64,000 nucleotides of DNA from Alphaproteobacteria bacterium. GTDB lineage: Bacteria; Pseudomonadota; Alphaproteobacteria; Micropepsales; Micropepsaceae. A program made the position numbers and the translations under genes. Location: positions 1-64,000 of the forward strand of contig JAHFQC010000020.1 in NCBI GenBank assembly GCA_023259375.1, read 5' to 3'. Positions 1 to 64,000 of the stretch are shown one piece after another. The notes under the pieces are model-generated. The model searched no databases, was not told where the DNA came from, and was given only the letters and a program-made list of their open reading frames with translations. Positions within the stretch are counted from its first letter, which is position 1. Each line of letters begins with the position of its first letter.

Positions 1-555
1 GATGAACCCCGGCTCAGCGTCGTATTTGGATTTCACATGATCGGCGAAGATGCGGAAACCCTCGATCATGCCGGCACCGAGGATCAGATCGGTCAAAACG
101 TTCTGCATGAAGATGACCGGCGTCGAGAGGCCGTTGAACATCTTCATCTCGGCATCGATCAGCATGCGCGCAAGCGTGTCGATGTCCTTGCGGGCCACTG
201 CCGCGCCGCCCTGCAGTGCCGCACCGATCGCACCGTCGCTCGGCAGGAACGACTTCAGTGCGCCGAGCAAACCCTGTTCCGTCACCGCATTGGCGTATTT
301 GTGCGCGTACGGCATGCAGGGATAGAACTCGAAGCCGCGATAGCGGTCGGGATGGGCGCGGAAATGATCGCACACTTCCGCGATGCGTTCATGCGTCGTG
401 CACATGAAGGCGCGAATGCCCTCGTCGTACGCCGCATCGAGTACCTCGATGATCGCCGAAGTCTTCTGGAACTTCATCGCCTGGGCGCGGGCGCGTTCCT
501 CGGACATGTGATTGACGCCGAAGAACTGATTGTCGCCGAAAAGAATCCGTTCCAT
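1..555 (-). CDS. Unknown conserved protein of the exopolysaccharide operon (3' end outside window)
   Basis: An open frame of 185 codons begins with ATG at 555 and runs off the left edge without a stop, so the protein is incomplete. AGGAG lies about 8 bases before the ATG. The N-terminus reads MERILFGDNQFFGVNHMSEE, followed by mixed alpha/beta sequence without a signal peptide or membrane span. The style (an FGDN..F start, then alternating helices and strands with CTTHER and FYPCMP) could suit a TIM-barrel enzyme, but that is only an impression. It starts 2 bases after the oxidoreductase stop, so it is almost certainly the next gene of the same operon and takes part in polysaccharide or sugar-nucleotide metabolism. 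I do not recognise a named family. Confidence 0.8.
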   Translation of the reverse strand, partial: MERILFGDNQFFGVNHMSEERARAQAMKFQKTSAIIEVLDAAYDEGIRAFMCTTHERIAEVCDHFRAHPDRYRGFEFYPCMPYAHKYANAVTEQGLLGALKSFLPSDGAIGAALQGGAAVARKDIDTLARMLIDAEMKMFNGLSTPVIFMQNVLTDLILGAGMIEGFRIFADHVKSKYDAEPGFI

Positions 556-557
556 CG

Positions 558-1652
558 CTATGCTCCTTGCCGCATGGCGCGCCAGAACCCGGCTTTGGCC
601 ACCGGACGGCTTTCCACGGTTTCGGGATCAATGGAGGTCCGGGATGTCTGCGCGCTGCGGCTGATCGCCGACACGACCTTGCTGGTCGCTGCCGCCGAGC
701 GGAATGTGCTCTTGGTGTCGGTACGGCCGGTATTGATCGCCTGCACGAAGCCGTCGATCTGGGCCGAGTATTCTTCGCCGCGTAGATAGAACCACACCGG
801 CTCGGAGAGATCGGTGGTGTAGCGGGTGTTCCAGCCCTTCTCGTACGGTAGACCCTCATTGTTGCGGATGTAGATCTGCAACTCCTGGCGATCGGCGACG
901 GCGCGGCCGTTGTCGCCCCACACCGAGACCTTCATCGACATCTTGCGGAAGCTTTCGTCGCTCCAATTCGCCGCGACGTGGCCGGTCATTCCGCCGTCAT
1001 AGAAGAAGCTGGCATAGACCTCATCGTCGACGTCGGCCGAGAACAACCGGTTGACCACCGCACCGCCGACGCTTTGCGGCGCGCCGACGAGATAATTGGC
1101 GAGATCGATGCCGTGGCAGGCGTAATCCCACAAGCAGCCGCCGCCTTCGACCTTTTGCGTGCGCCAAGTGGAACCCTTCGGCCGCAGCACGACCGGGCCA
1201 TAAGCTTCGACACGGATATGATGCAGCTTGCCGAGGGTCTTCTGATCGATCAATTGCTTCAGTTGGTCGAACACGGCGACATGGCGATAATGATAGCCGA
1301 CCTGATTGACGAGGCCGCGGCTTTCAGCGATGTCGGCGAGCATCGCGCTGTCCGCAGGATCGAGGCAGAACGGCTTCTCGCAGAACACATGCAAGTTCGC
1401 ATCGAGCGCCATGCGCACGATCTCAGCGTGGTAGCGCGATGGCGTTGCCACGAACACCGCATCAAGGCTCTCGGCCGAGAGCAGCTTGCGATAATCGGTG
1501 TAAGGCTTAATCCCGGAATATTTCGACACCACCTCGAGCACGTAATCGCTCATGTCGCAGACAGCGACGAGTTCGATGTCGGGATGGGCGTTGATGATGG
1601 AAAGATGAGACAGACCCATCTTGCCGAGGCCGATCAGGGCCGCGCGGATCAT
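558..1652 (-). CDS. Gfo/Idh/MocA-family oxidoreductase
   Basis: A 364-residue NAD(P)-dependent sugar oxidoreductase, presumably acting on a sugar or sugar nucleotide used for the polysaccharide. The N-terminal Rossmann fold has ALIGLGKMG at residues 5-13, and the family signature CEKPF sits near residue 95, in the loop that carries the conserved lysine; the C-terminal alpha/beta domain follows. The ATG at 1652 overlaps the upstream glycosyltransferase stop in an ATGA junction (1649-1652), which fixes the start and indicates translational coupling. Substrate cannot be told from sequence. The stop lies 2 bases before the next gene. Confidence 0.9.
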   Translation of the reverse strand: MIRAALIGLGKMGLSHLSIINAHPDIELVAVCDMSDYVLEVVSKYSGIKPYTDYRKLLSAESLDAVFVATPSRYHAEIVRMALDANLHVFCEKPFCLDPADSAMLADIAESRGLVNQVGYHYRHVAVFDQLKQLIDQKTLGKLHHIRVEAYGPVVLRPKGSTWRTQKVEGGGCLWDYACHGIDLANYLVGAPQSVGGAVVNRLFSADVDDEVYASFFYDGGMTGHVAANWSDESFRKMSMKVSVWGDNGRAVADRQELQIYIRNNEGLPYEKGWNTRYTTDLSEPVWFYLRGEEYSAQIDGFVQAINTGRTDTKSTFRSAAATSKVVSAISRSAQTSRTSIDPETVESRPVAKAGFWRAMRQGA

Positions 1653-2506
1653 TGCGATACTCCGTTTGCGATTGCGGGAGTGCTGCGGACGGGCTTGATG
1701 AAGCGCCCGGTCAAAACACCCTTGGTGAGGGCTTGGACGACAAAAATGAGATGCCACCATGTCCGCTTGGCGCGGACCTTGGGCTCGACGATGAGGCGAT
1801 AGAGCCACTCCAGACCCATGGCGCGGATCGGCGCCGGCGCCCACTTCACCGTACCGGCGTGATAATCGAAGGCGGCACCGACACCAATCAACCAGGGCGC
1901 GTTGATGCGGCCGAGATGGGCAGCGATCCAGCGCTCCTTTTTCGGCACCGGCAGTCCGACCCATACGATGTCCGGCTTGGCGTCGTTGATCATGCGGACG
2001 ATGTCTTCGTCCTCTTGCGGCGTCAGTTCGCGGAACGGCGGCGAATAGGTGCCGCAGACGATCATTCCGGGATATTTCTCCTTCAGCCGCCGCGCCATTT
2101 CGTCGGCAACGCCTTCCTTGCCGCCATAGTAGAAATGCCGCCAGCCTTTCTTGGCACCGAAGCCGGACGCTTCGAGCTGCAGGATCGGCCCGGGAAAGCG
2201 CGGAATGCGATGGCCCCAGCCGTAGCCCGCCACGATCACGCCGACGCCGTCGCACACCGAGAAATCGGCATTGCGCATATAGGCACGGATGCTCGGCATG
2301 CGCATGCCGTGATACATGTTCTCGGGATTGGTCACGGCGATGTAGTGGCCGATTTCACGCGCATCGATCGCCCGCTCGATCTCAGTCAGCACATAGCTGC
2401 GCTCGGCGCAGGTGACGGGGAGCCCTTCGATGAAGGCGGCAGGATGCACCCGGCGCGCCGGCGCAGGACGGGCGATCACTTCAAAATCGCTCGATAGCCG
2501 GTCCAT
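1649..2506 (-). CDS. WecG/TagA/CpsF-family glycosyltransferase
   Basis: A 285-residue cytoplasmic glycosyltransferase of family GT26, which transfers a sugar from a nucleotide donor to a lipid-linked acceptor. Visible family features are AVTNPENMY, the acidic motif NADFSVCDGVG, the FYYGGKEGV nucleotide-binding strand and loop, and the C-terminal LEWLYRLIVEPKVRAKR segment, a basic tail thought to hold these enzymes at the membrane. The ATG at 2506 shares one base with the upstream TGA (TGATG); a GTG at 2509 is an alternative giving one more residue. Its place after the sugar transferase and epimerase suggests it adds the second or a later sugar of the repeat unit. Confidence 0.9.
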   Translation of the reverse strand: MDRLSSDFEVIARPAPARRVHPAAFIEGLPVTCAERSYVLTEIERAIDAREIGHYIAVTNPENMYHGMRMPSIRAYMRNADFSVCDGVGVIVAGYGWGHRIPRFPGPILQLEASGFGAKKGWRHFYYGGKEGVADEMARRLKEKYPGMIVCGTYSPPFRELTPQEDEDIVRMINDAKPDIVWVGLPVPKKERWIAAHLGRINAPWLIGVGAAFDYHAGTVKWAPAPIRAMGLEWLYRLIVEPKVRAKRTWWHLIFVVQALTKGVLTGRFIKPVRSTPAIANGVSQ

Positions 2507-3510
2507 CACGACACCGCGCGAACAGGAGTGGCGGCCGGCACGCGATTATGGGCGGCGCGCACCTGCGTTTCGATCCAGGCGTAGGTCTTTTCTAGACCTT
2601 CCCGCAGCGGACGGCTCGGCGCCCACCCGAGGGTGTCGCGGATCAGCGAATTCTCGGAATTGCGGCCGCGCACGCCGGTCGGCCCGGGAATGTGCTCGAC
2701 GGAAAGCCGCTTGCCCGAAATGTCGATCACCATGCCGGCGAGGCGGTTGATCGAGACCATCTCGTCGGAGCCGATGTTGAACGGGCCGGTGTGTTCGGAG
2801 CGCGTCAGGCGCAAGGTGCCTTCGATGCACTCGTCGATGAAGAGGAACGAGCGCGTCTGCAGCCCGTCGCCCCAGATCTCGATCGAACCGCCGCTGGTCG
2901 CTTCCGCCACTTTGCGGCAGATCGCGGCCGGGGCCTTTTCCTTGCCGCCGGTCCAGGTTCCTTCCGGCCCAAAGATGTTGTGATAGCGGGCGACGCGGCA
3001 TTCCATGCCGTAGTTGCGGTTGAAGGCGAGATAGAGCCGCTCGCTGAACAGCTTCTCCCAGCCGTACTCGCTGTCGGGCGCCGCTGGATAAGCCGAGTTC
3101 TCGGCGCAATTGGGATTTTCCGGATCTTCCTGATTGTAGGCCGGATACATGCAGGCCGACGACGAGTAGAACACCCGCTTGATGTTTCGCTTGTGGCAGG
3201 CGTCGGCCATGTTGAGGCTGATGGTCGCCGAGTTGTGCATCACGTGGGCGTCGTGCTCGCCAGTGAAAATGTAGCCCGCCCCGCCCATGTCGGCGGCGAA
3301 CTGATAGACCTCGTCAAAACGGCGGTCGACGATCGAGCGGCAGAAGTTGGCGTCGCGCAGATCGCCGACAACAAAATCGTCCGCCGCGGTTTCGGCGAAC
3401 TGCGGGAATTTGAGGTCGACGCCGCGCACCCAGAAGCCTTCGCTCTTCAGGCGCTTGACCATATGGCTGCCGATGAACCCCCCGGCACCGCATACCAATG
3501 CATATTTCAT
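2506..3510 (-). CDS. NAD-dependent epimerase, GDP-mannose 3,5-epimerase-like
   Basis: A 334-residue extended short-chain dehydrogenase. The NAD site is GAGGFIG at residues 8-14. The segment ADMGGAGYIFTGEHDAHV (about 73-90) and the triad-like residues Cys120 (SSACMYP), Tyr149 and Lys153 (YGWEK) follow the pattern of GDP-mannose 3,5-epimerases, which use a cysteine and a lysine for double epimerisation to GDP-L-galactose or GDP-L-gulose. The start at 3510 was chosen because GGAGAG lies just upstream; an in-frame codon 30 bases earlier lacks such a site. It would supply an L-hexose donor to the operon's glycosyltransferases. Exact substrate is inference. Confidence 0.85.
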   Translation of the reverse strand: MKYALVCGAGGFIGSHMVKRLKSEGFWVRGVDLKFPQFAETAADDFVVGDLRDANFCRSIVDRRFDEVYQFAADMGGAGYIFTGEHDAHVMHNSATISLNMADACHKRNIKRVFYSSSACMYPAYNQEDPENPNCAENSAYPAAPDSEYGWEKLFSERLYLAFNRNYGMECRVARYHNIFGPEGTWTGGKEKAPAAICRKVAEATSGGSIEIWGDGLQTRSFLFIDECIEGTLRLTRSEHTGPFNIGSDEMVSINRLAGMVIDISGKRLSVEHIPGPTGVRGRNSENSLIRDTLGWAPSRPLREGLEKTYAWIETQVRAAHNRVPAATPVRAVS

Positions 3511-3602
3511 CGTGACGATCTCTCCTTGCAATTCGGACATGCTGCCGCCGTTGAGGTGAAACCCTGTTTCACCTCTTGGGCAGTGTCCCGATGCGGCCCG
3601 CC

Positions 3603-4139
3603 TTATGCGGCCGGTATCAGGCTTTCTTGATAGAGGGAGACGTTCACAGGCCTGCCCATGATGCTGAGCAGAACCCGAACGCGCCCGTCGGGGCCCAAAT
3701 GTTCGAGCGTCCCGACAAGTTCGGAAAAAGGCCCGTCCGCGATGCGAACGATGCCGCCGATTTCGAGTGACGGCAGCCAGTTGATGGTGCCGTCGTCATT
3801 GGTCCGCACCTTGAGCGCCGCCACGATTCCGTGCGGCAGCGGCGACGGCAATTCGCCATGGGTGACAATCCGCGCCACGCCGCGGGTTCCGTTGATGGCG
3901 CGCCACGGATCGCGCGTCAGATCGAGCGGAACGAAGAAGTAGCCGGGAAACAGCGGCGCCAACACCTGCGTGATCCGCCGGGCATGGCGCACGGTCTTCC
4001 TGAGGCGCGGACAGAAAGTGCGATAGCCCTGCTCTTCGAGATGCCCGATGGCGCGGGTTTCCTGATGCGGCCGCGACTGCACGGCATACCAGCGCTCGCC
4101 GTCCGGCGTCCCGATCTTGCTGGGTTGATAGTTGCTCAT
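3603..4139 (-). CDS. NusG/RfaH-like transcription antitermination protein
   Basis: A 178-residue paralogue of NusG. The N-terminal NGN domain begins with RWYAVQSRPHQETRA and contains PLFPGYFFV, the strand that contacts RNA polymerase in this family. The C-terminal KOW domain begins at EIGGIVRIADGPFSELVG. Such specialised NusG proteins let polymerase read through long polysaccharide operons, so the likely target is the operon it sits in. Two starts are possible: ATG at 4139, seven bases after the sugar transferase stop with GGAG very close, or ATG at 4157, which overlaps that gene by 11 bases and has no clear ribosome site. It lies second in the operon. Confidence 0.85.
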   Translation of the reverse strand: MSNYQPSKIGTPDGERWYAVQSRPHQETRAIGHLEEQGYRTFCPRLRKTVRHARRITQVLAPLFPGYFFVPLDLTRDPWRAINGTRGVARIVTHGELPSPLPHGIVAALKVRTNDDGTINWLPSLEIGGIVRIADGPFSELVGTLEHLGPDGRVRVLLSIMGRPVNVSLYQESLIPAA

Positions 4140-4146
4140 CTCCGGC

Positions 4147-5715
4147 TCAATAGGCATTGCGCTGCCGGAACACTTCGGCGGCCGTGCGCAGGAGGATTTC
4201 GCAGTCGAACAGGATCGAGGCGTTGAGCGCGTACCACAGGTCGTACTCGATGCGCCGCCCCATCATCTCCAGTTCTTGGGTGGCGCCGCGAAGGCCGTTG
4301 ACCTGGGCCCACCCCGTCATGCCGGGCTTCACATGCTGGCGCACTTCGTAGTTCTCGATGACCTTGGAATAGAAGTCGTCATGCGCCTGGGCATGCGGAC
4401 GCGGACCGACCAGCGACATGTCGCCGATCAGCACGTTGAGGAGCTGCGGCAGTTCGTCGAGACTGGCGCGTCGCAGGAAGCGACCGATGCGGGTGACGCG
4501 GACATCGCCGCGCGCCGCTTGTCGAACCTGCGGCCCGTCTTCGAGCACCGTCATGGTGCGAAACTTGAAGATGCGGAAGGGCCGGCCGCGATAGCCGTTG
4601 CGGTTTTGACGGAAGAACACCGGCCCCGGGGAGTCGAGCTTGACCGCAAGCGCAATGGCCAGCAGCGACGGAGCCAGAAAGGTCAGCAACAGGAACGACA
4701 GCACGACATCCATGGCGCGCTTGCAAATGCGTTCGGCCAGCCCGAGCGGCTCGCGCTGCACCTCCACCGCGACGTAGTCGCCGACCGCTTTCGGCTTGCA
4801 CCGCACCAGCGACGCGGTACGCGCCTCCGGCACGACATAGACGGCCCGTGGCAGGATCGACAATGCCCGCTCCAGCGACACCAGCCGGTCCGGCGGCACT
4901 TGGTTCGAGCAGATGAAGATCTCGCCTTCCCGGCCGGTCCGGGCGGCCGCGAAAGCGCGCGCCACCAGGTCCTTCTGGTCTTCGGCCCGCAGGGCGCGAC
5001 TGGCGAGGCCGGCGCAAGCCACCAAGGTCGGATGCGGATACCCCATGGCAACGAGCTCGCCGACGAAACCGCTTACCGTGTCGTCGTCGGCATCGCAGAT
5101 CACGATCGCCTCGCGGCTGCCATAACCCTTGCGCACCAGGCGGCGGATCAACGGCCCGGAGGCGGCCTTCCACAGAACTATGACGGGAAGACAACCCAAG
5201 TAAAACGTCAGTATAGCGCCGCGCGAAAACATATCGCTGGCCTTGAAGGCAAAGAGCATGAACCAGAGGACCGCGAAAGAAATCGTCCAGCTCTGCGCGA
5301 TTTCCTTGTACTGGCTGAACCGGGTCACGCCCTGCCAGGCTGCGCCATTGCCGAAAAGACGTCCGGACACGACGAAGGTCGCCGCGACCACGACGCCCGT
5401 GTAGGTCAATTCCTGTACGCTCGGCGCCTTGGCTGCCGCCCAATGGTAGAGAATACCGACCGCGTCGCTCAGCACGACGATCAGCGCAGCATCGGCAATA
5501 TCCTGCAGGATGGAGCGCCCGCCCGGAGCACCGGATTGCGCCAGCGCTCCGGAACGGACCGGTGACGAATTCGCCGTACGACCCAGCCGATGCACGAAGC
5601 CACCACCCAGGGCAACGGCATCAAGGCCATCGGGCAGCGCCTCAATGGGCCTGCCAACTGGAAGCTCATTGCGCATGTTACGAACCGTCAACACCCCTTT
5701 GTGGCGCAGAAGCAT
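4147..5715 (-). CDS. Polyprenyl-phosphate sugar phosphotransferase starting exopolysaccharide synthesis
   Basis: A 522-residue membrane enzyme that transfers a sugar 1-phosphate to undecaprenyl phosphate, the first step of repeat-unit assembly. The N-terminal half holds several membrane spans (for example around VVVAATFVVSGRLF and WTISFAVLWFMLFAF) and a CoA-binding-like middle domain. The C-terminal bacterial sugar transferase domain has KRAMDVVLSFLLL, the PVFFRQNRNGYRGRPF segment, FRTM, SLDELPQLLNVLIGDMSLVG followed by PRPH, and KPGMTGWAQVNG. AGGAG lies 6 bases before the ATG at 5715. It is the first gene of the operon, downstream of a convincing promoter at 5778-5806. Confidence 0.93.
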   Translation of the reverse strand: MLLRHKGVLTVRNMRNELPVGRPIEALPDGLDAVALGGGFVHRLGRTANSSPVRSGALAQSGAPGGRSILQDIADAALIVVLSDAVGILYHWAAAKAPSVQELTYTGVVVAATFVVSGRLFGNGAAWQGVTRFSQYKEIAQSWTISFAVLWFMLFAFKASDMFSRGAILTFYLGCLPVIVLWKAASGPLIRRLVRKGYGSREAIVICDADDDTVSGFVGELVAMGYPHPTLVACAGLASRALRAEDQKDLVARAFAAARTGREGEIFICSNQVPPDRLVSLERALSILPRAVYVVPEARTASLVRCKPKAVGDYVAVEVQREPLGLAERICKRAMDVVLSFLLLTFLAPSLLAIALAVKLDSPGPVFFRQNRNGYRGRPFRIFKFRTMTVLEDGPQVRQAARGDVRVTRIGRFLRRASLDELPQLLNVLIGDMSLVGPRPHAQAHDDFYSKVIENYEVRQHVKPGMTGWAQVNGLRGATQELEMMGRRIEYDLWYALNASILFDCEILLRTAAEVFRQRNAY

Positions 5716-5777
5716 TATTGCTCCTACGTCAATCCCTTTGTTTGCCCTTAGTGAGTTTCACTGCCCTGTGACATTAT

Positions 5778-5806
5778 TGAATACTTATAATGATAACGAA
5801 TGTCAA
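5778..5806 (-). promoter_or_regulatory. Predicted promoter of the exopolysaccharide operon
   Basis: On the minus strand TTGACA (5806-5801) is followed after exactly 17 bases by TATTCA (5783-5778), about 60 bases before the sugar transferase ATG at 5715. The -35 is perfect and the -10 matches the consensus moderately. The whole 5716-6037 gap is clearly more A+T rich than the genes around it, as expected for a regulatory region. Confidence 0.5.
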
Positions 5807-5897
5807 CTGCGTGACTGCGGGTATTACTATTTGAGTAAGTTCCTTTACTACCGTACAACTTAAATACCGAAACTAAGCGCTACACTTTTAAGTATTC
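5779..5897. repeat. Inverted pair of 12-base operator-like elements
   Basis: GAATACTTATAA at 5779-5790 recurs as its reverse complement, TTTTAAGTATTC, at 5886-5897, with 11 of 12 positions matching. A partial third copy, ACTTAAATAC, lies between them near 5858-5870. The first element covers the -10 and part of the spacer of the predicted promoter; the second is about 100 bases upstream. This suits a repressor or looping regulator, but no regulator is known. Nothing else was recognised in the 5716-6037 gap, and no gene was seen there. Confidence 0.4.
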
Positions 5898-6037
5898 GAC
5901 TGACGAAATCGTCACCTTCACTGCCATGTAAACAATAATGACAGTTGATCAGTACCGCGCCAGCGATACCGCTAGTTGATCTTACTGATTATTGGAGAAC
6001 CAGGAGGCGCGTGGAGCTTCGCGCCAATACCTGCCCG

Positions 6038-6667
6038 CTATTTCACCGCTTCGAAGAAGACGGATTCATCGGGCCGATTGTCGAGAACGCCAAGATCGGG
6101 GCACAGCCCCTCGCGGAACGCGGCCACCTCGGCTGTGGCAAATCCGCAATCCTTGAAAAGTTTCTTCAGCGATGCGCCGGTGAAACCCCAGTGATGCCCG
6201 TTCTTCACCGCATCGCGCGTATCAGCCTCGAACATCGCGCTCAAGAATCGCTCGGGCGAATTCGGATCGTACAGCGCGAGCACCTTTTCGAGGTCAGGGA
6301 CCACCACACGACAGACGCCGCCCGGAATCAGCACGCGACGGATCTCCACGATCAGCCGCCGGATTTCGTCGGGAAACAGATGCTCGAACACATGGCTCGA
6401 GAACACGGCCGAGACGGAATTGTCCGCATACGGCAGCGGTTGCGTCAAATCGAGATACGTCAGTGCGCGGAACTGGCCGCGGCGATGCATGTCGTATTTC
6501 TTGTCGTCGAGCTTGCCGACTGCGCGCAGCAGGCTCGCAGCACCGGGAATTTTGGAAATGTAGATATGCGGGGTTACGTCGGTATTGATCCAGCCATCAA
6601 TGGCGCAATCAAACGCGCCAAGATGAAGCTTAATTCCCGCTTCAGGTTTTCCAGCCGAACCCCACAC
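6038..6667 (-). CDS. Class I SAM-dependent methyltransferase
   Basis: A 209-residue methyltransferase of the type 11 kind. A degenerate motif I (KLHLGAFDCAIDGWINTDV) is followed by DLTQPLPYADNSVSAVFSSH, the strand and loop of motif II/III, and by VLIPGGVCRVVVPDLE, the post-motif strand. A short helical region with GHHWGFTGASLKKLFKDCGF closes the fold. The start is GTG at 6667, with AGGGG about 9 bases upstream and an in-frame TAG shortly before it. It lies upstream of the exopolysaccharide promoter in the same direction, so it may modify a sugar or lipid, but the substrate is unknown. Confidence 0.8.
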   Translation of the reverse strand: MWGSAGKPEAGIKLHLGAFDCAIDGWINTDVTPHIYISKIPGAASLLRAVGKLDDKKYDMHRRGQFRALTYLDLTQPLPYADNSVSAVFSSHVFEHLFPDEIRRLIVEIRRVLIPGGVCRVVVPDLEKVLALYDPNSPERFLSAMFEADTRDAVKNGHHWGFTGASLKKLFKDCGFATAEVAAFREGLCPDLGVLDNRPDESVFFEAVK

Positions 6668-6803
6668 CGCCGCATGCCCCTAATAGATTTGTTGGTTCAA
6701 TTGTCCCAGAGCGCCCCCGCGAGTCAATGCGCGATCGCAGTGAATCTTCTTGCTGTAAAAAGTGCTTACAGTCCGTACGCCGCGGAATGCCGATGCGACA
6801 AGC

Positions 6804-9188
6804 CTATTGTTTCGGCAACGAGAAGGCCAAAACGTAATCGCCTATCTTGGTACCGAACTTCTGATGGCCTCCGGCGGCGATCACGACATACTGCTTTCCG
6901 CCGACGGAATACGACATCGGCGTCGCCTGCCCGCCAGCCGGAAGGCGTGCGCGCCACAACACCTTGCCGGTCCGCTCGTCGACGGCTCTCAGATAACGAT
7001 CGGCAGTGGCCGACACGAAAATCAGTCCGCCCCGCGTGACGATATTACCGCCGATGTTCTGCACACCGGTGTTGAGCGGCAGATTAACCTTGGTGCGAAG
7101 AATACCGGTATCGCGCGTCGTACCGAGCGGCTTCTGCCAAACAATCTTGCGCGACTTGAGGTCGATGGCCGTCAGCGTGCCCCATGGCGGCGGATTGCAG
7201 GGCACCTTGAGGAAACTCAGCCACGGCAACGTGATCACGGTGTAGGGCGTGCCGTATTGCGGAAAGTACATTGAATCGTTGGCGGGCTGCGCGCCCTGCC
7301 CGTTCCAGGTCGTGATAAGGCCTTGCGCCTCGATCTTGCCGCGCGGCGGTTCGGTCATGACGAACGGCGCATAGCTGGCATTGGCGATGAGGAGCTTGCG
7401 GTCGGGATCGATCGTCACGCCGTGCCAATCGACGATGCCGTCGGCGGCAGGATAAATGATTGCCGGCCGCGTGCCCGGCGGCGTGAACTGCCCTTCGTAG
7501 CGGTAGCGTTTGAACTGGATGCGGCAGTAGAGCTGATCGAACGGCGTCGCCCCCCATAGCCGCTGCTCACGGAGATCGGCCGGCGTCAGCGACGGCATGC
7601 CGACGCTGTAGGGTTGCGTTTTGGCCGTGTGATCGCCGGCGATCGCGTCTTGCGGAACCGGTTTCTCCGCCACCGCGGAAAGCGGTCTGCCGTTTGTCCG
7701 GTCGAGCAGAAACAGTTCGCCGCGTTTGGTCGGCTGCACCAGCGCCTTGATCGTTCCGTTCGGCCCCGGCAGATCGACCAGTGATGGTCCGGTCGGTACA
7801 TCGAGATCCCAGATGTCATGATGAATGGTTTGAAAATGCCAGCGCGCCGCGCCAGTCTTGATGTCCACCGCAACCACCGAACTCGAATACTTCTCGTCGT
7901 ACGGACGGCGATGGGCACCGAAGTGATCGGGCGTGGCGTTGCCGAGCGGCAGATAGACGAGACCGAGATCCGGATCGGCCGTGAACGGTCCCCAGGCATT
8001 GGGCGTCGCGCGCGTCAGAATTTCGTTGTCGCGCGGCAGCCAGTTTTCCGGCGTATGGCCGACATCCCAGGCCCAGATCAGCTTTCCGGTGATCGGATCG
8101 AACGCCCGCACCGCCCCCGAGGGCTCGCCCGTCGTCTGGTTATCCGCGATCCAGCCGCCGAGAATGACGCGGTCGTGCAGCACCATCGGCGGCGATGTCA
8201 CAAAATGAAATCCGGGCGTCACCGGACCGAGATAGCGCGTGAGCGAAATGAAACCGTGCTCGCCGAAGTCCTCACACGGCTTGCCGGTGTCGGCATTGAG
8301 CGCCATCAGCCGGGCATCGGCCACCGGCGCAATAATGCGGCGCGGGCACGGTGTCGGAAGACCCTTGGGCGCTTCGTGATAGGCGACGCCGCGGCACGCG
8401 AGGAAAATGTTCGGCGCCGTATCGGCGTGCGGATCGAACACCCATTTCTTGCGGCCGGTGGCGGCATCGAGCGCCACCACCCAGCTATGCGCAGTGCAAA
8501 GATACAGCGTGTCGGCGATCTTGATCGGCGTCGCTTCGAAATTGTATTCGGGCTTTTCTTGGCGCGGTCCGTCGCCGGTCTGGATCTGCCACGCGAGTTC
8601 CAGCTTTCCCACGTTAGCCGGCGTGATCTGATCGAGCGGTGCAAAACGGTCGCCGCCCGCGCTGCGGCCATAGAAGGCCCAATCGGCCTTGGGCTGCGTG
8701 CGGTCGGCTCCGTCCGCAACCGGTGTCATGTCGGCAGAACCGTCGATCCCGACCGCCGGAACGAATCCCGCCGCTAACACGGCAACCGCGGCGACAAGAG
8801 ACACTGCCATTGCCGCGACGCCCCGCCCCTTATTTCGAAGACGTTCCTTTACGAATGGCAGCAACAACCACACGCCGAATATGATCGGAGCGAGGAGACG
8901 CGGTTCCAACTCCCAGCCGCTGAAGCCGACTTCCCACAGCGCCCATACGATGGTGAGAACGAGAAGACCGGTAAATGTCCACAACGCCTTGCCCGAACGG
9001 CGCCCGTAAAACCATGCCGATGCCAGCAGCGCGCCGCCGGCGATGACGTAATAGAACGAGCCTCCGAGCAACGCCAGCCAGCTGCCGCCAATGACAAGCC
9101 AGGCCCCCGCCATACCGAGCATGAGCACAGTCAGGGCGGCAACACTCCACGAGACCAGACGTCTCACGGCCGCATATTGCTGGTCCAC
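6804..9188 (-). CDS. gcd: Membrane-bound PQQ-dependent glucose/quinate dehydrogenase
   Basis: A 794-residue quinoprotein of the inner membrane that oxidises glucose (or quinate or shikimate) in the periplasm and passes electrons to ubiquinone. Five hydrophobic spans fill roughly the first 150 residues. The rest is an eight-bladed PQQ propeller: ADWAFYGRSAGGDRFAPLDQ begins it, HHDIWDLDVP carries the family's catalytic aspartate region, and repeated W motifs such as GKVLWRARLPAGG close blades. The length matches the family (about 790-800). GTG at 9188, with AGGGGA about 10 bases upstream, is the best start. No PQQ biosynthesis genes are visible in the window. It stands alone between gaps of about 135 and 150 bases. 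Confidence 0.93.
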   Translation of the reverse strand: MDQQYAAVRRLVSWSVAALTVLMLGMAGAWLVIGGSWLALLGGSFYYVIAGGALLASAWFYGRRSGKALWTFTGLLVLTIVWALWEVGFSGWELEPRLLAPIIFGVWLLLPFVKERLRNKGRGVAAMAVSLVAAVAVLAAGFVPAVGIDGSADMTPVADGADRTQPKADWAFYGRSAGGDRFAPLDQITPANVGKLELAWQIQTGDGPRQEKPEYNFEATPIKIADTLYLCTAHSWVVALDAATGRKKWVFDPHADTAPNIFLACRGVAYHEAPKGLPTPCPRRIIAPVADARLMALNADTGKPCEDFGEHGFISLTRYLGPVTPGFHFVTSPPMVLHDRVILGGWIADNQTTGEPSGAVRAFDPITGKLIWAWDVGHTPENWLPRDNEILTRATPNAWGPFTADPDLGLVYLPLGNATPDHFGAHRRPYDEKYSSSVVAVDIKTGAARWHFQTIHHDIWDLDVPTGPSLVDLPGPNGTIKALVQPTKRGELFLLDRTNGRPLSAVAEKPVPQDAIAGDHTAKTQPYSVGMPSLTPADLREQRLWGATPFDQLYCRIQFKRYRYEGQFTPPGTRPAIIYPAADGIVDWHGVTIDPDRKLLIANASYAPFVMTEPPRGKIEAQGLITTWNGQGAQPANDSMYFPQYGTPYTVITLPWLSFLKVPCNPPPWGTLTAIDLKSRKIVWQKPLGTTRDTGILRTKVNLPLNTGVQNIGGNIVTRGGLIFVSATADRYLRAVDERTGKVLWRARLPAGGQATPMSYSVGGKQYVVIAAGGHQKFGTKIGDYVLAFSLPKQ

Positions 9189-9339
9189 GTTCTCATTCCC
9201 CTACAGCGAACCGAGCGCGTAACCCCATCACCCAGCCGGAAAAACGATCATTTAGCAACGACCGTCACCGGTCAATCGGAACAAGGCAACAAAACGTACA
9301 GTTTGCGCCACGACAACAATTCGCTCTGTCTACAGATTA

Positions 9340-10617
9340 TTATCCGCGGCGGGAGCGAACCGACAGCAATCCCAGATAGACCAGCGCACCGGCAAGCGGA
9401 AGCGCATAGACAAGGCTTGGCAAGCCGCTCGCCAGCGACGGCATGGGCGGGATGAAAGCCGCCGACGCAAGATACGCAAAAACGAGTGCCGCGACTACGA
9501 GCGCCTGCGGCCGCGCGATCTGCGCAACAGCAAGGACGGCAAACACCGGCGGGAGAATGCCGAGGTGATGGGTCCAGGCGATCGGCGACGCGATGGTGAA
9601 AACTACGGCAGCGGCAAGAAAGCCGGAGAGATCGTCGTGCTTGCGGCGGAAGAACAGCGCGAACGCGATCAACGCCAGCGACGTCAACAGGCTGAGATCG
9701 TAGATCAACGGGCTGAACGGCGGGAATGCGGTCTTGTCGACGGTGAAGGGATCGCCGTTGCCGAGCAAGCGATTCAAGACGCCATTCACGGCGCTGTTGG
9801 GATAATAGGCTTCGCCGTGGCGGTTCATGAACGAGATCGCCGACAGATAGTCGAGATGATTGGTCCAGCCGAACCACAGCAGCGACAGCGTCAGACCGAT
9901 CGCGACCGCTGCGGCAAAGCCGCCGAGCAGCCGCCACTTCCCGCGTAGCGCTGCCCATAGCGCAAACAGTGCGAACTGCGGCTTTATCAGGCAGATCACT
10001 CCGATCAGCACGCCCGCGGTCCGCTGCCGTCCGCCGCAATACGCCAGCGCAGCCAAGGCGAACGTCGCATTGAGCCATGCCTGGATCTGGCCCAGGCTGA
10101 AGGCCCACAGCACCGAGTGGAACGAGAACACCGCCAATCCGATCGCTATCGCGACGGCAAAATGAAACCGCGGTGTCCGCCGAGCCCATTCGGTATCGCG
10201 GGAAACGACATACGCCAGCGCACCGGTGGCAGCCGCCTCGACGATCACCGCCAGCCATCCAATTCCGTTCAGAATCCGGTCGGAAACCGCAACGTGCAGC
10301 GCATCGGGCAACGCAAACATCAAGAGGCTCGAAGGCGGATACTGGAACTTGATGTGCTGATGGAAGAACACCTCCTGGTACAGCAGACCATGATGCGGGG
10401 CGCGGAACCACTCCCACGCCTTGCGCATCGGCATCCAGGAATCGTTCACCGGCATCCAGGACGGCGCGTGACCGCCAGGCCAGATCGCCCAGAAATGCAG
10501 GTCCCATAATCCCGTCTGCAATCCGACGTGCTTGAAGAGAACAGCCGCAGCGAGATTCATCGCCACCGCAGCCGTCAACAACGCCAAAAATACCGCCGCT
10601 GGAGAGCGTGTGCCCAT
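9340..10617 (-). CDS. Polytopic GT87-type (DUF2029-like) membrane glycosyltransferase
   Basis: A 425-residue integral membrane protein with about ten hydrophobic spans. The first extracytoplasmic loop after span 1 holds acidic and aromatic residues (GLWDLHFWAIWPGG), and HIKFQYPPSSLLMFALP contains the YPP motif typical of GT-C enzymes of the alpha-mannosyltransferase/DUF2029 type, which use polyprenyl-phosphate sugars. The start at 10617 shares one base with the upstream TGA (TGATG), so the two genes are translationally coupled. Donor and acceptor are unknown. Confidence 0.7.
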   Translation of the reverse strand: MGTRSPAAVFLALLTAAVAMNLAAAVLFKHVGLQTGLWDLHFWAIWPGGHAPSWMPVNDSWMPMRKAWEWFRAPHHGLLYQEVFFHQHIKFQYPPSSLLMFALPDALHVAVSDRILNGIGWLAVIVEAAATGALAYVVSRDTEWARRTPRFHFAVAIAIGLAVFSFHSVLWAFSLGQIQAWLNATFALAALAYCGGRQRTAGVLIGVICLIKPQFALFALWAALRGKWRLLGGFAAAVAIGLTLSLLWFGWTNHLDYLSAISFMNRHGEAYYPNSAVNGVLNRLLGNGDPFTVDKTAFPPFSPLIYDLSLLTSLALIAFALFFRRKHDDLSGFLAAAVVFTIASPIAWTHHLGILPPVFAVLAVAQIARPQALVVAALVFAYLASAAFIPPMPSLASGLPSLVYALPLAGALVYLGLLSVRSRRG

Positions 10618-11837
10618 CAGTGCAGCGTGACGCTATCGAAGGTCATCAATTTGCCGGTTGCGGCAACGCCATCCATTTGCCGCGTCCATTCTCCCATGTT
10701 CAGCGTCAGCAGCAGCAGCGCCGCGACGGCAATGACGCCGGGGGTCCATTTCGGCAACCGCTCTTTGGCGACGAGCGCCAAGGCAACGATGACCATCGGC
10801 ATGTAGTCGGGCGAAAACAGGAATGCGCAGTCGCCGGAATAGACCGTGTGCAGCGCAAGGCCGAACAGCGCGAACAGCGGGATAAACCACTGTCGCGGGG
10901 TGAGAACCCGCAATGCAACGACCATCGCGGCCACGCACAGCAACGGCATCAGCCAGTCGACGGCAATGCCCGGCGGCGTCAGCCCGAAAATGTGGATCGT
11001 CAAAGCCGAATTCGACGCTCCGACTTCAACGAAATGGCGTTCTTCGAGGAAGTTGAACGGCAGCCCGGCGCGTTTGCCGAGGAGCGGCCATTCCGGCAAC
11101 CATAGGACATATATGATCCCGACGCCCAGCGCCGCTGTGCGGAACAGCAGACGGCTCTTGGCGAGATTGGCCTGCAGGAATTCGCGCACATCGCCCCGCC
11201 GCGCGGGCGCAAAATCGATCTGGCGCAACACCCAAATCATGCCGTCGGTGACGACGATAGAGCATCCGATGGCGAACGCAGCGGCCGATTTCCATATGTT
11301 TTGCCCCGCCCCGTTTGGCGACGTCATGATCAGCACCGCCAGCAGCACCGAAGCGCCTGCCAGCATGTGCGTCTCGGGCAGCGTCGACCAGAACACGTAG
11401 GTGGCCGACGAACAGAACAGCAGCACGAAACTCGCGGCGGCAACCGGCGTCACAGCGAGGCGGCGCATGACGGCGTACAGCAGTCCGCAGGTGGTCACCG
11501 AGATGGCGCCGGAAAGCGCCGGAATTCCGATCGACGCCGGGACGTGAAACGTCTTCACCACAATCGCCTGATAGAAGATGCAAAACCAGCCGTACAGCGG
11601 GTGCACCTTCATGCGGTAATAGCCGTCCGTCTTGCCGGAAAGATAGGCGTACACGCGCCCGGTATCGGCGCTGTAAAACGCGTTCTGGTCCGGCACATGC
11701 CCGAGAAACGGCACGGCTGCCATCCAAGCGACAATGGCGGCACACGCCACGACGACGGCAAAACACGCTGCATCAAGGACTTTTGCGCGAGCGGGGCTCA
11801 CCATGCCCTGCCTCGTTCCCATCACATCCGCGTTCAT
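10617..11837 (-). CDS. Polytopic membrane protein, probable GT-C-fold glycosyltransferase
   Basis: A 406-residue integral membrane protein with about nine spans. After span 1 there is a long extracytoplasmic loop (PFLGHVPDQNAFYSADTGRV, then KVHPLYGWFCIFYQ) and later FWSTLPETHML, the kind of loop seen in lipid-linked sugar transferases. It is coupled by one base to the next gene, a GT87-type protein, so both probably act in the same glycosylation step. ATG at 11837 is preceded by GGTGGA; an in-frame ATG five codons later is also possible. Family assignment is by topology and partner only. Confidence 0.6.
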   Translation of the reverse strand: MNADVMGTRQGMVSPARAKVLDAACFAVVVACAAIVAWMAAVPFLGHVPDQNAFYSADTGRVYAYLSGKTDGYYRMKVHPLYGWFCIFYQAIVVKTFHVPASIGIPALSGAISVTTCGLLYAVMRRLAVTPVAAASFVLLFCSSATYVFWSTLPETHMLAGASVLLAVLIMTSPNGAGQNIWKSAAAFAIGCSIVVTDGMIWVLRQIDFAPARRGDVREFLQANLAKSRLLFRTAALGVGIIYVLWLPEWPLLGKRAGLPFNFLEERHFVEVGASNSALTIHIFGLTPPGIAVDWLMPLLCVAAMVVALRVLTPRQWFIPLFALFGLALHTVYSGDCAFLFSPDYMPMVIVALALVAKERLPKWTPGVIAVAALLLLTLNMGEWTRQMDGVAATGKLMTFDSVTLH

Positions 11838-12251
11838 GTGGCAGAATCCACCAGTGCCCCTCGATCATGCACCGGTGAAGAAAAGCCGCGGCCGTCCCCA
11901 CGACAAACCAGCGACAGAATTCCCTCGTGTGCTGCCTTCCCAAGCGGCAGCATTACTCCCCAGCGCGTGGTGGAGTGTAAGTGGCACTTTCAAACAGTCA
12001 ATCGGTGCGCGTACCCAATCTGGAACACACCCATGTGATCGGCGCTGCGTCAATTCATGAAACGGCAGTGATGCGTTGCGATGGTGCAACGCCATCTGAC
12101 GTCGGGTCACCGCAACGTCCCTGCCCGTGCGCGTCAATTTAAACTGATGGGCCATCGCAAACATGGAGGGGATTTCAGCGACAGACGGTTGGCGAATGCC
12201 CGGGCGGCCTCCATATTGAGGCCCAAGGGCTGGCAACGATGGAGCACGGCC
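11838..12251. other. Gene-free gap with one short hairpin
   Basis: About 410 bases between the membrane-protein gene and the small gene at 12252. The reading frames crossing it have no ribosome site and look like composition artefacts. A perfect inverted repeat, GCGTTGC (12073-12079) and GCAACGC (12086-12092) with a 6-base loop, is the only structure seen; no T-run follows it. Confidence 0.5.
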
Positions 12252-12497
12252 GTGGACAGCAACTTCTCCCATGACGCGTATCTGCCGCCGGACACGCCGC
12301 TGGCCCGGCAGCGCTATTATGCGGACAAAGCCGCAGCGGCGCATGACGCGCATCATTTCTGGCAGATGGTTTGGTTCGAACTGGCGCGCGACTACAACGC
12401 CGCCGTCGCCAACGTGGGCGCGTTCGTGCGCTGGATCGATGTCCATCCGGACCGTGCCGATCCTGATGCACTGGGATCGTCAAAGGACGATCACTAG
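12252..12497 (+). CDS. Small unknown protein
   Basis: An 81-residue protein predicted from GTG at 12252, with GGAGC seven bases upstream; longer versions of the frame lack such a site. It has a charged N-terminus with PPDTPLARQRYYADKAAAAH and a central aromatic-rich helix (HHFWQMVWFELARDYNAAVA), no signal peptide and no full membrane span. It converges on the glucoamylase-like gene: its stop at 12497 is 2 bases from that gene's stop at 12500. I do not recognise the family. Coding periodicity looks real but the gene is short. Confidence 0.5.
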   Translation: MDSNFSHDAYLPPDTPLARQRYYADKAAAAHDAHHFWQMVWFELARDYNAAVANVGAFVRWIDVHPDRADPDALGSSKDDH

Positions 12498-12499
12498 GG

Positions 12500-14284
12500 C
12501 TATCCCGGTTTTGTGCCGGAACTGCTGCGCGTATTCGCCGGGCCGAATCCGGTGAGATTGAAGGCCGTGTTGACCAGGGCCAGATGCGTCAGCGCTTGCG
12601 GGAAGTTTCCCAGCATCGTCCCCGACGAAACATCGAATTCCTCGGCAAACAAGCCGAGATCATTGCCGGCATTCAGGTACTTCTCGAACAGTTCTGCGGC
12701 GTCGTCGTTGCGCCCCTGCAGAGTAAGACAATCGGCATACCAGAAGCAGCACGGCAGGAAGGCGCCCTCCTCCTCGCGTATGCCGTCGTTGCTTGCGGAA
12801 TTGTCGTAGCGATAGATGAAGCCGTCGCGCATGAGATGTTTGCGAATTCCATCCAGCGTGCCGGTAATGCGCCGATCGTGGATCGGCAGAAAACCCGCGA
12901 TCGGGATCAGAAGCGTCGCGGCATCGAACGTCTCCGAACCGTAGGCGCGCGTGAAGGCGTTAAGGCGCTCGCTGAAGCCTTTCCGGCACACTTCCTCATG
13001 GGCTTCGGTCCGGAGCTTTCGCCACCGATCGACCGGCCCGTCAAACTGGAAGCGTTCGGCGGATTTTACGGCACGGTCGAAAGCCACCCAGGCTTGGGCG
13101 CGCGACTGGGTGAAAAACTCGGGATCGCTGCGTTGTTCCCAGAATCCGGCATCCGGCTTTCGCCACGCCGTTTCGAGCCGCGCCATCATCTGCCGCAACT
13201 TGGTCCACGAACTCTCGATCTCGCTGCCGGCAAGAGAATGCCACTGATAGATCGTATCGAGCACTTCGCCATAGATATCGAGCTGAAACTGCTGGCAGGC
13301 GGCATTGCCGAACCGCACCGGCCGCGCGCCGCCGAAACCGGGAAGCCAATCGGCCTCGTATTCGGGAAGTTCGGCATTGCCGAGCAGTCCATAGACCGGC
13401 TGTGCTGGCGAGGTTTCGGGCTTGATGGCATCGAGCAGCCATTGCACCCAGGCCCCGGCTTCGTCGCGATAACCCGCATGCAACAGCGCCAGAACCGTCA
13501 TGGTGGAATCGCGCAGCCAGCAGAAGCGGTAATCCCAGTTGCGCGTGCCGCCAAGCAATTCCGGCAGCGATGAGGTCGGTGCGGCCACCATACCGCCGGT
13601 CGGCTGATGAATGAGCGCCTTGAGGGTAATCAGCGAGCGAATGACGGCGTCGCGCCAGGGGCCCTGATAGCCGCATTGCTTCACCCAATCGCGCCAATAC
13701 GCCTCGCATTGCTGCTGCGTGCGATCCAATTCGGCAGCGTCTCGGACGGGCCGCCGGCCCATCTCGAACGTGATCTGATCGCCGGCGGAAAGCGTAATGC
13801 GCGCATCCGGCTTGAGACAGTCTTGGCGCGAACACCACAAACGCACCTCGTCGACCCCGGCACGCGCTGCCATCTGGTCCTGTTCGCACGACCATTGCGG
13901 CGCACGCCTGCCGTTGCCGAATACGGGACTGAAGGAATGCCGGACCGCGATACGCCCTTCCTCGCAAACCAGTCTGCGGATGATCGCGCCATCGGCCGTA
14001 CCGACGGGCATGAAATCCACCAGGCGCGCCCGGCCGTGTTCGGTTTTGAATTCGGTTTCCAGAACCAGCGTCTCGTCGCGGTACTTGCGCGTGCTCTCGA
14101 ACGGTTCGTCCGGTGTGATGGTCCAGTGTCCGTGCCGTTCGTCCCCCAACAGAGCGGCAAAACAGGCATCGGAATCGAAGCGCGGCCAGCACAGCCATGC
14201 GATTGCGCCATGCCGATGGACCAGAGCCGCCGTCCGCCCGTTGCCGATCAGCGCGAAATCCGAGATATCCGCTTTTTGTCTCAT
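12500..14284 (-). CDS. GH15-family glucoamylase-like glycoside hydrolase
   Basis: A 594-residue protein with the two-part architecture of bacterial GH15 enzymes: an N-terminal beta domain (DFALIGNGRTAALVHRHGAI, RFDSDACFAALLG) and a C-terminal alpha/alpha barrel. Barrel signatures include GTRNWDYRFCWLRDS and EEEGAFLPCCFWYADCL, which holds a catalytic glutamate of the family. Members cleave alpha-1,4-glucans or trehalose from the non-reducing end. There is no signal peptide, so it is probably cytoplasmic and may act on glycogen or trehalose. The ATG at 14284 matches the usual MRQ..ISDFALIGN start; the ribosome site is weak. It is divergent from trpG. Confidence 0.9.
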   Translation of the reverse strand: MRQKADISDFALIGNGRTAALVHRHGAIAWLCWPRFDSDACFAALLGDERHGHWTITPDEPFESTRKYRDETLVLETEFKTEHGRARLVDFMPVGTADGAIIRRLVCEEGRIAVRHSFSPVFGNGRRAPQWSCEQDQMAARAGVDEVRLWCSRQDCLKPDARITLSAGDQITFEMGRRPVRDAAELDRTQQQCEAYWRDWVKQCGYQGPWRDAVIRSLITLKALIHQPTGGMVAAPTSSLPELLGGTRNWDYRFCWLRDSTMTVLALLHAGYRDEAGAWVQWLLDAIKPETSPAQPVYGLLGNAELPEYEADWLPGFGGARPVRFGNAACQQFQLDIYGEVLDTIYQWHSLAGSEIESSWTKLRQMMARLETAWRKPDAGFWEQRSDPEFFTQSRAQAWVAFDRAVKSAERFQFDGPVDRWRKLRTEAHEEVCRKGFSERLNAFTRAYGSETFDAATLLIPIAGFLPIHDRRITGTLDGIRKHLMRDGFIYRYDNSASNDGIREEEGAFLPCCFWYADCLTLQGRNDDAAELFEKYLNAGNDLGLFAEEFDVSSGTMLGNFPQALTHLALVNTAFNLTGFGPANTRSSSGTKPG

Positions 14285-14454
14285 GTAATTTCGAACGCCG
14301 GATACCCGCGCCGAGTTCCGGGGCGCGCGCGATGGTCTGCCCACAAATACGGCAGTGCCGAAGGCGCTGCAGATGCCACCTTTCCTTCCGGGAGCGGTTC
14401 CGCGAAAATAGCCACTCCCGGCCGCTGCCGACACCCGAGTCTGCGGCGTGGGTT

Positions 14455-14482
14455 TTGTGTTCGCCCTAATTAATTCTAGTAT
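14455..14482 (+). promoter_or_regulatory. Possible promoter of trpG
   Basis: TTGTGT (14455-14460), 16 bases, then TAGTAT (14477-14482), in an A+T-rich stretch just before trpG. Transcription would start about 12 bases before the ATG at 14501, leaving no room for a leader peptide or attenuator. Both boxes are only partial matches. Confidence 0.35.
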
Positions 14483-14500
14483 TTTCAAAGAGTTAACTGA

Positions 14501-15088
14501 ATGCTTCTCCTGATCGATAACTACGACAGTTTCACGTACAACCTGTTCCACTACCTCGGCCAGCTCGGGGCAGAGGTGAGGGTGGTGCGTAACGACGAGA
14601 TTTCCGCCGCCGACGCCCTCGGAATGAAGCCGGAGGCCATCGTGCTGTCGCCGGGTCCCTGCACGCCCAACGAGGCCGGGATCTGCTGCGAGGTGATCGA
14701 AAAGGCGAACGGCACGGTGCCGATTTTAGGGGTTTGCCTCGGTCACCAGTCGATCGGACAGGTCTATGGCGGCAAGATTGTGCGCGCGCCCACGCCGATG
14801 CACGGCAAGCTGTCGACCATCCATCACACCGGCAAAAGCGTCTTCCGCGGTCTCAACAACGACTTCACCGCCACGCGCTATCACTCGCTGACCATCGCGC
14901 CGGAAACGATGCCGGATTGCCTCGAAGTGACGGCGGTCGCCGAAGACGGCGTGATCATGGGCGTGATGCACAAGACCCATCCGGTGCATGGCGTTCAGTT
15001 CCATCCCGAAAGCATCGCCTCCGAGAACGGTCACGCCCTCTTGCAGAATTTCCTGCGCATGGCGCATCAGTACGAGAAGGCCGTCTGA
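14501..15088 (+). CDS. trpG: Anthranilate synthase glutamine amidotransferase subunit
   Basis: A 195-residue class I glutamine amidotransferase that gives ammonia to TrpE for anthranilate synthesis, the first committed tryptophan step. It starts LLLIDNYDSFTYNL. The catalytic triad is Cys79 in GVCLGHQ plus His168 and Glu170 in FHPES. The oxyanion region LSPGPCTP is present. It may also serve as PabA in folate synthesis, as in many bacteria. It leads trpD by one base (TGA-g-ATG). trpE is not adjacent here; the upstream neighbour is the divergent GH15 gene. Confidence 0.96.
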   Translation: MLLLIDNYDSFTYNLFHYLGQLGAEVRVVRNDEISAADALGMKPEAIVLSPGPCTPNEAGICCEVIEKANGTVPILGVCLGHQSIGQVYGGKIVRAPTPMHGKLSTIHHTGKSVFRGLNNDFTATRYHSLTIAPETMPDCLEVTAVAEDGVIMGVMHKTHPVHGVQFHPESIASENGHALLQNFLRMAHQYEKAV

Positions 15089-15089
15089 G

Positions 15090-16109
15090 ATGAGCCACCT
15101 CGATTTTTCCGTACTGTTGAAGCGCGTCGCCGCGGGCAAGACGCTGGATGCCGAAGCCTCTGCTGCCGCCTTCACCGCGATCATGGCTGGCGAGGTCGGC
15201 GAAGCACAAATGGCAGGCCTGCTCACGGCCATGGCCGTGCGCGGCGCCACCGTCGATGAAATCACCGGCGCAGTGACTGCGATGCGGACCGCCATGAAGC
15301 GCATGAAGGCGCCCGCCAACGCCATCGATCTGGTCGGCACCGGCGGCGACGGCCACTCGACGCTGAACATTTCGAGCGCCGCTTGCTTCGTTACCGCGGC
15401 ATGCGGGGTTCCGATCGCCAAGCACGGCAACCGGAATATGTCGTCGAAGACCGGCGCTGCCGACGTGCTGGAAGCGCTTGGGGTCAAAGTCGATGTGCCG
15501 CCCGAAGTGGCGGAGCGCTGCGTCGCCGAAACCGGCGTCTGTTTCCTGTTCGCCCAGGGCTATCACCCGGCGATGAAGAACGTGACGCCGGTCCGCCGCG
15601 CCCTCGGCTTTCGCACCATCTTCAATCTGATCGGCCCCTTGTCGAACCCGGCAGGTGTCAAGCGGCAACTGCTCGGCGTCTACGCGCTCGAATTGATGGA
15701 ACCGGTCGCGCATGTGCTGGCCGCCCATGGCGCCGAAAAGGCCTGGGTGGTGCATGGCCACGACGGTCTCGACGAGTTGTCGATATCCGGCCCGACCCAT
15801 GTCGCGGTGCTGGAGAACGGCAAAATCTCCACCATGATGGTGACGCCGGATGACGCCGGCCTGCCCCATTATCCGCTGCTCGCGGTCAAAGGCGGCGAAG
15901 CGCCCGAGAATGCGGCGGCTCTCGCCCGCCTGCTCGACGGCGAACAAGGCGCCTATCGCGATATCGTCCTGCTCAATGCCGCGGCGGCACTGATCGTTGC
16001 CGACAAGGCGCAAACGTTGCGCGAAGGCGCCGATATCGCCGCAAAGGCGATCGACAGCGGCGCGGCCAAAGCGGTGCTGAAGAAACTCATCGCGGTATCG
16101 AACGGATGA
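15090..16109 (+). CDS. trpD: Anthranilate phosphoribosyltransferase
   Basis: A 339-residue enzyme that joins anthranilate to PRPP, giving phosphoribosyl anthranilate. The PRPP-binding glycine-rich motif [13 protein letters not shown], the [21 protein letters not shown] anthranilate/PRPP region in part, and [11 protein letters not shown] are all present and the length is standard. ATG at 15090 lies one base after the trpG stop. The 3' end overlaps trpC by four bases (ATGA), so trpG, trpD and trpC form one translationally coupled unit. Confidence 0.97.
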
Positions 16110-16915
16110 ATATCCTCGACAAGATCGCGGCCTATAAGCGCGAGGAAGTGACGCGCGCCAAGGAAACGATTTCGCCGGTCGAGATCGTCACCTGCGCCCG
16201 TGCCGCCGATCCGGTGCGCGGCTTCAAGAACGCCCTCCTCAAGGCGCGGCTCGACCGCCATTTCGGCCTGATCGCCGAGATCAAGAAAGCGAGCCCGTCA
16301 AAAGGCCTGATCCGCGCCGATTTCGATCCGCCCAAGCTGGCGAAGGCCTATGCCGAAGGCGGCGCCACCTGCCTGTCGGTCTTGACCGACACGCCGTCGT
16401 TCCAAGGCGCGCCCGAATTCCTCGTCGCCGCCCGCGATGCGGTCGACCTGCCCGTCCTGCGCAAGGACTTCCTGGTCGAGCCCTATCAGGTCGCCGAAGC
16501 CCGGGCCTGGGGCGCCGACGCCATCCTGATCATCATGGCGATGGTCGATGATGAGACCGCGAACACCCTCCACCGCGCCGCGCACGATTTCGGCATGGAT
16601 GCGCTGGTCGAGGTCCACAACGAGGCGGAACTTTCGCGCGCCCTCGCCATCGGGGCCGAAATGATCGGCATCAACAATCGCGACCTGAAGAGTTTCGTCA
16701 CCGATGTCGGCGTCACCTTGGCCCTGGCGCCGCGGGTTCCGGCGGACAGGCTGGTAGGTGCGGAGAGCGGGCTGGCGTCCCGCGCCGATCTTGACCGCCT
16801 GGCCGAGGCCGGGGTCACCACCGTCCTGATCGGAGAGACCTTGATGCGCCAGGACGACGTCGCCGCAGCCGCCGCCGCACTGGTGGGTGCCCCGTTCAAA
16901 GCGGCATCAACCTGA
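16106..16915 (+). CDS. trpC: Indole-3-glycerol phosphate synthase
   Basis: A 269-residue TIM-barrel enzyme converting carboxyphenylamino-deoxyribulose phosphate to indole-3-glycerol phosphate. Diagnostic stretches are [16 protein letters not shown] (with the catalytic lysine), [37 protein letters not shown] and AESGL followed by the phosphate-binding strand with LIGETLM. It is a stand-alone TrpC with no fused TrpF domain. The start overlaps trpD in an ATGA junction. moaC follows after 14 bases. Confidence 0.97.
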
Positions 16916-16929
16916 ACTAGACTGCAGCC

Positions 16930-17706
16930 ATGGCCAATCTCACTCATATCGATGAAACCGGGGCTGCTCGTATGGTTGACGTTTCGGGCAAAGAGCCCAC
17001 CGAGCGCGAAGCGCAAGCCGAAGCCGTGATCGTGCTCAGCGCGGAAGCGTTCGAGGCCGTCACCTCCGGCGAGGCGCCCAAAGGCGACGTGCTGGCGGCG
17101 GCGCGCATTGCCGGCATCATGGCGGCGAAGAAAACGCCCGAACTGATCCCGCTCTGCCACAACATCCCGCTCAGCAAGGCCGAGGTCGCGTTCGAGAATC
17201 TTCCCGACAAGCACGCCATCCGCATTATCGCCACCGCCAAGACCACCGGACGTACCGGCGTCGAGATGGAGGCGCTGACCGCCGCCTCGGTCGCCGCCCT
17301 CACCGTCTACGACATGACCAAAGCCATCGACAAAGCCGCGGTGATCGAAAGCGTACGGCTGGTGTCCAAATCCGGCGGCAAGAGCGGGCCATTTACCGCC
17401 CCGCCGTACCGCTCGGCACGCAAGACGGCCGTAGCGCCGAACCGCCGTCCCTCCGCCTTGATGGGCGAAGTCGCCGCGCCGACCGTAACCCCTTCGGCCG
17501 ATGCCCAGGTCGCAACCAAGACCGCGGCGTTCCGCAATTTCATGACCACTCATCACCTTCGCGCTACCGAATGGGCCAAGAAGGCCGGCGTTCCAGCGTC
17601 GCAAGTGTATGCGTTCCTGACGGGACGGTTGCGGGCGCTGCCCGACGATGTCATTCAGAAGCTGGCGCAAGCCGCTCAAGTCAGGCCGGAGGACATGTTC
17701 CGATGA
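16930..17706 (+). CDS. moaC: Cyclic pyranopterin monophosphate synthase MoaC with extra C-terminal HTH-like domain
   Basis: Residues 1-160 are a full MoaC, the enzyme that makes cyclic pyranopterin monophosphate in molybdenum cofactor synthesis: LIPLCHNIP at 72-80, Lys51, Asp128 and Lys131 (YDMTKAIDK) keep the numbering of the well-studied enzyme. MoaC is normally about 160 residues, yet this protein has 258. A Pro/Ala/Thr-rich linker (161-197) leads to about 60 residues ([20 protein letters not shown] onward) with the helix pattern of a Cro/C1-like helix-turn-helix: [19 protein letters not shown], then [12 protein letters not shown]. The frame is continuous and ends in an ATGA overlap with moeA, so the extension is translated. 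Its role is unknown. Confidence 0.93.
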
Positions 17707-18917
17707 TCAGTGTCGAAGAAGCCCAAGCCAGGGTCATCGCGGCCTTCAAGCCGATCGATACGGAGCATGAAGACCTTTCCCATTTCGCCGGACGAGTGGC
17801 GGCGGAGGACATCAAGGCGGTGGTCGACAATCCGCCGGCCCCGATTGCGACCGTTAACGGCTATGCGGTGCGCCAGGGCGACGGCGAAGGCGTGCGCAAG
17901 ATCGTCGGGCGCTCGACCCCCGGCCACCCTTATCGCGCCACCGTCGGCACCAACGAAGCGGTACGCATCGTCATCGGCGGCGTGCTGCCCGAGGGAACCG
18001 ACGCCATCGCGTTCCGCGAGGACCCGATCGAGGGCAGCGACGAGATGCAGTTCTCGTATTCCGCCGCGCACCCCGAGCACATCCGCGAGGCCGGTCTCGA
18101 TTTCAAGGCCGGTTCGGTACTCGTGCCGGCGGGCAAGCGGGTCACCGCCCGCGACATGGCGGTTCTCGCTTCCGGTGGTGTCACGCAGGCGAAAATGCGC
18201 CGCCGTCCGCGGGTCGCGATTGCCTCGGTCGGCGATGAACTCTACGCACCAGGCGCCGAACGGCGTCCTGGCGGCATCTACGCCTCGACCGGCTACGGCC
18301 TGTCGGCGATGATCGCCAATTGGGGCGGCGCGCCGTGCGATTTCGGCATCCTCGAAGACAATGCGCAGGAAATCGCCACCATTGCCGATGCCGATGCCGA
18401 ACTAGTGGTGACGCTCGGCGGTCATTCGGTCGGCGATACCGAGCTGATCGCCCGCGCCCTCGGCAGCACCGATTTCAGCATGGAGACCTGGCCCGTCGCC
18501 TATCGCCCCGGCCGTCCGCTGTTGTTCGGACAGCTTGGCGGCACGCCGATGCTGGGCTTCCCCGGCAATCCGGCCTCGGCCCTCGTTTGCGCCCTGCTGT
18601 TCATCCGCCCCAGCCTCGACGTCATGCTGGGTACCAACCAGAACACCTGCAGCCTGCCGCAGCGCTTCAAATGCGGCTGCCACAACATGACCGCGCGCCT
18701 CACCGCCGAGCTGCCCGCCACCGACGGCCGCAAGACCTACGTCCGCGCCCGCCTCGTCATGCAGGGCGGCGAAGTGTGGGCCGAGCCATATCCGATTTTG
18801 GAATATCCGATGCTGTCGGTGCTGGCCAAGGCCGACGCCCTGGTGGTGCTGCCGCCCAACGGCCCGGCGGCCAAATCCGGCGACGTCGTCGAGATCATTC
18901 CGCTCGACGGGTACTGA
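17703..18917 (+). CDS. moeA: Molybdopterin molybdotransferase
   Basis: A 404-residue MoeA that inserts molybdate into adenylylated molybdopterin. Recognisable parts are [10 protein letters not shown] near the N-terminus, VGDEL in the MPT-binding domain, [15 protein letters not shown] (the GG-S-GD motif) and [13 protein letters not shown]. The ATG at 17703 overlaps moaC by four bases (ATGA); reading frames extending further upstream lie inside moaC and are not needed. In many alphaproteobacteria lexA follows directly; here about 6 kb of other genes intervene. Confidence 0.95.
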
Positions 18918-19013
18918 TACAGTTTACGCCGTCTTACCGCGCAAACACCTCGAGTGTTCCACGAAGGGGGACAACAACTTCGCGCTGTGCATGAGTTCTG
19001 CGTTCATCTTCTG

Positions 19014-19042
19014 TTGACGCTTCCGAGCACGAAAATTTTAAC
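19014..19042 (+). promoter_or_regulatory. Possible promoter of the MFS transporter gene
   Basis: TTGACG (19014-19019), 17 bases, then TTTAAC (19037-19042), some 50 bases before the ATG at 19090. The -35 is overlapped by GTTCATCTTCTGTTG (19002-19016), a one-mismatch version of the alphaproteobacterial LexA site; such near matches are common by chance, so I do not claim SOS control. Confidence 0.35.
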
Positions 19043-19089
19043 GCCTGAAGACAGATTATTCTCCTGATAAAACGCACCGGGGGGTGCAT

Positions 19090-20373
19090 ATGCCGGGAGA
19101 AGCACGTCAGAGCGTGAAGCGGTATCCGCTTGCTTTTGCGCTGACCGTTTCCCTGTTCGCCATTTGGGGTGGCGCGCACCGTATCTTCGGCATCGTCTCG
19201 CCCCAGTTCGAGCGGTTCTTCACGCTCAGCTACCTGCAGTCTTCGATCATCCTTCTCAGCTTGAATGTCAGCTATCTTCTGATCGCGTTACCGGTCGGAC
19301 TTTTTCTGCGCCGCTTCGGCTGCAAGCTCGGACTGATTTCGGGACTTCTCTTCTTCGCCTTGGGCGCGCTGGTGCTTTATCCCGCCGTCCTCCGGCATCA
19401 AGTGCTGTTCCACTTGGTTTCGGTGGTCGTCACCGGTATCGGCTGGGCATTTCTCGAAGTCGGCGCCAACACATTGATCGTGCGCATGGGGTCGCCGGCG
19501 ACGGCCATCCGGCGTCTCAACTTCGCGCAGTGCTTCTATCCCGTCGGCCTGATCGTGGCGAACCTGTTTGCGCCGGAATTCACGCTGCCGCCGCACAATG
19601 CCGAGTTCGGCCAGTTCGTCAATGTCATCGTCCGGCCCTATGTCGTCGGCGGGTTGGGCGCCCTGTTGTTCACCCTCATCATGGAAAGCGTCGAATTTCC
19701 CGCCGTTGCCAACCAGCGGCCGCCGCGCGGGTCGCGGGCGATCGACGACCTGAAGCTGCTCCGGCAAAATACGGCATTCCGCAACGGCCTCGCCGCATTC
19801 GTGATCTATTCGGCCGCTGTGGCTTGCCTGTGGAGTTCGACCATTCCATACGCCCGGCACGTCCTCGGCGTGCCGCCCGCCGCCGGCTGGGTGATTTTTT
19901 CGATGATGACTTGGTGTCTGTTGGGCGCCGGACGGATCGTCGGCACGGTGCTGATGGGCCGCATCGATCCGATCCGCCTGCTCGCCGTTTTCGCCGCGTT
20001 CGCCACAGCGCTGTGCGCAATTCCGGCATTCGACCACAGCGTCGTCGGACTTGTCTGCCTGCTGGGCGTCAGTTTCTTTGTTTCCATCCTGTTCCCGACC
20101 CTCTTTGCCCGGACCATAAAAGACCTTGGCCCGCAGGCGACGATCGGTGCCGGTGTGCTCGTGGCCGGATCGGGACTGGGTGGCGTCATCGGCATCATTG
20201 CGCAGCGCACGATGGCGGGCTTCCCCGGCTTCGTTCACGTCAGCTTGGCGCTGGCCGGTCTCGGTTTCGGACTGGTGTTGCGCTACGCCGTCTCCCAGAA
20301 CACAGCAGCGCGTGATCGTGCCGAAACCCAGCCGGACAGCAATGCCAAGCTCACCGCGCAGCCGGATTGCTGA
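19090..20373 (+). CDS. MFS transporter, FHS/FucP-like sugar permease
   Basis: A 427-residue protein with about twelve membrane spans. The start of the first span (FALTVSLFAIWGGAHRIFGI), the YLLIALPVGLFLRRFGCKLG loop after span 2 and LNFAQCFYPVGLIVANLF fit the fucose/glucose-galactose:H+ symporter family, where this last segment reads NFAQSFNPVG or similar. The substrate cannot be set. ATG at 19090 has GGGGGG just before it; an in-frame GTG two codons earlier is less likely. It begins the group of accessory genes between moeA and lexA. Confidence 0.82.
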   Translation: MPGEARQSVKRYPLAFALTVSLFAIWGGAHRIFGIVSPQFERFFTLSYLQSSIILLSLNVSYLLIALPVGLFLRRFGCKLGLISGLLFFALGALVLYPAVLRHQVLFHLVSVVVTGIGWAFLEVGANTLIVRMGSPATAIRRLNFAQCFYPVGLIVANLFAPEFTLPPHNAEFGQFVNVIVRPYVVGGLGALLFTLIMESVEFPAVANQRPPRGSRAIDDLKLLRQNTAFRNGLAAFVIYSAAVACLWSSTIPYARHVLGVPPAAGWVIFSMMTWCLLGAGRIVGTVLMGRIDPIRLLAVFAAFATALCAIPAFDHSVVGLVCLLGVSFFVSILFPTLFARTIKDLGPQATIGAGVLVAGSGLGGVIGIIAQRTMAGFPGFVHVSLALAGLGFGLVLRYAVSQNTAARDRAETQPDSNAKLTAQPDC

Positions 20374-20402
20374 TCGCTCGCCGGTCGCCCTAGCCTTGTC
20401 TC

Positions 20403-20708
20403 CTAAGCGGAAAGTCGCCGCTGCTGCATGGCCCTGACTGCGACGGGATAGCGGCGCACGTAAATCACGCCGGCCGACACGTCCTTGCTGTCGTCGTATT
20501 CGCAAGCGACGAGTTCCTCGTCCTTCCAGGGCTCGAGCGTTTCGGGTGCGCCGGGCGGCAGATCGACGTGGGTCGCACGCGCTACGGCGCGCCGGGCTTC
20601 GTATTCATCACCGGCTCGGATCCACAGACAATACGGACGCATCGAAGAAGCGCGCCACTGCGCACTTGTTTCAGTCCCTGCACGAGGTGTGAGGCGAAAG
20701 ACCGGCAT
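20403..20708 (-). CDS. Small unknown cytoplasmic protein
   Basis: A 101-residue protein without a signal peptide or membrane span. Centre: RPYCLWIRAGDEYEARRAV, then EPWKDEELVACEYDDS and AGVIYVRRYPVAV. AGGAG lies about 8 bases before the ATG at 20708, which supports the start. It begins 2 bases after the stop of the small membrane protein gene, so the two form an operon. I do not recognise the family. Confidence 0.65.
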   Translation of the reverse strand: MPVFRLTPRAGTETSAQWRASSMRPYCLWIRAGDEYEARRAVARATHVDLPPGAPETLEPWKDEELVACEYDDSKDVSAGVIYVRRYPVAVRAMQQRRLSA

Positions 20709-20710
20709 CT

Positions 20711-21007
20711 TCAGTCTCCTTGCGAAAAGACCAGTTCATCGGACGCACGCGGCTCAGGCACGAGATGAAACCCGCCCCACAACAGAAGCGGGAACGTGAC
20801 CAGCAGGGTGTAGGAATGCCAGCGGCAAAACGCGAACAGCGCAGGTGCTACTTCAACAAATCCGCTGCCCGTTGCCGCAAAATAATGGCCCTGTACGACA
20901 TGCCCATACAGAACGTCCCCACCGGCTACCAACGTGGCGAGAGTATAGACCAGGTAGTTCGCCACCCCCAGTCCGATCGCCCAACGGTAGAAAAATTGCC
21001 TGTTCAT
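20711..21007 (-). CDS. Small unknown membrane protein
   Basis: A 98-residue protein with two or three hydrophobic stretches: WAIGLGVANYLVYTLATLVA, a middle segment with GFVEVAPALFAF, and YTLLVTFPLLLWGGFHLV. It probably sits in the inner membrane with a short acidic C-terminus. The ribosome site before the ATG at 21007 is weak. It is followed after 2 bases by another small unknown gene. Confidence 0.6.
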   Translation of the reverse strand: MNRQFFYRWAIGLGVANYLVYTLATLVAGGDVLYGHVVQGHYFAATGSGFVEVAPALFAFCRWHSYTLLVTFPLLLWGGFHLVPEPRASDELVFSQGD

Positions 21008-21313
21008 GCCGCGCCGTAAGTAACTTTACCTACTCACGAAGGCTCACATAGCTCGCGCACTGGTGGCAAGTGCGACGCGGTCTAGTGTGCAGGTGGAAGC
21101 GGACCAAGTTTTGGCAGTCATACTCATCAGGGCTGATGCGACATGCATCATTTCTGAGAGCTTGCCTTTGCATTTCGTGAGTTGACGCGACAGGTTGACG
21201 CCCGCTGTGACATGCACAGGTATAGCTGCCGCGAAAGGGTTCCCGGCATCGTCCGTGTACAGACGAATTGGAATCGGGCAGCATCAGAAGCCACCCGATT
21301 CCGTAATATCAGA
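21008..21313. other. Gene-free gap with hairpins
   Basis: About 300 bases with no believable gene; short frames here lack ribosome sites. The main structure is a 9-bp perfect stem, GGAATCGGG (21270-21278) with CCCGATTCC (21294-21302), just after the stop of the minus-strand membrane protein gene at 21314. It may act as a transcription terminator or an RNA end, though no strong T-run follows. A smaller hairpin, CATCA-GGGC-TGATG, lies near 21126-21139. Confidence 0.5.
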
Positions 21314-21907
21314 TCACTTTTTGGCCGGAGCCGGAGCAGCTTTCACCGGCGCAGGAGCGGCCTTCGCTGGCGGCGGCGGCGGAACCGCAGCTTCTGGTGC
21401 GGGGACCACGGTCGCTTCAGCGGGCGGCGGCGGGGCCGGCGGCTTGGGAAGTTCGGCGACTTGCTTCAACGCTACGCAGCCATCCGGCGTGCAGAACTGC
21501 ACCGTGCCGGTGAAACGGTCGACGGTGTAGAGCGCGCCTTCGTTGGGGATGACCTGCATCCGTCCGACGATCAAGAACGTCACCGCCAAGGCAATGACGC
21601 CGCCGATGAGAGCGAGCCAGATTTCCGTCGTAATGGATTCGACGATGGCGCCCGCGCCGATCACGATCAGGCCGATGATGATATAGGGCAATGCTTCTGC
21701 GATATGCCCGTTGAAAAGATCGCGGAACTGCCACGCCGCGACGGCACAACCGAGAAACACGAGACCGAGAATTCCGAAAACCAGCCGAACAGTCCACGGC
21801 GTCGTCGTGCTCGACACCGTTTCGATGCGCTCGACTTCCACTTCGTCGTGGTGATGGTGGTGCGCCTCGACGTCTTGGGCAACGGCCTCGACTTTATCTT
21901 CACTCAT
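21314..21907 (-). CDS. Unknown membrane protein with His-rich head and Pro/Ala-rich tail
   Basis: A 197-residue protein. GGAGGGGG eight bases before the ATG at 21907 sets the start firmly. The first 30 residues are acidic and contain HHHHHDEVEVERIE; two or three spans follow (VRLVFGILGLVFLGCAVAAW, ALPYIIIGLIVIGAGAIV, EIWLALIGGVIALAVTFLIV). A soluble portion with QFCTPDGCVALKQV (two cysteines in a short loop) precedes a tail of PPPPA/PAPAKK repeats. The His cluster might bind metal, but that is a guess. Not recognised as a known family. Confidence 0.65.
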   Translation of the reverse strand: MSEDKVEAVAQDVEAHHHHHDEVEVERIETVSSTTTPWTVRLVFGILGLVFLGCAVAAWQFRDLFNGHIAEALPYIIIGLIVIGAGAIVESITTEIWLALIGGVIALAVTFLIVGRMQVIPNEGALYTVDRFTGTVQFCTPDGCVALKQVAELPKPPAPPPPAEATVVPAPEAAVPPPPPAKAAPAPVKAAPAPAKK

Positions 21908-22151
21908 GAACAACCCCCTCCAAAGGGCGCTACGCGCGCCAGCCTGTGCGAACAGTGTACGATAAAATTGGCAGAAATGTTTCTGGAGATTATTTGCGAA
22001 TTGTTCTGAGCCGCAATCGGCCTGCAAATGCCATGAAGATGAACCTTACCTGAAGGACGGCCCCAGACTGCGTTCAGGCGGGATGGCTCAAGCTCCTCTC
22101 CATCAAATCAGGCTCCAGAGTTGGAGCCGAAATCAGGGATGGAGAACTCCC

Positions 22152-22538
22152 ATGAAACGTCTGATGAGCGCCGCCCTTGCACTGGCTTTGTTGAGCGGGA
22201 CTACCGCTAGTGCCGATCCGTGGGGGTATGGCCCGCGTGGCGGTCATCACGAACGCTATGACCGTGGCTGGGACCACCGCCGCCATCACGATGACGGTGC
22301 CGGAACTGCGGTCGCCGTGGGTGTCGGCCTCCTCGCCCTGACGGCGATCATTGCTGCCGCGGATAACGATCGCCAAGAGACGCGCGCCCAGGCTTACGAC
22401 TATCCGCCGCCGCCTCCCCCGCCCAGCTATCAGGACCGCTATTACGGCCCAGCGCCGGGCGACGACCGTGACTACCGCGGCCCCGAGTACCAGAACCAGC
22501 CATCCTATGACGATGGCTATGGTCGCGACCGCCAGTAA
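22152..22538 (+). CDS. Small secreted Gly/His/Tyr/Asp-rich protein
   Basis: A 128-residue protein with a clear signal peptide (MKRLMSAALALALLSGTTAS, cut likely after ASA). The mature part has a His/Arg/Asp-rich stretch (GGHHERYDRGWDHRRHHDDG), one hydrophobic segment (AVAVGVGLLALTAIIAAAD) and a Pro then Tyr/Asp-rich end. GGAG lies 9 bases before the ATG at 22152. A strong terminator follows. Function unknown; the low-complexity exported style is common in alphaproteobacteria. Confidence 0.7.
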   Translation: MKRLMSAALALALLSGTTASADPWGYGPRGGHHERYDRGWDHRRHHDDGAGTAVAVGVGLLALTAIIAAADNDRQETRAQAYDYPPPPPPPSYQDRYYGPAPGDDRDYRGPEYQNQPSYDDGYGRDRQ

Positions 22539-22556
22539 CCGAACTCCGTAGCTTGG

Positions 22557-22597
22557 GCCGGCGCGGTCGCCCAACTTCCCGCGCCGGCTGCTTTTTT
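22557..22597 (+). terminator. Rho-independent terminator of the secreted-protein gene
   Basis: GCCGGCGCGG (22557-22566) pairs perfectly with CCGCGCCGGC (22579-22588) around a 12-base loop and is followed within 3 bases by TTTTTT (22592-22597). Confidence 0.85.
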
Positions 22598-22701
22598 ATT
22601 CGGCGGCCCCAGATATTCGATACAGCCGGTTTCCCACGAAATTAACCCGCCGCTTACCCTATCGTCCCAGTATCCCCCTGTCTGTTTTGAAGGACATGGG
22701 C

Positions 22702-23247
22702 ATGTTTTCCGGCATTCGCATGGTTCCGCTTCTGGCGCTGGTAATCGCTGGAGGCTGCGCGTCTAAACCGCCCGCCTATCAGATTCTGACGCCGTTTCTC
22801 GACACCGATTTCCAGACTTGGAACAAGCCCGGCCCCTACACCGTGAGCGGCCAGACCTCTTACAAGCTCCCCGATGGGCGCGTGATTACCTGCGCCGGCG
22901 AAAGCGTCTCGCTGATGCCGCTGACCGGCTACAACATGGAACTGTCGAAACTGTTGGAGACCGGCAAAGGCTTTCCGCCGAATTACGAGCGCCGCGCCCA
23001 CAAATACGATCACAAAGCCCTGTGCGACGGCGACGGCCGTTTCTCGATTTCCGGTATTCCCTCGCTGAACTGGCTTTTGATCACACGCGTGAGCTGGCAG
23101 GTCCTCACGGATGACAAGGACGACGAACCCATCGTCAAGCGCGGCTGGCTCTACCAGGAAATCACCATCGACGGCGCCGACAAATCGATCACTCTGTCGA
23201 ACGACGATTTCGTCGCGGACAGGACGTCGCGGCCCAGAACTAGATAG
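22702..23247 (+). CDS. Unknown lipoprotein
   Basis: A 181-residue protein with a lipoprotein-type signal: MFSGIRMVPLLALVIAGGC, with the lipidated cysteine at residue 19 (AGGC is a slightly off-consensus lipobox). The mature part contains YTVSGQTSYKLPDGRVITC and SWQVLTDDKDDEPIVKRGWL, suggesting a small beta-rich domain. AAGGA lies seven bases before the ATG at 22702, which is preferred over ATG 22696. Function not recognised. The gene converges on the cupin gene. Confidence 0.7.
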   Translation: MFSGIRMVPLLALVIAGGCASKPPAYQILTPFLDTDFQTWNKPGPYTVSGQTSYKLPDGRVITCAGESVSLMPLTGYNMELSKLLETGKGFPPNYERRAHKYDHKALCDGDGRFSISGIPSLNWLLITRVSWQVLTDDKDDEPIVKRGWLYQEITIDGADKSITLSNDDFVADRTSRPRTR

Positions 23248-23343
23248 ATTTTCCGCCTCCTCGCGCGCGGCAAACTATCCACTCGCCCGTAGAGCGTTGG
23301 GAGAAGTGCCGTGCGTGGCACGGCGAAGAGGGCTACCGCCCGT

Positions 23344-23676
23344 TCAATCAACGATGAACAGCTTGCAGCCCGTCTCGGTGTGGCTCTGGTGCGGATTGTC
23401 GGCGTCGTCACTCGCCATGTAGCCCATCCCCGGCTTGAGCACGAACGAGCGGCCATCTTTCAGCTCTGCCGTCATCTCGCCCTCGACGATCAGAAGCACG
23501 TGCCCGCGCGCGCACCAATGATCGGCCCGATAGCCCGGCGAATACTCGACCATCCGCACCCTGAGATCGCCCGCATTCATCGTCCGCCAGATCGCCGTGC
23601 CGGTCTCGCCGGGATACTCCACGCCCGGAACGCTCGACCAATCGATGGCGGTGAATGGAAAGGCGGGAATTTTCAT
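23344..23676 (-). CDS. Small cupin-fold protein (DHCW-type)
   Basis: A 110-residue single-domain cupin. The metal-site region ADHWCARGHVLLIVEGEM resembles the DHCW-motif cupin proteins, and LKPGMGYMASDDADNPHQSH gives the second cupin motif with its histidines. GGAG is about 8 bases before the ATG at 23676. No catalytic role is established for this group that I know of. It sits between an unknown lipoprotein gene and a 4-TM protein gene, with no visible functional link to either. Confidence 0.75.
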   Translation of the reverse strand: MKIPAFPFTAIDWSSVPGVEYPGETGTAIWRTMNAGDLRVRMVEYSPGYRADHWCARGHVLLIVEGEMTAELKDGRSFVLKPGMGYMASDDADNPHQSHTETGCKLFIVD

Positions 23677-23800
23677 GGTGCGGCTCCAAATAATAAAACC
23701 TGGTCCTCAACCTCTGAGAGGCACTCTCAATAGCCTGAGCTCTTCACAACTCCGTGTACGCTCAAGCATTCAAGCAGCTACAGAGGTGCACATGAAACTC

Positions 23801-24475
23801 CTAATTACGCGTTTCGCCTGGCGGCACGCGCGGAATGAAATGCCAATTCGATTGATCCGCACGAAAGTTCGTTTTCTGTTTCAACAGCTGCCATAATGCA
23901 AAACCGAATAACGCGAGAATGACCAAGAACGCCAAGATGAATACAACCTGGGGCGCCACGCAAGCAAAGTTGGTGAGAAAAATCACACATTCGTATGCAG
24001 AGAGAAACCCCCAGAATCCAACAAAAATCCAAGCAAGGACAAGGTTCACCCGCGAAACAGAATAACTCAACGTATTGTTTTTATTCCAAACAGTTTTGTG
24101 CAGTTTACCTTCAACATTGTCCTCAAGCATATCGATATGCTTTTCCCAATTTTCCTGCCAGAACTTCGACCCGGCCGCCACCAAGGCATTAGCCAGAGCA
24201 GTGAGCGTGCCCAGCAAAGGCAGAACAAAAACGAGCGGCGCAAAGTCTGAGGAAAAATCAGATTTAGCTACAAATCCAAGCGCCGCAAAAATCGCGATCT
24301 GATACCCCCAAAAATACGTTGCCCTTTTCCAGTGATGCTCAATTTCAAAGGACCTAAGTGAGTAGGCACGTGCTAGGGCTCTACTAACAAAATGACTGTT
24401 CGGATCGTCTTCCTTGTCCAAACGTACGTCATCAAAACCCAACTGCCGAAAATACTCTGCGCGACGATCACTCAC
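23801..24475 (-). CDS. Unknown four-span membrane protein
   Basis: A 224-residue protein. The start is GTG at 24475, because GGAGGGGG lies 5-8 bases upstream; an in-frame ATG at 24520 has no such site. The cytoplasmic head (SDRRAEYFRQLGFDDVRLDK) is followed by paired spans (YFWGYQIAIFAALGFVA; APLVFVLPLLGTLTALANAL), a middle helix FWQENWEKHIDMLEDN, and two more spans. The arrangement recalls RipA-like or SLATT-type four-span proteins, but I cannot confirm this. The coding region is visibly more A+T rich than neighbouring genes, which hints at recent acquisition. Confidence 0.65.
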   Translation of the reverse strand: MSDRRAEYFRQLGFDDVRLDKEDDPNSHFVSRALARAYSLRSFEIEHHWKRATYFWGYQIAIFAALGFVAKSDFSSDFAPLVFVLPLLGTLTALANALVAAGSKFWQENWEKHIDMLEDNVEGKLHKTVWNKNNTLSYSVSRVNLVLAWIFVGFWGFLSAYECVIFLTNFACVAPQVVFILAFLVILALFGFALWQLLKQKTNFRADQSNWHFIPRVPPGETRN

Positions 24476-24899
24476 GATCACCCCCTCCAACACCCAGTGA
24501 AGCCAGACTATCGCGAACATAAAGTGATGCGGCCATTATTGGATGCAAATGCATCTCACCCGCCACTAACTTGAATCGAAGCATCAGAGCACTACCTCTT
24601 GGTTCAGGTTGTGCCTCTTCCCCCATGAGGCCGCGCCCCTCAGGACTGAAATTAAAACCGAGAAACAAATGTACCAAGGAGGGTGATGGAAAAGACAATA
24701 GCCATAGGCGCCCTCGCGTTAGTTTCCAGTTTAGAACGATTCGATTTCGATTCTGGACGCCCGGCCTGCGGCGTGTCGGCTCGCCTTGCACGGGCATGTT
24801 GACGCCTTCAGGGAACTAAAGTAGAACGATTCTCCGTGTTTCGGATTTGTTCGCCGTCGCCGTTTGGGTGCCGGGGCGATCCAACGGAGGCAATTCGGA
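24476..24899. other. Intergenic region upstream of lexA
   Basis: About 420 bases without a supported gene; short frames at 24468-24819 on both strands have no ribosome site or recognisable sequence. The right end carries the lexA control region, with the LexA site at 24838-24852. The left part shares the raised A+T content of the four-span membrane protein gene. Confidence 0.5.
24838..24852 (+). promoter_or_regulatory. LexA/SOS box upstream of lexA
   Basis: GTTTCGGATTTGTTC reads GTTT-N7-GTTC, one mismatch from the alphaproteobacterial consensus GTTC-N7-GTTC, and lies about 48 bases before the lexA ATG. Autoregulation of lexA is general, so the position gives weight to an otherwise imperfect match. 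Confidence 0.6.
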
Positions 24900-25631
24900 A
24901 TGCTCACCAAGAAACAGTACGAGCTCTTGATGTTCATCCACGAACGGGTGCACGAAACCGGCATCCCGCCGTCGTTTGATGAAATGAAAGATGCGCTCGA
25001 CCTGAAATCGAAGTCGGGCATCCATCGCCTCATCACCGCTCTTGAAGAGCGCGGCTTCTTGCGCCGCATGGAAAAGCGCGCCCGCGCGCTCGAGATCATC
25101 AAGCTGCCGGAAAACATGGCCGAGACGCTGCGCCCCGCGCAAACGCGCAGCCAGGCCCAGCGCATGAGCCCCAGCCATCGCACGCGCAGCCCAGCTACTG
25201 ATGCACGTGGCGCCGGATCGCCGCGCCGTCCCATGGGCGAAGCCGAAGGCGCAATCAATGTGCCTCTGGTCGGCCGCATCGCCGCCGGTACGCCGATCGA
25301 AGCGCTGCAAAACAAAATCGCCGACGTTCCTGTGCCGAGCGGCATGGTCGCTCGCGGCGATCATTACGCGCTGGAAGTCAACGGCGATTCCATGATCAAC
25401 GCCGGCATTCTCGACGGCGATACGGTGATCATTCAGGAAGCCGACACCGCCAACACCGGCGAGATCGTGGTGGCCCTGGTCGACAACAACGAAGCCACGC
25501 TGAAGCGCTTGCGCCGTCGCGGCGATTCCATCGCTCTCGAAGCTGCCAACCCCGCCTACGAAACCCGTCTCTATGGCGCCGATCGCGTCAAGGTGCAGGG
25601 CAAGCTGGTGGGATTGATCCGGCGTTACTGA
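24900..25631 (+). CDS. lexA: SOS-response repressor and self-cleaving protease
   Basis: A 243-residue LexA. The winged helix N-terminus is [40 protein letters not shown]. Residues 78-115 form an unusually long Arg/Ser/Pro/His-rich linker, typical of alphaproteobacterial LexA. Self-cleavage occurs between Ala129 and Gly130 (GRIAAGTP), with Ser164 ([10 protein letters not shown]) and Lys202 (ATLKRL) as the catalytic pair. GGAGG lies 9 bases before the ATG at 24900. The gene converges on comEC and overlaps it by 7 bases at the 3' ends. It would control the site at 62004-62018 as well as its own promoter. Confidence 0.96.
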
Positions 25632-27724
25632 GTTCGGTGCAAACGCTGGTACCGCGTCGACCACGGCCGTAGCCCGCGGGCGTCTTCCGCGTTTTCGACC
25701 CGCAGCGGATTTTCCAGCCAGACGACGTGCGCTCCATCGCGTGTCGCGTCACGCCGGTCGATAACCAGTTGCGGACCGTTGCAGAAACGGCGTGCCGGAA
25801 CGGCGCTGATTACGACGGCGGCGTTGGCGCAATCCTCGGCCAGCGCCTCGGCCCGGCTATCGACGGCAACGAGCCTGCCTTTCAGGTGCGCGATGCAGCC
25901 GAGGTCATCGCATTTGAGGCCCGGCCCTCCAATCGCGTCTTGCGGCAAGCGGTCGTCGCCGCCCCGGCGCAACCAGTTCGCGGCGGCGTATTTGTCGGTC
26001 GGCTTTTGCGTCAGGGCCAACCGGCCATTGTCGAGACGAAGCGCAACTGTGCGGCCGTCCTGAGCAACCAGAATGTCGGGCGGACGCACCATCGGCACGA
26101 ACACGAGCCCGGCGGTAATGGGTATCAGTCCGAGCCAGCGCCAACCGCGCCGCCATAACGCGATCCACAAGCCGCCGCCCATCATCAGGGCGACGCTCCA
26201 GCCGGGCCATGCCGGCACCGCCATTCCGGCACCAGGCAACGCCGCCACCCAGCGCGCGATGGCCAGCATAATGGCTGTGCCCTTGCCCATGGCGATCAGC
26301 GGCCAGGTGTCGAGCCCGAACGGCATCAGCACCATCGCCGCGACCGCCGCCGGCATGATGATGGCGCCGACCACCGGCAAAGCCGCGAGATTGGCGAGAA
26401 TGCCAAACGGCGAAGCCCGGTCGAAATGGAAGATGGAAATGGGTGCCGTGGCGAGCCCGGCAATGGTGGAAGTAATGCAAATGCCAAGCACATATCGCCA
26501 AGCCTTGCGCCACAGCGTTTTCTTCACCTCGTCGCGGCTGCGCCCATGCTGCCATTCGGCCAAGGCGATCAGGCCGATCACCGCGGCGAACGACATCTGG
26601 CAACCGGCATCGAGCACATTCTCGGGTGTCGCGAGAATGATCGCCGCGGCCGCCAGCATAACCGAGCGCATCGACAGCGCCGGCCGGTCGACCAGAATGG
26701 CAATGAACATGAAAGCGAGCATCACCCAGGAGCGCACAGCCGGTGCCTCGCAGCCGCTGATAAGGAGATAAAACGTCGATCCGGCGAGCGCACCAACTGC
26801 CGCCCATTTTTTGATCGGATGTTTGAGCACGATCCGTGGCAAGCACGCGAACAACGCCCGGATCACCCAGAAGAACACGCCGCCCGCGAGCGCGAGGTGC
26901 AGGCCGGAGATCGACAGTACATGCATCAAACCAGAGTCGCGGAAGGCCGTCTGGTCGTCGGGATCGATATCGGCACGTTCGCCGGTAATCAACGCCGCCG
27001 AGATCACGCCTTCATTGCCCGGAATGACGTCGCGGATGTGCTCGGTCATGCGGGTGCGAAGATTTTCCAGCGCGCTGCGCGCCCGCTCGCTCCAGGTTTG
27101 CGGCCGCACCGGCGGGATCGGTGTCGGTTTGCCGTAGAGATATCCGACCGCGCCAATCTGCTGGTAATAGGCCCAGCGGCCGAAGTCGTAATCGCCCGGC
27201 ATCGAGGGCGACGGCGGCGGCATCAAGATGGCGAGCACGTGCACCCAGCTTCCGGGCTCCGGCACGTCGCTGTGCGCCCGCACCGTGAGACGGATGCGCC
27301 GCGGCGTCTGCGCTGCGTTGAGCCGCGCCGTCGGAACCGGCTCGAGCACCAGCCGGCTGCCATTGCCGCGCGGCTCCGATTGTACCACCCGCGCGTCGAG
27401 GTGGATGGGCCCCACCCGATGGCTGAGGATCGGCGCCGCGACCACGTCGGTCCGAAGGCGCGCCGCGCCAAAGCCCAGAACCAACGCCGCGATCAGCGCC
27501 AGCGCAATGCGGGTACCGGCTTTTTCAGCGGCAGTCGCCAGCCAGCCGAGGATCACGGCAAAAGCGGCCGCCACCGGCACCCAGCCCAAACCCGGCTCGA
27601 ACGGCAAGGTGAAATAGGACCCCGCACCTGCTGCCAGTGCTACGGGTATCCACAGGCTCGCCCGGGTCCGCTCGGCGGCCGCGTGGTCGCGAATAATCCG
27701 CGGCAGGGCCACGATTTTCGCCAT
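25625..27724 (-). CDS. comEC: ComEC/Rec2-family DNA uptake channel protein
   Basis: A protein of about 699 residues if started at ATG 27724; upstream GTG 27805 or ATG 27790 would extend it but bring it almost to the gltX start. An N-terminal span pair and OB-like DUF4131 region lead to the polytopic competence domain ([20 protein letters not shown] is its signature). Proteins of this family carry transforming DNA across the inner membrane. The C-terminal part has no HxHxDH metallo-beta-lactamase motif, so the nuclease-like domain found in many ComEC proteins is missing or very diverged. It overlaps lexA by 7 bases at the 3' ends. Confidence 0.9.
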
Positions 27725-27822
27725 TCTGCCCGGCGATGCCGCTATAAGGACCCCGTCGCGGGCCCCCTCGCCCGTGCTCCGAATTGCCATAGCCCCCGGA
27801 TTCACCTAAGCCCCTGACCATC

Positions 27823-29235
27823 ATGACAGAGAACACCAAACCCGTCCTGCGCTTTGCGCCCTCGCCCACTGGAATGCTGCACATCGGCGGCGCCCGTACG
27901 GCCCTCTTCAACTGGCTTTATGCCCGCCACACCGGCGGCAAATTCGTGCTCCGGATCGAAGACACCGACCGCGAACGTTCGACGCCGCAGGCCGTGGCCG
28001 CCATCATCGAAGGGCTTGAGTGGCTCGGCCTCGATTGGGACGGCGACATCACCTATCAGTTCACCCGCGCCGCCCGGCATCGCGAGATCGCCGAGAAGCT
28101 GCTCGCCGAAGGCAATGCCTATCGTTGCTACGCCACGCAGGAAGAATTGACGGCCATGCGCGAAGCCCAGCGCGCCGCCGGCAAGCCGATCCGCTACGAC
28201 GGCCGCTGGCGCGACCGTGATCCGTCCGAGGCGCCCGCTGGCGCGCCGTTCGTGATCCGGCTGAGAGCACCGCAAGACGGCGAGACCATCATCCACGACA
28301 TCGTCCAGGGCGACGTGCGCTTTGCCAACGAGCAGCTCGACGACATGATCCTGCTGCGCTCCGACGGCACGCCGACCTACATGCTGGCCGTGGTTGTCGA
28401 CGACTACGATATGGGCGTGACGCACATCATCCGCGGCGACGACCACCTCAACAATGCTGCCCGCCAGATGCAGCTCATCCGCGCCCTTGGCTGGCCGGAT
28501 ATGACCTATGGCCACGTGCCACTGATCCACGGCCCGGACGGCGCCAAACTGTCGAAGCGGCATGGCGCCCAGGCCGTCGGTGAGTATCGTGATATGGGCT
28601 ATCTGCCCGAGACCATGCGCAATTACCTGCTGCGTCTCGGCTGGAGCCACGGCAACGACGAGATCATCCCGACGCCGCAAGCGATCGAGTGGTTCAATCT
28701 CGAGAGCATCGGCAAGAGCCCGGCACGGCTGGACTTCAAGAAGCTCGACAATCTCAACGCCCACTACATCCGCGAGACCGACGACGGTGCGTTGGCCGAC
28801 GAAGTCGCCCACCTCCTCGGCCGCAAAGATCCGCCGCAAACACTGAGCGCCATCGGCCGCGAGCGGCTGATCAAGGCCATGCCGGCCCTGAAGGAGCGCG
28901 CCAAAACGCTGGTCGAACTCGCCACGTCATCGGAGTTTCTGTTCACCGACGGCGCCCGCGAACTGGACGCGGCGGCAGCCAAGATCCTCTCGGACGATGC
29001 GCGGCGGACGCTAGGCGAATTCCTCGGTACCCTTGAGGGTACCGACTGGACCGGCCATGCGTTGGAAGAAAAAGCGCGCGCGTTCGCCGAAGCCAAAAGC
29101 CTGAAACTCGGACAAGTAGCGCAGCCGGTACGGGCCGCATTGACCGGAAAAACCACGTCCCCGCCGATTTTTGCCATGCTGGAAGTGCTGGGACGCGAAG
29201 AATCTCTCAAACGGCTCACAACCCACGTACTTTAG
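27823..29235 (+). CDS. gltX: Glutamyl-tRNA synthetase
   Basis: A 470-residue class I aminoacyl-tRNA synthetase that charges glutamate onto tRNA-Glu (and possibly tRNA-Gln in bacteria that use the amidotransferase route). The HIGH-type motif is [20 protein letters not shown] and the KMSKS-type motif is [22 protein letters not shown] and [11 protein letters not shown] are family hallmarks. The ATG at 27823 has only a weak ribosome site. It is divergent from comEC and followed 86 bases later by gltA. Confidence 0.97.
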
Positions 29236-29321
29236 GGTAGTTCCAGAGATTGACAGTGGTATAGGAATATTGCTGCAGTGCAGGAGATTGAGACAGAATT
29301 GATGGCAGCCCGGAGAGCCAG

Positions 29322-30629
29322 ATGAGAGACAGCAAGGCCGTTCCCGCCGGAAAGGCAACCCTTACCTACAAGGACCAGTCGTACCAGCTTCCCGTGTTCG
29401 CGGGCAGCCAAGGTCCGGAGGTAATCGACATCCGACGTCTCTATGGCGATGCGGGCATCTTCACTTATGATCCCGGCTTCACCTCGACGGCGAGTTGCGA
29501 GAGCGACATCACCTTCATCGATGGTGACGAAGGCGTACTGCTCTATCGCGGCTATCCCATCGACCAACTGGCGGCGAAGTCGAGCTTCCTCGAAGTCTGT
29601 TATCTCCTGCTCTACGGCGAACTGCCGTCGCAGCAGCAGATGGAGAAGTTCAGTCACACCATCTCGCACCACACGATGGTGCACGAACAACTGGCCGCGT
29701 TCTATCGCGGGTTCCGCCGTGACGCCCACCCGATGGCGGTCCTGACCGGCGTCGTCGGCGCGCTGTCGGCGTTCTATCACGACTCCACCGACATCACCGA
29801 TCCGGCCCAGCGCGAACTCGCTTGCGTGCGCCTGGTCGCCAAGATCCCGACCATCGCGGCGATGGCCTACCGCTATTCGACCGGCCATCCGTTCGTCTAT
29901 CCGCTGAACCGGCTCGGCTACACCGAGAACTTCCTCAGGATGTGCTTCTCCTATCCGACCGAGGAATACGAAGTGAACCCGGTGCTGGCGAAGGCGCTGG
30001 ACACCATCTTCATCCTGCACGCCGATCACGAGCAGAACGCTTCCACGTCGACGGTGCGTCTGGCCGGTTCGTCGGGCGCCAATCCGTTCGCCTGCATTGC
30101 GGCCGGCATCGCCTGCCTGTGGGGTCCGGCCCACGGCGGCGCCAACGAAGCGGCGCTGAAGATGCTGGAGACCATCGGCACGGTCGACCGCATTCCCGAG
30201 TTCATCAAGCGCGCCAAGGACAAGAACGATCCCTTCCGCCTGATGGGCTTCGGCCACCGCGTCTACAAGAACTACGATCCGCGCGCCAAGGCGATGCAGA
30301 TCCAGGCGCATGCGGTGCTCGACGAACTCGGGCTGCACAACGACCCGCTGCTCAAGGTGGCGATGGAACTCGAACGCATTGCGCTGCAGGACGAGTACTT
30401 CGTCGAGAAGAAGCTCTATCCCAACATCGACTTCTATTCGGGCATTACCCTAAAGGCGCTGGGCTTCCCGACGGCGATGTTCACCGCGCTGTTTGCGCTC
30501 GCCCGGACCGTCGGCTGGATCGGCCAGTGGAAAGAGATGCTGGAAGACCCGCACCAGAAGATCGGCCGTCCGCGCCAGATCTACACCGGCGCCAAGTCGC
30601 GCCAATACGTGCCGATCGACAAGCGGTAG
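29322..30629 (+). CDS. gltA: Citrate synthase (type II)
   Basis: A 435-residue hexameric-type citrate synthase that condenses oxaloacetate and acetyl-CoA at the entry of the TCA cycle. Active-site segments are [32 protein letters not shown] and [14 protein letters not shown], which carry the two catalytic histidines and the aspartate-containing region. GGAGA lies about 6 bases before the ATG at 29322. A strong terminator follows at 30654-30683. Confidence 0.97.
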
Positions 30630-30653
30630 ATTGCCAAAACAGCAATTGCAGAA

Positions 30654-30683
30654 AGCCCTGCCCGAAACGGCGGGGCTTTTTTT
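30654..30683 (+). terminator. Rho-independent terminator of gltA
   Basis: AGCCCTGCC (30654-30662) pairs with GGCGGGGCT (30669-30677), one T-G wobble, around CGAAAC, and runs straight into seven T residues. Confidence 0.88.
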
Positions 30684-31111
30684 GTACCAAAAGCGGGCTC
30701 GCGCTTCGGCGCGGTCCGCTATTGATGGGGGGCCACCCCCGGAAGCTCCGGCGGCCAGCGAAAGCCAGTATCAGCCAGCCGTCGACAAGCACCTTCACTT
30801 CCCCTCAGACCTGTACGTACCTGCGCTGCGTTTGACACCTTCGCCCTCGGGCTCTGGTGCGATCCTCCCTTCGCCTGAGGCTACGGAAGACAACGGCTCG
30901 TCAGACACGCGGGCGCGACTGCGCGCGAATCCCGGTCCTGTATGTCTCACCTCTTGCGATCCCAAACCTCGCGAGGGTCCGGAACCACGTGCTTTGTCCA
31001 GATATCTCCGTGTCGAAACGCACGAGAGAATATAGGGAACAAATAGCGAACACTCAATCCATCTTGCAATCACAAAATGTTTCACAGGCGAGACGCACTC
31101 TCAGGTAGCGT
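30684..31111. other. Gene-free gap between gltA and the repeat-rich secreted protein gene
   Basis: About 430 bases. Short frames cross it on both strands but none has a ribosome site or recognisable sequence. I see no tRNA, repeat or clear promoter here. Confidence 0.45.
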
Positions 31112-32449
31112 TCAATCCCTCGCCCATCGCCTCCCGTCAGGAATGACCAGCATCCAGCGGCCATCACGGCTGCGCACCCAATAGCTGCGGGACGGCGGAG
31201 GGCGATCATAACCCCACGCGGCCGGCGAGCGCCGCGCGCCGCCATCACTCACCCATTCGGCGCCGGGGCGGTAGGCACTCGGGATGGGATTATCTGCATA
31301 CGGATCATCAGGATCGGCGGTCTCGGTCCGCCGCCACTCCTGGCGTGCCCGAGATACCTCACGTCGAGGCGCGGTGGTCTCACTCTCGAACAGCGATGGA
31401 TCCTCGTCGGCAGACGGCAGCGAGCTAGCGTCGGACGACCAGCGAGAACGCTCCGGCGGCATGGCGGGCGGAGTTGACGGGTGTGGAAGTACGGAAGCGA
31501 TCCGGGGCGCTTCGGCCACTTTTGCTGCCATCGCCGGCTCGACCGTCACTGGCTGCGCAGCCATCGCACGCTCAGCCAATTTTGCGGCAATGGCCGGCTT
31601 CGCGGCAACCGGTGCCTTCGGCGTAGCGGTGGCGATTTGCACCGGCTTGGATACCATGGGCGCGGGCGACAATGGCTTCACAGTCACCAATGGTTTCGGT
31701 GTTACGGCCGCGACTTGCACCGGCTTGGATACGATGGGGGCAACCGGCAGCGGCTTCACAGCGGCCGGGGCTTTCGGCGCCCCGGCTGCAACTTGCACCG
31801 GCTTCGACGGCTCCGGCTTCAGCAGCGCTATCGCGACATGCGCCTGCGAAATCTCCGCCCGCATCACCGGTTTCGCGGTGGGGACCGGCGCGAGGCGAAC
31901 GGTCGGCGCGGCCGCGAGCTTGACGGGCACGCCCGCCGGCCGGGGCGCCGGTCTCGGAATGGCCGCCACCTTTGCAGCCGGTTGCACCTTGGCCTCGATC
32001 AGACGGTTGTCAACGGCCCGGCAGCCTTCGTAGCCGGTGTCGACCAGTTGCGGCGGCTCCGGCGCCAGACCGCGCCGTTCCAGACGCCGGCCGAGCGCCA
32101 TGTCGAACACTTTCCGGGCGCTGTTGCAGAACTGCGGGTCCCGTACGCTGCGCAACGAGGCGGCGTTGGCAATGCGGGTCTTGTAGGCGTGGTAGTCCTC
32201 GCCACGCGGGCGCGCCGCAAAAAATGCCTTCAAGGCGGTATCGGATTGGATCAGCCCATCGCGGTAGACCGCGACAAAGCGGTCGTAATCCCCGCGCATC
32301 TGGCAGGTCAGCGCCGCCACCATCAGCTGCTGCTGCAAGGCGGTCGACTGCAACACCTTGAGCTCCGGGGCCGTGGCGCAGACCAGTGCCGCCTGCGCCG
32401 CTACCGACAGCGCGGCAAAAGCCGTCATCGCAACGAGAAGCTTCTTCAT
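31112..32449 (-). CDS. Secreted protein with tandem Lys-Pro-Val repeats
   Basis: A 445-residue protein with a signal peptide (MKKLLVAMTAFAALSVAAQA). The ATG at 32449 has AAGGGG about 8 bases upstream; the frame extends nine codons further without such a site. A helical N-terminal domain with paired cysteines (LVCATAPEL, LTCQMRGDYDRF, PQFCNSARKV, YEGCRAV) spans to about residue 140. A long Ala/Pro/Lys/Val region follows, with a 26-residue unit (SKPVQVAA.TPK..V..KPL) repeated almost three times. The C-terminus is Arg/Ser/Trp-rich (SRSYWVRSRDGRWMLVIPDG). It is probably periplasmic, perhaps bound to cell wall or polyanions; the family is unknown to me. Confidence 0.72.
   Translation of the reverse strand: MKKLLVAMTAFAALSVAAQAALVCATAPELKVLQSTALQQQLMVAALTCQMRGDYDRFVAVYRDGLIQSDTALKAFFAARPRGEDYHAYKTRIANAASLRSVRDPQFCNSARKVFDMALGRRLERRGLAPEPPQLVDTGYEGCRAVDNRLIEAKVQPAAKVAAIPRPAPRPAGVPVKLAAAPTVRLAPVPTAKPVMRAEISQAHVAIALLKPEPSKPVQVAAGAPKAPAAVKPLPVAPIVSKPVQVAAVTPKPLVTVKPLSPAPMVSKPVQIATATPKAPVAAKPAIAAKLAERAMAAQPVTVEPAMAAKVAEAPRIASVLPHPSTPPAMPPERSRWSSDASSLPSADEDPSLFESETTAPRREVSRARQEWRRTETADPDDPYADNPIPSAYRPGAEWVSDGGARRSPAAWGYDRPPPSRSYWVRSRDGRWMLVIPDGRRWARD
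31594..31807 (-). repeat. 78-bp tandem repeat within the secreted protein gene
   Basis: The block CGGCTT(G/C)GA recurs at 31643-31651, 31721-31729 and 31799-31807, exactly 78 bases apart, and the surrounding bases also match (TTGCACCGGCTTGGATAC and neighbours). It encodes about 2.7 copies of a 26-residue unit. The strict DNA-level period suggests recent duplication or slippage. Confidence 0.8.
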
Positions 32450-32674
32450 ACCAAAACCCCTTGTCCCATTAAGCATGCTGCGCGCCGGCGCCTGAACCGG
32501 GGCTGAACGGGCTTGATCAACAGCCGGTTAAGAGGGGGCGGCGATCGACGAGAGGCAGGTGAAAGGCCGGGGCGCGCGTTCCGTTCGGCGCGATCACGCT
32601 CGTGTGACGCCACCGCGCGTGTCCGGTTTGTGCCATGATTGGCTTCTACCTTCCCGCCGAAGGGAGAATTCACC

Positions 32675-33145
32675 ATGTCCGACCTGCCCGCCTCCGTCGC
32701 CGCCTTTCTGGCCGGCAAACGCATCGCCGTTGCCGGGGTGTCGCGCGATCCCAAGGGCCATGTCGGCAATGCGATCCTGAAGAAATTCGCGGCCAGCGGC
32801 TACGAGACCTTCGCCGTCAATCCCAATGCGACCGAAATCGAGGGCGCGACGTGCTATCCGGCGATCGGCGCCATTCCGGGCGACATCGATGGCGTCGTGA
32901 TCGCCACCCATCCCGCCATGGCGGCGACGGTCGTCCGTCAGTGTGCGGACAAAGGCGTCCGCCACATCTGGTTCCACCGTTCCTTCGGCCAGGGCAGCGT
33001 ATCGACTGAGGCAATCGACGCAGCGAAGTCCGCCGGCATCGAAACCATCGCCAGCGGCTGCCCCATGATGTTCCTCGAACCGGTCGACGGCGGCCACAAA
33101 TTCATCTGCCGCCTGCTGCAGTTCTTCGGCAAAGTGCCGCGCTGA
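32675..33145 (+). CDS. CoA-binding domain protein
   Basis: A 156-residue single Rossmann-like domain of the CoA-binding (YccU-like) type. It begins with VAAFLAGKRIAVAGVSRDPK, then FAVNPNATEIEGATCYP and VVIATHPAMAATVVRQCADK, the nucleotide-binding pattern of succinyl-CoA synthetase alpha-like domains. GGGAGA lies 8 bases before the ATG at 32675. Such proteins bind CoA in vitro but their cell role is unclear. The stop is 3 bases from that of the converging DUF4336-like gene. Confidence 0.85.
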   Translation: MSDLPASVAAFLAGKRIAVAGVSRDPKGHVGNAILKKFAASGYETFAVNPNATEIEGATCYPAIGAIPGDIDGVVIATHPAMAATVVRQCADKGVRHIWFHRSFGQGSVSTEAIDAAKSAGIETIASGCPMMFLEPVDGGHKFICRLLQFFGKVPR

Positions 33146-33148
33146 TAG

Positions 33149-33832
33149 CTACAGCCAGCGAAATGCATGGCGGACGAAGCCGGTGCCGCCGCTCTCCGCC
33201 ATCGTGCCGTGCGCAATGACGACGCGCTCGGGAGCGAAATCGAGCACCCGCTGGATTCCCGACCGCGCCTTCCGGCGGTCAACGAAACCCCAACGCATTT
33301 CACGTGGCGCACCGAAGTTCGGAAACACAATGCCGTCGAGCCGCGCCAGCCATCCACGCCAGCCTTTGAACCAGCCGGGTGGAAAATTCTCGATCAGGTC
33401 GGCGAAAATCGCGGTGCGGCTGCTGCGATGCAGAAACACCGTTTCGGTCATGAAGATGTTGCCGTGTACCGCCACCTGATCGATATCCGCGGCCCATGCC
33501 GGATCGGGCGTATCTGTCAGCACCGCGTCGAAAGCAAGGTCGCGCCGCCGCCGCGGCAGCCCAGGTGACGCAATCAAACGCGCGGCGGGATAAGCCTGTT
33601 TCCATGCGCCAAGCCAGATGTGGTGCAACAGATTGGGCGAGACGAGATGCGCCACCGGCCCGAGGGCATCAATTTCATCTTTTAAGCCGGCAAACGGCAG
33701 CGGCGACCATATGAACAGATCGCCATTTGACAAGCGGATCACCGCCATCCGCGTCGGATAAGGAAAACCGTAGAAGGACACGACCGGTCCTTCCGCAATC
33801 CAGAGTTCCGGGCCAAAGGCGCGCAGTTCCAT
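33149..33832 (-). CDS. DUF4336-like protein (metallo-beta-lactamase-related fold)
   Basis: A 227-residue protein. It opens with ELRAFGPELWIAEGPVVSFY and PTRMAVIRLSNGDLFIWSPL and later has HLVSPNLLHHIWLGAWKQAY, the pattern I associate with DUF4336, a group related to metallo-beta-lactamases that has lost most metal ligands. The ATG at 33832 fits the usual start; the ribosome site is poor, and a TTG 36 bases upstream is an alternative. No enzymatic activity is known to me. Confidence 0.75.
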   Translation of the reverse strand: MELRAFGPELWIAEGPVVSFYGFPYPTRMAVIRLSNGDLFIWSPLPFAGLKDEIDALGPVAHLVSPNLLHHIWLGAWKQAYPAARLIASPGLPRRRRDLAFDAVLTDTPDPAWAADIDQVAVHGNIFMTETVFLHRSSRTAIFADLIENFPPGWFKGWRGWLARLDGIVFPNFGAPREMRWGFVDRRKARSGIQRVLDFAPERVVIAHGTMAESGGTGFVRHAFRWL

Positions 33833-33937
33833 GGCGCCAGCATATGCAATCCGGCTGGTTTCGCGCAAATTCGCACGACACGGACGGGAGACGCCCGGAC
33901 CGTATGCAATAGCAGCATTTCCGCGACCGGGATCGCG

Positions 33938-35785
33938 TTACGCCGCTGAGCGGCGCAGTTTGCCGGACCGCGTACCGACATCGAAGAACGCCACCATGCT
34001 GGCCAGTGCGCCGGTTTCGTCGGTCAGGGCGCGCGCGACTTCCTTGTTCTGCTGGACCATCGCGGCATTTTTCTGAGTGACATTGTCCATGTCGGAAACC
34101 GCCGACGAGATCTGCTTGACGCCGGCGGACTGCTGCTCCGAGGCTCGCGCCATGTCTTCGACCAGCGCGTTGATGCGGCTGACCTGATCGAGAATTTCCG
34201 TCAGCGCCGCGCCGGAGTTGCCGACCAGCGACACGCCCGATGCGACGTGCTGCTGCGAGTCCGCAATCAGCGCCCTGACCTCATGCGCCGCGTTGGCACA
34301 GCGCTGAGCCAGTGCGCGGACTTCCGAGGCCACCACGGCAAAGCCCTTGCCGGCTTCCCCGGCGCGCGCCGCTTCGACGCCGGCATTGAGAGCGAGCAGA
34401 TTGGTCTGGAACGCGATCTCGTCGATCACGCCGACAATGACCGAAATCTTCTTTGACGAGGTTTCGATCTCCTGCATCGCCGTGACGGCGCTGCCGACGA
34501 TGTCACCGCCCTTCTCAGCCGAAGCCTTGGCACCGGCAACGATGCCGCTCGCCTCCTTGGCATGGGCTGCCGAATGGCTGAGGGTTTCGGTGATTTGCTG
34601 CAAGGCCGCCGCCGTCTGTTCCAGGCTGGCCGCCTGGCGCTCGGTGCGCTGGGCGAGATCGTCCGTCCACTGTGAAATGTCGCCGGCGCTGTTCGAGACC
34701 TCGCCGGTCGTCGCCGACACCGTCTGCATGGTTTCGTGCAGACGCGCCGCCGCGGCGTTGAAGTCATCGCGCAGCTCCGCAAATGCGGCCGACATTTCCT
34801 CGTTGAGGCGATAGGTGAGATCGCCTTCGGCCAACGCGTGCAAGCCGGAACCGATGGCGGCCACGACTTTCTGTTCGCTCGCCCGCTCGGATTCGTAGGC
34901 CTCTTTGGTGGCGCGGCGCACGGCCAATAGCGAGTCCACCAAGCGCCCCATCTCGCCGTCGACGCCGAGACTTTCGATAGCGACATCCTGCCGGCCGCGG
35001 GCCATCTGATCGAGCACGTCGGTGGCGTGGTTCAACGGCCGGACCAAGCCGCGGTTGACGTAACGCAGCACCAAGACGCTGACCACGACGACCAATCCGG
35101 CCAGGATCACGCCGAGGACGATCATCGTTTGCGTGGTATCGGCGCGCAGAGTCTTGACGCCCTCGCGCTCGGTCGCGGTGGCGGTCCGGATCGCCGCGAT
35201 CCGACCGTCGGCGATCTTGATCACATCGGTCATCGCTTCGGTGGAGGCGTCGAACGCGGTCATCGCCGCATTGCCGCCGGCAGGACCGTCCTTGATGTAG
35301 ACCCGCGCCATCGCGACGCCGTTGGCGTAATGAGCGGGAAACTGCGCGCCTATTTTGTCGAGATCGGCCACCAGCGTGTTATCGCCGAGCGTCACGGCAA
35401 CCGCACGCGCGACCGCGAGATCCCGGCGGAAGGCAGCCGCGAATTTCGCCGCCAAATCCCAATCGTCGGCGCCGACGCCGCCGACCAGGCGCGTGGCGGA
35501 TGCGTCGGTCAGGTACTGCTGCACCTGGACCAGATCGTAAGCAATGTCCTTGCGCGCCGCTTCGAGTTTGCTCGCCAGTTCAATCTGGCGATCCGAATGG
35601 TCTTGCGACGTTGCGAGACGGATGTCGGTGACACGATAGACGATCACCAGAGCTACCACCGCAATGATCGCGATGGTTGCCGTGAACAACTGGGCCAATC
35701 CAAGTTTGAAAGCAATGCCGCGCGAGCGCAGGCCGGAGGTTCGGGAAATGTCCACGGCGAATGGTTCCTGAGGCTGCTCCTCCAC
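33938..35785 (-). CDS. Transmembrane methyl-accepting chemotaxis protein
   Basis: A 615-residue chemoreceptor. One span near 28-50 (FTATIAIIAVVALVIVYRV), a periplasmic helical sensor to about 220, a second span (IVLGVILAGLVVVVSVLVL), HAMP segments to about 350, then the signalling domain with the conserved hairpin tip ([35 protein letters not shown]). The ligand domain is an all-helical bundle whose ligand is unknown. There is no C-terminal CheR-docking pentapeptide: it ends GKLRRSAA. GTG at 35785 has a weak ribosome site; GTG at 35755, preceded by AGGA, is an alternative. Confidence 0.9.
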   Translation of the reverse strand: MEEQPQEPFAVDISRTSGLRSRGIAFKLGLAQLFTATIAIIAVVALVIVYRVTDIRLATSQDHSDRQIELASKLEAARKDIAYDLVQVQQYLTDASATRLVGGVGADDWDLAAKFAAAFRRDLAVARAVAVTLGDNTLVADLDKIGAQFPAHYANGVAMARVYIKDGPAGGNAAMTAFDASTEAMTDVIKIADGRIAAIRTATATEREGVKTLRADTTQTMIVLGVILAGLVVVVSVLVLRYVNRGLVRPLNHATDVLDQMARGRQDVAIESLGVDGEMGRLVDSLLAVRRATKEAYESERASEQKVVAAIGSGLHALAEGDLTYRLNEEMSAAFAELRDDFNAAAARLHETMQTVSATTGEVSNSAGDISQWTDDLAQRTERQAASLEQTAAALQQITETLSHSAAHAKEASGIVAGAKASAEKGGDIVGSAVTAMQEIETSSKKISVIVGVIDEIAFQTNLLALNAGVEAARAGEAGKGFAVVASEVRALAQRCANAAHEVRALIADSQQHVASGVSLVGNSGAALTEILDQVSRINALVEDMARASEQQSAGVKQISSAVSDMDNVTQKNAAMVQQNKEVARALTDETGALASMVAFFDVGTRSGKLRRSAA

Positions 35786-35903
35786 GTACCATCACCCAAC
35801 TTAAGAAAACTTCTAAGCGACTTCTACAAATCGCCTTTGTGCGTAGGTAGTAATACCAACAGCCGGAAAAAGGGCGGCCCGAAAGCCGCCCATCTCGTAA
35901 GTC

Positions 35904-36911
35904 TTACAACAATTCCGCGATCTGGATCGCGTTGAGCGCGGCGCCCTTGAGGAGCTGGTCGCCGGCGACCAGCAGCGCCACCGAATGGCCCGTCGGGTCC
36001 GAAGTGTCGGGACGGATGCGCCCGACCAGAACGTCGTCCTGCTCGGAGGCATCGATCGGCATCGGGAAGTAGTTCTTGACGCGATCGTCGACGATCTTCA
36101 CGCCCGGCGCGACCGACAGCATCTTGCGCACGTCGGCTTCGCTGATCGGCTCGAAGCATTCGATGGTGATCGCCTCGGTATGGGCGCGCAGCACCGGCAC
36201 GCGCACGCAGGTCACGCCGACCGCAATCTCGGGATCTTCGAAAATCTTCTTGGTCTCGGCGATGACCTTGGATTCTTCGCCGTTGTAGCCGGTCTCGAGA
36301 TCCATCGCCGCGTTGTGGCTGAAGAGATTGAACGCATACGGATGCGGCATCACCTTCTGCTGGAACGGCTTGTGATCGAGATAGGCCTTCGTCGCCTCGA
36401 GGAGTTCGGCCATCGCCGCCGCGCCGGCGCCCGACGCCGCCTGATAGGTGGAGATGATCACGCGCTTGATGCGATTGACCTTGTGGATCGGCCACAGCGG
36501 CACCAGCGCCATGATGGTGGCGCAGTTCGGATTGGCGATGATGCCCTTGTGGTCCTTGATCCGGTTGGCGTTGATCTCGGGGATCACCAGCGGAACTTCG
36601 CGGTCCATGCGGAAGGCCGAGGAGTTGTCGACCACCACCGCACCCGCCTTCACCGCGACCGGCGCGAACTTGCGGCTGATCGTGGCGCCGGCTGAGAACA
36701 TCGCGATATCGACGCCTTCGAAAGACTTCTCGGTGAGTTCCTGGATCGGAATTTCCTCACCGCGGAATTTCATCGTCTTGCCGACCGAACGCGCGCTCGC
36801 CAGCGGTACCAGCTTGCCGACCGGGAAATTGCGACGCTCCATGCAACCGGCAAACTCGACGCCGACGGCGCCAGTCGCGCCGACAATGGCGACGGTGGGG
36901 TTCTTCTTCAC
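35904..36911 (-). CDS. asd: Aspartate-semialdehyde dehydrogenase
   Basis: A 335-residue enzyme that reduces aspartyl phosphate to aspartate semialdehyde for lysine, diaminopimelate, threonine and methionine synthesis. The NADP site is GATGAVG at 11-17, the catalytic cysteine is Cys130 in NPNCATI, and TYQAASGAG and RVPVLRAHTEAI supply substrate-binding residues. AGGAGG lies six bases before a GTG start at 36911. It is preceded by a terminator at 36945-36974, so it probably has its own promoter. Confidence 0.96.
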   Translation of the reverse strand: MKKNPTVAIVGATGAVGVEFAGCMERRNFPVGKLVPLASARSVGKTMKFRGEEIPIQELTEKSFEGVDIAMFSAGATISRKFAPVAVKAGAVVVDNSSAFRMDREVPLVIPEINANRIKDHKGIIANPNCATIMALVPLWPIHKVNRIKRVIISTYQAASGAGAAAMAELLEATKAYLDHKPFQQKVMPHPYAFNLFSHNAAMDLETGYNGEESKVIAETKKIFEDPEIAVGVTCVRVPVLRAHTEAITIECFEPISEADVRKMLSVAPGVKIVDDRVKNYFPMPIDASEQDDVLVGRIRPDTSDPTGHSVALLVAGDQLLKGAALNAIQIAELL

Positions 36912-36944
36912 AGTATCCTCCTGTTGGCCTCAGGCGCGGGCATT

Positions 36945-36974
36945 AAAAAAGCCCCGGACCTTGCGGCGGGGCTT
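36945..36974 (-). terminator. Rho-independent terminator after lpxB (minus strand)
   Basis: On the minus strand AAGCCCCG (36974-36967) pairs with CGGGGCTT (36956-36949) and is followed by a run of T residues to 36945. It would end the long rpsB-to-lpxB transcript, or that of the tiny frame at 36999-37070. Confidence 0.8.
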
Positions 36975-36998
36975 GGGTTTCGTGCGTTCTGAGCCTTG

Positions 36999-37070
36999 CT
37001 ATCGGCGCGCGCGAACCAAAGCCCCGGCGGGCTTGGTCGTCTTCGTCGTGCGCTTGAGCATGGTGGTCAT
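36999..37070 (-). CDS. Possible 23-residue very basic peptide
   Basis: A short frame, MTTMLKRTTKTTKPAGALVR followed by ARR, between lpxB and the terminator. It has six Lys/Arg in the first 13 residues and ends 25 bases before the terminator stem, so it would be the last gene of the envelope operon. There is no ribosome site before the ATG at 37070. It may be chance; comparison with relatives would settle it. Confidence 0.25.
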   Translation of the reverse strand: MTTMLKRTTKTTKPAGALVRARR

Positions 37071-37136
37071 GGTGGCGGCAAACTATTGGGGGACCTGCCG
37101 GACGTCAACGGACGGATTGACACAACCTATGGAATA

Positions 37137-38309
37137 TTATTTCCGGCCGAGAAACTCCAGGATCGCCTTGGCGGCGCGGCGCGACGGCTGGTCGGCGCCC
37201 TCGCCCATCAGGCGCAAGGCCTCGTTCTGCTCGGCGACCTGGCGCGCGGCGGCGGCCGGATCGGTCAACAGCGTGGCGACGGCCGCGGCGACGGGCTCGG
37301 GGCGGCAGTCCTCCTGCATCAGTTCGGGCACAGCGAGGCGATCGAGGATCAGGTTCATCAGGGTGAAATAACGCACCTTAACCCCGATCAGCTTGCGATA
37401 GATCCACGCCGTCAGCTTGCCGGCCTTGTAGGTCACGATCATCGGCGTGCGCGACAAGGCGAGCTCGGTGGTGACGGTGCCGGACGCGGCCAGCGCCGCA
37501 TCGGCGGCATCGAACAGCGCGAATTTTTCGTCATCACCGGAGACGACGGTCAGCGGCAGCGGCCAATGTTCCGTACCCTGACGGATACGCCCAGCGACAT
37601 GCGGCACCGCCGGAATGACGGTATGAAGACCCGGCACCCTGTCTTTGAGGAGGGCCATCGTCTCGGCGAAGACCGGCAACAGATGGCGCACTTCCATGCT
37701 GCGGCTGCCAGGCAGGACCGCGAGCAACGGCGCCTCGGCGGGAATGCCATGGCGGGCGCGAAACGCTTCGCCGCCGACCATATTCTTGCCGCGCGCCAGC
37801 GCAGGATGGCCGACGAACACCGCCTTCAAGCCATAGCCGGCAAAAAACGGCGGCTCGAACGGCAAGAGCGCCAGCACCAGATTGAAATATGACGCCATCG
37901 TCTTGGCGCGTCCGGGCCGCGAAGCCCACACCTGCGGCGCGACGTAATTGATAGTCGGGATATCGGGCGCGATCTTGCGGATGCGCTTGGCGACACGATG
38001 GGTGAAGTCGGGGCTGTCGATCAGCACCACGGCATCGGGCTTGGTGGCGGCGGCAAATTCGGCGGCGCGGCGGATGCGGCGCAGGACTTCGGGAATCTTC
38101 GGAACGACTTCCTGCAAGCCCATAATGGAGGTCGCCGACAAATCGAACAGCGGATCGAGGCCTTCGCGGACCATGGCGTCGCCGCCGACGCCGACGATTT
38201 TCACGTCGCCGTGCGTGAGGTCTTTCAACGCCGCCATCAGTTCGGCGCCGAGCAGGTCGCCTGACGGCTCGCCGGCCACCAGCATCAAGTTGAGAGGCTT
38301 ATCCGGCAT
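37137..38309 (-). CDS. lpxB: Lipid-A-disaccharide synthase
   Basis: A 390-residue GT19 glycosyltransferase that joins UDP-diacylglucosamine to lipid X, forming the lipid A disaccharide at the inner face of the inner membrane. It begins LMLVAGEPSGDLLGAELMAA and contains NYVAPQVWASRPGR, LAVLPGSRSMEV and AALAASGTVTTELAL, all diagnostic. It overlaps lpxI by 11 bases. It is the last standard gene of the envelope operon. Confidence 0.97.
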   Translation of the reverse strand: MPDKPLNLMLVAGEPSGDLLGAELMAALKDLTHGDVKIVGVGGDAMVREGLDPLFDLSATSIMGLQEVVPKIPEVLRRIRRAAEFAAATKPDAVVLIDSPDFTHRVAKRIRKIAPDIPTINYVAPQVWASRPGRAKTMASYFNLVLALLPFEPPFFAGYGLKAVFVGHPALARGKNMVGGEAFRARHGIPAEAPLLAVLPGSRSMEVRHLLPVFAETMALLKDRVPGLHTVIPAVPHVAGRIRQGTEHWPLPLTVVSGDDEKFALFDAADAALAASGTVTTELALSRTPMIVTYKAGKLTAWIYRKLIGVKVRYFTLMNLILDRLAVPELMQEDCRPEPVAAAVATLLTDPAAAARQVAEQNEALRLMGEGADQPSRRAAKAILEFLGRK

Positions 38310-39129
38310 GGGGCACGCCGACGACGAACAGCCCGAGCTTGTCGGCCTCCTCGATCACCGCGCGCTGGCCCAAAATCAGCGCCCCGCCCGCTTCGACGGC
38401 AATGCCGGCCAAACCGACAGCGGCGGCGTTCCGCACCGTGGCGACGCCGATCACCGGCAGATCGGTCTTGCGATCCTGGATCGGCTTCGGCGCCTTGGCG
38501 AGCACGCCCTTGCGATGCTTGTCGTCTCCGCGGAAATGGGCCGGCAGGGTCGCGACGCGCGCGATCATAGCGTCGGTGCCTTCGGCGGCTTCGACCACGA
38601 GCGGCAGGCCTTCGCACACCACGGCGGCTTGGCCGACATCGAGTTCGCCCAGCATGCGCACGATCTTGAACGCGGCGGCAATGTCGGCTTCGTCATCGTC
38701 GGAAGGTATGACGCGGCCCATAACGCCGGCGGCCGCCAGCAATCCCGGAGCCGCTTCATGAGCGCCGACGGCGCGAAACCCTTCGCGCTCGAACGTCTCC
38801 ACAACAGCCCGCAGCAGCGCATCGTCGCCTTTGCGCGCGGCAGCGATGATCCGCGGCGCAACCATCACCCCTTTGGCATCGAGCTTGATCTCGGAGAATT
38901 TCGGCCGCGCCAGCTTGCCGGCCAGCACGACATCAGCGCAGTCGGCGCCGCGCAGCGATTTCATGATCTTGCCGACTTCGCCGAGCGAAGCCGTTTCGTG
39001 CGGAAAAGCGCCGATCCATGCGTCGGCGCCGAGGGCAATGACGAAAACCTCACGGCCAGCATCGCGCGCGCTCTCGGCGATCGCCTTGGGAAGATCGCCG
39101 CCGCCCGCGATGATGCCGAGGGGGCTCAT
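38299..39129 (-). CDS. lpxI: UDP-2,3-diacylglucosamine diphosphatase LpxI
   Basis: A 276-residue LpxI, which hydrolyses UDP-2,3-diacylglucosamine to lipid X; it replaces the unrelated LpxH in most alphaproteobacteria. The N-terminus LGIIAGGGDLPKAIAESARD and the C-terminal GVATVRNAAAVGLAGIAVEA, with GLFVVGVPHAG at the end, fit the family. ATG at 39129 overlaps lpxA in an ATGA junction. It lies between the genes for the steps just before and after it. Confidence 0.94.
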   Translation of the reverse strand: MSPLGIIAGGGDLPKAIAESARDAGREVFVIALGADAWIGAFPHETASLGEVGKIMKSLRGADCADVVLAGKLARPKFSEIKLDAKGVMVAPRIIAAARKGDDALLRAVVETFEREGFRAVGAHEAAPGLLAAAGVMGRVIPSDDDEADIAAAFKIVRMLGELDVGQAAVVCEGLPLVVEAAEGTDAMIARVATLPAHFRGDDKHRKGVLAKAPKPIQDRKTDLPVIGVATVRNAAAVGLAGIAVEAGGALILGQRAVIEEADKLGLFVVGVPHAG

Positions 39130-39941
39130 CCCTCGTCCATTTCCACGCCGTGACGGCGTACCGGACAGATTTTCCGCTTGGCATCCGGCGAGACGATGAA
39201 ATCGAGCACTTCGGCGACTTCCGGCACCGAGCCCCATTCGGCGCGCGCCTTGGCAACGCGTTCCGCCAATGTGCCTTCTTCGCTGACCAGAACCGCCTGA
39301 TACATGTGGCGCAGCGCGTGGATGTTGGGACGCGGAACGCCGCGGCGCTTGAGGCCAATCAGGTTCAAGCCGGCATGATGGGCGTGCGAGCCGAACGCCA
39401 TGCCGAACGGAATGACGTCGAGATTGGCGCCCGCCATGCCGCCGAGCATGGCACCGCGGCCGATACGGCCGAACTGCTGCACCGTGCACAGTCCGCCGGT
39501 GATGACGCTGTCGCCGATGGTGACGTGGCCACCGAGTTGGGTGCCATTGGCGAGCGTGCAGTTGTTGCCGATGATGCAGTCATGGCCGGCGTGACTGTAG
39601 GCCATGATGTAGCAATGCGAGCCGACGCGGGTGACCATGTGGCCTTTGCGGCTGCCGAGATTGAGGGTGACGCATTCACGGATCACGCAATCTTCGCCGA
39701 TGACGAGGCTGGTGCCGGTGGCGTCGTTATGGTGGATCTGCGCCTCGCCGCCCATCACCGCGCCGGGATGAATGACCGTCCGTGCCCCGATGGTGACGTC
39801 GCCCTGAACCACAACGTGAGCAATCAGCCGGACGCCCTCGCCCAGCTTCGCCCCCGCTCCTACGACGCAATAAGGGCCGATCTCGACCCCAGATGCCAGA
39901 ACCGCGCCGTCCTCAACGCTTGCTGTCGGATGCACCGCCAT
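39126..39941 (-). CDS. lpxA: UDP-N-acetylglucosamine acyltransferase
   Basis: A 271-residue left-handed beta-helix acyltransferase, the first step of lipid A synthesis, moving a 3-hydroxyacyl chain from ACP to UDP-GlcNAc. Hexapeptide repeats run through the first 190 residues (IHPGAVMGGEAQIHH, CTLANGTQLGGHVTIGDSV). The catalytic histidine is in the YSHAGHDCIIGNN segment. Its start lies 29 bases inside the 3' end of fabZ. Confidence 0.97.
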   Translation of the reverse strand: MAVHPTASVEDGAVLASGVEIGPYCVVGAGAKLGEGVRLIAHVVVQGDVTIGARTVIHPGAVMGGEAQIHHNDATGTSLVIGEDCVIRECVTLNLGSRKGHMVTRVGSHCYIMAYSHAGHDCIIGNNCTLANGTQLGGHVTIGDSVITGGLCTVQQFGRIGRGAMLGGMAGANLDVIPFGMAFGSHAHHAGLNLIGLKRRGVPRPNIHALRHMYQAVLVSEEGTLAERVAKARAEWGSVPEVAEVLDFIVSPDAKRKICPVRRHGVEMDEG

Positions 39942-40407
39942 TATCGCCCGTGCCTTCCTGGATCATGGCGGAGAATTCCGCCTCCGCACAAAGAACGCCA
40001 TCAACGAAGGCTTCGCCCGAGAAGCGCCATACCGGACCGCGGCGGCGCAAGGCCTTCGCCTTCATGCACAGCATGTCGCCCGGCTTCACCGGACGGCGGA
40101 ACCGCGCCTTTTCGATGGTCATGAAATAAACGATGCGATTGCCGGAATCGATGCCGAGCGAATACATCACCAAAGCGCCGGCGGTCTGCGCCAGTGCCTC
40201 GACGATGAGCACGCCCGGCATCACCGCATGATCGGGAAAATGGCCGGCGAAATGCGGCTCGTTATACCCTACCGCCTTGTAGCCCGTGGCGCTCTCGTTC
40301 GGAACGATGTCGGTCAGCTTCTCGATGAAGAGAAATGGTGCGCGATGGGGCAACAGCTTCTTGATCGCCTCAACATCGAGCACAATCTTCTCAACCTTAT
40401 TCGTCAT
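39913..40407 (-). CDS. fabZ: 3-hydroxyacyl-ACP dehydratase FabZ
   Basis: A 164-residue hot-dog-fold dehydratase of fatty acid elongation, acting on the 3-hydroxyacyl-ACP pool that LpxA and LpxD also use. Active-site segments are [14 protein letters not shown] and [20 protein letters not shown], with the catalytic His and Glu. The ATG at 40407 overlaps lpxD in an ATGA junction, and the 3' end overlaps lpxA by 29 bases. A 20-codon upstream extension lies inside lpxD and is not needed. Confidence 0.96.
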
Positions 40408-41444
40408 GAATTGCCTCGTTTCGGCTTCTTCGCCAACGCACTCACGGCCGCGATTTCCCGCAGCCACTCGCGCACCGGCTTAGCCGGGATACCACCATAA
40501 TCGCGTCCGGGCGCGACTTCCTGGCCCATGATCACGCCGCTTTTGCCGCCGAGACGTGCCCCTGCCCCGATCTTGGAATGGTCGGAAACGCCAGCCTGCC
40601 CGGCCAGAACGACGAAATCGCCGATCTCGCAACTGCCCGAAATACCGGCCATGCCGCAGATGATCGCGTGACGGCCGATGTGGGTGTTGTGACCGACCTG
40701 GACCAGATTATCAATCTTGGTGCCTTCGCCGATCACCGAGTCGCCAAGCCCGCCCCGATCAATGGTGACGCAGGCGCCGATCTCGACCCGGTCCTGAATG
40801 ATGACTCGTCCGAGTTGCGGAATCTTGGTGTGCCCGGCGGCGCTCGAAGCAAACCCGAACCCCGGCTGGCCAATTTGCGCGCCCGGCAAAATGGTTACGC
40901 CGTCGCCAATATAGGCGTGGCTGATCACGATATTACCCGCGATCTCGCAGTCGCGTCCGATCGCTACGCCGCGCCCGATCACGACATGAGGGCCGATACG
41001 CGTGTGATCGCCGATCTCCACCCCCGGACCGATCACAATACCGGCCCCGAGTTCGACGCCCACGCCGATCTTCGCGGTCGGATGAATACCCGCATTGAAC
41101 GGACCGGCGACGCGATGGCAATCGGGATAGAACAACTCGGCCACCGCCGCAAAAGCGTGGTGCACCGACGCGACGCCGATCAGCATGGTCCCTTCCGGAG
41201 CCGCCAGCTTGGGCAGAGCCTTGTCCAACACCAGCACAATGCCCGCCGCCGTTTGAGCGAACGCGGGCACAGGCTTCTCGCCAACGAAGAAGCTGAGATG
41301 GTCGGCTACGGCGCCGGTCAGACTGGCGACATCGGCGATCGGACGCGCCCCGTCCATACCGTCCGGTACGGGCACGCCGAGCTTGCCGCAGACCTCGCTC
41401 AGCGAGAAAGGCCCGCGGTTGTCGAAGAAGCGAGGATCGGCCAT
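40404..41444 (-). CDS. lpxD: UDP-3-O-(3-hydroxyacyl)glucosamine N-acyltransferase
   Basis: A 346-residue acyltransferase of lipid A synthesis. An N-terminal uridine-binding domain ([10 protein letters not shown]-like region here reading [18 protein letters not shown]) precedes left-handed beta-helix hexapeptide repeats, with [18 protein letters not shown] and the active region around [17 protein letters not shown] containing the catalytic histidine. ATG at 41444 lies 15 bases after the ompH stop. It overlaps fabZ by four bases. Confidence 0.96.
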
Positions 41445-41459
41445 GACGCCGCGTCCGGC

Positions 41460-42092
41460 CTACTGCTGGGCGGCCTGCTGACGGGCAGCAGCCTGCTGCA
41501 ACGCCGGCGGCAACTGGGCCAGATCGACCTTGACGGTGGGCATCTTCATGTCGAGACGCTGCACCACCACGGCGGTGACGTCGATCGCGTTCGGCGCCAG
41601 AAGCACCGACGCACGATCCAGAAGCACCGTCGCCTTACGCTCTTGCATCACACCCTGCAGGATCGGGCCAAGCGCCTCTTCCACCTGCTGGTTGGCCTTG
41701 AGCATGCCGCCTTGGATCAGGCCGCCGCGTTCCTGCACCTTCTTCTCGAAGGCCATGGCGCGCGCCTTCCAGGCGTTTTCCTTCTGCGCTTTCACCGCCG
41801 GAGCCAGGATCGCGTTCTGGGCATCCATCTGGGCCTTGTCCCGCTTCAGGCCTTCGGCCTCGGCGTTGAGCTGGGCCTGGGCCTGCTTCTTGAGGCCGTC
41901 GACCTGCTGCTGAATGGACTGACCGACCTTGGACAACGCCACGGTGCGCCGGAGGTCGATGATCAGGATACGGGCGGCAGGAGCCGCGCCGGTTCCAGGA
42001 GCGGCGGCAAGCGCCGAAGGAACTGTGGCCGTCGCGGCGATGACCATCGCTGCGGCCGCCAAGCTGCGGGTGATGAGGGTTTTCATGGACAT
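41460..42092 (-). CDS. ompH: OmpH/Skp-family periplasmic chaperone
   Basis: A 210-residue Skp-like protein that escorts unfolded outer-membrane proteins to BamA. A signal peptide (MKTLITRSLAAAAMVIAATA, preceded by MS) ends near ALA. The mature part has the ARILIIDLRRTVALSKVGQS start and a long coiled-coil hairpin rich in Gln, Lys, Ala and Glu. AGGA lies about 8 bases before the ATG at 42092. It follows bamA by 2 bases, the usual order. Confidence 0.9.
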   Translation of the reverse strand: MSMKTLITRSLAAAAMVIAATATVPSALAAAPGTGAAPAARILIIDLRRTVALSKVGQSIQQQVDGLKKQAQAQLNAEAEGLKRDKAQMDAQNAILAPAVKAQKENAWKARAMAFEKKVQERGGLIQGGMLKANQQVEEALGPILQGVMQERKATVLLDRASVLLAPNAIDVTAVVVQRLDMKMPTVKVDLAQLPPALQQAAARQQAAQQ

Positions 42093-42094
42093 GA

Positions 42095-44485
42095 TCACAT
42101 TCCTGTGCCGGCACTGAAGTGGATGAATTCGGTCTTGTCGTACGCAGCCTTCACGACCGGGACACCGAGGTCGATCTGGACCGGACCGAAAGGCGATTTC
42201 CATTTGATGCTGATACCCGCCGAAGCGCGGAAGGCCAAGTTATCCCTCACATTCGGATAAAGCGGGCCGCGGAACGGCGTATCGAGATGGCCGAGAGTAC
42301 CAAAATCGGAGAACAGCGCGAACTGCATGCCGTAATCCGCCGGCAGAATATCGGGAAGCCGCGCCTGGGCCGATCCTTGAGCGTAGAAGTCGCCGCCGAG
42401 AGCGCCGTAATCGCCCTTATAGGTCGTATCGCGAGGGCCAATACCGGCGAGCTTGAAGCCGCGGAAATTGTCGCCGCCGCGGAAGAAGCGTTCTTCGATC
42501 GGAACCGTATTGCCGCCGTAACCCTGGATAAAGCCGGAGGACAACGTCAGCGAGCCGACCATATCCCAGAACAACGGCCGGTAACCGGTCCAGCTGCCTT
42601 CGGTCTTGAGGAACTTGAGGCCGCCGCCAAGACCGGCGAAGTCCTGGCTGATAGAGAACAGTGCGCCGCGAGTAGGCTTCAGGTAGTCGTCGAGCGTGTT
42701 GTAGCCGAACGTGAAGCCGATCAGAGACGTATTGGTGGTGGCGCCGTAGAGCTCCAATTCCTGCAGCAATGAAGCGGGCGCGCTCGAATACGCCGAGACC
42801 TTGTTGACGCGGAAGGTGTAGCGGAGCTGGACGCTGCCGTATTCCGAGGTCGGGAAGCCGAAGCGGAGCCCCGCCGCCGTCACGTCACCCTGGTAGTTGG
42901 CCTGATTGTAGTTGGTGATCCACTTATAGAGATCGATACCGGCGGCGAGCGGGCGATTGAGGAACCACGGCTCGGTGAAGCTCACCTGGTACTGCTTGGA
43001 AATCGTCGACATCGAAACCGACGTGCGCAGGAACTGGCCGCGGCCGAACAGGTTGCGTTCGGTGTAGGAGAACTCGCCGACGAAGGATGACGTCGAAGAA
43101 TAACCGGCACCGAGCGAGATTTCGCCGGTCGACATTTCGTCCACCGTGACCGCAACATCGGTCTTGTCGGGGCGGGAACCGGCCGAATTCTTGATCGTCA
43201 CGTCCTTGAAAAAGCCGAGGGCGCGAATGCGGGTGCGCGAACGGTCGATCAGGTCGCGATTGAAGGCGTCGCCTTCCTGGAAGCGCAGCTCGCGGCGGAT
43301 GATGCGATCAAGCGTACGGTTGTTGCCGATGACGTTGATCTTGTCGATGTAGACGCGCGGGCCCTGCTCGATCCGCAGTACCAGATCGATCTTGCGGGTG
43401 TCGGGATCGCGGCGCAGCCGAACGCCGACATCGGCCGAGGCATAACCCTTGGATCCGACGGCGTTGACAATGACGTCCTTCAGCTTCTCGACGCGGGTTT
43501 CGTCGTAGAGGCTGCCGTCTTTGATGTCGACCAGCGGCTTCAGCGCCTGAGACGGCAGTTCCTTGATCTTGGATTCGATCTCGACCTTGCCGAACGAGTA
43601 CTTCTTGCCCTCGTCCACCGTGAACGTGATGTAGAACGCCGAATGATCCGGCGTCAGTTCGGCCACCGCCGATTTCACCGAGAAGTCGGCGTAGCCGTGG
43701 CTGACGTAAAAGCGGCGCAGCTGTTCGCGGTCGAACAGGAGGCGGTCGGGATCGTAGTTGTCGTTCGACGCCAGGATGCGCCACCAGGCGCTTTCCTCGG
43801 TCGCAATCTGCTTTCTGAGCGTCGAGTCGTCGTACGCCTTGTTGCCGACGAAGACGATGCGCGACACGCCGGTGGTCGGGCCTTCGTTGATCGAATAGAT
43901 CAGGTCGACGCGGTTCTGCGGCCGCTGGATGATCTGCGGATCGACCGAAGCGGCGAACTTACCGTTGCGCCGATAGAGCTCGATGATGCGCTGGATGTCC
44001 GACTGCACCTTGGCGCGGGTGAACACCATACGCGGCTTCATCTGCGATTCTTTTTCGAGGTCCTTGGTCGTGACCTTGGAATTGCCCTCGAAATCGACGC
44101 GGTTGATGATCGGGTTCTCGACGACGTGGACGGTCATCGTCGAACCGTCGAAATTGATCTTCACATCGGAGAACAGGCCGGTGGCGAACAGCGCCTTCAA
44201 CGCCTTGTCGGAGGCGGATTCGGAATACGCATCACCTTCATGCATCGTGATGTAGGTGAGAATGGTGGCCGCTTCGACGCGCTGCGCCCCGGTCACGATA
44301 ATACGGCGCACGATCACCGGCGCAGACGTGTCGATGCCCGGCGACGCATCGGGAGCGCCCGGCGGCGGTGGTGCAGCCGGTGCTTTTCGTTGCGCATCCG
44401 CAGCGCCGCTCATCACGACAGACGCCAGAACAAGCGTCGCCGGCGCCACGCGCTTCAATCGGGCGAACAGGGCTTTAGTGTTCAT
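42095..44485 (-). CDS. bamA: Outer membrane protein assembly factor BamA
   Basis: A 796-residue Omp85 protein, the central insertase of the beta-barrel assembly machine. A signal peptide ends at SGAADA; a proline-rich stretch precedes five POTRA domains (the first begins VIVRRIIVTGAQRVEAATIL). A 16-stranded barrel fills the C-terminal half, with EERFFRGGDNFRGFKLAGIG carrying the conserved RGF of strand-loop 6 and an aromatic-rich end. The ATG at 44485 starts the signal peptide; further upstream codons overlap the gap to rseP. Confidence 0.97.
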   Translation of the reverse strand: MNTKALFARLKRVAPATLVLASVVMSGAADAQRKAPAAPPPPGAPDASPGIDTSAPVIVRRIIVTGAQRVEAATILTYITMHEGDAYSESASDKALKALFATGLFSDVKINFDGSTMTVHVVENPIINRVDFEGNSKVTTKDLEKESQMKPRMVFTRAKVQSDIQRIIELYRRNGKFAASVDPQIIQRPQNRVDLIYSINEGPTTGVSRIVFVGNKAYDDSTLRKQIATEESAWWRILASNDNYDPDRLLFDREQLRRFYVSHGYADFSVKSAVAELTPDHSAFYITFTVDEGKKYSFGKVEIESKIKELPSQALKPLVDIKDGSLYDETRVEKLKDVIVNAVGSKGYASADVGVRLRRDPDTRKIDLVLRIEQGPRVYIDKINVIGNNRTLDRIIRRELRFQEGDAFNRDLIDRSRTRIRALGFFKDVTIKNSAGSRPDKTDVAVTVDEMSTGEISLGAGYSSTSSFVGEFSYTERNLFGRGQFLRTSVSMSTISKQYQVSFTEPWFLNRPLAAGIDLYKWITNYNQANYQGDVTAAGLRFGFPTSEYGSVQLRYTFRVNKVSAYSSAPASLLQELELYGATTNTSLIGFTFGYNTLDDYLKPTRGALFSISQDFAGLGGGLKFLKTEGSWTGYRPLFWDMVGSLTLSSGFIQGYGGNTVPIEERFFRGGDNFRGFKLAGIGPRDTTYKGDYGALGGDFYAQGSAQARLPDILPADYGMQFALFSDFGTLGHLDTPFRGPLYPNVRDNLAFRASAGISIKWKSPFGPVQIDLGVPVVKAAYDKTEFIHFSAGTGM

Positions 44486-44531
44486 ACACTCGTCTCTGAC
44501 TCGTCTCAGATCCGGCAACACATGACGGGGA

Positions 44532-45692
44532 TCATGTGTGCCCAGCCGAACTCCCAAGCAACCTGACAATGTCGTTCCAGGTGGCAAAGATCATGAGACC
44601 AATTACCAACGCCAGCCCGAGCCTGAACCCCATATCCTGGGTCTTTTCCGACAACGGACGACCCAGAACACCCTCGCATGCATAGTACAGAAGATGCCCC
44701 CCGTCGAGGAGCGGAATAGGAAAAAGGTTGATTAGCCCGATGCTTACAGAAATGAAAGCCACCAGATAGAAGAGATCATAAAACCCGTGCGAGGCGGCAG
44801 ATTTGGCCATTTGGGCCATGCCGATTACCCCGCCCAACTGGCTAGGATCGGCCCGATACGAGACGATGCGCCACAGATAGGTGAGCGATACTTCAACGAT
44901 CGACCAACATTGCGTGGCTGCAATGACAGGCACTTTGGCCGCCGGCACCTTAAGCCAAACAATGGCGTAGGGGCTATCCTCGTCCGGCACCACACCGATT
45001 GCCCGGATTTTGGTCTTGCCGCCGAAGAGATCCTTAATTTCGGTCTCGCGCGGGGAGACAGGAACATTCAGCGAATCACTGCCCCGCTGGATGGTCAAAA
45101 TCTGGGTCTTGGCCGTAGAGCCGCGGATCGCATTGATCAGGTCGGGGATGAACAGCTCGACCTTCTTGCCATCGACCGCAACGATCTTGTCGCCGGGCTT
45201 GATCCCCGCCTCGGCCGCGGCCGATTTCACCTGCACCCCGCCGACATAGGTCGAGGGCACCTTGGCGCCGACAAATGCCAGCAAACCGCAAAAGACGACG
45301 AACGCCAGCACGAAATTGGCCAGCGGACCGGCCGACACCACCAGCATGCGCTGCCACAAGGGCTTGAAGGGGAATGCCCCCTTCCTCTCCTCCTCGCTCA
45401 TCTGGGCAAGTTTCTCGCGATCAGGCGTCGAGGCGGCATTCTCGTCGCCTTGAAACTTCACATAACCGCCGAGCGGCAGCCAGCACACCTTCCAGCGCGT
45501 GCCCTTGCTGTCGTTCCAGCCGTAAATCTCGCCGCCGAAGCCGATCGAGAAAGTGTCGATCGCAACGCCGCAAGCACGCGCCATCAGGAAGTGGCCAAGC
45601 TCGTGGAAGAACACCACGAGGGCGATCACGAAGATGAATGCCGGTATGCCCACCGGGGCGGCGGCAATCATATCGCGGATGATCGTCAGCAT
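44532..45692 (-). CDS. rseP: Site-2 intramembrane metalloprotease RseP
   Basis: A 386-residue membrane zinc protease that cleaves anti-sigma factors within the membrane during envelope stress. The HExxH site is His30-Glu31-Leu-Gly-His34 (FFHELGHFLMARACG) in the first span; a PDZ domain covers about 125-200 (EAGIKPGDKIVAVDGKKVE), and the third zinc ligand lies in PLLDGGHLLYY. A single PDZ domain is visible. It lies between dxr and bamA, as usual in proteobacteria. Confidence 0.96.
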   Translation of the reverse strand: MLTIIRDMIAAAPVGIPAFIFVIALVVFFHELGHFLMARACGVAIDTFSIGFGGEIYGWNDSKGTRWKVCWLPLGGYVKFQGDENAASTPDREKLAQMSEEERKGAFPFKPLWQRMLVVSAGPLANFVLAFVVFCGLLAFVGAKVPSTYVGGVQVKSAAAEAGIKPGDKIVAVDGKKVELFIPDLINAIRGSTAKTQILTIQRGSDSLNVPVSPRETEIKDLFGGKTKIRAIGVVPDEDSPYAIVWLKVPAAKVPVIAATQCWSIVEVSLTYLWRIVSYRADPSQLGGVIGMAQMAKSAASHGFYDLFYLVAFISVSIGLINLFPIPLLDGGHLLYYACEGVLGRPLSEKTQDMGFRLGLALVIGLMIFATWNDIVRLLGSSAGHT

Positions 45693-45703
45693 CGGTTCTC
45701 CAA

Positions 45704-46939
45704 TCAGCCCCGCTTACGCGCGCAGACCACACGGGCGATCTCCCGCGCCCGCCGGTCGGTATCCAGTACTTCATCCACCGTTTCCGGATCGACTTCGGCA
45801 CCGGAGCATTCGTCGAGGGTGGCTTCAACCACGGCCGCGATGTCCAGAAATCCGATCTTCTCGTGCAGGAAACAGTCTACCGCGATCTCATTGGCCGCGT
45901 TCAAAATGGTCGGCGACATGCAGCCCCGGTCGAGGCAGCTAAGCGCGATCTTCAGGCTGCGGAAACGCTCGAAATCGGGCGCTTCGAACGTCAGCGAGCC
46001 GACGGCCGCCAAATCCAGCTTGCGCGAGGGCGACGAAATCCGCCGCGGCCATGCCAGAGCGTGCACGATCGGGGTGCGCATATCCGGCGACGACAGATGC
46101 GCCAGCGTGGTGCCGTCCTGATAGGTGACCAGAGCATGGACGATCGATTGCGGATGAATAACCGCCGCCAGCTTCGTCGCCGGCATGGCGAACAGGAAGT
46201 GCGCTTCGATCAGCTCTAGGCCCTTGTTCATCATGGTGGCGCTGTCGACCGAAATCTTGGCGCCCATCGACCAGTTGGGATGGGCCACGGCCTGCGCCGG
46301 CGTGGCGGCACGCATCTGCTCCAGCGTCCAGGTGCGGAACGGCCCGCCCGACGCGGTCAGGGTGACCTTCTCGATCTCTTCGGGATCGGCGGCGCAGAGG
46401 CATTGGAAGACGGCATTGTGCTCGGAATCGACCGGCACGACCTTGGCCTTGGATTTCGCCAGCGCCTTCAGAAACACCGGTCCCGCGGCAACGATGCATT
46501 CCTTGTTGGCGAGCGCCACGGTGACATCGCGGGAAATCGCTTTGAGCGCGGGTTCGAGCGCGGCGGCGCCCATGATCGCCACCATCACGGCATCCGAGGG
46601 ACGGCCGGCTGCATCGATCACCGCTTTGCGACCGGCGGCGGTTTCAATGCCGGTGCCGGCGAGGCCGGCTTTCAGCGCATCGTATTTGCTCTCGTCGTTG
46701 ATCACTGCAAGGCGCGGACGAACCGCTTTTGCCTGCTCGATCAGCTTATCGACATTGCCGTTCGCGGTCAGTGCTTCGACCGGAAACACCTCGGCGCCGT
46801 AAACCTCGCGCGCATGGGTGATGACGCTGAGCGTCGAAACGCCGATCGAACCGGTCGAGCCCAGCACCGTCACACGGCGGGCCAGAACGGGTCCGAGGTC
46901 CGGCATTTGTTCACACCAACGCTGCGCAGCCGCCCTCAT
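45704..46939 (-). CDS. dxr: 1-deoxy-D-xylulose 5-phosphate reductoisomerase
   Basis: A 411-residue enzyme of the MEP isoprenoid pathway, converting DXP to MEP with NADPH. The nucleotide site is VTVLGSTGSIGVSTL; ALANKECIVAAG and VDSEHNAVFQCL bind substrate and metal, and LTASGGPFRTW is diagnostic. ATG at 46939 overlaps cdsA in an ATGA junction, so the start is well supported; ATG at 46906 is an alternative. Its product feeds UppS, encoded two genes upstream. Confidence 0.96.
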   Translation of the reverse strand: MRAAAQRWCEQMPDLGPVLARRVTVLGSTGSIGVSTLSVITHAREVYGAEVFPVEALTANGNVDKLIEQAKAVRPRLAVINDESKYDALKAGLAGTGIETAAGRKAVIDAAGRPSDAVMVAIMGAAALEPALKAISRDVTVALANKECIVAAGPVFLKALAKSKAKVVPVDSEHNAVFQCLCAADPEEIEKVTLTASGGPFRTWTLEQMRAATPAQAVAHPNWSMGAKISVDSATMMNKGLELIEAHFLFAMPATKLAAVIHPQSIVHALVTYQDGTTLAHLSSPDMRTPIVHALAWPRRISSPSRKLDLAAVGSLTFEAPDFERFRSLKIALSCLDRGCMSPTILNAANEIAVDCFLHEKIGFLDIAAVVEATLDECSGAEVDPETVDEVLDTDRRAREIARVVCARKRG

Positions 46940-47832
46940 GAAAATACTCCAAACAGCGGATCGAACTTGAGCAACAGCACAAGCGCCGCCAAGGCCACCA
47001 ATGAGGCCAGGGTTGAATCGACCCGGTCAAGCACGCCCCCGTGCCCCGGAATCATCGTGCCCGAGTCCTTAACGTGGAAACGCCGCTTGGCCCAGGACTC
47101 GAACAGGTCGCCAAGATGCGCGATCACGGCCATGCTGCCGCCAAAGACTGCTCCGACCGCCGCCAAATGCCATGCCGCATGACCGCCGAGAACGACGGTC
47201 TTGAGCACGACGAGAAATACCGCTTCGGTGATCGCAGCCGAAATCATGCCGCCGACGAACCCGGCCCAGGTCTTGTTGGGCGACAGTACCGGCGCCAGTT
47301 TCGGTCCGCCAATCAGGTTGCCGCAGAACAAGGCGCCGGTGTCGGTTGCCCAGACGATCAGGAAAAGGCCGATCAGCACCCATTCGCCATGCGGGGTGTA
47401 GTCGTGCAACGCGATGATGGCGAGCGACGGCAGGCCGAGATAGAGAACGCCGCCGGCATGCCAGAGCGGCCGGTTCCGGCGCAGCAATCCGATGGTGTAA
47501 ACGGCAACCGCGCCGGCCCCCAGGATCATGAGCGGCAGAAGCTGGTCGCGCGGCCACAGAATGAAAGCGCCCAGAGACGCCGAAACCATCGCCGCGGCGG
47601 TGAAATACTCGGCCGCAAAACGGCCCTTGCCGACCAAGCGGTGCCATTCCCGACCGGCGAGCAGCGCGGCCACAGCCGCGACGATTTCGAGATACGGCTT
47701 GCCCTCGAAGATGGCGAAAACCATCGCGGCGCCGAGCACGACGGCGAAGAACGGACGGGTGATCCAGTCGCGCGAAAACTTGACCGCCTTCAAACCGGGC
47801 GCCATCGCGATGCTGTCGCCGTTCTTTCTCAC
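46936..47832 (-). CDS. cdsA: Phosphatidate cytidylyltransferase
   Basis: A 298-residue inner-membrane enzyme making CDP-diacylglycerol for phospholipid synthesis. About seven spans, with LSPNKTWAGFVGGMISAAIT and the signature ESWAKRRFHVKDSGTMIPGH followed by GGVLDRVDS. The start is GTG at 47832, overlapping the uppS stop in a GTGA junction. The frame continues upstream but that part lies inside uppS. Confidence 0.94.
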   Translation of the reverse strand: MRKNGDSIAMAPGLKAVKFSRDWITRPFFAVVLGAAMVFAIFEGKPYLEIVAAVAALLAGREWHRLVGKGRFAAEYFTAAAMVSASLGAFILWPRDQLLPLMILGAGAVAVYTIGLLRRNRPLWHAGGVLYLGLPSLAIIALHDYTPHGEWVLIGLFLIVWATDTGALFCGNLIGGPKLAPVLSPNKTWAGFVGGMISAAITEAVFLVVLKTVVLGGHAAWHLAAVGAVFGGSMAVIAHLGDLFESWAKRRFHVKDSGTMIPGHGGVLDRVDSTLASLVALAALVLLLKFDPLFGVFS

Positions 47833-48563
47833 GCCACTGCTTCCGGCAAGGCACCGAACCGGCGCTCGCGTTTCGTGAATTGCCGCAAGGCATCCATGAA
47901 CTCGGCGCGACCGAAATCGGGCCACAGGGTATCGACAAACAGCAGTTCGGCATACGCGGACTGCCACAACAGGAAATTCGAAAGACGCCGCTCGCCGCTG
48001 GTACGGATGACCAGATCAGGTTCGGGCAAACCGGCGGTGAACAGGCCCGACGACACCATTTCAGGGGTAATCGTCTCGGGATCGAGACGGCCTTCCTTGG
48101 CCGCGCGCGCCAGTTCGCGTACCGCCGCCACGATTTCTTCCTGACCGCCGTAGTCGAAAGCGAAGATCAGGTTCATGCCGGTGTTGGCCGCCGTCTTTTT
48201 CTCGGAGTCCTCGATCATCGCGCGGATATCGGGATCGACGCGATTCCGGTTGCCGATGATCCGCACCCGCGCGCCGAGTTCGCCGATTTCCTTCATGTCG
48301 TTGCGGAAGTAGAGGCGGAAAAGCCCCATCAACGCCCCGACCTCGATTGCCGGCCGTTTCCAGTTCTCGGAGCTGAAGGCATAGAGCGTCAGCGCTTCAA
48401 GGCCGACATCAATGGCCTGGCGCACGACTTCGCGTACCGCATTGACGCCGGCGACGTGCCCAGCCTGACGGGGCAGATGGCGCTTGCGCGCCCAACGGCC
48501 ATTGCCGTCCATGATAATGGCGACATGCCGCGGGAGGGTTTCCTTATGCTGCTGAGCAGCCAT
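47829..48563 (-). CDS. uppS: Undecaprenyl diphosphate synthase
   Basis: A 244-residue cis-prenyltransferase that makes the C55 carrier for peptidoglycan and polysaccharides, including the exopolysaccharide assembled by the 1-5.7 kb operon. VAIIMDGNGRWARKRHLPRQ holds the catalytic Asp, FSSENWKRP and FLLWQSAYAELLFVDTLWPD close the site. ATG at 48563; cdsA is coupled to its stop. Confidence 0.97.
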   Translation of the reverse strand: MAAQQHKETLPRHVAIIMDGNGRWARKRHLPRQAGHVAGVNAVREVVRQAIDVGLEALTLYAFSSENWKRPAIEVGALMGLFRLYFRNDMKEIGELGARVRIIGNRNRVDPDIRAMIEDSEKKTAANTGMNLIFAFDYGGQEEIVAAVRELARAAKEGRLDPETITPEMVSSGLFTAGLPEPDLVIRTSGERRLSNFLLWQSAYAELLFVDTLWPDFGRAEFMDALRQFTKRERRFGALPEAVA

Positions 48564-48618
48564 GTCCTGATCCCTGCCCCGTCACATGCTGATCCTGTAG
48601 GCGTTCGAGTGCAACGCC

Positions 48619-49179
48619 TCAGACCTGCATGATTTCCTTTTCTTTCGCCGTCAGCGCTTCATCGATTTCCTTGATGTGCGCGTCGGTGATCTTTTGCAGC
48701 TCGTCGCCGTGCTTACGGGCTTCGTCCTGGCCGATCTTGTGATCTTTTTCGAGCTTCTTCAGCAGTTCCATGCCGTCGCGGCGGATATTGCGCACTGCGA
48801 CCCGGCCCTGCTCGGCGCTCTTGTGGGCGTGCTTGACCAGTTCCTTGCGGCGCTCCTCGTTGAGCGGCGGAATCGGAATACGGAGCAACTGGCCGTCGAC
48901 CTGCGGATTGAGGCCCAATCCGGAGTCGCGGATCGCCTTGTCGACGTGCTTAACCATGCTCTTATCCCAGATCTGCACCGTCAAAAGACGGGGCTCCGGG
49001 GTCGAAACGGTGCCAAGCTGGCTGATGGCCATGCGCTGGCCATAGGCCTCCACAGCCACCGTATCGAGCATATGCGGCGATGCACGGCCTGTCCGAAGGC
49101 CGGTAAAATCCTGCTTTGCCGCCGCGACGGCCGCCACCATGCGGCGTTCCATTTCCTGTTTTGTATAGGTCTCGGCCAT
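48619..49179 (-). CDS. frr: Ribosome recycling factor
   Basis: A 186-residue RRF, which with EF-G splits the ribosome after termination. [20 protein letters not shown] begins it; [13 protein letters not shown] and [20 protein letters not shown] are diagnostic. AGGAGG lies six to eight bases before the ATG at 49179. It follows pyrH by 9 bases. Confidence 0.97.
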
Positions 49180-49188
49180 GTGCGCCTC

Positions 49189-49911
49189 CTATGCGCTTTC
49201 CCTGATGACCGTCGCCCGCCCCTCGCCCCTAAGCACCGCGGCAAGCGCACCACGGTCATGAATCGAAAACACAATAATCGGAATCTTGTTCTCACGCGAA
49301 AGAGATACTGCCGAAGCGTCCATCACTTTGAGTTCGCGCGTCAGGACATCTTGATACGTCAGGGTTTCGTAGCGGACTGCGTCCTTCACCTTGACCGGAT
49401 CGGCGCTATAGACGCCGTCGACCTTGGTGCCCTTCAAGAGGCCATCGCACTTCATTTCGGCTGCCCGCAGGGCTGCCGCAGTGTCGGTGGTGAAGAAGGG
49501 ATTGCCGGTGCCGGCGGCGAAAATCACCACCCGGCCCTTTTCCAGATGCCGTTCGGCCCGGCGACGGATGAAGGGCTCGCAGACGGTCTGCATCGGGATT
49601 GCCGACTGCACCCGGCTCGAAATCCCCGCCCGCTCCAGAGCGGCCTGCATGGCGAGGGCGTTCATCACCGTCGCCAGCATGCCCATGTAGTCAGCCTGGG
49701 CCCGGTCGATACCCTTGGCCGCCGCGGAAACACCGCGGAAAATGTTGCCGCCGCCAATGACCATGCACACTTGTGTGCCGGCCTCGACCGCATCCTTCAC
49801 ATCGGCGGCAATGCGGTCGACCGTGGCAATATCAATGCCGAAGGCCCCAGAGCCCATCAGCGCCTCACCCGACACCTTCAACAATACGCGGCGGTATTTC
49901 GGCGCTGACAT
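49189..49911 (-). CDS. pyrH: Uridylate kinase
   Basis: A 240-residue UMP kinase of the amino acid kinase fold. [20 protein letters not shown] is the phosphate-binding start, [11 protein letters not shown] and [20 protein letters not shown] the nucleotide and substrate sites. It lies 14 bases after tsf in the standard order rpsB-tsf-pyrH-frr. Confidence 0.97.
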
Positions 49912-49925
49912 GACTCTAGATCCCC

Positions 49926-50846
49926 TTAATTGCCGGCCATCTTGGCGACTTCATCGGCGAAGTCGTCAGAACGCTTCTCGATGCCTTCGCCAACCTGGAA
50001 GCGCAGGAACGAGGCGATCGAAACCGGCGCGCCGAATTCCTTGCCGGCCGCTTCGAGCACGGCCGAGATCTTCGACTTCTGGTCGATGACGTAGACCTGA
50101 TCCAGGAGACAGACTTCCTCGTAGTACTTGCGCAGGCTGCCTTCGAGCATCTTCTCGACGATGTTGGCCGGCTTGCCCACCGCCTTCTTGGCGACGATTT
50201 CGGCCTGCACCGACTTTTCGTGCGCGAGCACGTCGGCCGGGATCGACTTTTCGTCGAGCGCGATCGGCGAGGCGGCCGCCACATGCATGGCGATCTGCTT
50301 GCCGAGAGCGGCGACCTTTTCCTTGTCGGCCGTGGACTTCAACGCGACCAGCACGCCGATCTTGCCGAGTTCCGGGGACACGGCGTTATGGACGTAGGAC
50401 GACACGACGTCGGCCTCGACCGAAGCGACGCGACGCACGGCCATGTGCTCGCCGATTTTGGCGACCAGTGCCGTCAGCGCGTCCTTAACCGAAGAGCCAC
50501 CGAGTTTGGCATCGAGCAAAGCGTCCAGGCTTTCGCCATGGGTCAGCGCCAGCTTGGCAACGTTGGTCACGAACGCCTTGAACTCGTCGTTGCGAGCAAC
50601 GAAGTCGGTCTCGGCATTGACTTCCACAGCCACGCCCTTGCCGCCTTCGACGGCCAGGCCGATCAGGCCTTCCGCAGCCGTGCGGGTGGCCTTCTTCGCG
50701 GCCTTAAGGGCGCCGTTCTTACGCAGCCAGTCTTCGGCCTGAGCAAGATCGCCGCCCGTCGCCGTGAGCGCCTTTTTGCACTCCATCATGCCTGCGCCCG
50801 TCTGGTCGCGCAGGGACTTCACCAGGGATGCGGTGATTTCCGCCAT
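49926..50846 (-). CDS. tsf: Elongation factor Ts
   Basis: A 306-residue nucleotide exchange factor for EF-Tu. The N-terminal UBA-like module is [20 protein letters not shown] followed by [19 protein letters not shown]; the EF-Tu contact [10 protein letters not shown] follows. It is 18 bases downstream of rpsB, to which it is almost always linked. Confidence 0.97.
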
Positions 50847-50864
50847 TGTCTCTCTCCGTGTGAA

Positions 50865-51659
50865 TTATTCGGCAGGAGCAGCAGGAACAGCAGTCTCGCC
50901 TTCAGTCGCCGCCGGGGCCGCATCGGGCAGTACCTCGGCCGCGCCGACGTCGACGCCGGACGCGATCTGGCTTTCCGACAGGCCGTCGATCACCGCACGG
51001 GCGACCAGATCGCAGTACAGCGCAATCGCGCGCGCCGCATCGTCGTTGCCCGGGATCGGATAGGCGATGCCATCCGGATCGCTGTTGGAGTCGAGGATCG
51101 CCGTCACCGGGATGCCGAGCTTGCGGGCTTCCTCAATGGCGATGCTTTCCTTGTTGGTGTCGACCACGAACAGCATGTTCGGCAGGCCGCCCATTTCCTT
51201 GATGCCGCCAAGCGAACGCTCGAGCTTGTCGCGCTCGCGCAGCATGCCCAGGAGTTCCTTCTTGGTGCGGCCCGAGCTCTGGCCGCTTTCCAGCGTCTCT
51301 TCGATCATGCGCAGGCGCTTGATCGAGTTCGAAATGGTCTGCCAGTTGGTCAGCGTGCCGCCGAGCCAGCGATGGTTGACGTAGTACTGGGCGCAGCGCT
51401 TGGCCGCGGCCGCAACCGGCTCAGCCGCCTGGCGCTTGGTGCCGACGAAAAGAATACGGCCACCCGCCGCCGCCACATCGCGCAGCGTCTTAAGCGCTTG
51501 GTGCAGGAGCGGAACGGTCTGGGTCAGGTCGATGATGTGAATGTCGTTGCGCGAACCATAGAGGTACGGCGCCATCTTCGGATTCCAGCGCTGCTGGCGG
51601 TGACCGAAGTGAGCGCCCGACTCCAGGAGTTGGCGCATGGTGAAATCTGGCAGTGCCAT
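50865..51659 (-). CDS. rpsB: 30S ribosomal protein S2
   Basis: A 264-residue S2. It begins [20 protein letters not shown], followed by [12 protein letters not shown], and contains [18 protein letters not shown] and [14 protein letters not shown]. The C-terminus has a short Ala/Pro/Glu-rich extension seen in some alphaproteobacteria. AAGGAGA lies about 10 bases before the ATG at 51659. It opens the long envelope and translation operon and has a promoter and a structured leader upstream. Confidence 0.97.
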
Positions 51660-51678
51660 GGAAAAAGTCTCCTTTTCC

Positions 51679-51758
51679 GGTTGGACCTAACGCGAGGAGT
51701 TACCCTTGAGGGGCACCGGACGGGGACGAGGGAACTCCCCCCGAAACCCAACCTCGCG
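51679..51758 (-). promoter_or_regulatory. Structured leader of rpsB
   Basis: Two stems are possible in the transcript between the promoter and the rpsB ATG: GGTTGG (51679-51684) with CCAACC (51748-51753), and CGCGAGG (51691-51697) with CCTCGCG (51752-51758) on the printed strand. Their arms cross and share two bases, so they are either alternatives or a pseudoknot. S2 autoregulation through its leader is known in other bacteria; whether this is one is inference. Confidence 0.4.
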
Positions 51759-51773
51759 CGCGGAATGGCGCGG

Positions 51774-51802
51774 GTTATAGGGGGTGAAACGGGCGGGGGC
51801 AA
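51774..51802 (-). promoter_or_regulatory. Predicted promoter of the rpsB operon
   Basis: On the minus strand TTGCCC (51802-51797), 17 bases, TATAAC (51779-51774). Transcription would start near 51767, giving a leader of about 108 bases before the rpsB ATG. The spacing is ideal and both boxes are good for a ribosomal gene. Confidence 0.6.
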
Positions 51803-51901
51803 GGGGTGATGGCCGTCAATTTTGGAGCAGAACCATGGAAAAACAGGCACTTACACAACTGGCGACGGCCTGGCGCAGGAAAATTGCCGTCGCGAAACGG
51901 C

Positions 51902-52774
51902 TCAGCGCTGCAAAACTGCGCCCAAACGCTCGCCGACGGCGGCCGGACGGTGCTCGGCGCGGCGGCGGCAGCCCTCGGCAAACTGGCCCGGCGTGACCCC
52001 GTGCATGGCCTTGAATTGCCGGATCAGGTGGCTCTGATCGGCGAAGCCGGCGATCGATGCGACTTCGGCCGCAGGCACACCTTCGGCCAGCAAGGCCCGC
52101 GCCGCATGGATCCGGCACTGCACGACATAGGCGTGCGCCGTCACGCCGACCACGGCCTGAAACGAGCGCATGAAATGATAGGGGCTGTAGCCCGCCGCGG
52201 CGGCCAGTTCGGCGACGCTCAGTTCGGGATCGGAGAAGCGCGCCTTCACACACTCGATGGCGCGGCGGATGGCTCGGCTTTCCGGCCGCGGGCGTGGCAA
52301 CAAGGCACCGGTCGCCAGCACCAATCCCATCGCCTCGGTGAAGGCCTGCTGGCGCGCCTGCGGATTGTCGGTGTTCGCCTCGATGGCGCGATGCAAAGTA
52401 ATCAGCCGGCGGACGTATTCGATATCGCCGCCTGACGCCGGCTGTGGTCCGCGCGGCGGAGGCCCTGCCGGCTGCTGCGAAGCCATGTCGGCGAGCGTAT
52501 CGAGATCGGGATAGAACGCCCGCCACGACCACCCGTCCCGGGCGTCGCCCGAGAACGCCTCGCCGGCGGGCACCAACACCACCTGCCCGGCTTCGGCAAC
52601 CGCTTCACGGCCTCCTATGCGATGGTGCAGGACCCCGCTCACCACCGCCGCGATCGTCACTTCGTTGCGGATTAGCGGGCCGAACCGGCGCCCTGCCCCC
52701 GACAGCAATTCCGTCCCGCTCCGCCCCAGAACGGGATCACGCCACAACCGGATGTCGAGTTCGCTCACGGCCAT
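51902..52774 (-). CDS. AraC-family transcriptional regulator
   Basis: A 290-residue regulator. The N-terminal cupin-like sensing domain contains HHRIGGREAVAEAGQVVLVP; the C-terminal double helix-turn-helix begins IECVKARFSDPELSVAELAA and holds AGYSPYHFMRSFQAVVGV and VASIAGFADQSHLIRQFKAM. It is divergent from the DUF5916-like outer-membrane gene across a 179-base shared region, so it may control that gene or itself in response to an unknown small molecule. Confidence 0.9.
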   Translation of the reverse strand: MAVSELDIRLWRDPVLGRSGTELLSGAGRRFGPLIRNEVTIAAVVSGVLHHRIGGREAVAEAGQVVLVPAGEAFSGDARDGWSWRAFYPDLDTLADMASQQPAGPPPRGPQPASGGDIEYVRRLITLHRAIEANTDNPQARQQAFTEAMGLVLATGALLPRPRPESRAIRRAIECVKARFSDPELSVAELAAAAGYSPYHFMRSFQAVVGVTAHAYVVQCRIHAARALLAEGVPAAEVASIAGFADQSHLIRQFKAMHGVTPGQFAEGCRRRAEHRPAAVGERLGAVLQR

Positions 52775-52849
52775 AACCAGACATCGGCCATTTTCCGGCA
52801 GGAATGTCCAATCACGATCAAGCGGGTCCGGGCATCCTTGGCGCCGAGG

Positions 52850-52869
52850 TGAGACACAAGCTGCTCACA
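52850..52869. repeat. Inverted repeat in the araC-like / outer-membrane gene intergenic region
   Basis: GTGAG (52850-52854) and CTCAC (52865-52869), spaced by 10 bases, midway between the divergent starts at 52774 and 52954. A spacing of one helical turn suits a dimer-binding site, but the arms are short and could arise by chance. Confidence 0.25.
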
Positions 52870-52953
52870 CGCGAATGTGACGCGACAACGCCTTGCCGCC
52901 TCCCCATTCGTCACCTCTTCTCGTCGGCCGGGTTGGAGCGGATTCTCCGTACA

Positions 52954-55134
52954 ATGATTTCTCCCATACGGTGCATTCTGGCGGGCGCGGCCATCGCGAC
53001 GACCGCCGCCTCCGGTTCGGTGCAAGCGCCGCACGATTTCAGCACGTGGCGTCCCTCGACCGTGGCGACCCGCATCGCGACGGCCCAGGCGCCGGCAATC
53101 GACGGCGATATCTCCGACGCGATCTGGACCAAGGCCCCGGCGATCAGCGAGTTCTATCAGCTCGAGCCCAACGAAGGTGCGGCCGCCGACGAACGCACCG
53201 TCGTGCGCGTGCTGTACGACGAGGACAATCTCTACTTCGCTATCCAAGCAGACGACCCCGCACCCGTCACCGCCCGCATCAAGCAGCGCGACGGCGGCAT
53301 CGATGTCGACGATATCGTCCGCATCTATCTCGATCCCGACAAGACGCGCCGCAACGGCTACATGTTCGAGGTCAATCCCCTGGGCGCGCGCCGCGAAGGC
53401 CTAATCCAGAATAACACCGACGTGATCTATCAGTGGAACACGCTGTGGAGCGCCAAGGCGCGCATCACGCCCACCGGCTGGACCGCCGAAGTGGTGATCC
53501 CGTTCCGCAGCATTTCCTACGGCCATAACGGTGATTGGGGCTTCGACCTGTTCCGGCTGGTGCGCAAGAAGAACGAACGCGTGCGCTGGTCGTCGATCAA
53601 CAAGTCCATCGTCTCGCAGGACATCAGCCGCTCGGGGACGCTCGCCGGCATCGCGGGCGTGCGCGACGGGCTCGGCATCGACGTGCAGGCGTTCGGGCTG
53701 GCGCGCTACCGCAAGACCTGGGACGCTCCCGGCAACGACACCGGCGTTTCCTTCCGGCCGTCGGGAAACCTGTTCTACAAGATCACGCCGTCGCTGACCG
53801 GAACGCTGACCTACAATACCGATTTCTCCGACGCGCCGCTCGATACCCGCAAGGTGAATATCGGACGGTTCTCGCTGTTCTATCCCGAGCGGCGCGACTT
53901 CTTCCTGCAGGACGCCGCGGCGTTCGAGTTCGGCGGCGCGCCGATCAACATCAACAACGACGCCAACGCCGCGCCGTTCTTTTCGCGCCGCATTGGCATC
54001 GTCGACGGCCAGCCGGTGAACATCCTCGGCGGCGCCAAGCTGTCCGGCGACATCAACGGCTACGGCATTGGCGCCCTCAGCGTGATGACGGCGGGCGGCG
54101 CCGGCGTCGGCGAGCAGCTTCTGTCGGTCGCACGCGTGACGGCACCGGTGCTGGACGAATCCAAGGTCGGCTTCATCTTCACCAACGGCGATCCGACCGG
54201 CCGCTCCGACAACACCGTCGGCGGCATGGATTTCCAGTACCGCAAATCGAATTTCCTCGGCAACAAGCAGATCCGCGGCGATTTCTTTTACCAACACAGT
54301 TCGTCATCGACGTCGGGAGACGGCGACTCGTTCGGCGGCCAGATCGATCTGCCCAACGAGCCATGGGCGACCTATTTCCGCTTCAAGCAGGTCGGCAACA
54401 ATTTCGATCCGGCCCTCGGGTTCGTGTCGCGGCCGGGCATCCGCGAATACCAGACGCGCGTCGCCTACAGGGAACGGCTGAGCGACTCTGCGGTGCGATG
54501 GTGGGAAGTCAGCCTATGGGGCGATGCGGTCACCGATCTTCACGACAGATGGCAAAGCGGTATCGGGCTCAATCCTGCGTTCAGCATCTATCTGAATTCG
54601 GGGGACAACGGCTGGGCGGAAATGTGGGAGCAACACGAGATCACGCCCGAATTCACCCTGCCCCACAACATCACCGTACCGGCGGGCGAATACACTTTCA
54701 CGACTTGGCACGCCCATTTCGAAACCGCACCGGCGCGGCTGATCTCGACCGTGGCCGACGTCCAGTACGGCAAGTATTACGGCGGCAAGCTGCTGCAGAC
54801 CGACATGACGGTGAACGTCAATCCCAACGAGACGGTGTCACTGGGCGTACGGCACGTGATGCAGGACATGAAGATGCCGAACGGCAATGTCACCATTCAA
54901 GTGGGATCGGTCGACGCCAGCCTCAATTTCACGCCCGACATGTATGTGCGGGGGCAGCTGCAGTACGACAACATCTCCAAAGCGGTCGGACTGTCGGTCC
55001 GCTACCGCTGGGAATTCGCTCCGGGTACGGAGTTTCTCGTGGTGGCCGGCGACGACGCGACCCTGGACGGCCACCACTATCAAAGCCACGTCTCGCAGCT
55101 TTCACTGCGCTTGGGCAAGACGTTCCGGATGTAA
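52954..55134 (+). CDS. Outer-membrane protein with CBM9-like N-terminus (DUF5916-like)
   Basis: A 726-residue exported protein. ATG at 52954 begins a signal peptide (MISPIRCILAGAAIATTAAS, cut near VQA); upstream extension has no signal. The first domain resembles carbohydrate-binding family 9: APAIDGDISDAIWTKAPAIS, LYDEDNLYFAIQADDPAPVT, GWTAEVVIPFRSISYG. The rest, about 450 residues, is beta-rich with alternating aromatic residues and ends LSLRLGKTFRM, as in outer-membrane barrels. Related proteins occur in sugar- or peptide-degrading bacteria, with unknown role. The ribosome site is weak. Divergent from an AraC regulator. Confidence 0.8.
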   Translation: MISPIRCILAGAAIATTAASGSVQAPHDFSTWRPSTVATRIATAQAPAIDGDISDAIWTKAPAISEFYQLEPNEGAAADERTVVRVLYDEDNLYFAIQADDPAPVTARIKQRDGGIDVDDIVRIYLDPDKTRRNGYMFEVNPLGARREGLIQNNTDVIYQWNTLWSAKARITPTGWTAEVVIPFRSISYGHNGDWGFDLFRLVRKKNERVRWSSINKSIVSQDISRSGTLAGIAGVRDGLGIDVQAFGLARYRKTWDAPGNDTGVSFRPSGNLFYKITPSLTGTLTYNTDFSDAPLDTRKVNIGRFSLFYPERRDFFLQDAAAFEFGGAPININNDANAAPFFSRRIGIVDGQPVNILGGAKLSGDINGYGIGALSVMTAGGAGVGEQLLSVARVTAPVLDESKVGFIFTNGDPTGRSDNTVGGMDFQYRKSNFLGNKQIRGDFFYQHSSSSTSGDGDSFGGQIDLPNEPWATYFRFKQVGNNFDPALGFVSRPGIREYQTRVAYRERLSDSAVRWWEVSLWGDAVTDLHDRWQSGIGLNPAFSIYLNSGDNGWAEMWEQHEITPEFTLPHNITVPAGEYTFTTWHAHFETAPARLISTVADVQYGKYYGGKLLQTDMTVNVNPNETVSLGVRHVMQDMKMPNGNVTIQVGSVDASLNFTPDMYVRGQLQYDNISKAVGLSVRYRWEFAPGTEFLVVAGDDATLDGHHYQSHVSQLSLRLGKTFRM

Positions 55135-55161
55135 GGCAGGTGCCTCTCAGCCGGAAACGGA

Positions 55162-55614
55162 TCAGTTGGCCAAGCCAGCCGAAAGACTGGATGTGGTGAG
55201 CAGCGTGACCATTCTCCCGTCGAGGATGGCAATCCCCTCGATGCCGGAATCGTCGCCCGAGTCCATCACATCCGGCGGCGGCTGTATGTCCGATGAGGCC
55301 AGCGTAATGATGTCGGAAACGGCATCCACCAGCATGCCGGTCGTACGGGTGCCGTCACGGACGACAATAATGACATGCTTGGCCGTAGCTTCGGTCATGC
55401 CTTGCCCGAGCCGGGCGCGCAGATCGACGACGGGCAGCACATTGCCGCGCAAATTGATCACGCCACGAATATAATGGGGAACGTGCGGCAGCGGCGTCGT
55501 ATCCGTCCAACCGCGGATTTCCCGGATCGCCATGATGTCGGACGCGTATTCCTGGCCGTTGGCCACGAAGGTGATGTACTGGCGGGTCTGTCCGCCTTGT
55601 TCGATATCGGTCAT
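55162..55614 (-). CDS. cheW: Chemotaxis coupling protein CheW
   Basis: A 150-residue CheW, the adaptor joining chemoreceptors to the kinase CheA. It begins RQYITFVANGQEYASDIMAI, followed by REIRGW, then PHYIRGVINLRGNVLPVVDL and MLVDAVSDIITL. AGGAAAG precedes the ATG at 55614. It lies directly downstream of the soluble receptor gene; no cheA, cheY or cheR is in the window. Confidence 0.93.
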   Translation of the reverse strand: MTDIEQGGQTRQYITFVANGQEYASDIMAIREIRGWTDTTPLPHVPHYIRGVINLRGNVLPVVDLRARLGQGMTEATAKHVIIVVRDGTRTTGMLVDAVSDIITLASSDIQPPPDVMDSGDDSGIEGIAILDGRMVTLLTTSSLSAGLAN

Positions 55615-55672
55615 CGGTCTTTCCTGTTGCGATCGAACTTGGAAGGGCGACCTTGCGGCCGCCCCTCATCCG

Positions 55673-57166
55673 CTAGAATTCCGTCCAATCGCTCGACGCT
55701 TCCTGCGCCGGAGCCGCGGCAGATCCCCCGACGGCAGCACGCCGCGGAGCCGCTACGGGCCGAGGGGGCTTCGGCGCGACCCTTGACGGCGTGGGACGAG
55801 TGGTTCTCACCGTCAGTCCTTCGCCGCCAACCGTGAAGAAGCCCATGAGCTCGGCCAGACGATTGGATTCCTGCGCCAGATTGCGCGAGGCCGCCGTCGA
55901 TTCTTCGACCATCGCCGCATTCTGCTGTGTCACCTGATCCATCTGGGCGACAGCCGCATTCACCTGTTCGATGCCGGTGGACTGTTGCTCGGCCGCCTGC
56001 GCCATTTCGGTGACCAGAGTGTTGATCTGCACGACCTGATCGACAATGCGCTTCAGGGCCTGGCCGGACTCGCCGACGAACTTGACGCCCGCGCCAACCT
56101 GTTCGCTTGAGGTCTTGATCAGCGTCTTGATTTCCTTGGCTGCCTCGCTGGAGCGCTGCGCCAGAGCACGCACTTCCGAGGCCACGACCGCAAAGCCCTT
56201 GCCCGCATCGCCGGCGCGCGCCGCTTCGACGCCCGCGTTCAATGCCAGCAGGTTGGTCTGGAACGCGATCTCGTCGATCACGCCGATGATGTCGGTGATC
56301 TTCTTCGAGGACTGCGAAATCGCATCCATGGCGTTGACTGCGGTCTCGACCACCTGGCCGCCGGTCTCGGCAACCTGTTTGGCGTTGCCCACGCTCTGCG
56401 AAGCCTCGCGGGCATTCGCAGCGGTCTTCTTGACCGTGGCGGTGATCTCTTCGAGTGCGGCAGCGGTCTCTTCGAGCGACGCAGCCTGCTGTTCGGTGCG
56501 ACGCGACAGGTCGTCGGCAGCCTGCGAAATCTCCGAAGAACCGGAGGTGATCAGGCCCGTGGTCGAATGGACGTTGCGGACGGTTTCCTGCAGACGGTCC
56601 ATGGCCGCGTTAAAGTCGGTCTTCAACTTGGCGAACTTGCCGGTCAACTCGACGGTGACGCGATGGGTCAAGTCACCCTTGGCGAGATGATCGAGGCCTT
56701 CGCCAATGCCCTTGATCGTCGCTTCGGTCTGTTCGGCCTCAATGAAGTGGTACACCACGACGGCCACGTCGGTGAACACCGACTTCATCAGGCTGTTCAC
56801 GAGTTCGCGGCGGCGGGGATCATACAACGGAGCGTGATCCAGCAGCGAATTGACCAGACCGGCCGCCCAGTTCGGATAGACGTTGGCGAGATAGTTCGTC
56901 AGATCGGTTCTGCCGCTGATCTCCTTGATGATCTCGGCCTGGACCTTGAAGTAGTTCGGCGACAGATCGCCGGTGGCGACGTGACGGAATTTCACGCGCT
57001 CGATCGCCAAAACGTCCGGCGGCATCACCGTCAGACTGGAGTCGGCGGCGCGATAAGCATCCAGCAGCGCCTTGTCGACACCGCTGCCCACGCGCTTATG
57101 AACAATTTCACCGACGGCGCGCCGATCCTGCGACCATGGGGGCAGTTTTTCTTCCAAAACGCTCAT
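55673..57166 (-). CDS. Soluble methyl-accepting chemotaxis protein with C-terminal docking pentapeptide
   Basis: A 497-residue chemoreceptor with no membrane span. Residues 15-150 are an all-helical sensor ([20 protein letters not shown], then [20 protein letters not shown]). This loosely recalls globin-coupled sensors, but the haem-ligand histidine expected in the HVRIGL-type motif is not seen, so it may be a haemless relative or something else. A HAMP-like stretch (about 150-200) and the signalling domain ([20 protein letters not shown]) follow. A Pro/Arg/Ala-rich linker ends in DWTEF, matching the xWxxF docking peptide for CheR. GAGGGA lies before the ATG at 57166. It is co-oriented with cheW. 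Confidence 0.9.
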
Positions 57167-57392
57167 CTGACCGTTCCCTCTTCAATCGTGCGTTGCAGGC
57201 GCGGCGTTGCGCCCCCGCATCAGCCTGATGCTGTTTCCGCCAATCCAGGCTGGAAGCATTCGAGGGAAGAGTGACGGGAAAAAGTCTATAACCGGTAATC
57301 AAAAGCAGCTGGCGGGGCCGCCACACCCGTAAAAAATGATAGGGACTTATACCGATGCGGGCCCACCGTGCCTTTCGGGCAACCGTGCCCCC

Positions 57393-60300
57393 CTACACTG
57401 ACTCCACCTCCAGCACGCCCGGGATGACGCGCAGGGTGTCCTTCAGGGCGGAGGTGACCTGGTGGCGCTTGGGCAAGGCGATTTCGACTTCTTCGCCCTG
57501 GCCTCCCGGTACCACCAATGTAACGATGCCCTTGCCGGGATTTTTCAGCGCTCCGGCAATCCCGGGAATGGCAGCCTCGTCGTTGACATGCAAGCGCAAG
57601 CCCTCGCCGGCATGCATGGCTTCGGTTTCCAGGTCCTTGACCCAGGTAGCCCGCAGCTTCAGCTCATCGCCTTCCCAGGTCGCCACCAGCTTGATCAGCA
57701 CCGACTTGCCGGCATCGAGCAGATGGCGCGTGGCGGCGAGCACTTCGGAGAAGAACATCACTTCGTACATGCCGGTGGGATCGGAGAACGAGCAGAACGC
57801 ATACATCTGGTCGTTCTTGCCGCGCCGCTCCATTTTGCGGATCACCGTGCCGGCTAGCACTGGCGTGGAAGCACTGCGCCGGTCTTCGAGCACTTCGGCG
57901 TAGGTCACCGCCTGCAGCCGCTTCAGCGCGACGCGATACTGGTCGAGCGGATGACCCGACAGATAGAAGCCCATGGCGCCGAATTCCTCGCCAAGGCGTT
58001 CGTGCGGCGGCCAGTCATTCACCGCCGGCAGACGCAAATCGGCCTTGGCGGGGCCGCCGCCGAACAGGCTCACCTGCCCGCTTTCGCGCTCGCTGGTGGC
58101 CGCTTGAGCCGCCGCGAGAATGACATCGGCCCCTTCCACCACCTGGCGGCGGTTCTTGTTGAGGCTGTCGAACGCCCCGGCGCGCGCCAGGTTTTCCACC
58201 ACCCGCTTGTTGATCTGCTTGGGATCGACGCGGTTGGCGAAATCGGCAAGCGACTTGAACGGACCGCCCTGTTTGCGCACCTCGACCAGATGGTCCATCG
58301 CCTGACGGCCGACTCCCTTGATCGCCGCCAGCGCGTAATAGATTTCCTTCTTCTCGGCATCGACCGAGAACACCGCCGTCGAACGGTTGACGTCGGGCTG
58401 CAGCACAGAAATGCCGAGACGTTGGGCCTCCTGGCGGAAGACATTCAAACGATCGGTCTGACCCATATCGAGGGTCATCGACGCGGCGAGGAATTCGACC
58501 GGGTAATGCGCCTTCAGATACGCCGTCTGGTAGGCGACGTGGGCGTAGGCCGCGGCATGGCCCTTGTTGAAGCCGTAACCGGCGAACTTGGCGGCCTGGT
58601 CGAAGATCTGCTCGGCGATCTCGGGCTTGACGCCGCGCTCGGAGGCGCCTTTCAGGAAGCGTTCGCGCTCCTTGACCATTTCCGCCACGATCTTCTTGCC
58701 CATGGCGCGGCGCAGATTATCGGCCTGGCCCATGGTGTAGCCGGCCAGTTCCTGGGCGATGTGCATGACGTCTTCCTGATACGTCATGACGCCGTAAGTA
58801 TCTTTCAGGATCGGCTCGAGCTTGGGATGGAGGTACTCCGGCTCCTCCTTGCCGTTCTTGACGGCAATGTATTTCGGGATCGAGTCCATCGGACCCGGGC
58901 GGTAAAGCGCCACAAGCGCGACGAGGTCGTTGATGCGGTCGGGTTTCATCTTGCGCATCAGGTCGCGCATGCCCGTGGATTCCAACTGGAACACGCCGAC
59001 GCTGTCGCCCTTGGCCAGCATCTCGAAGGTCGGCGCATCGGTGAAATCGAGACTGGCGGCATCGATCTCAATGCCGCGCTGGGCGATCAAGTCCTGCGCC
59101 TTGGCGATCACCGTCAGGGTCTTGAGGCCGAGGAAGTCGAACTTCACCAGGCCGGATTTTTCCGAGCCCTTGTAGTCGAACTGCGCCACCGGCACGTCGG
59201 AGCGCGGATCGAGGTAAAGCGGCAAAAGCTCGTCGAGCGGACGATCGCCGATGATGACGCCGGCCGGATGGGTCGAAACGTTGCGGTAGAGCCCTTCCAC
59301 CTTCTTGGCAATCGCGAACAGGCGCTGAGCGATCGGCTCTTGCTCGGCAATCTGCTGCAGCCGAGGCTCGCCCTCAATCGCTTCGTCGATGGTGATGTGC
59401 TTGCCGGGCTGACCCGGGATCAGCTTGGCGATGCGGTCGACCAGACCGAGCGGCATCTGCAGCACGCGACCGACGTCGCGCACCGCGGCGCGCGCCTGCA
59501 ACGAACCCAGCGCCAGGATGTGACCGACCTTGTCGTGGCCATACTTGTCGCGCACGTAATGCACGACCTCTTCGCGCCGCTCCTGACAGAAGTCGATGTC
59601 AAAGTCAGGCATCGAAATACGTTCCGGGTTGAGGAAGCGTTCGAAGAAGAGACCGAACCGCAACGGGTCGAGGTTGGTGATGTCGAGCGACCACGCCACC
59701 AGCGAGGCGGCGCCGGAACCACGAACGCCGACCGGGATGTTCTGGGCGCGGGTCCACTTCATGAAGTCGGACACGATCAGGAAGTAGCCCGGGAACTGCA
59801 TCTTGATGATGACGTCGAGCTCGTAATCCAGGCGCTCGTCATAGGCCTTGCGGTCGGCATAAAGCCCGTTTTTGGCCAGGCGCCGTTCGAGGCCGGATTT
59901 CGCCTGCGCCTTCAATTCCTCTTCCGCCGAGAGCCCGGACACCGGCTCGAACAGCGGCAACAGCGGGTGCCGTTTGATCGGCTTGGCGGCGCAGCGCTGG
60001 GCGATTTCGATGGTGTTGGCGATCGCTTCCGGTAAGTCGGCGAACTTGGCCGCCATCTCACCGGCAGACTTGAAGCGGTGTTCGGGCGTGACCCGGCGGC
60101 GGTCTTCCACTGACACATAGGTGCCGTCGCCGATGCACAAGAGCGCGTCGTGCGCCTCGTACATGTCGGCTTTGCCGAAGTGACAATCGTTGGTGGCGAC
60201 CAGCGGCAGCTTCTTGTCATAGGCCAGATCGATCAGCCCGCCTTCCGCCGCACGCTCCTCGGGCAGGTCGTGGCGCTGCAATTCCACGTACAGCCGGTTC

Positions 60301-60815
60301 GGGAAGATGGTGGACAGCGTGTCGAGCAGCTCCGCCGCCGCATCCATCTGACCGGTCTCGACCAGCTTGTTGAGCGGACCGCCGGGACCGCCGGTGATCG
60401 CGATGATGCCTTCGTTGTACGCGGCCAGGGTCTTGGCCGTGACGTGCGGCCAGTCGCCGGCGGGGACATCGAGATAACAGCTCGACAGCAGCTTGCAGAG
60501 ACTTTGATAGCCAGCCGGGCTTTGGACATAGATCGGCAGATAGGGCGGCTTGGGGCGGGAGCCGAGGGTCGAACCGCCCACCAGATCCACCGCCAGCATC
60601 ACCCCGACGATCGGCTGCACCCCGGCCTTGGCCACGGTGTCGGTCCAGTCGAACACGCCGAACACCTGATTGACGTCGGTGACGGCCACCGCCGGCATGG
60701 CGTTCTCGACGCATAGCTTGGCCAGCTCCTTGGGGCGGATCGCGCCCTCGATCAGCGAGTAGGCGCTCTTCACCCGGAGATGGACAAACCCGGCCGGTTT
60801 CTTCCCGTCAGCCAA
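57393..60815 (-). CDS. dnaE: DNA polymerase III alpha subunit
   Basis: A 1140-residue replicative polymerase of the DnaE1 type. The PHP domain starts FVHLRVKSAYSLIEGAIRPK; the palm carries MPDFDIDFCQERREEVVHYV with the catalytic Asp pair, and KFDFLGLKTL and GVFQLESTGMRDLMRKMKPD are diagnostic; an OB domain and C-terminus follow. The start is TTG at 60815, with AAGGAG seven bases upstream, and it lies 8 bases inside the preceding DUF3788-like gene. No ATG occurs near it, so the rare TTG start looks real. Confidence 0.96.
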   Translation of the reverse strand: MADGKKPAGFVHLRVKSAYSLIEGAIRPKELAKLCVENAMPAVAVTDVNQVFGVFDWTDTVAKAGVQPIVGVMLAVDLVGGSTLGSRPKPPYLPIYVQSPAGYQSLCKLLSSCYLDVPAGDWPHVTAKTLAAYNEGIIAITGGPGGPLNKLVETGQMDAAAELLDTLSTIFPNRLYVELQRHDLPEERAAEGGLIDLAYDKKLPLVATNDCHFGKADMYEAHDALLCIGDGTYVSVEDRRRVTPEHRFKSAGEMAAKFADLPEAIANTIEIAQRCAAKPIKRHPLLPLFEPVSGLSAEEELKAQAKSGLERRLAKNGLYADRKAYDERLDYELDVIIKMQFPGYFLIVSDFMKWTRAQNIPVGVRGSGAASLVAWSLDITNLDPLRFGLFFERFLNPERISMPDFDIDFCQERREEVVHYVRDKYGHDKVGHILALGSLQARAAVRDVGRVLQMPLGLVDRIAKLIPGQPGKHITIDEAIEGEPRLQQIAEQEPIAQRLFAIAKKVEGLYRNVSTHPAGVIIGDRPLDELLPLYLDPRSDVPVAQFDYKGSEKSGLVKFDFLGLKTLTVIAKAQDLIAQRGIEIDAASLDFTDAPTFEMLAKGDSVGVFQLESTGMRDLMRKMKPDRINDLVALVALYRPGPMDSIPKYIAVKNGKEEPEYLHPKLEPILKDTYGVMTYQEDVMHIAQELAGYTMGQADNLRRAMGKKIVAEMVKERERFLKGASERGVKPEIAEQIFDQAAKFAGYGFNKGHAAAYAHVAYQTAYLKAHYPVEFLAASMTLDMGQTDRLNVFRQEAQRLGISVLQPDVNRSTAVFSVDAEKKEIYYALAAIKGVGRQAMDHLVEVRKQGGPFKSLADFANRVDPKQINKRVVENLARAGAFDSLNKNRRQVVEGADVILAAAQAATSERESGQVSLFGGGPAKADLRLPAVNDWPPHERLGEEFGAMGFYLSGHPLDQYRVALKRLQAVTYAEVLEDRRSASTPVLAGTVIRKMERRGKNDQMYAFCSFSDPTGMYEVMFFSEVLAATRHLLDAGKSVLIKLVATWEGDELKLRATWVKDLETEAMHAGEGLRLHVNDEAAIPGIAGALKNPGKGIVTLVVPGGQGEEVEIALPKRHQVTSALKDTLRVIPGVLEVESV

Positions 60816-61329
60816 AACTCACTCCTTCGGCGCACTTTATTTTATGGTCGCGCTTCTTATCCGAAAACCGGGAGCCACTTTTCAGGAAGCGCTCCAGCTT
60901 ATATTCCACCAACTTCGCGATCCCCGGCACGTCGGCGGCGGTCGCGGGGGCGATCTGGATGTAATGTCCCTCGGGATAGATCTTGGCCTCCCCCGCCAGC
61001 TTCTTGATCCGGGCCGGCAGCTTGGCCGCCGTGGCCAGACCGAAAGCCCGCTCACCGAGCATGACGCGAACCTCAACCGCCCCCGGCTGGGGCATGAGGT
61101 AGACCAGATTGCGGTCCTTCTTGCGCAGGACGGCATAAACCCCGAACGGCAACTTGGCCGGGCGCCAGTCGAGGTCACAGGGCACGATGGCCTGGACCGC
61201 CGCAACCACCGCGTCCCAGACCGAAGCGGCCGGACCGATCTCGGCGGCCAGAACCGCCGGGTCGGGCGCCTTGGCAACGGCGGGCTTCTTCTTCGGGGCG
61301 GACTTCTTGACCTTCTTGACGGCAGCCAT
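60808..61329 (-). CDS. DUF3788-like protein with basic N-terminal tail
   Basis: A 173-residue protein. A Lys/Pro/Ala-rich tail (VKKVKKSAPKKKPAVAK) precedes a DUF3788-like domain: VWDAVVAAVQAIVPCDLDWR, VLRKKDRNLVYLMPQPG, EVRVMLGERAFGLA. It is a paralogue of the gene just upstream, whose stop directly touches its ATG at 61329 (TGAATG). Its 3' end overlaps dnaE by 8 bases, so all three genes are probably co-transcribed. Molecular role unknown; the basic tail might bind nucleic acid. Confidence 0.75.
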   Translation of the reverse strand: MAAVKKVKKSAPKKKPAVAKAPDPAVLAAEIGPAASVWDAVVAAVQAIVPCDLDWRPAKLPFGVYAVLRKKDRNLVYLMPQPGAVEVRVMLGERAFGLATAAKLPARIKKLAGEAKIYPEGHYIQIAPATAADVPGIAKLVEYKLERFLKSGSRFSDKKRDHKIKCAEGVSFG

Positions 61330-61755
61330 TCAGTCCTCCGCCTCGACGACGCACTGGGCCAGGGTGAGGACTTCGGCGACGTCGGCCTCGGTCTTGGCCA
61401 CGAAGCGGATGCCCCGCCCTTCGGCGGTCGGCTTGGTGTCGGCCAGCATCTGCTTGATCGCCGGACGGAGGTCAGAGCGCATGGCGAGCTGGAAGGCGTA
61501 GCCGTTCAGCACCACTCCGACCAGAAGCCGGCCGGCCATCGGCATCAGGAAGATGATCGTCTTATCGCGGCGGCGGACCAGACACATCCGGCCGAACGCC
61601 AGCTCCGACGGACGCCACTCCTGGACCAAGGGGCCGAACAGCTCCTCGAGTCCGCTCATGATCTGCGGCCACGCCGAGGTGCTGTTGCCGAGCGCGGCAT
61701 GCAATTCGGACGTGGTGGGAGGGACGACATCCTTCCTCTCTGCCCCACCCGTCAT
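61330..61755 (-). CDS. DUF3788-like protein
   Basis: A 141-residue single-domain protein. AWPQIMSGLEELFGPLVQEW, VRRRDKTIIFLMPMAGRLLV and GVVLNGYAF fit the W..L...L...GPL..EW pattern of DUF3788. It is followed without a gap by a diverged paralogue, so a local duplication is likely. It starts at ATG 61755, about 90 bases after the stop of the tiny SOS-box-linked gene at 61845-61949; no terminator is visible between them. Confidence 0.75.
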   Translation of the reverse strand: MTGGAERKDVVPPTTSELHAALGNSTSAWPQIMSGLEELFGPLVQEWRPSELAFGRMCLVRRRDKTIIFLMPMAGRLLVGVVLNGYAFQLAMRSDLRPAIKQMLADTKPTAEGRGIRFVAKTEADVAEVLTLAQCVVEAED

Positions 61756-61844
61756 GGCTCACTCCCGTGCTCCCGACAGGTTTATGGCGTGAGAGGCGCG
61801 GCCAGAAGACCGCGGCGCGTTCCATCCACAGCTATGCGCGCGCC

Positions 61845-61949
61845 TCAGCTGATCGTCAGAAGCGTCTGCGCGGCCCCAGCGAGGAAAAAACTGGAGGCAA
61901 AAAACACAATCAAACCAATGCCTGCAACGGCGTCCTTCAACCAAGCCAT
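61845..61949 (-). CDS. 34-residue single-span membrane protein under a LexA site
   Basis: A short gene: M-AWLKDAVAGIGLIVFFASS continuing FFLAGAAQTLLTIS. GGAG lies six bases before the ATG at 61949; an ATG four codons upstream (61961) has a poorer site. Residues 8-30 form one hydrophobic helix with small residues and paired phenylalanines; the head is short and amphipathic. About 55 bases upstream lies an exact SOS box within a TTGACA promoter. Tiny SOS-induced inner-membrane proteins that block division are known (SidA of Caulobacter, 29 residues); similarity here is in logic and size, not shown in sequence. Other possibilities are a leader peptide or a chance frame. Confidence 0.5.
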   Translation of the reverse strand: MAWLKDAVAGIGLIVFFASSFFLAGAAQTLLTIS

Positions 61950-61995
61950 CAGCGTCTCCATCGGCTATCCACGGGGCGTCCACAGCCTTATTCAC

Positions 61996-62024
61996 ACCCT
62001 AGTGTTCGCCGTATGTTCTGTCAA
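61996..62024 (-). promoter_or_regulatory. Predicted promoter with LexA site in its spacer
   Basis: On the minus strand TTGACA (62024-62019) is perfect; 17 bases later TAGGGT (62001-61996) is a weak -10. The spacer is filled by the SOS box at 62004-62018. The start site would lie near 61989, about 40 bases before the ATG at 61949. Possible downstream genes on the same transcript are the two DUF3788-like genes and dnaE. Confidence 0.5.
62004..62018 (-). promoter_or_regulatory. LexA/SOS box (exact GTTC-N7-GTTC)
   Basis: GTTCGCCGTATGTTC on the printed strand is an exact match to the alphaproteobacterial LexA site. An 8-base fixed motif should occur about twice by chance on both strands of 64 kb, so the match alone is weak; its place between -35 and -10 in front of a small membrane gene makes it convincing. 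An overlapping palindrome, GTTCT-GTCA-AGAAC (62015-62028), shares its right half. Confidence 0.65.
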
Positions 62025-62077
62025 GAACAAAACGGATACACCTAACTGTCCGAGTTTCTCTAGTGGAGTGGCTGCCA

Positions 62078-62167
62078 ATGATCACCAATTTTATCCTGGT
62101 ATTATTCCACCGAACTGCTCGCCGTCACCAGCCTAGACAGATCCTGTTTCCCGCCGACACTGGCTGA
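62078..62167 (+). CDS. Possible 29-residue peptide divergent from the SOS-linked gene
   Basis: MITNFILVLFHRTARRHQPR, then nine more residues. GGAG lies about 10 bases before the ATG at 62078. A hydrophobic start is followed by a basic stretch. It diverges from the 34-residue gene on the far side of the LexA site, but no promoter stands out on this strand. It may be chance. Confidence 0.2.
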   Translation: MITNFILVLFHRTARRHQPRQILFPADTG

Positions 62168-62349
62168 GAAAGGCCGGGGCATCCGGACCGTCCGCTTGAA
62201 GGCGCTCTGGCGAGAAGAATCGAATCGATTCGGGCGCGCGAATCCCGATTCTGGTACGCCATGATGCCGACGCTCACATGCACGCGCGGAGCGTCAGTGC
62301 ATCGAAGCGGGATATTGTCGGCCGCCATCCCGGCCCAGGCCCACGGAAT
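62168..62349. repeat. Gene-free stretch with a compound hairpin
   Basis: AGAATCG (62216-62222) pairs with CGATTCT (62246-62252), and inside it GATTCG (62227-62232) pairs with CGAATC (62239-62244) around GGCGCG, a two-part stem with a small bulge. It lies about 100 bases beyond the stop of the minus-strand LysE gene. It has no T-run, so it is more likely an RNA-stabilising or protein-binding structure than a simple terminator. No gene is seen here. Confidence 0.45.
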
Positions 62350-62973
62350 CTAGCCCCTGGTCAGCACCAGCTTGAGGCCGAAGCCGACCATCACGGCGCC
62401 AGCGGCGCGCTCGATCCAGTGCCCCATGCGCTGGTAGGCGCGCCGCACCGGCTTGCGGCTGAACAACAGGCTGACGAAGCAGTACCAGACCACGACGTCG
62501 AAGGTGACGATCCCGACCGCGGCCGCGTCGAGCCATAGGGGCGAGCCCGGTTTCAGGAACAGGGTGAAGATCGAGCCGAAATAGACCATCGCCTTCGGGT
62601 TGGTGAGGCCGATCAGCATACCCTTACGGGCGCTGGCCAGAGCCGGAAGCGTTTCGGCACGGCTCGCCTCCTCCGTCTCCGGCGCCTTGCCCGCGCGCAG
62701 GAACTGGATGCCGATCCAGACCAGATAAGCCCCGCCCGCGATTTTCAGCACCAGATAGAGCCAGGGCACGATCTGGAACAGGATGGTCAGCCCGGACAGG
62801 ACGACGGCGCAATAGATCCAGGCCGCAACCAGCAAACCGCCGGTCGCCGCCACCGCCGACCGGGCGCCATAACGGACGGCAATCTGCGAAATCCCAACGA
62901 ACGCCGGTCCCGGCGTGGCGCAGCATAGAAAATCGACGGCAAACAGCGACAGCAGCAGCGAAACCGGGCTCAA
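62350..62973 (-). CDS. LysE/RhtB-family amino acid exporter
   Basis: A 207-residue inner-membrane exporter with six spans. The start region VDFLCCATPGPAFVGISQIA carries the ATPGP motif of the family; GGAYLVWIGIQFLRAG and IGLTNPKAMVYFGSIFTLFL are further hallmarks. The start is TTG at 62973 with AAGGA about 8 bases upstream. Substrates of such proteins are amino acids or their analogues; the one here is unknown. No LysG-type regulator is adjacent, but a MocR-like regulator gene lies upstream in the same direction. Confidence 0.88.
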   Translation of the reverse strand: MSPVSLLLSLFAVDFLCCATPGPAFVGISQIAVRYGARSAVAATGGLLVAAWIYCAVVLSGLTILFQIVPWLYLVLKIAGGAYLVWIGIQFLRAGKAPETEEASRAETLPALASARKGMLIGLTNPKAMVYFGSIFTLFLKPGSPLWLDAAAVGIVTFDVVVWYCFVSLLFSRKPVRRAYQRMGHWIERAAGAVMVGFGLKLVLTRG

Positions 62974-63077
62974 AACACGGGTCCTTTCAGGTGAGGCCGA
63001 AAGGCTAGCATAGGTGTCAAGCCCGAGAGCCGCGCGGGCCGCATGGGGCCGTTGCGTTCACACCCGTGAGACCGGGT

Positions 63078-64000
63078 TCATGCCCCCGCCAGCGTATCGC
63101 GGATGATTGCGAGGCCTTCCTTCACCCGCTCGAATGTCGGCGGGGTGCCGAGGCAGATGCGGATGGCGTGGGTGGGATTGCCCCGGTCGACCACGAAGGC
63201 GTCGGTCGTCTCAACCAGCACTTCGCGCCGGGCGAGATCGTCCTTGAGCTGGGCCGCGCGCCATGGCGCCGGCAGCTTGAGCCAGAGGTGGGGCGCGTTG
63301 GGGTGCATGGAGAGGTCGAAGTCGCCCAGGACCTCCTTGGCCGCGCCCTGCCGCCGCTTGATCTCGGCACGCTGGTCCCTGATCAGCTTGTCGGCGTCGC
63401 CATGGGCAATGAGATTGGCCGCCAGCTCCATCAGCAGCGGCGACGCCAGCCAGCTGGTGATGCGCAGGTTGGCGAGCGCATCCTGATAAAAGCGCTCCGG
63501 TACCGAGAGGAACGCCAGCCGCAAGGTCGGCGCCAGCGCCTTCGACAATCCGGCGATGTAGAACGCCGCGCCGGGCAGGAAACTGGCGATCGGCGGCAGC
63601 GGTTCCTCCAAGAGCGGGGCGAAGATGTCGTCCTCGATCAGCGGCACGCCGTGGCGCTCCAGGATCTTGGCGACCGCCTTGCGGCGGCTGAGCGAGAGCA
63701 GCGTGGCAGTCGGGTTGTGCAGCGTCGGCACCAGATAGACAGCCGCAGCCTTGTTGCACTTCAACAGGCTTTCGAGATGGTCGGGCACGATCCCCTGGCG
63801 GTCCATCTTGATACCGAGCAGCTTGAGCTTCAGCTTCTGGGCCGCGCCCTTGAGGGCCTGGGAGGTGAATTCCTCGGCCAGGATGGTGTCGCCCGACCGG
63901 CATAAGGTCATCAGGCTGAGGAAGCCGGCGTGCAAGGCGCCCGAGGTGATCAAGGTGGTGCGCGACTCCGCCGTCACGCCGAAACGCGACACCCAGGCGG
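63078..64000 (-). CDS. MocR/GntR-type PLP-dependent regulator or aminotransferase (5' end outside window)
   Basis: About 307 C-terminal residues of a fold-type I PLP protein; the frame is open at 64000 and the start is not in the window. Visible motifs: TLITSGALHAGFLSLMTLC, VYLVPTLHNPTATLLSLSRR, IEDDIFAPLLEE and AGLSKALAPTLRLAFL, where the lysine would bind PLP. The NPT and long cofactor domain fit MocR regulators, which have an N-terminal GntR-type helix-turn-helix, but that part would lie beyond the edge, so a plain aminotransferase cannot be ruled out. Confidence 0.85.
   Translation of the reverse strand, partial: AWVSRFGVTAESRTTLITSGALHAGFLSLMTLCRSGDTILAEEFTSQALKGAAQKLKLKLLGIKMDRQGIVPDHLESLLKCNKAAAVYLVPTLHNPTATLLSLSRRKAVAKILERHGVPLIEDDIFAPLLEEPLPPIASFLPGAAFYIAGLSKALAPTLRLAFLSVPERFYQDALANLRITSWLASPLLMELAANLIAHGDADKLIRDQRAEIKRRQGAAKEVLGDFDLSMHPNAPHLWLKLPAPWRAAQLKDDLARREVLVETTDAFVVDRGNPTHAIRICLGTPPTFERVKEGLAIIRDTLAGA

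Follow-up and report, generated by a model that had tools for sequence, protein, structure and literature searches.

The window, a 64,000-nucleotide stretch of the genome of an alphaproteobacterium of the family Micropepsaceae, carries a small SidA-type gene at 61845-61949 on the minus strand. The gene comprises 34 codons plus stop, and its product, MAWLKDAVAGIGLIVFFASSFFLAGAAQTLLTIS, is a small membrane protein with one predicted transmembrane (TM) helix, in which a W-x-K-D motif is followed by a hydrophobic stretch without charges. A Shine-Dalgarno sequence, GGAG (61956-61959, minus strand), lies 6 nt 5' of the ATG, and GGAG or GGGAG also precedes the matching ATG in most relatives. An alternative in-frame ATG is present upstream at 61961, but it is a less likely start, as the start codon conserved among relatives is the one that precedes W-x-K-D. 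Coordinates and translation bear out the description in the earlier note of a 34-codon frame with a GGAG site that encodes one membrane helix. Pfam and NCBIfam scans of the window peptide and related peptides matched no family, and neither a phage search with the window peptide nor a plasmid search with SidA yielded a match.

The promoter of the 34-codon gene reads TTGACA-GAACATACGGCGAACAC-TAGGGT, with the -35 element at 62019-62024 and a weak -10 element at 61996-62001 (both minus strand). Its 17-nt spacer is filled by an exact LexA box, GAACATACGGCGAAC (62004-62018, minus strand; GTTC-N7-GTTC on the plus strand), which abuts the -35 element and lies 54 nt from the ATG, so the exact box that the earlier note placed about 55 bases upstream, within the 17-base spacer between TTGACA and the -10, is indeed there. 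Relatives have stronger -10 elements at the equivalent position, such as TAATCT in G007. A second box, degenerate and in the opposite orientation (GTATCCGTTTTGTTC, 62025-62039, minus strand), flanks the -35 element on its other side. This box has decayed in the window, with two half-site mismatches, compared to 0-1 mismatch in most relatives. In most relatives (promoters of L002-L030; 62004-62039 in the window), the -35 element is bracketed by opposed LexA boxes in the arrangement G[A/T]TC-N7-GTTC-TTGACA-GAAC-N7-GAAC, a near-palindromic double operator that is unusual.

The window also encodes lexA at about 24900-25631 (plus strand), with LexA_DNA_bind and Peptidase_S24 domains, preceded by a LexA box, GAACTAAAGTAGAAC, at 24813-24827 (plus strand). 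The presence of this gene and of a site of the same type had been noted earlier and was confirmed, but the site, then called near-consensus, is an exact GTTC-N7-GTTC. Two further exact LexA boxes were observed in the genome of the window (G000), one (L158 1167-1181; G000:C48:20666) 57 nt 5' of an ImuA-like frame, identified by eye and without a Pfam match, upstream of that genome's second DnaE, and the other (L162 1209-1223) approximately 54 nt 5' of a glyoxalase/VOC-family gene. Across the 64-kb window, four exact GTTC-N7-GTTC boxes were observed compared to 2.1 expected by chance, and 16 of 100 shuffles reached four. Therefore, a single box is not significant alone, and we set aside the argument from the scarcity of such boxes in the window.

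Despite this chance-level box, the 34-residue membrane-protein gene is real, because both its frame and its promoter box are conserved. The peptide was found in 33 of 36 further genomes from the same genus, the three genomes without a match being 58-74% complete, and its length varied between 31 and 35 amino acids across 30 genus loci. An exact GAAC-N7-GAAC box was found 26-55 nt 5' of the start codon at all 30 same-genus loci examined. Identity at codon positions 1, 2, and 3 was 0.69, 0.77, and 0.45, respectively, and pN was lower than pS in 433 of 435 pairs, with pN exceeding pS in the other two frames. The amino acid sequence of the small frame is under purifying selection. The earlier note had proposed comparing the frame, the synonymous-site pattern, and the upstream box with those of relatives, and all three proved to be conserved. 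Separately, a second, weak match to the peptide frame was seen in G034 (G034:C12:59033-59128, in L009), roughly 1.4 kb upstream of the main copy and possibly a decayed duplicate; this match was dropped, as it has no preceding box and no clear start. A match to G054, from another family (E = 2e-4 in the search of relatives), was treated as noise, given that it was not retrieved with the broader class profile.

At 30 of 30 same-genus loci, the first conserved gene downstream of the peptide frame is dnaE, encoding the replicative DNA polymerase III alpha subunit (57393-60815, minus strand, in the window). Between the small gene and dnaE, the window has a DUF3788 gene (61330-61755, minus strand), an insertion specific to its sublineage, which abuts a second DUF3788 gene (60808-61329, minus strand). 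With these two genes (60808-61755), the window differs from three close relatives that have one DUF3788 gene before dnaE and from the remaining loci, which have none. Both DUF3788 genes would share the SOS promoter of the SidA-type gene. No terminator-like site was found on the coding strand between the small gene and dnaE; a single transcript from one to the other is therefore plausible, and the small gene is probably co-transcribed with dnaE.

A similar arrangement occurs in Caulobacter, whose genomes we located by flagellin FljK (up to 98% identity). In Caulobacter (G546), the LexA box GAACATCTTGTGAAC is followed by a 29-amino-acid TM frame and then by dnaE, and the frame is flanked on the far side by an inosine-uridine (IU) nucleoside hydrolase gene. 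According to previous studies, sidA is CCNA_02004 (PMC10769358), CCNA_02005 encodes the IU nucleoside hydrolase (PMC3667746), Caulobacter dnaE is CC1926 (PMC1839093), and SidA is a 29-residue protein that acts on FtsW (PMC4211646). Given that this published gene order fits, the 29-amino-acid frame before Caulobacter dnaE is sidA, an identification made via gene order rather than by sequence comparison with the published SidA. The slot between the LexA box and dnaE is, then, common to the window gene and Caulobacter sidA. Our literature search, which had the original 2011 SidA paper and Erill 2004 outside its reach, found no statement on sidA-dnaE adjacency or on a wider distribution of SidA.

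Outside the genus, 12 of 80 dnaE upstream regions had an exact box, a Shine-Dalgarno sequence, and a short TM frame arranged in the expected geometry, compared to 0.0 for shuffled sequences and 0 for the reverse complement, and the pattern was absent in this geometry from 67 of the 80. The sidA-type module is widespread, yet not universal in the class. Among 80 further loci, the pattern was detected in Parvibaculum, Rhodobiaceae, Tepidicaulis, Maricaulis, Sneathiellales, and Phenylobacterium, and every locus with an exact box on the dnaE strand, at most 700 nt upstream of that gene, also encoded such a short TM peptide. Additionally, a profile built from 22 peptides and run over 385 whole genomes (cut-off E ≤ 0.001) retrieved 22 matches, all of which immediately precede dnaE and share its strand. 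Seven of these matches came from outside the profile, and all seven had an exact LexA box, including that of G395, which belongs to a further family. In most peptides, an uncharged helix follows the shared motif [W/F]-x-[K/Q/R]-[D/E]-x-x-A. These results suggest that an SOS checkpoint known from one laboratory genus is widespread in alphaproteobacteria.

We compared the peptide profiles of the genus, of intermediate families, and of Caulobacteraceae with hhalign. The intermediate set was picked by box, TM helix, and position, and its helix character is thus partly selected, an effect that shuffles, reversals, and held-out matches lessen but do not remove; with this set, the comparison to the own-genus profile gave 94% and a score of 30.9 (reached by 0 of 150 column shuffles; reversed 8.6), and the comparison to Caulobacteraceae gave 91% and a score of 25.1 (0 of 150 shuffles; reversed 6.2). 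Compared directly, own-genus peptides and Caulobacteraceae SidA scored 12.6, a value reached by 7 of 150 shuffles, and a separate profile comparison of the two gave 4%; the direct profile match between the window family and Caulobacteraceae SidA was not significant. A further comparison, between profiles A3 and A2, was discarded, as A3 included SidA rows. Homology to SidA would be transitive, running through the intermediates without a direct match and backed by position and promoter layout.

This lack of a significant direct comparison would fit a functional analogue only, namely a LexA-controlled small membrane protein that evolved independently of SidA. We consider such independent origin improbable, given that the slot before dnaE and the box-in-promoter layout both match sidA, and that intermediates in other families have significant profile links on both sides. 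For the same reasons of slot and layout, a distant homologue or orthologue is better supported than a mere analogue; of the two options raised by the earlier note, the dnaE slot, the box within the promoter, and the intermediates favor the distant homologue. The SidA-type gene of the window is probably a further member of the SidA family, the more surprising part being the linkage to dnaE across families.

Taken together, the window gene likely represents a divergent SidA orthologue that would be repressed by LexA, induced by DNA damage, and inhibit septation via the late divisome. We propose LexA repression and damage induction because of the promoter box and the LexA control of Caulobacter sidA. 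We infer LexA binding, induction, membrane topology, the targeting of FtsW, an arrest of division, and transcription through to dnaE according to the following model. LexA on the intra-promoter box would silence the 34-amino-acid gene; upon DNA damage, a RecA filament would trigger LexA self-cleavage, the promoter would be freed, and the 34-residue protein would be made. The protein would insert into the inner membrane with its N-terminus inside via its single helix, with W-x-K-D at the cytoplasmic end and no charged residue past the D. By analogy with SidA, it would then suppress the activity of the late divisome (FtsW/FtsI/FtsN) for as long as repair takes; septation is probably inhibited in this manner through FtsW, FtsI, or FtsN, and ftsW is present in the genome of the window. 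The numbering published for the SidA-resistance residues of FtsW disagreed with the start assigned here to Caulobacter FtsW. The transcript probably continues through the two DUF3788 genes into dnaE, and damage would raise the replicative polymerase simultaneously. On a broader scale, we see an even chance that a LexA-controlled operon of a division brake and the replicative polymerase (sidA-dnaE) is a checkpoint module inherited from an ancestor by much of the Alphaproteobacteria, in which one promoter would halt septation and raise DNA polymerase III after damage, the brake having been overlooked in a gene below annotation size.

Rather than acting on the divisome, an SOS-induced peptide of this kind could be membrane-active, depolarizing the membrane or favoring persistence as in the TisB/DinQ type, with which the window peptide shares a similar size class, a single helix, and LexA control; DinQ is an SOS-regulated single-TM peptide (PMC3567139). 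However, the window gene occupies a fixed locus common to sidA. While tisB and dinQ have a long structured leader with antisense RNA, the 5' leader here is short, approximately 40-50 nt from the predicted promoter. Similarly, the TisB helix is amphipathic, whereas that of the window peptide, having no charges past W-x-K-D, is not. We therefore regard membrane activity of this type as unlikely.

Given that the frame invariably precedes dnaE directly and is read in the same direction, it might also be a translated leader (upstream ORF) that regulates dnaE, the peptide itself being unimportant. This is very unlikely in light of the purifying selection on the amino acid sequence, the approximately 1 kb of DUF3788 genes that separates the still conserved frame from dnaE in the window genome, and the ability of Caulobacter SidA to act in trans from plasmids (PMC4211646). 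Finally, a spurious ORF beside a chance LexA-like site, which 2.1 expected boxes per 64 kb might suggest, has a negligible probability, being refuted by the conserved frame and box, purifying selection, and held-out profile matches. A divergent SidA orthologue thus remains our preferred reading.

To our knowledge, the SOS division inhibitors of different lineages seem to be unrelated, and we know of none for most alphaproteobacteria. The fixed address of a LexA box, a helix of about 30 amino acids, and dnaE allows such an inhibitor to be found where sequence search fails. With it, the range of SidA grows from Caulobacter to several more families and an apparently uncultured lineage, and the joint SOS induction of replicative polymerase and division brake becomes testable. 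This fixed sidA-dnaE address and its spread across families are what this analysis adds, leaving aside priority with respect to the original SidA paper.

Among known systems, TisB and DinQ of E. coli are likewise SOS-controlled single-TM peptides, but they are antisense-RNA-controlled, membrane-damaging, and gammaproteobacterial. YneA of Bacillus, SosA of Staphylococcus, DivS, and ChiZ are also SOS-induced membrane division inhibitors, and YneA has been reported to act on FtsW as well (PMC13396833); however, these proteins are from Gram-positive bacteria, have other sizes and domain layouts, and are encoded at unrelated loci. DidA, a damage-induced division inhibitor of Caulobacter that acts on FtsN, resembles the window peptide as a small single-TM protein, but has 71 amino acids and is controlled by DriD rather than LexA (PMC4211646). 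The SOS-induced SidA of Caulobacter crescentus (CCNA_02004), which acts on FtsW/FtsN, differs in having 29 residues instead of 34, in a sequence match via intermediates only, and in the absence of DUF3788 genes inserted before dnaE. Nonetheless, SidA and the window gene share a LexA box in the promoter and a tiny single-helix protein with [K/R][D/E] shortly after the start and an uncharged helix, with dnaE downstream.
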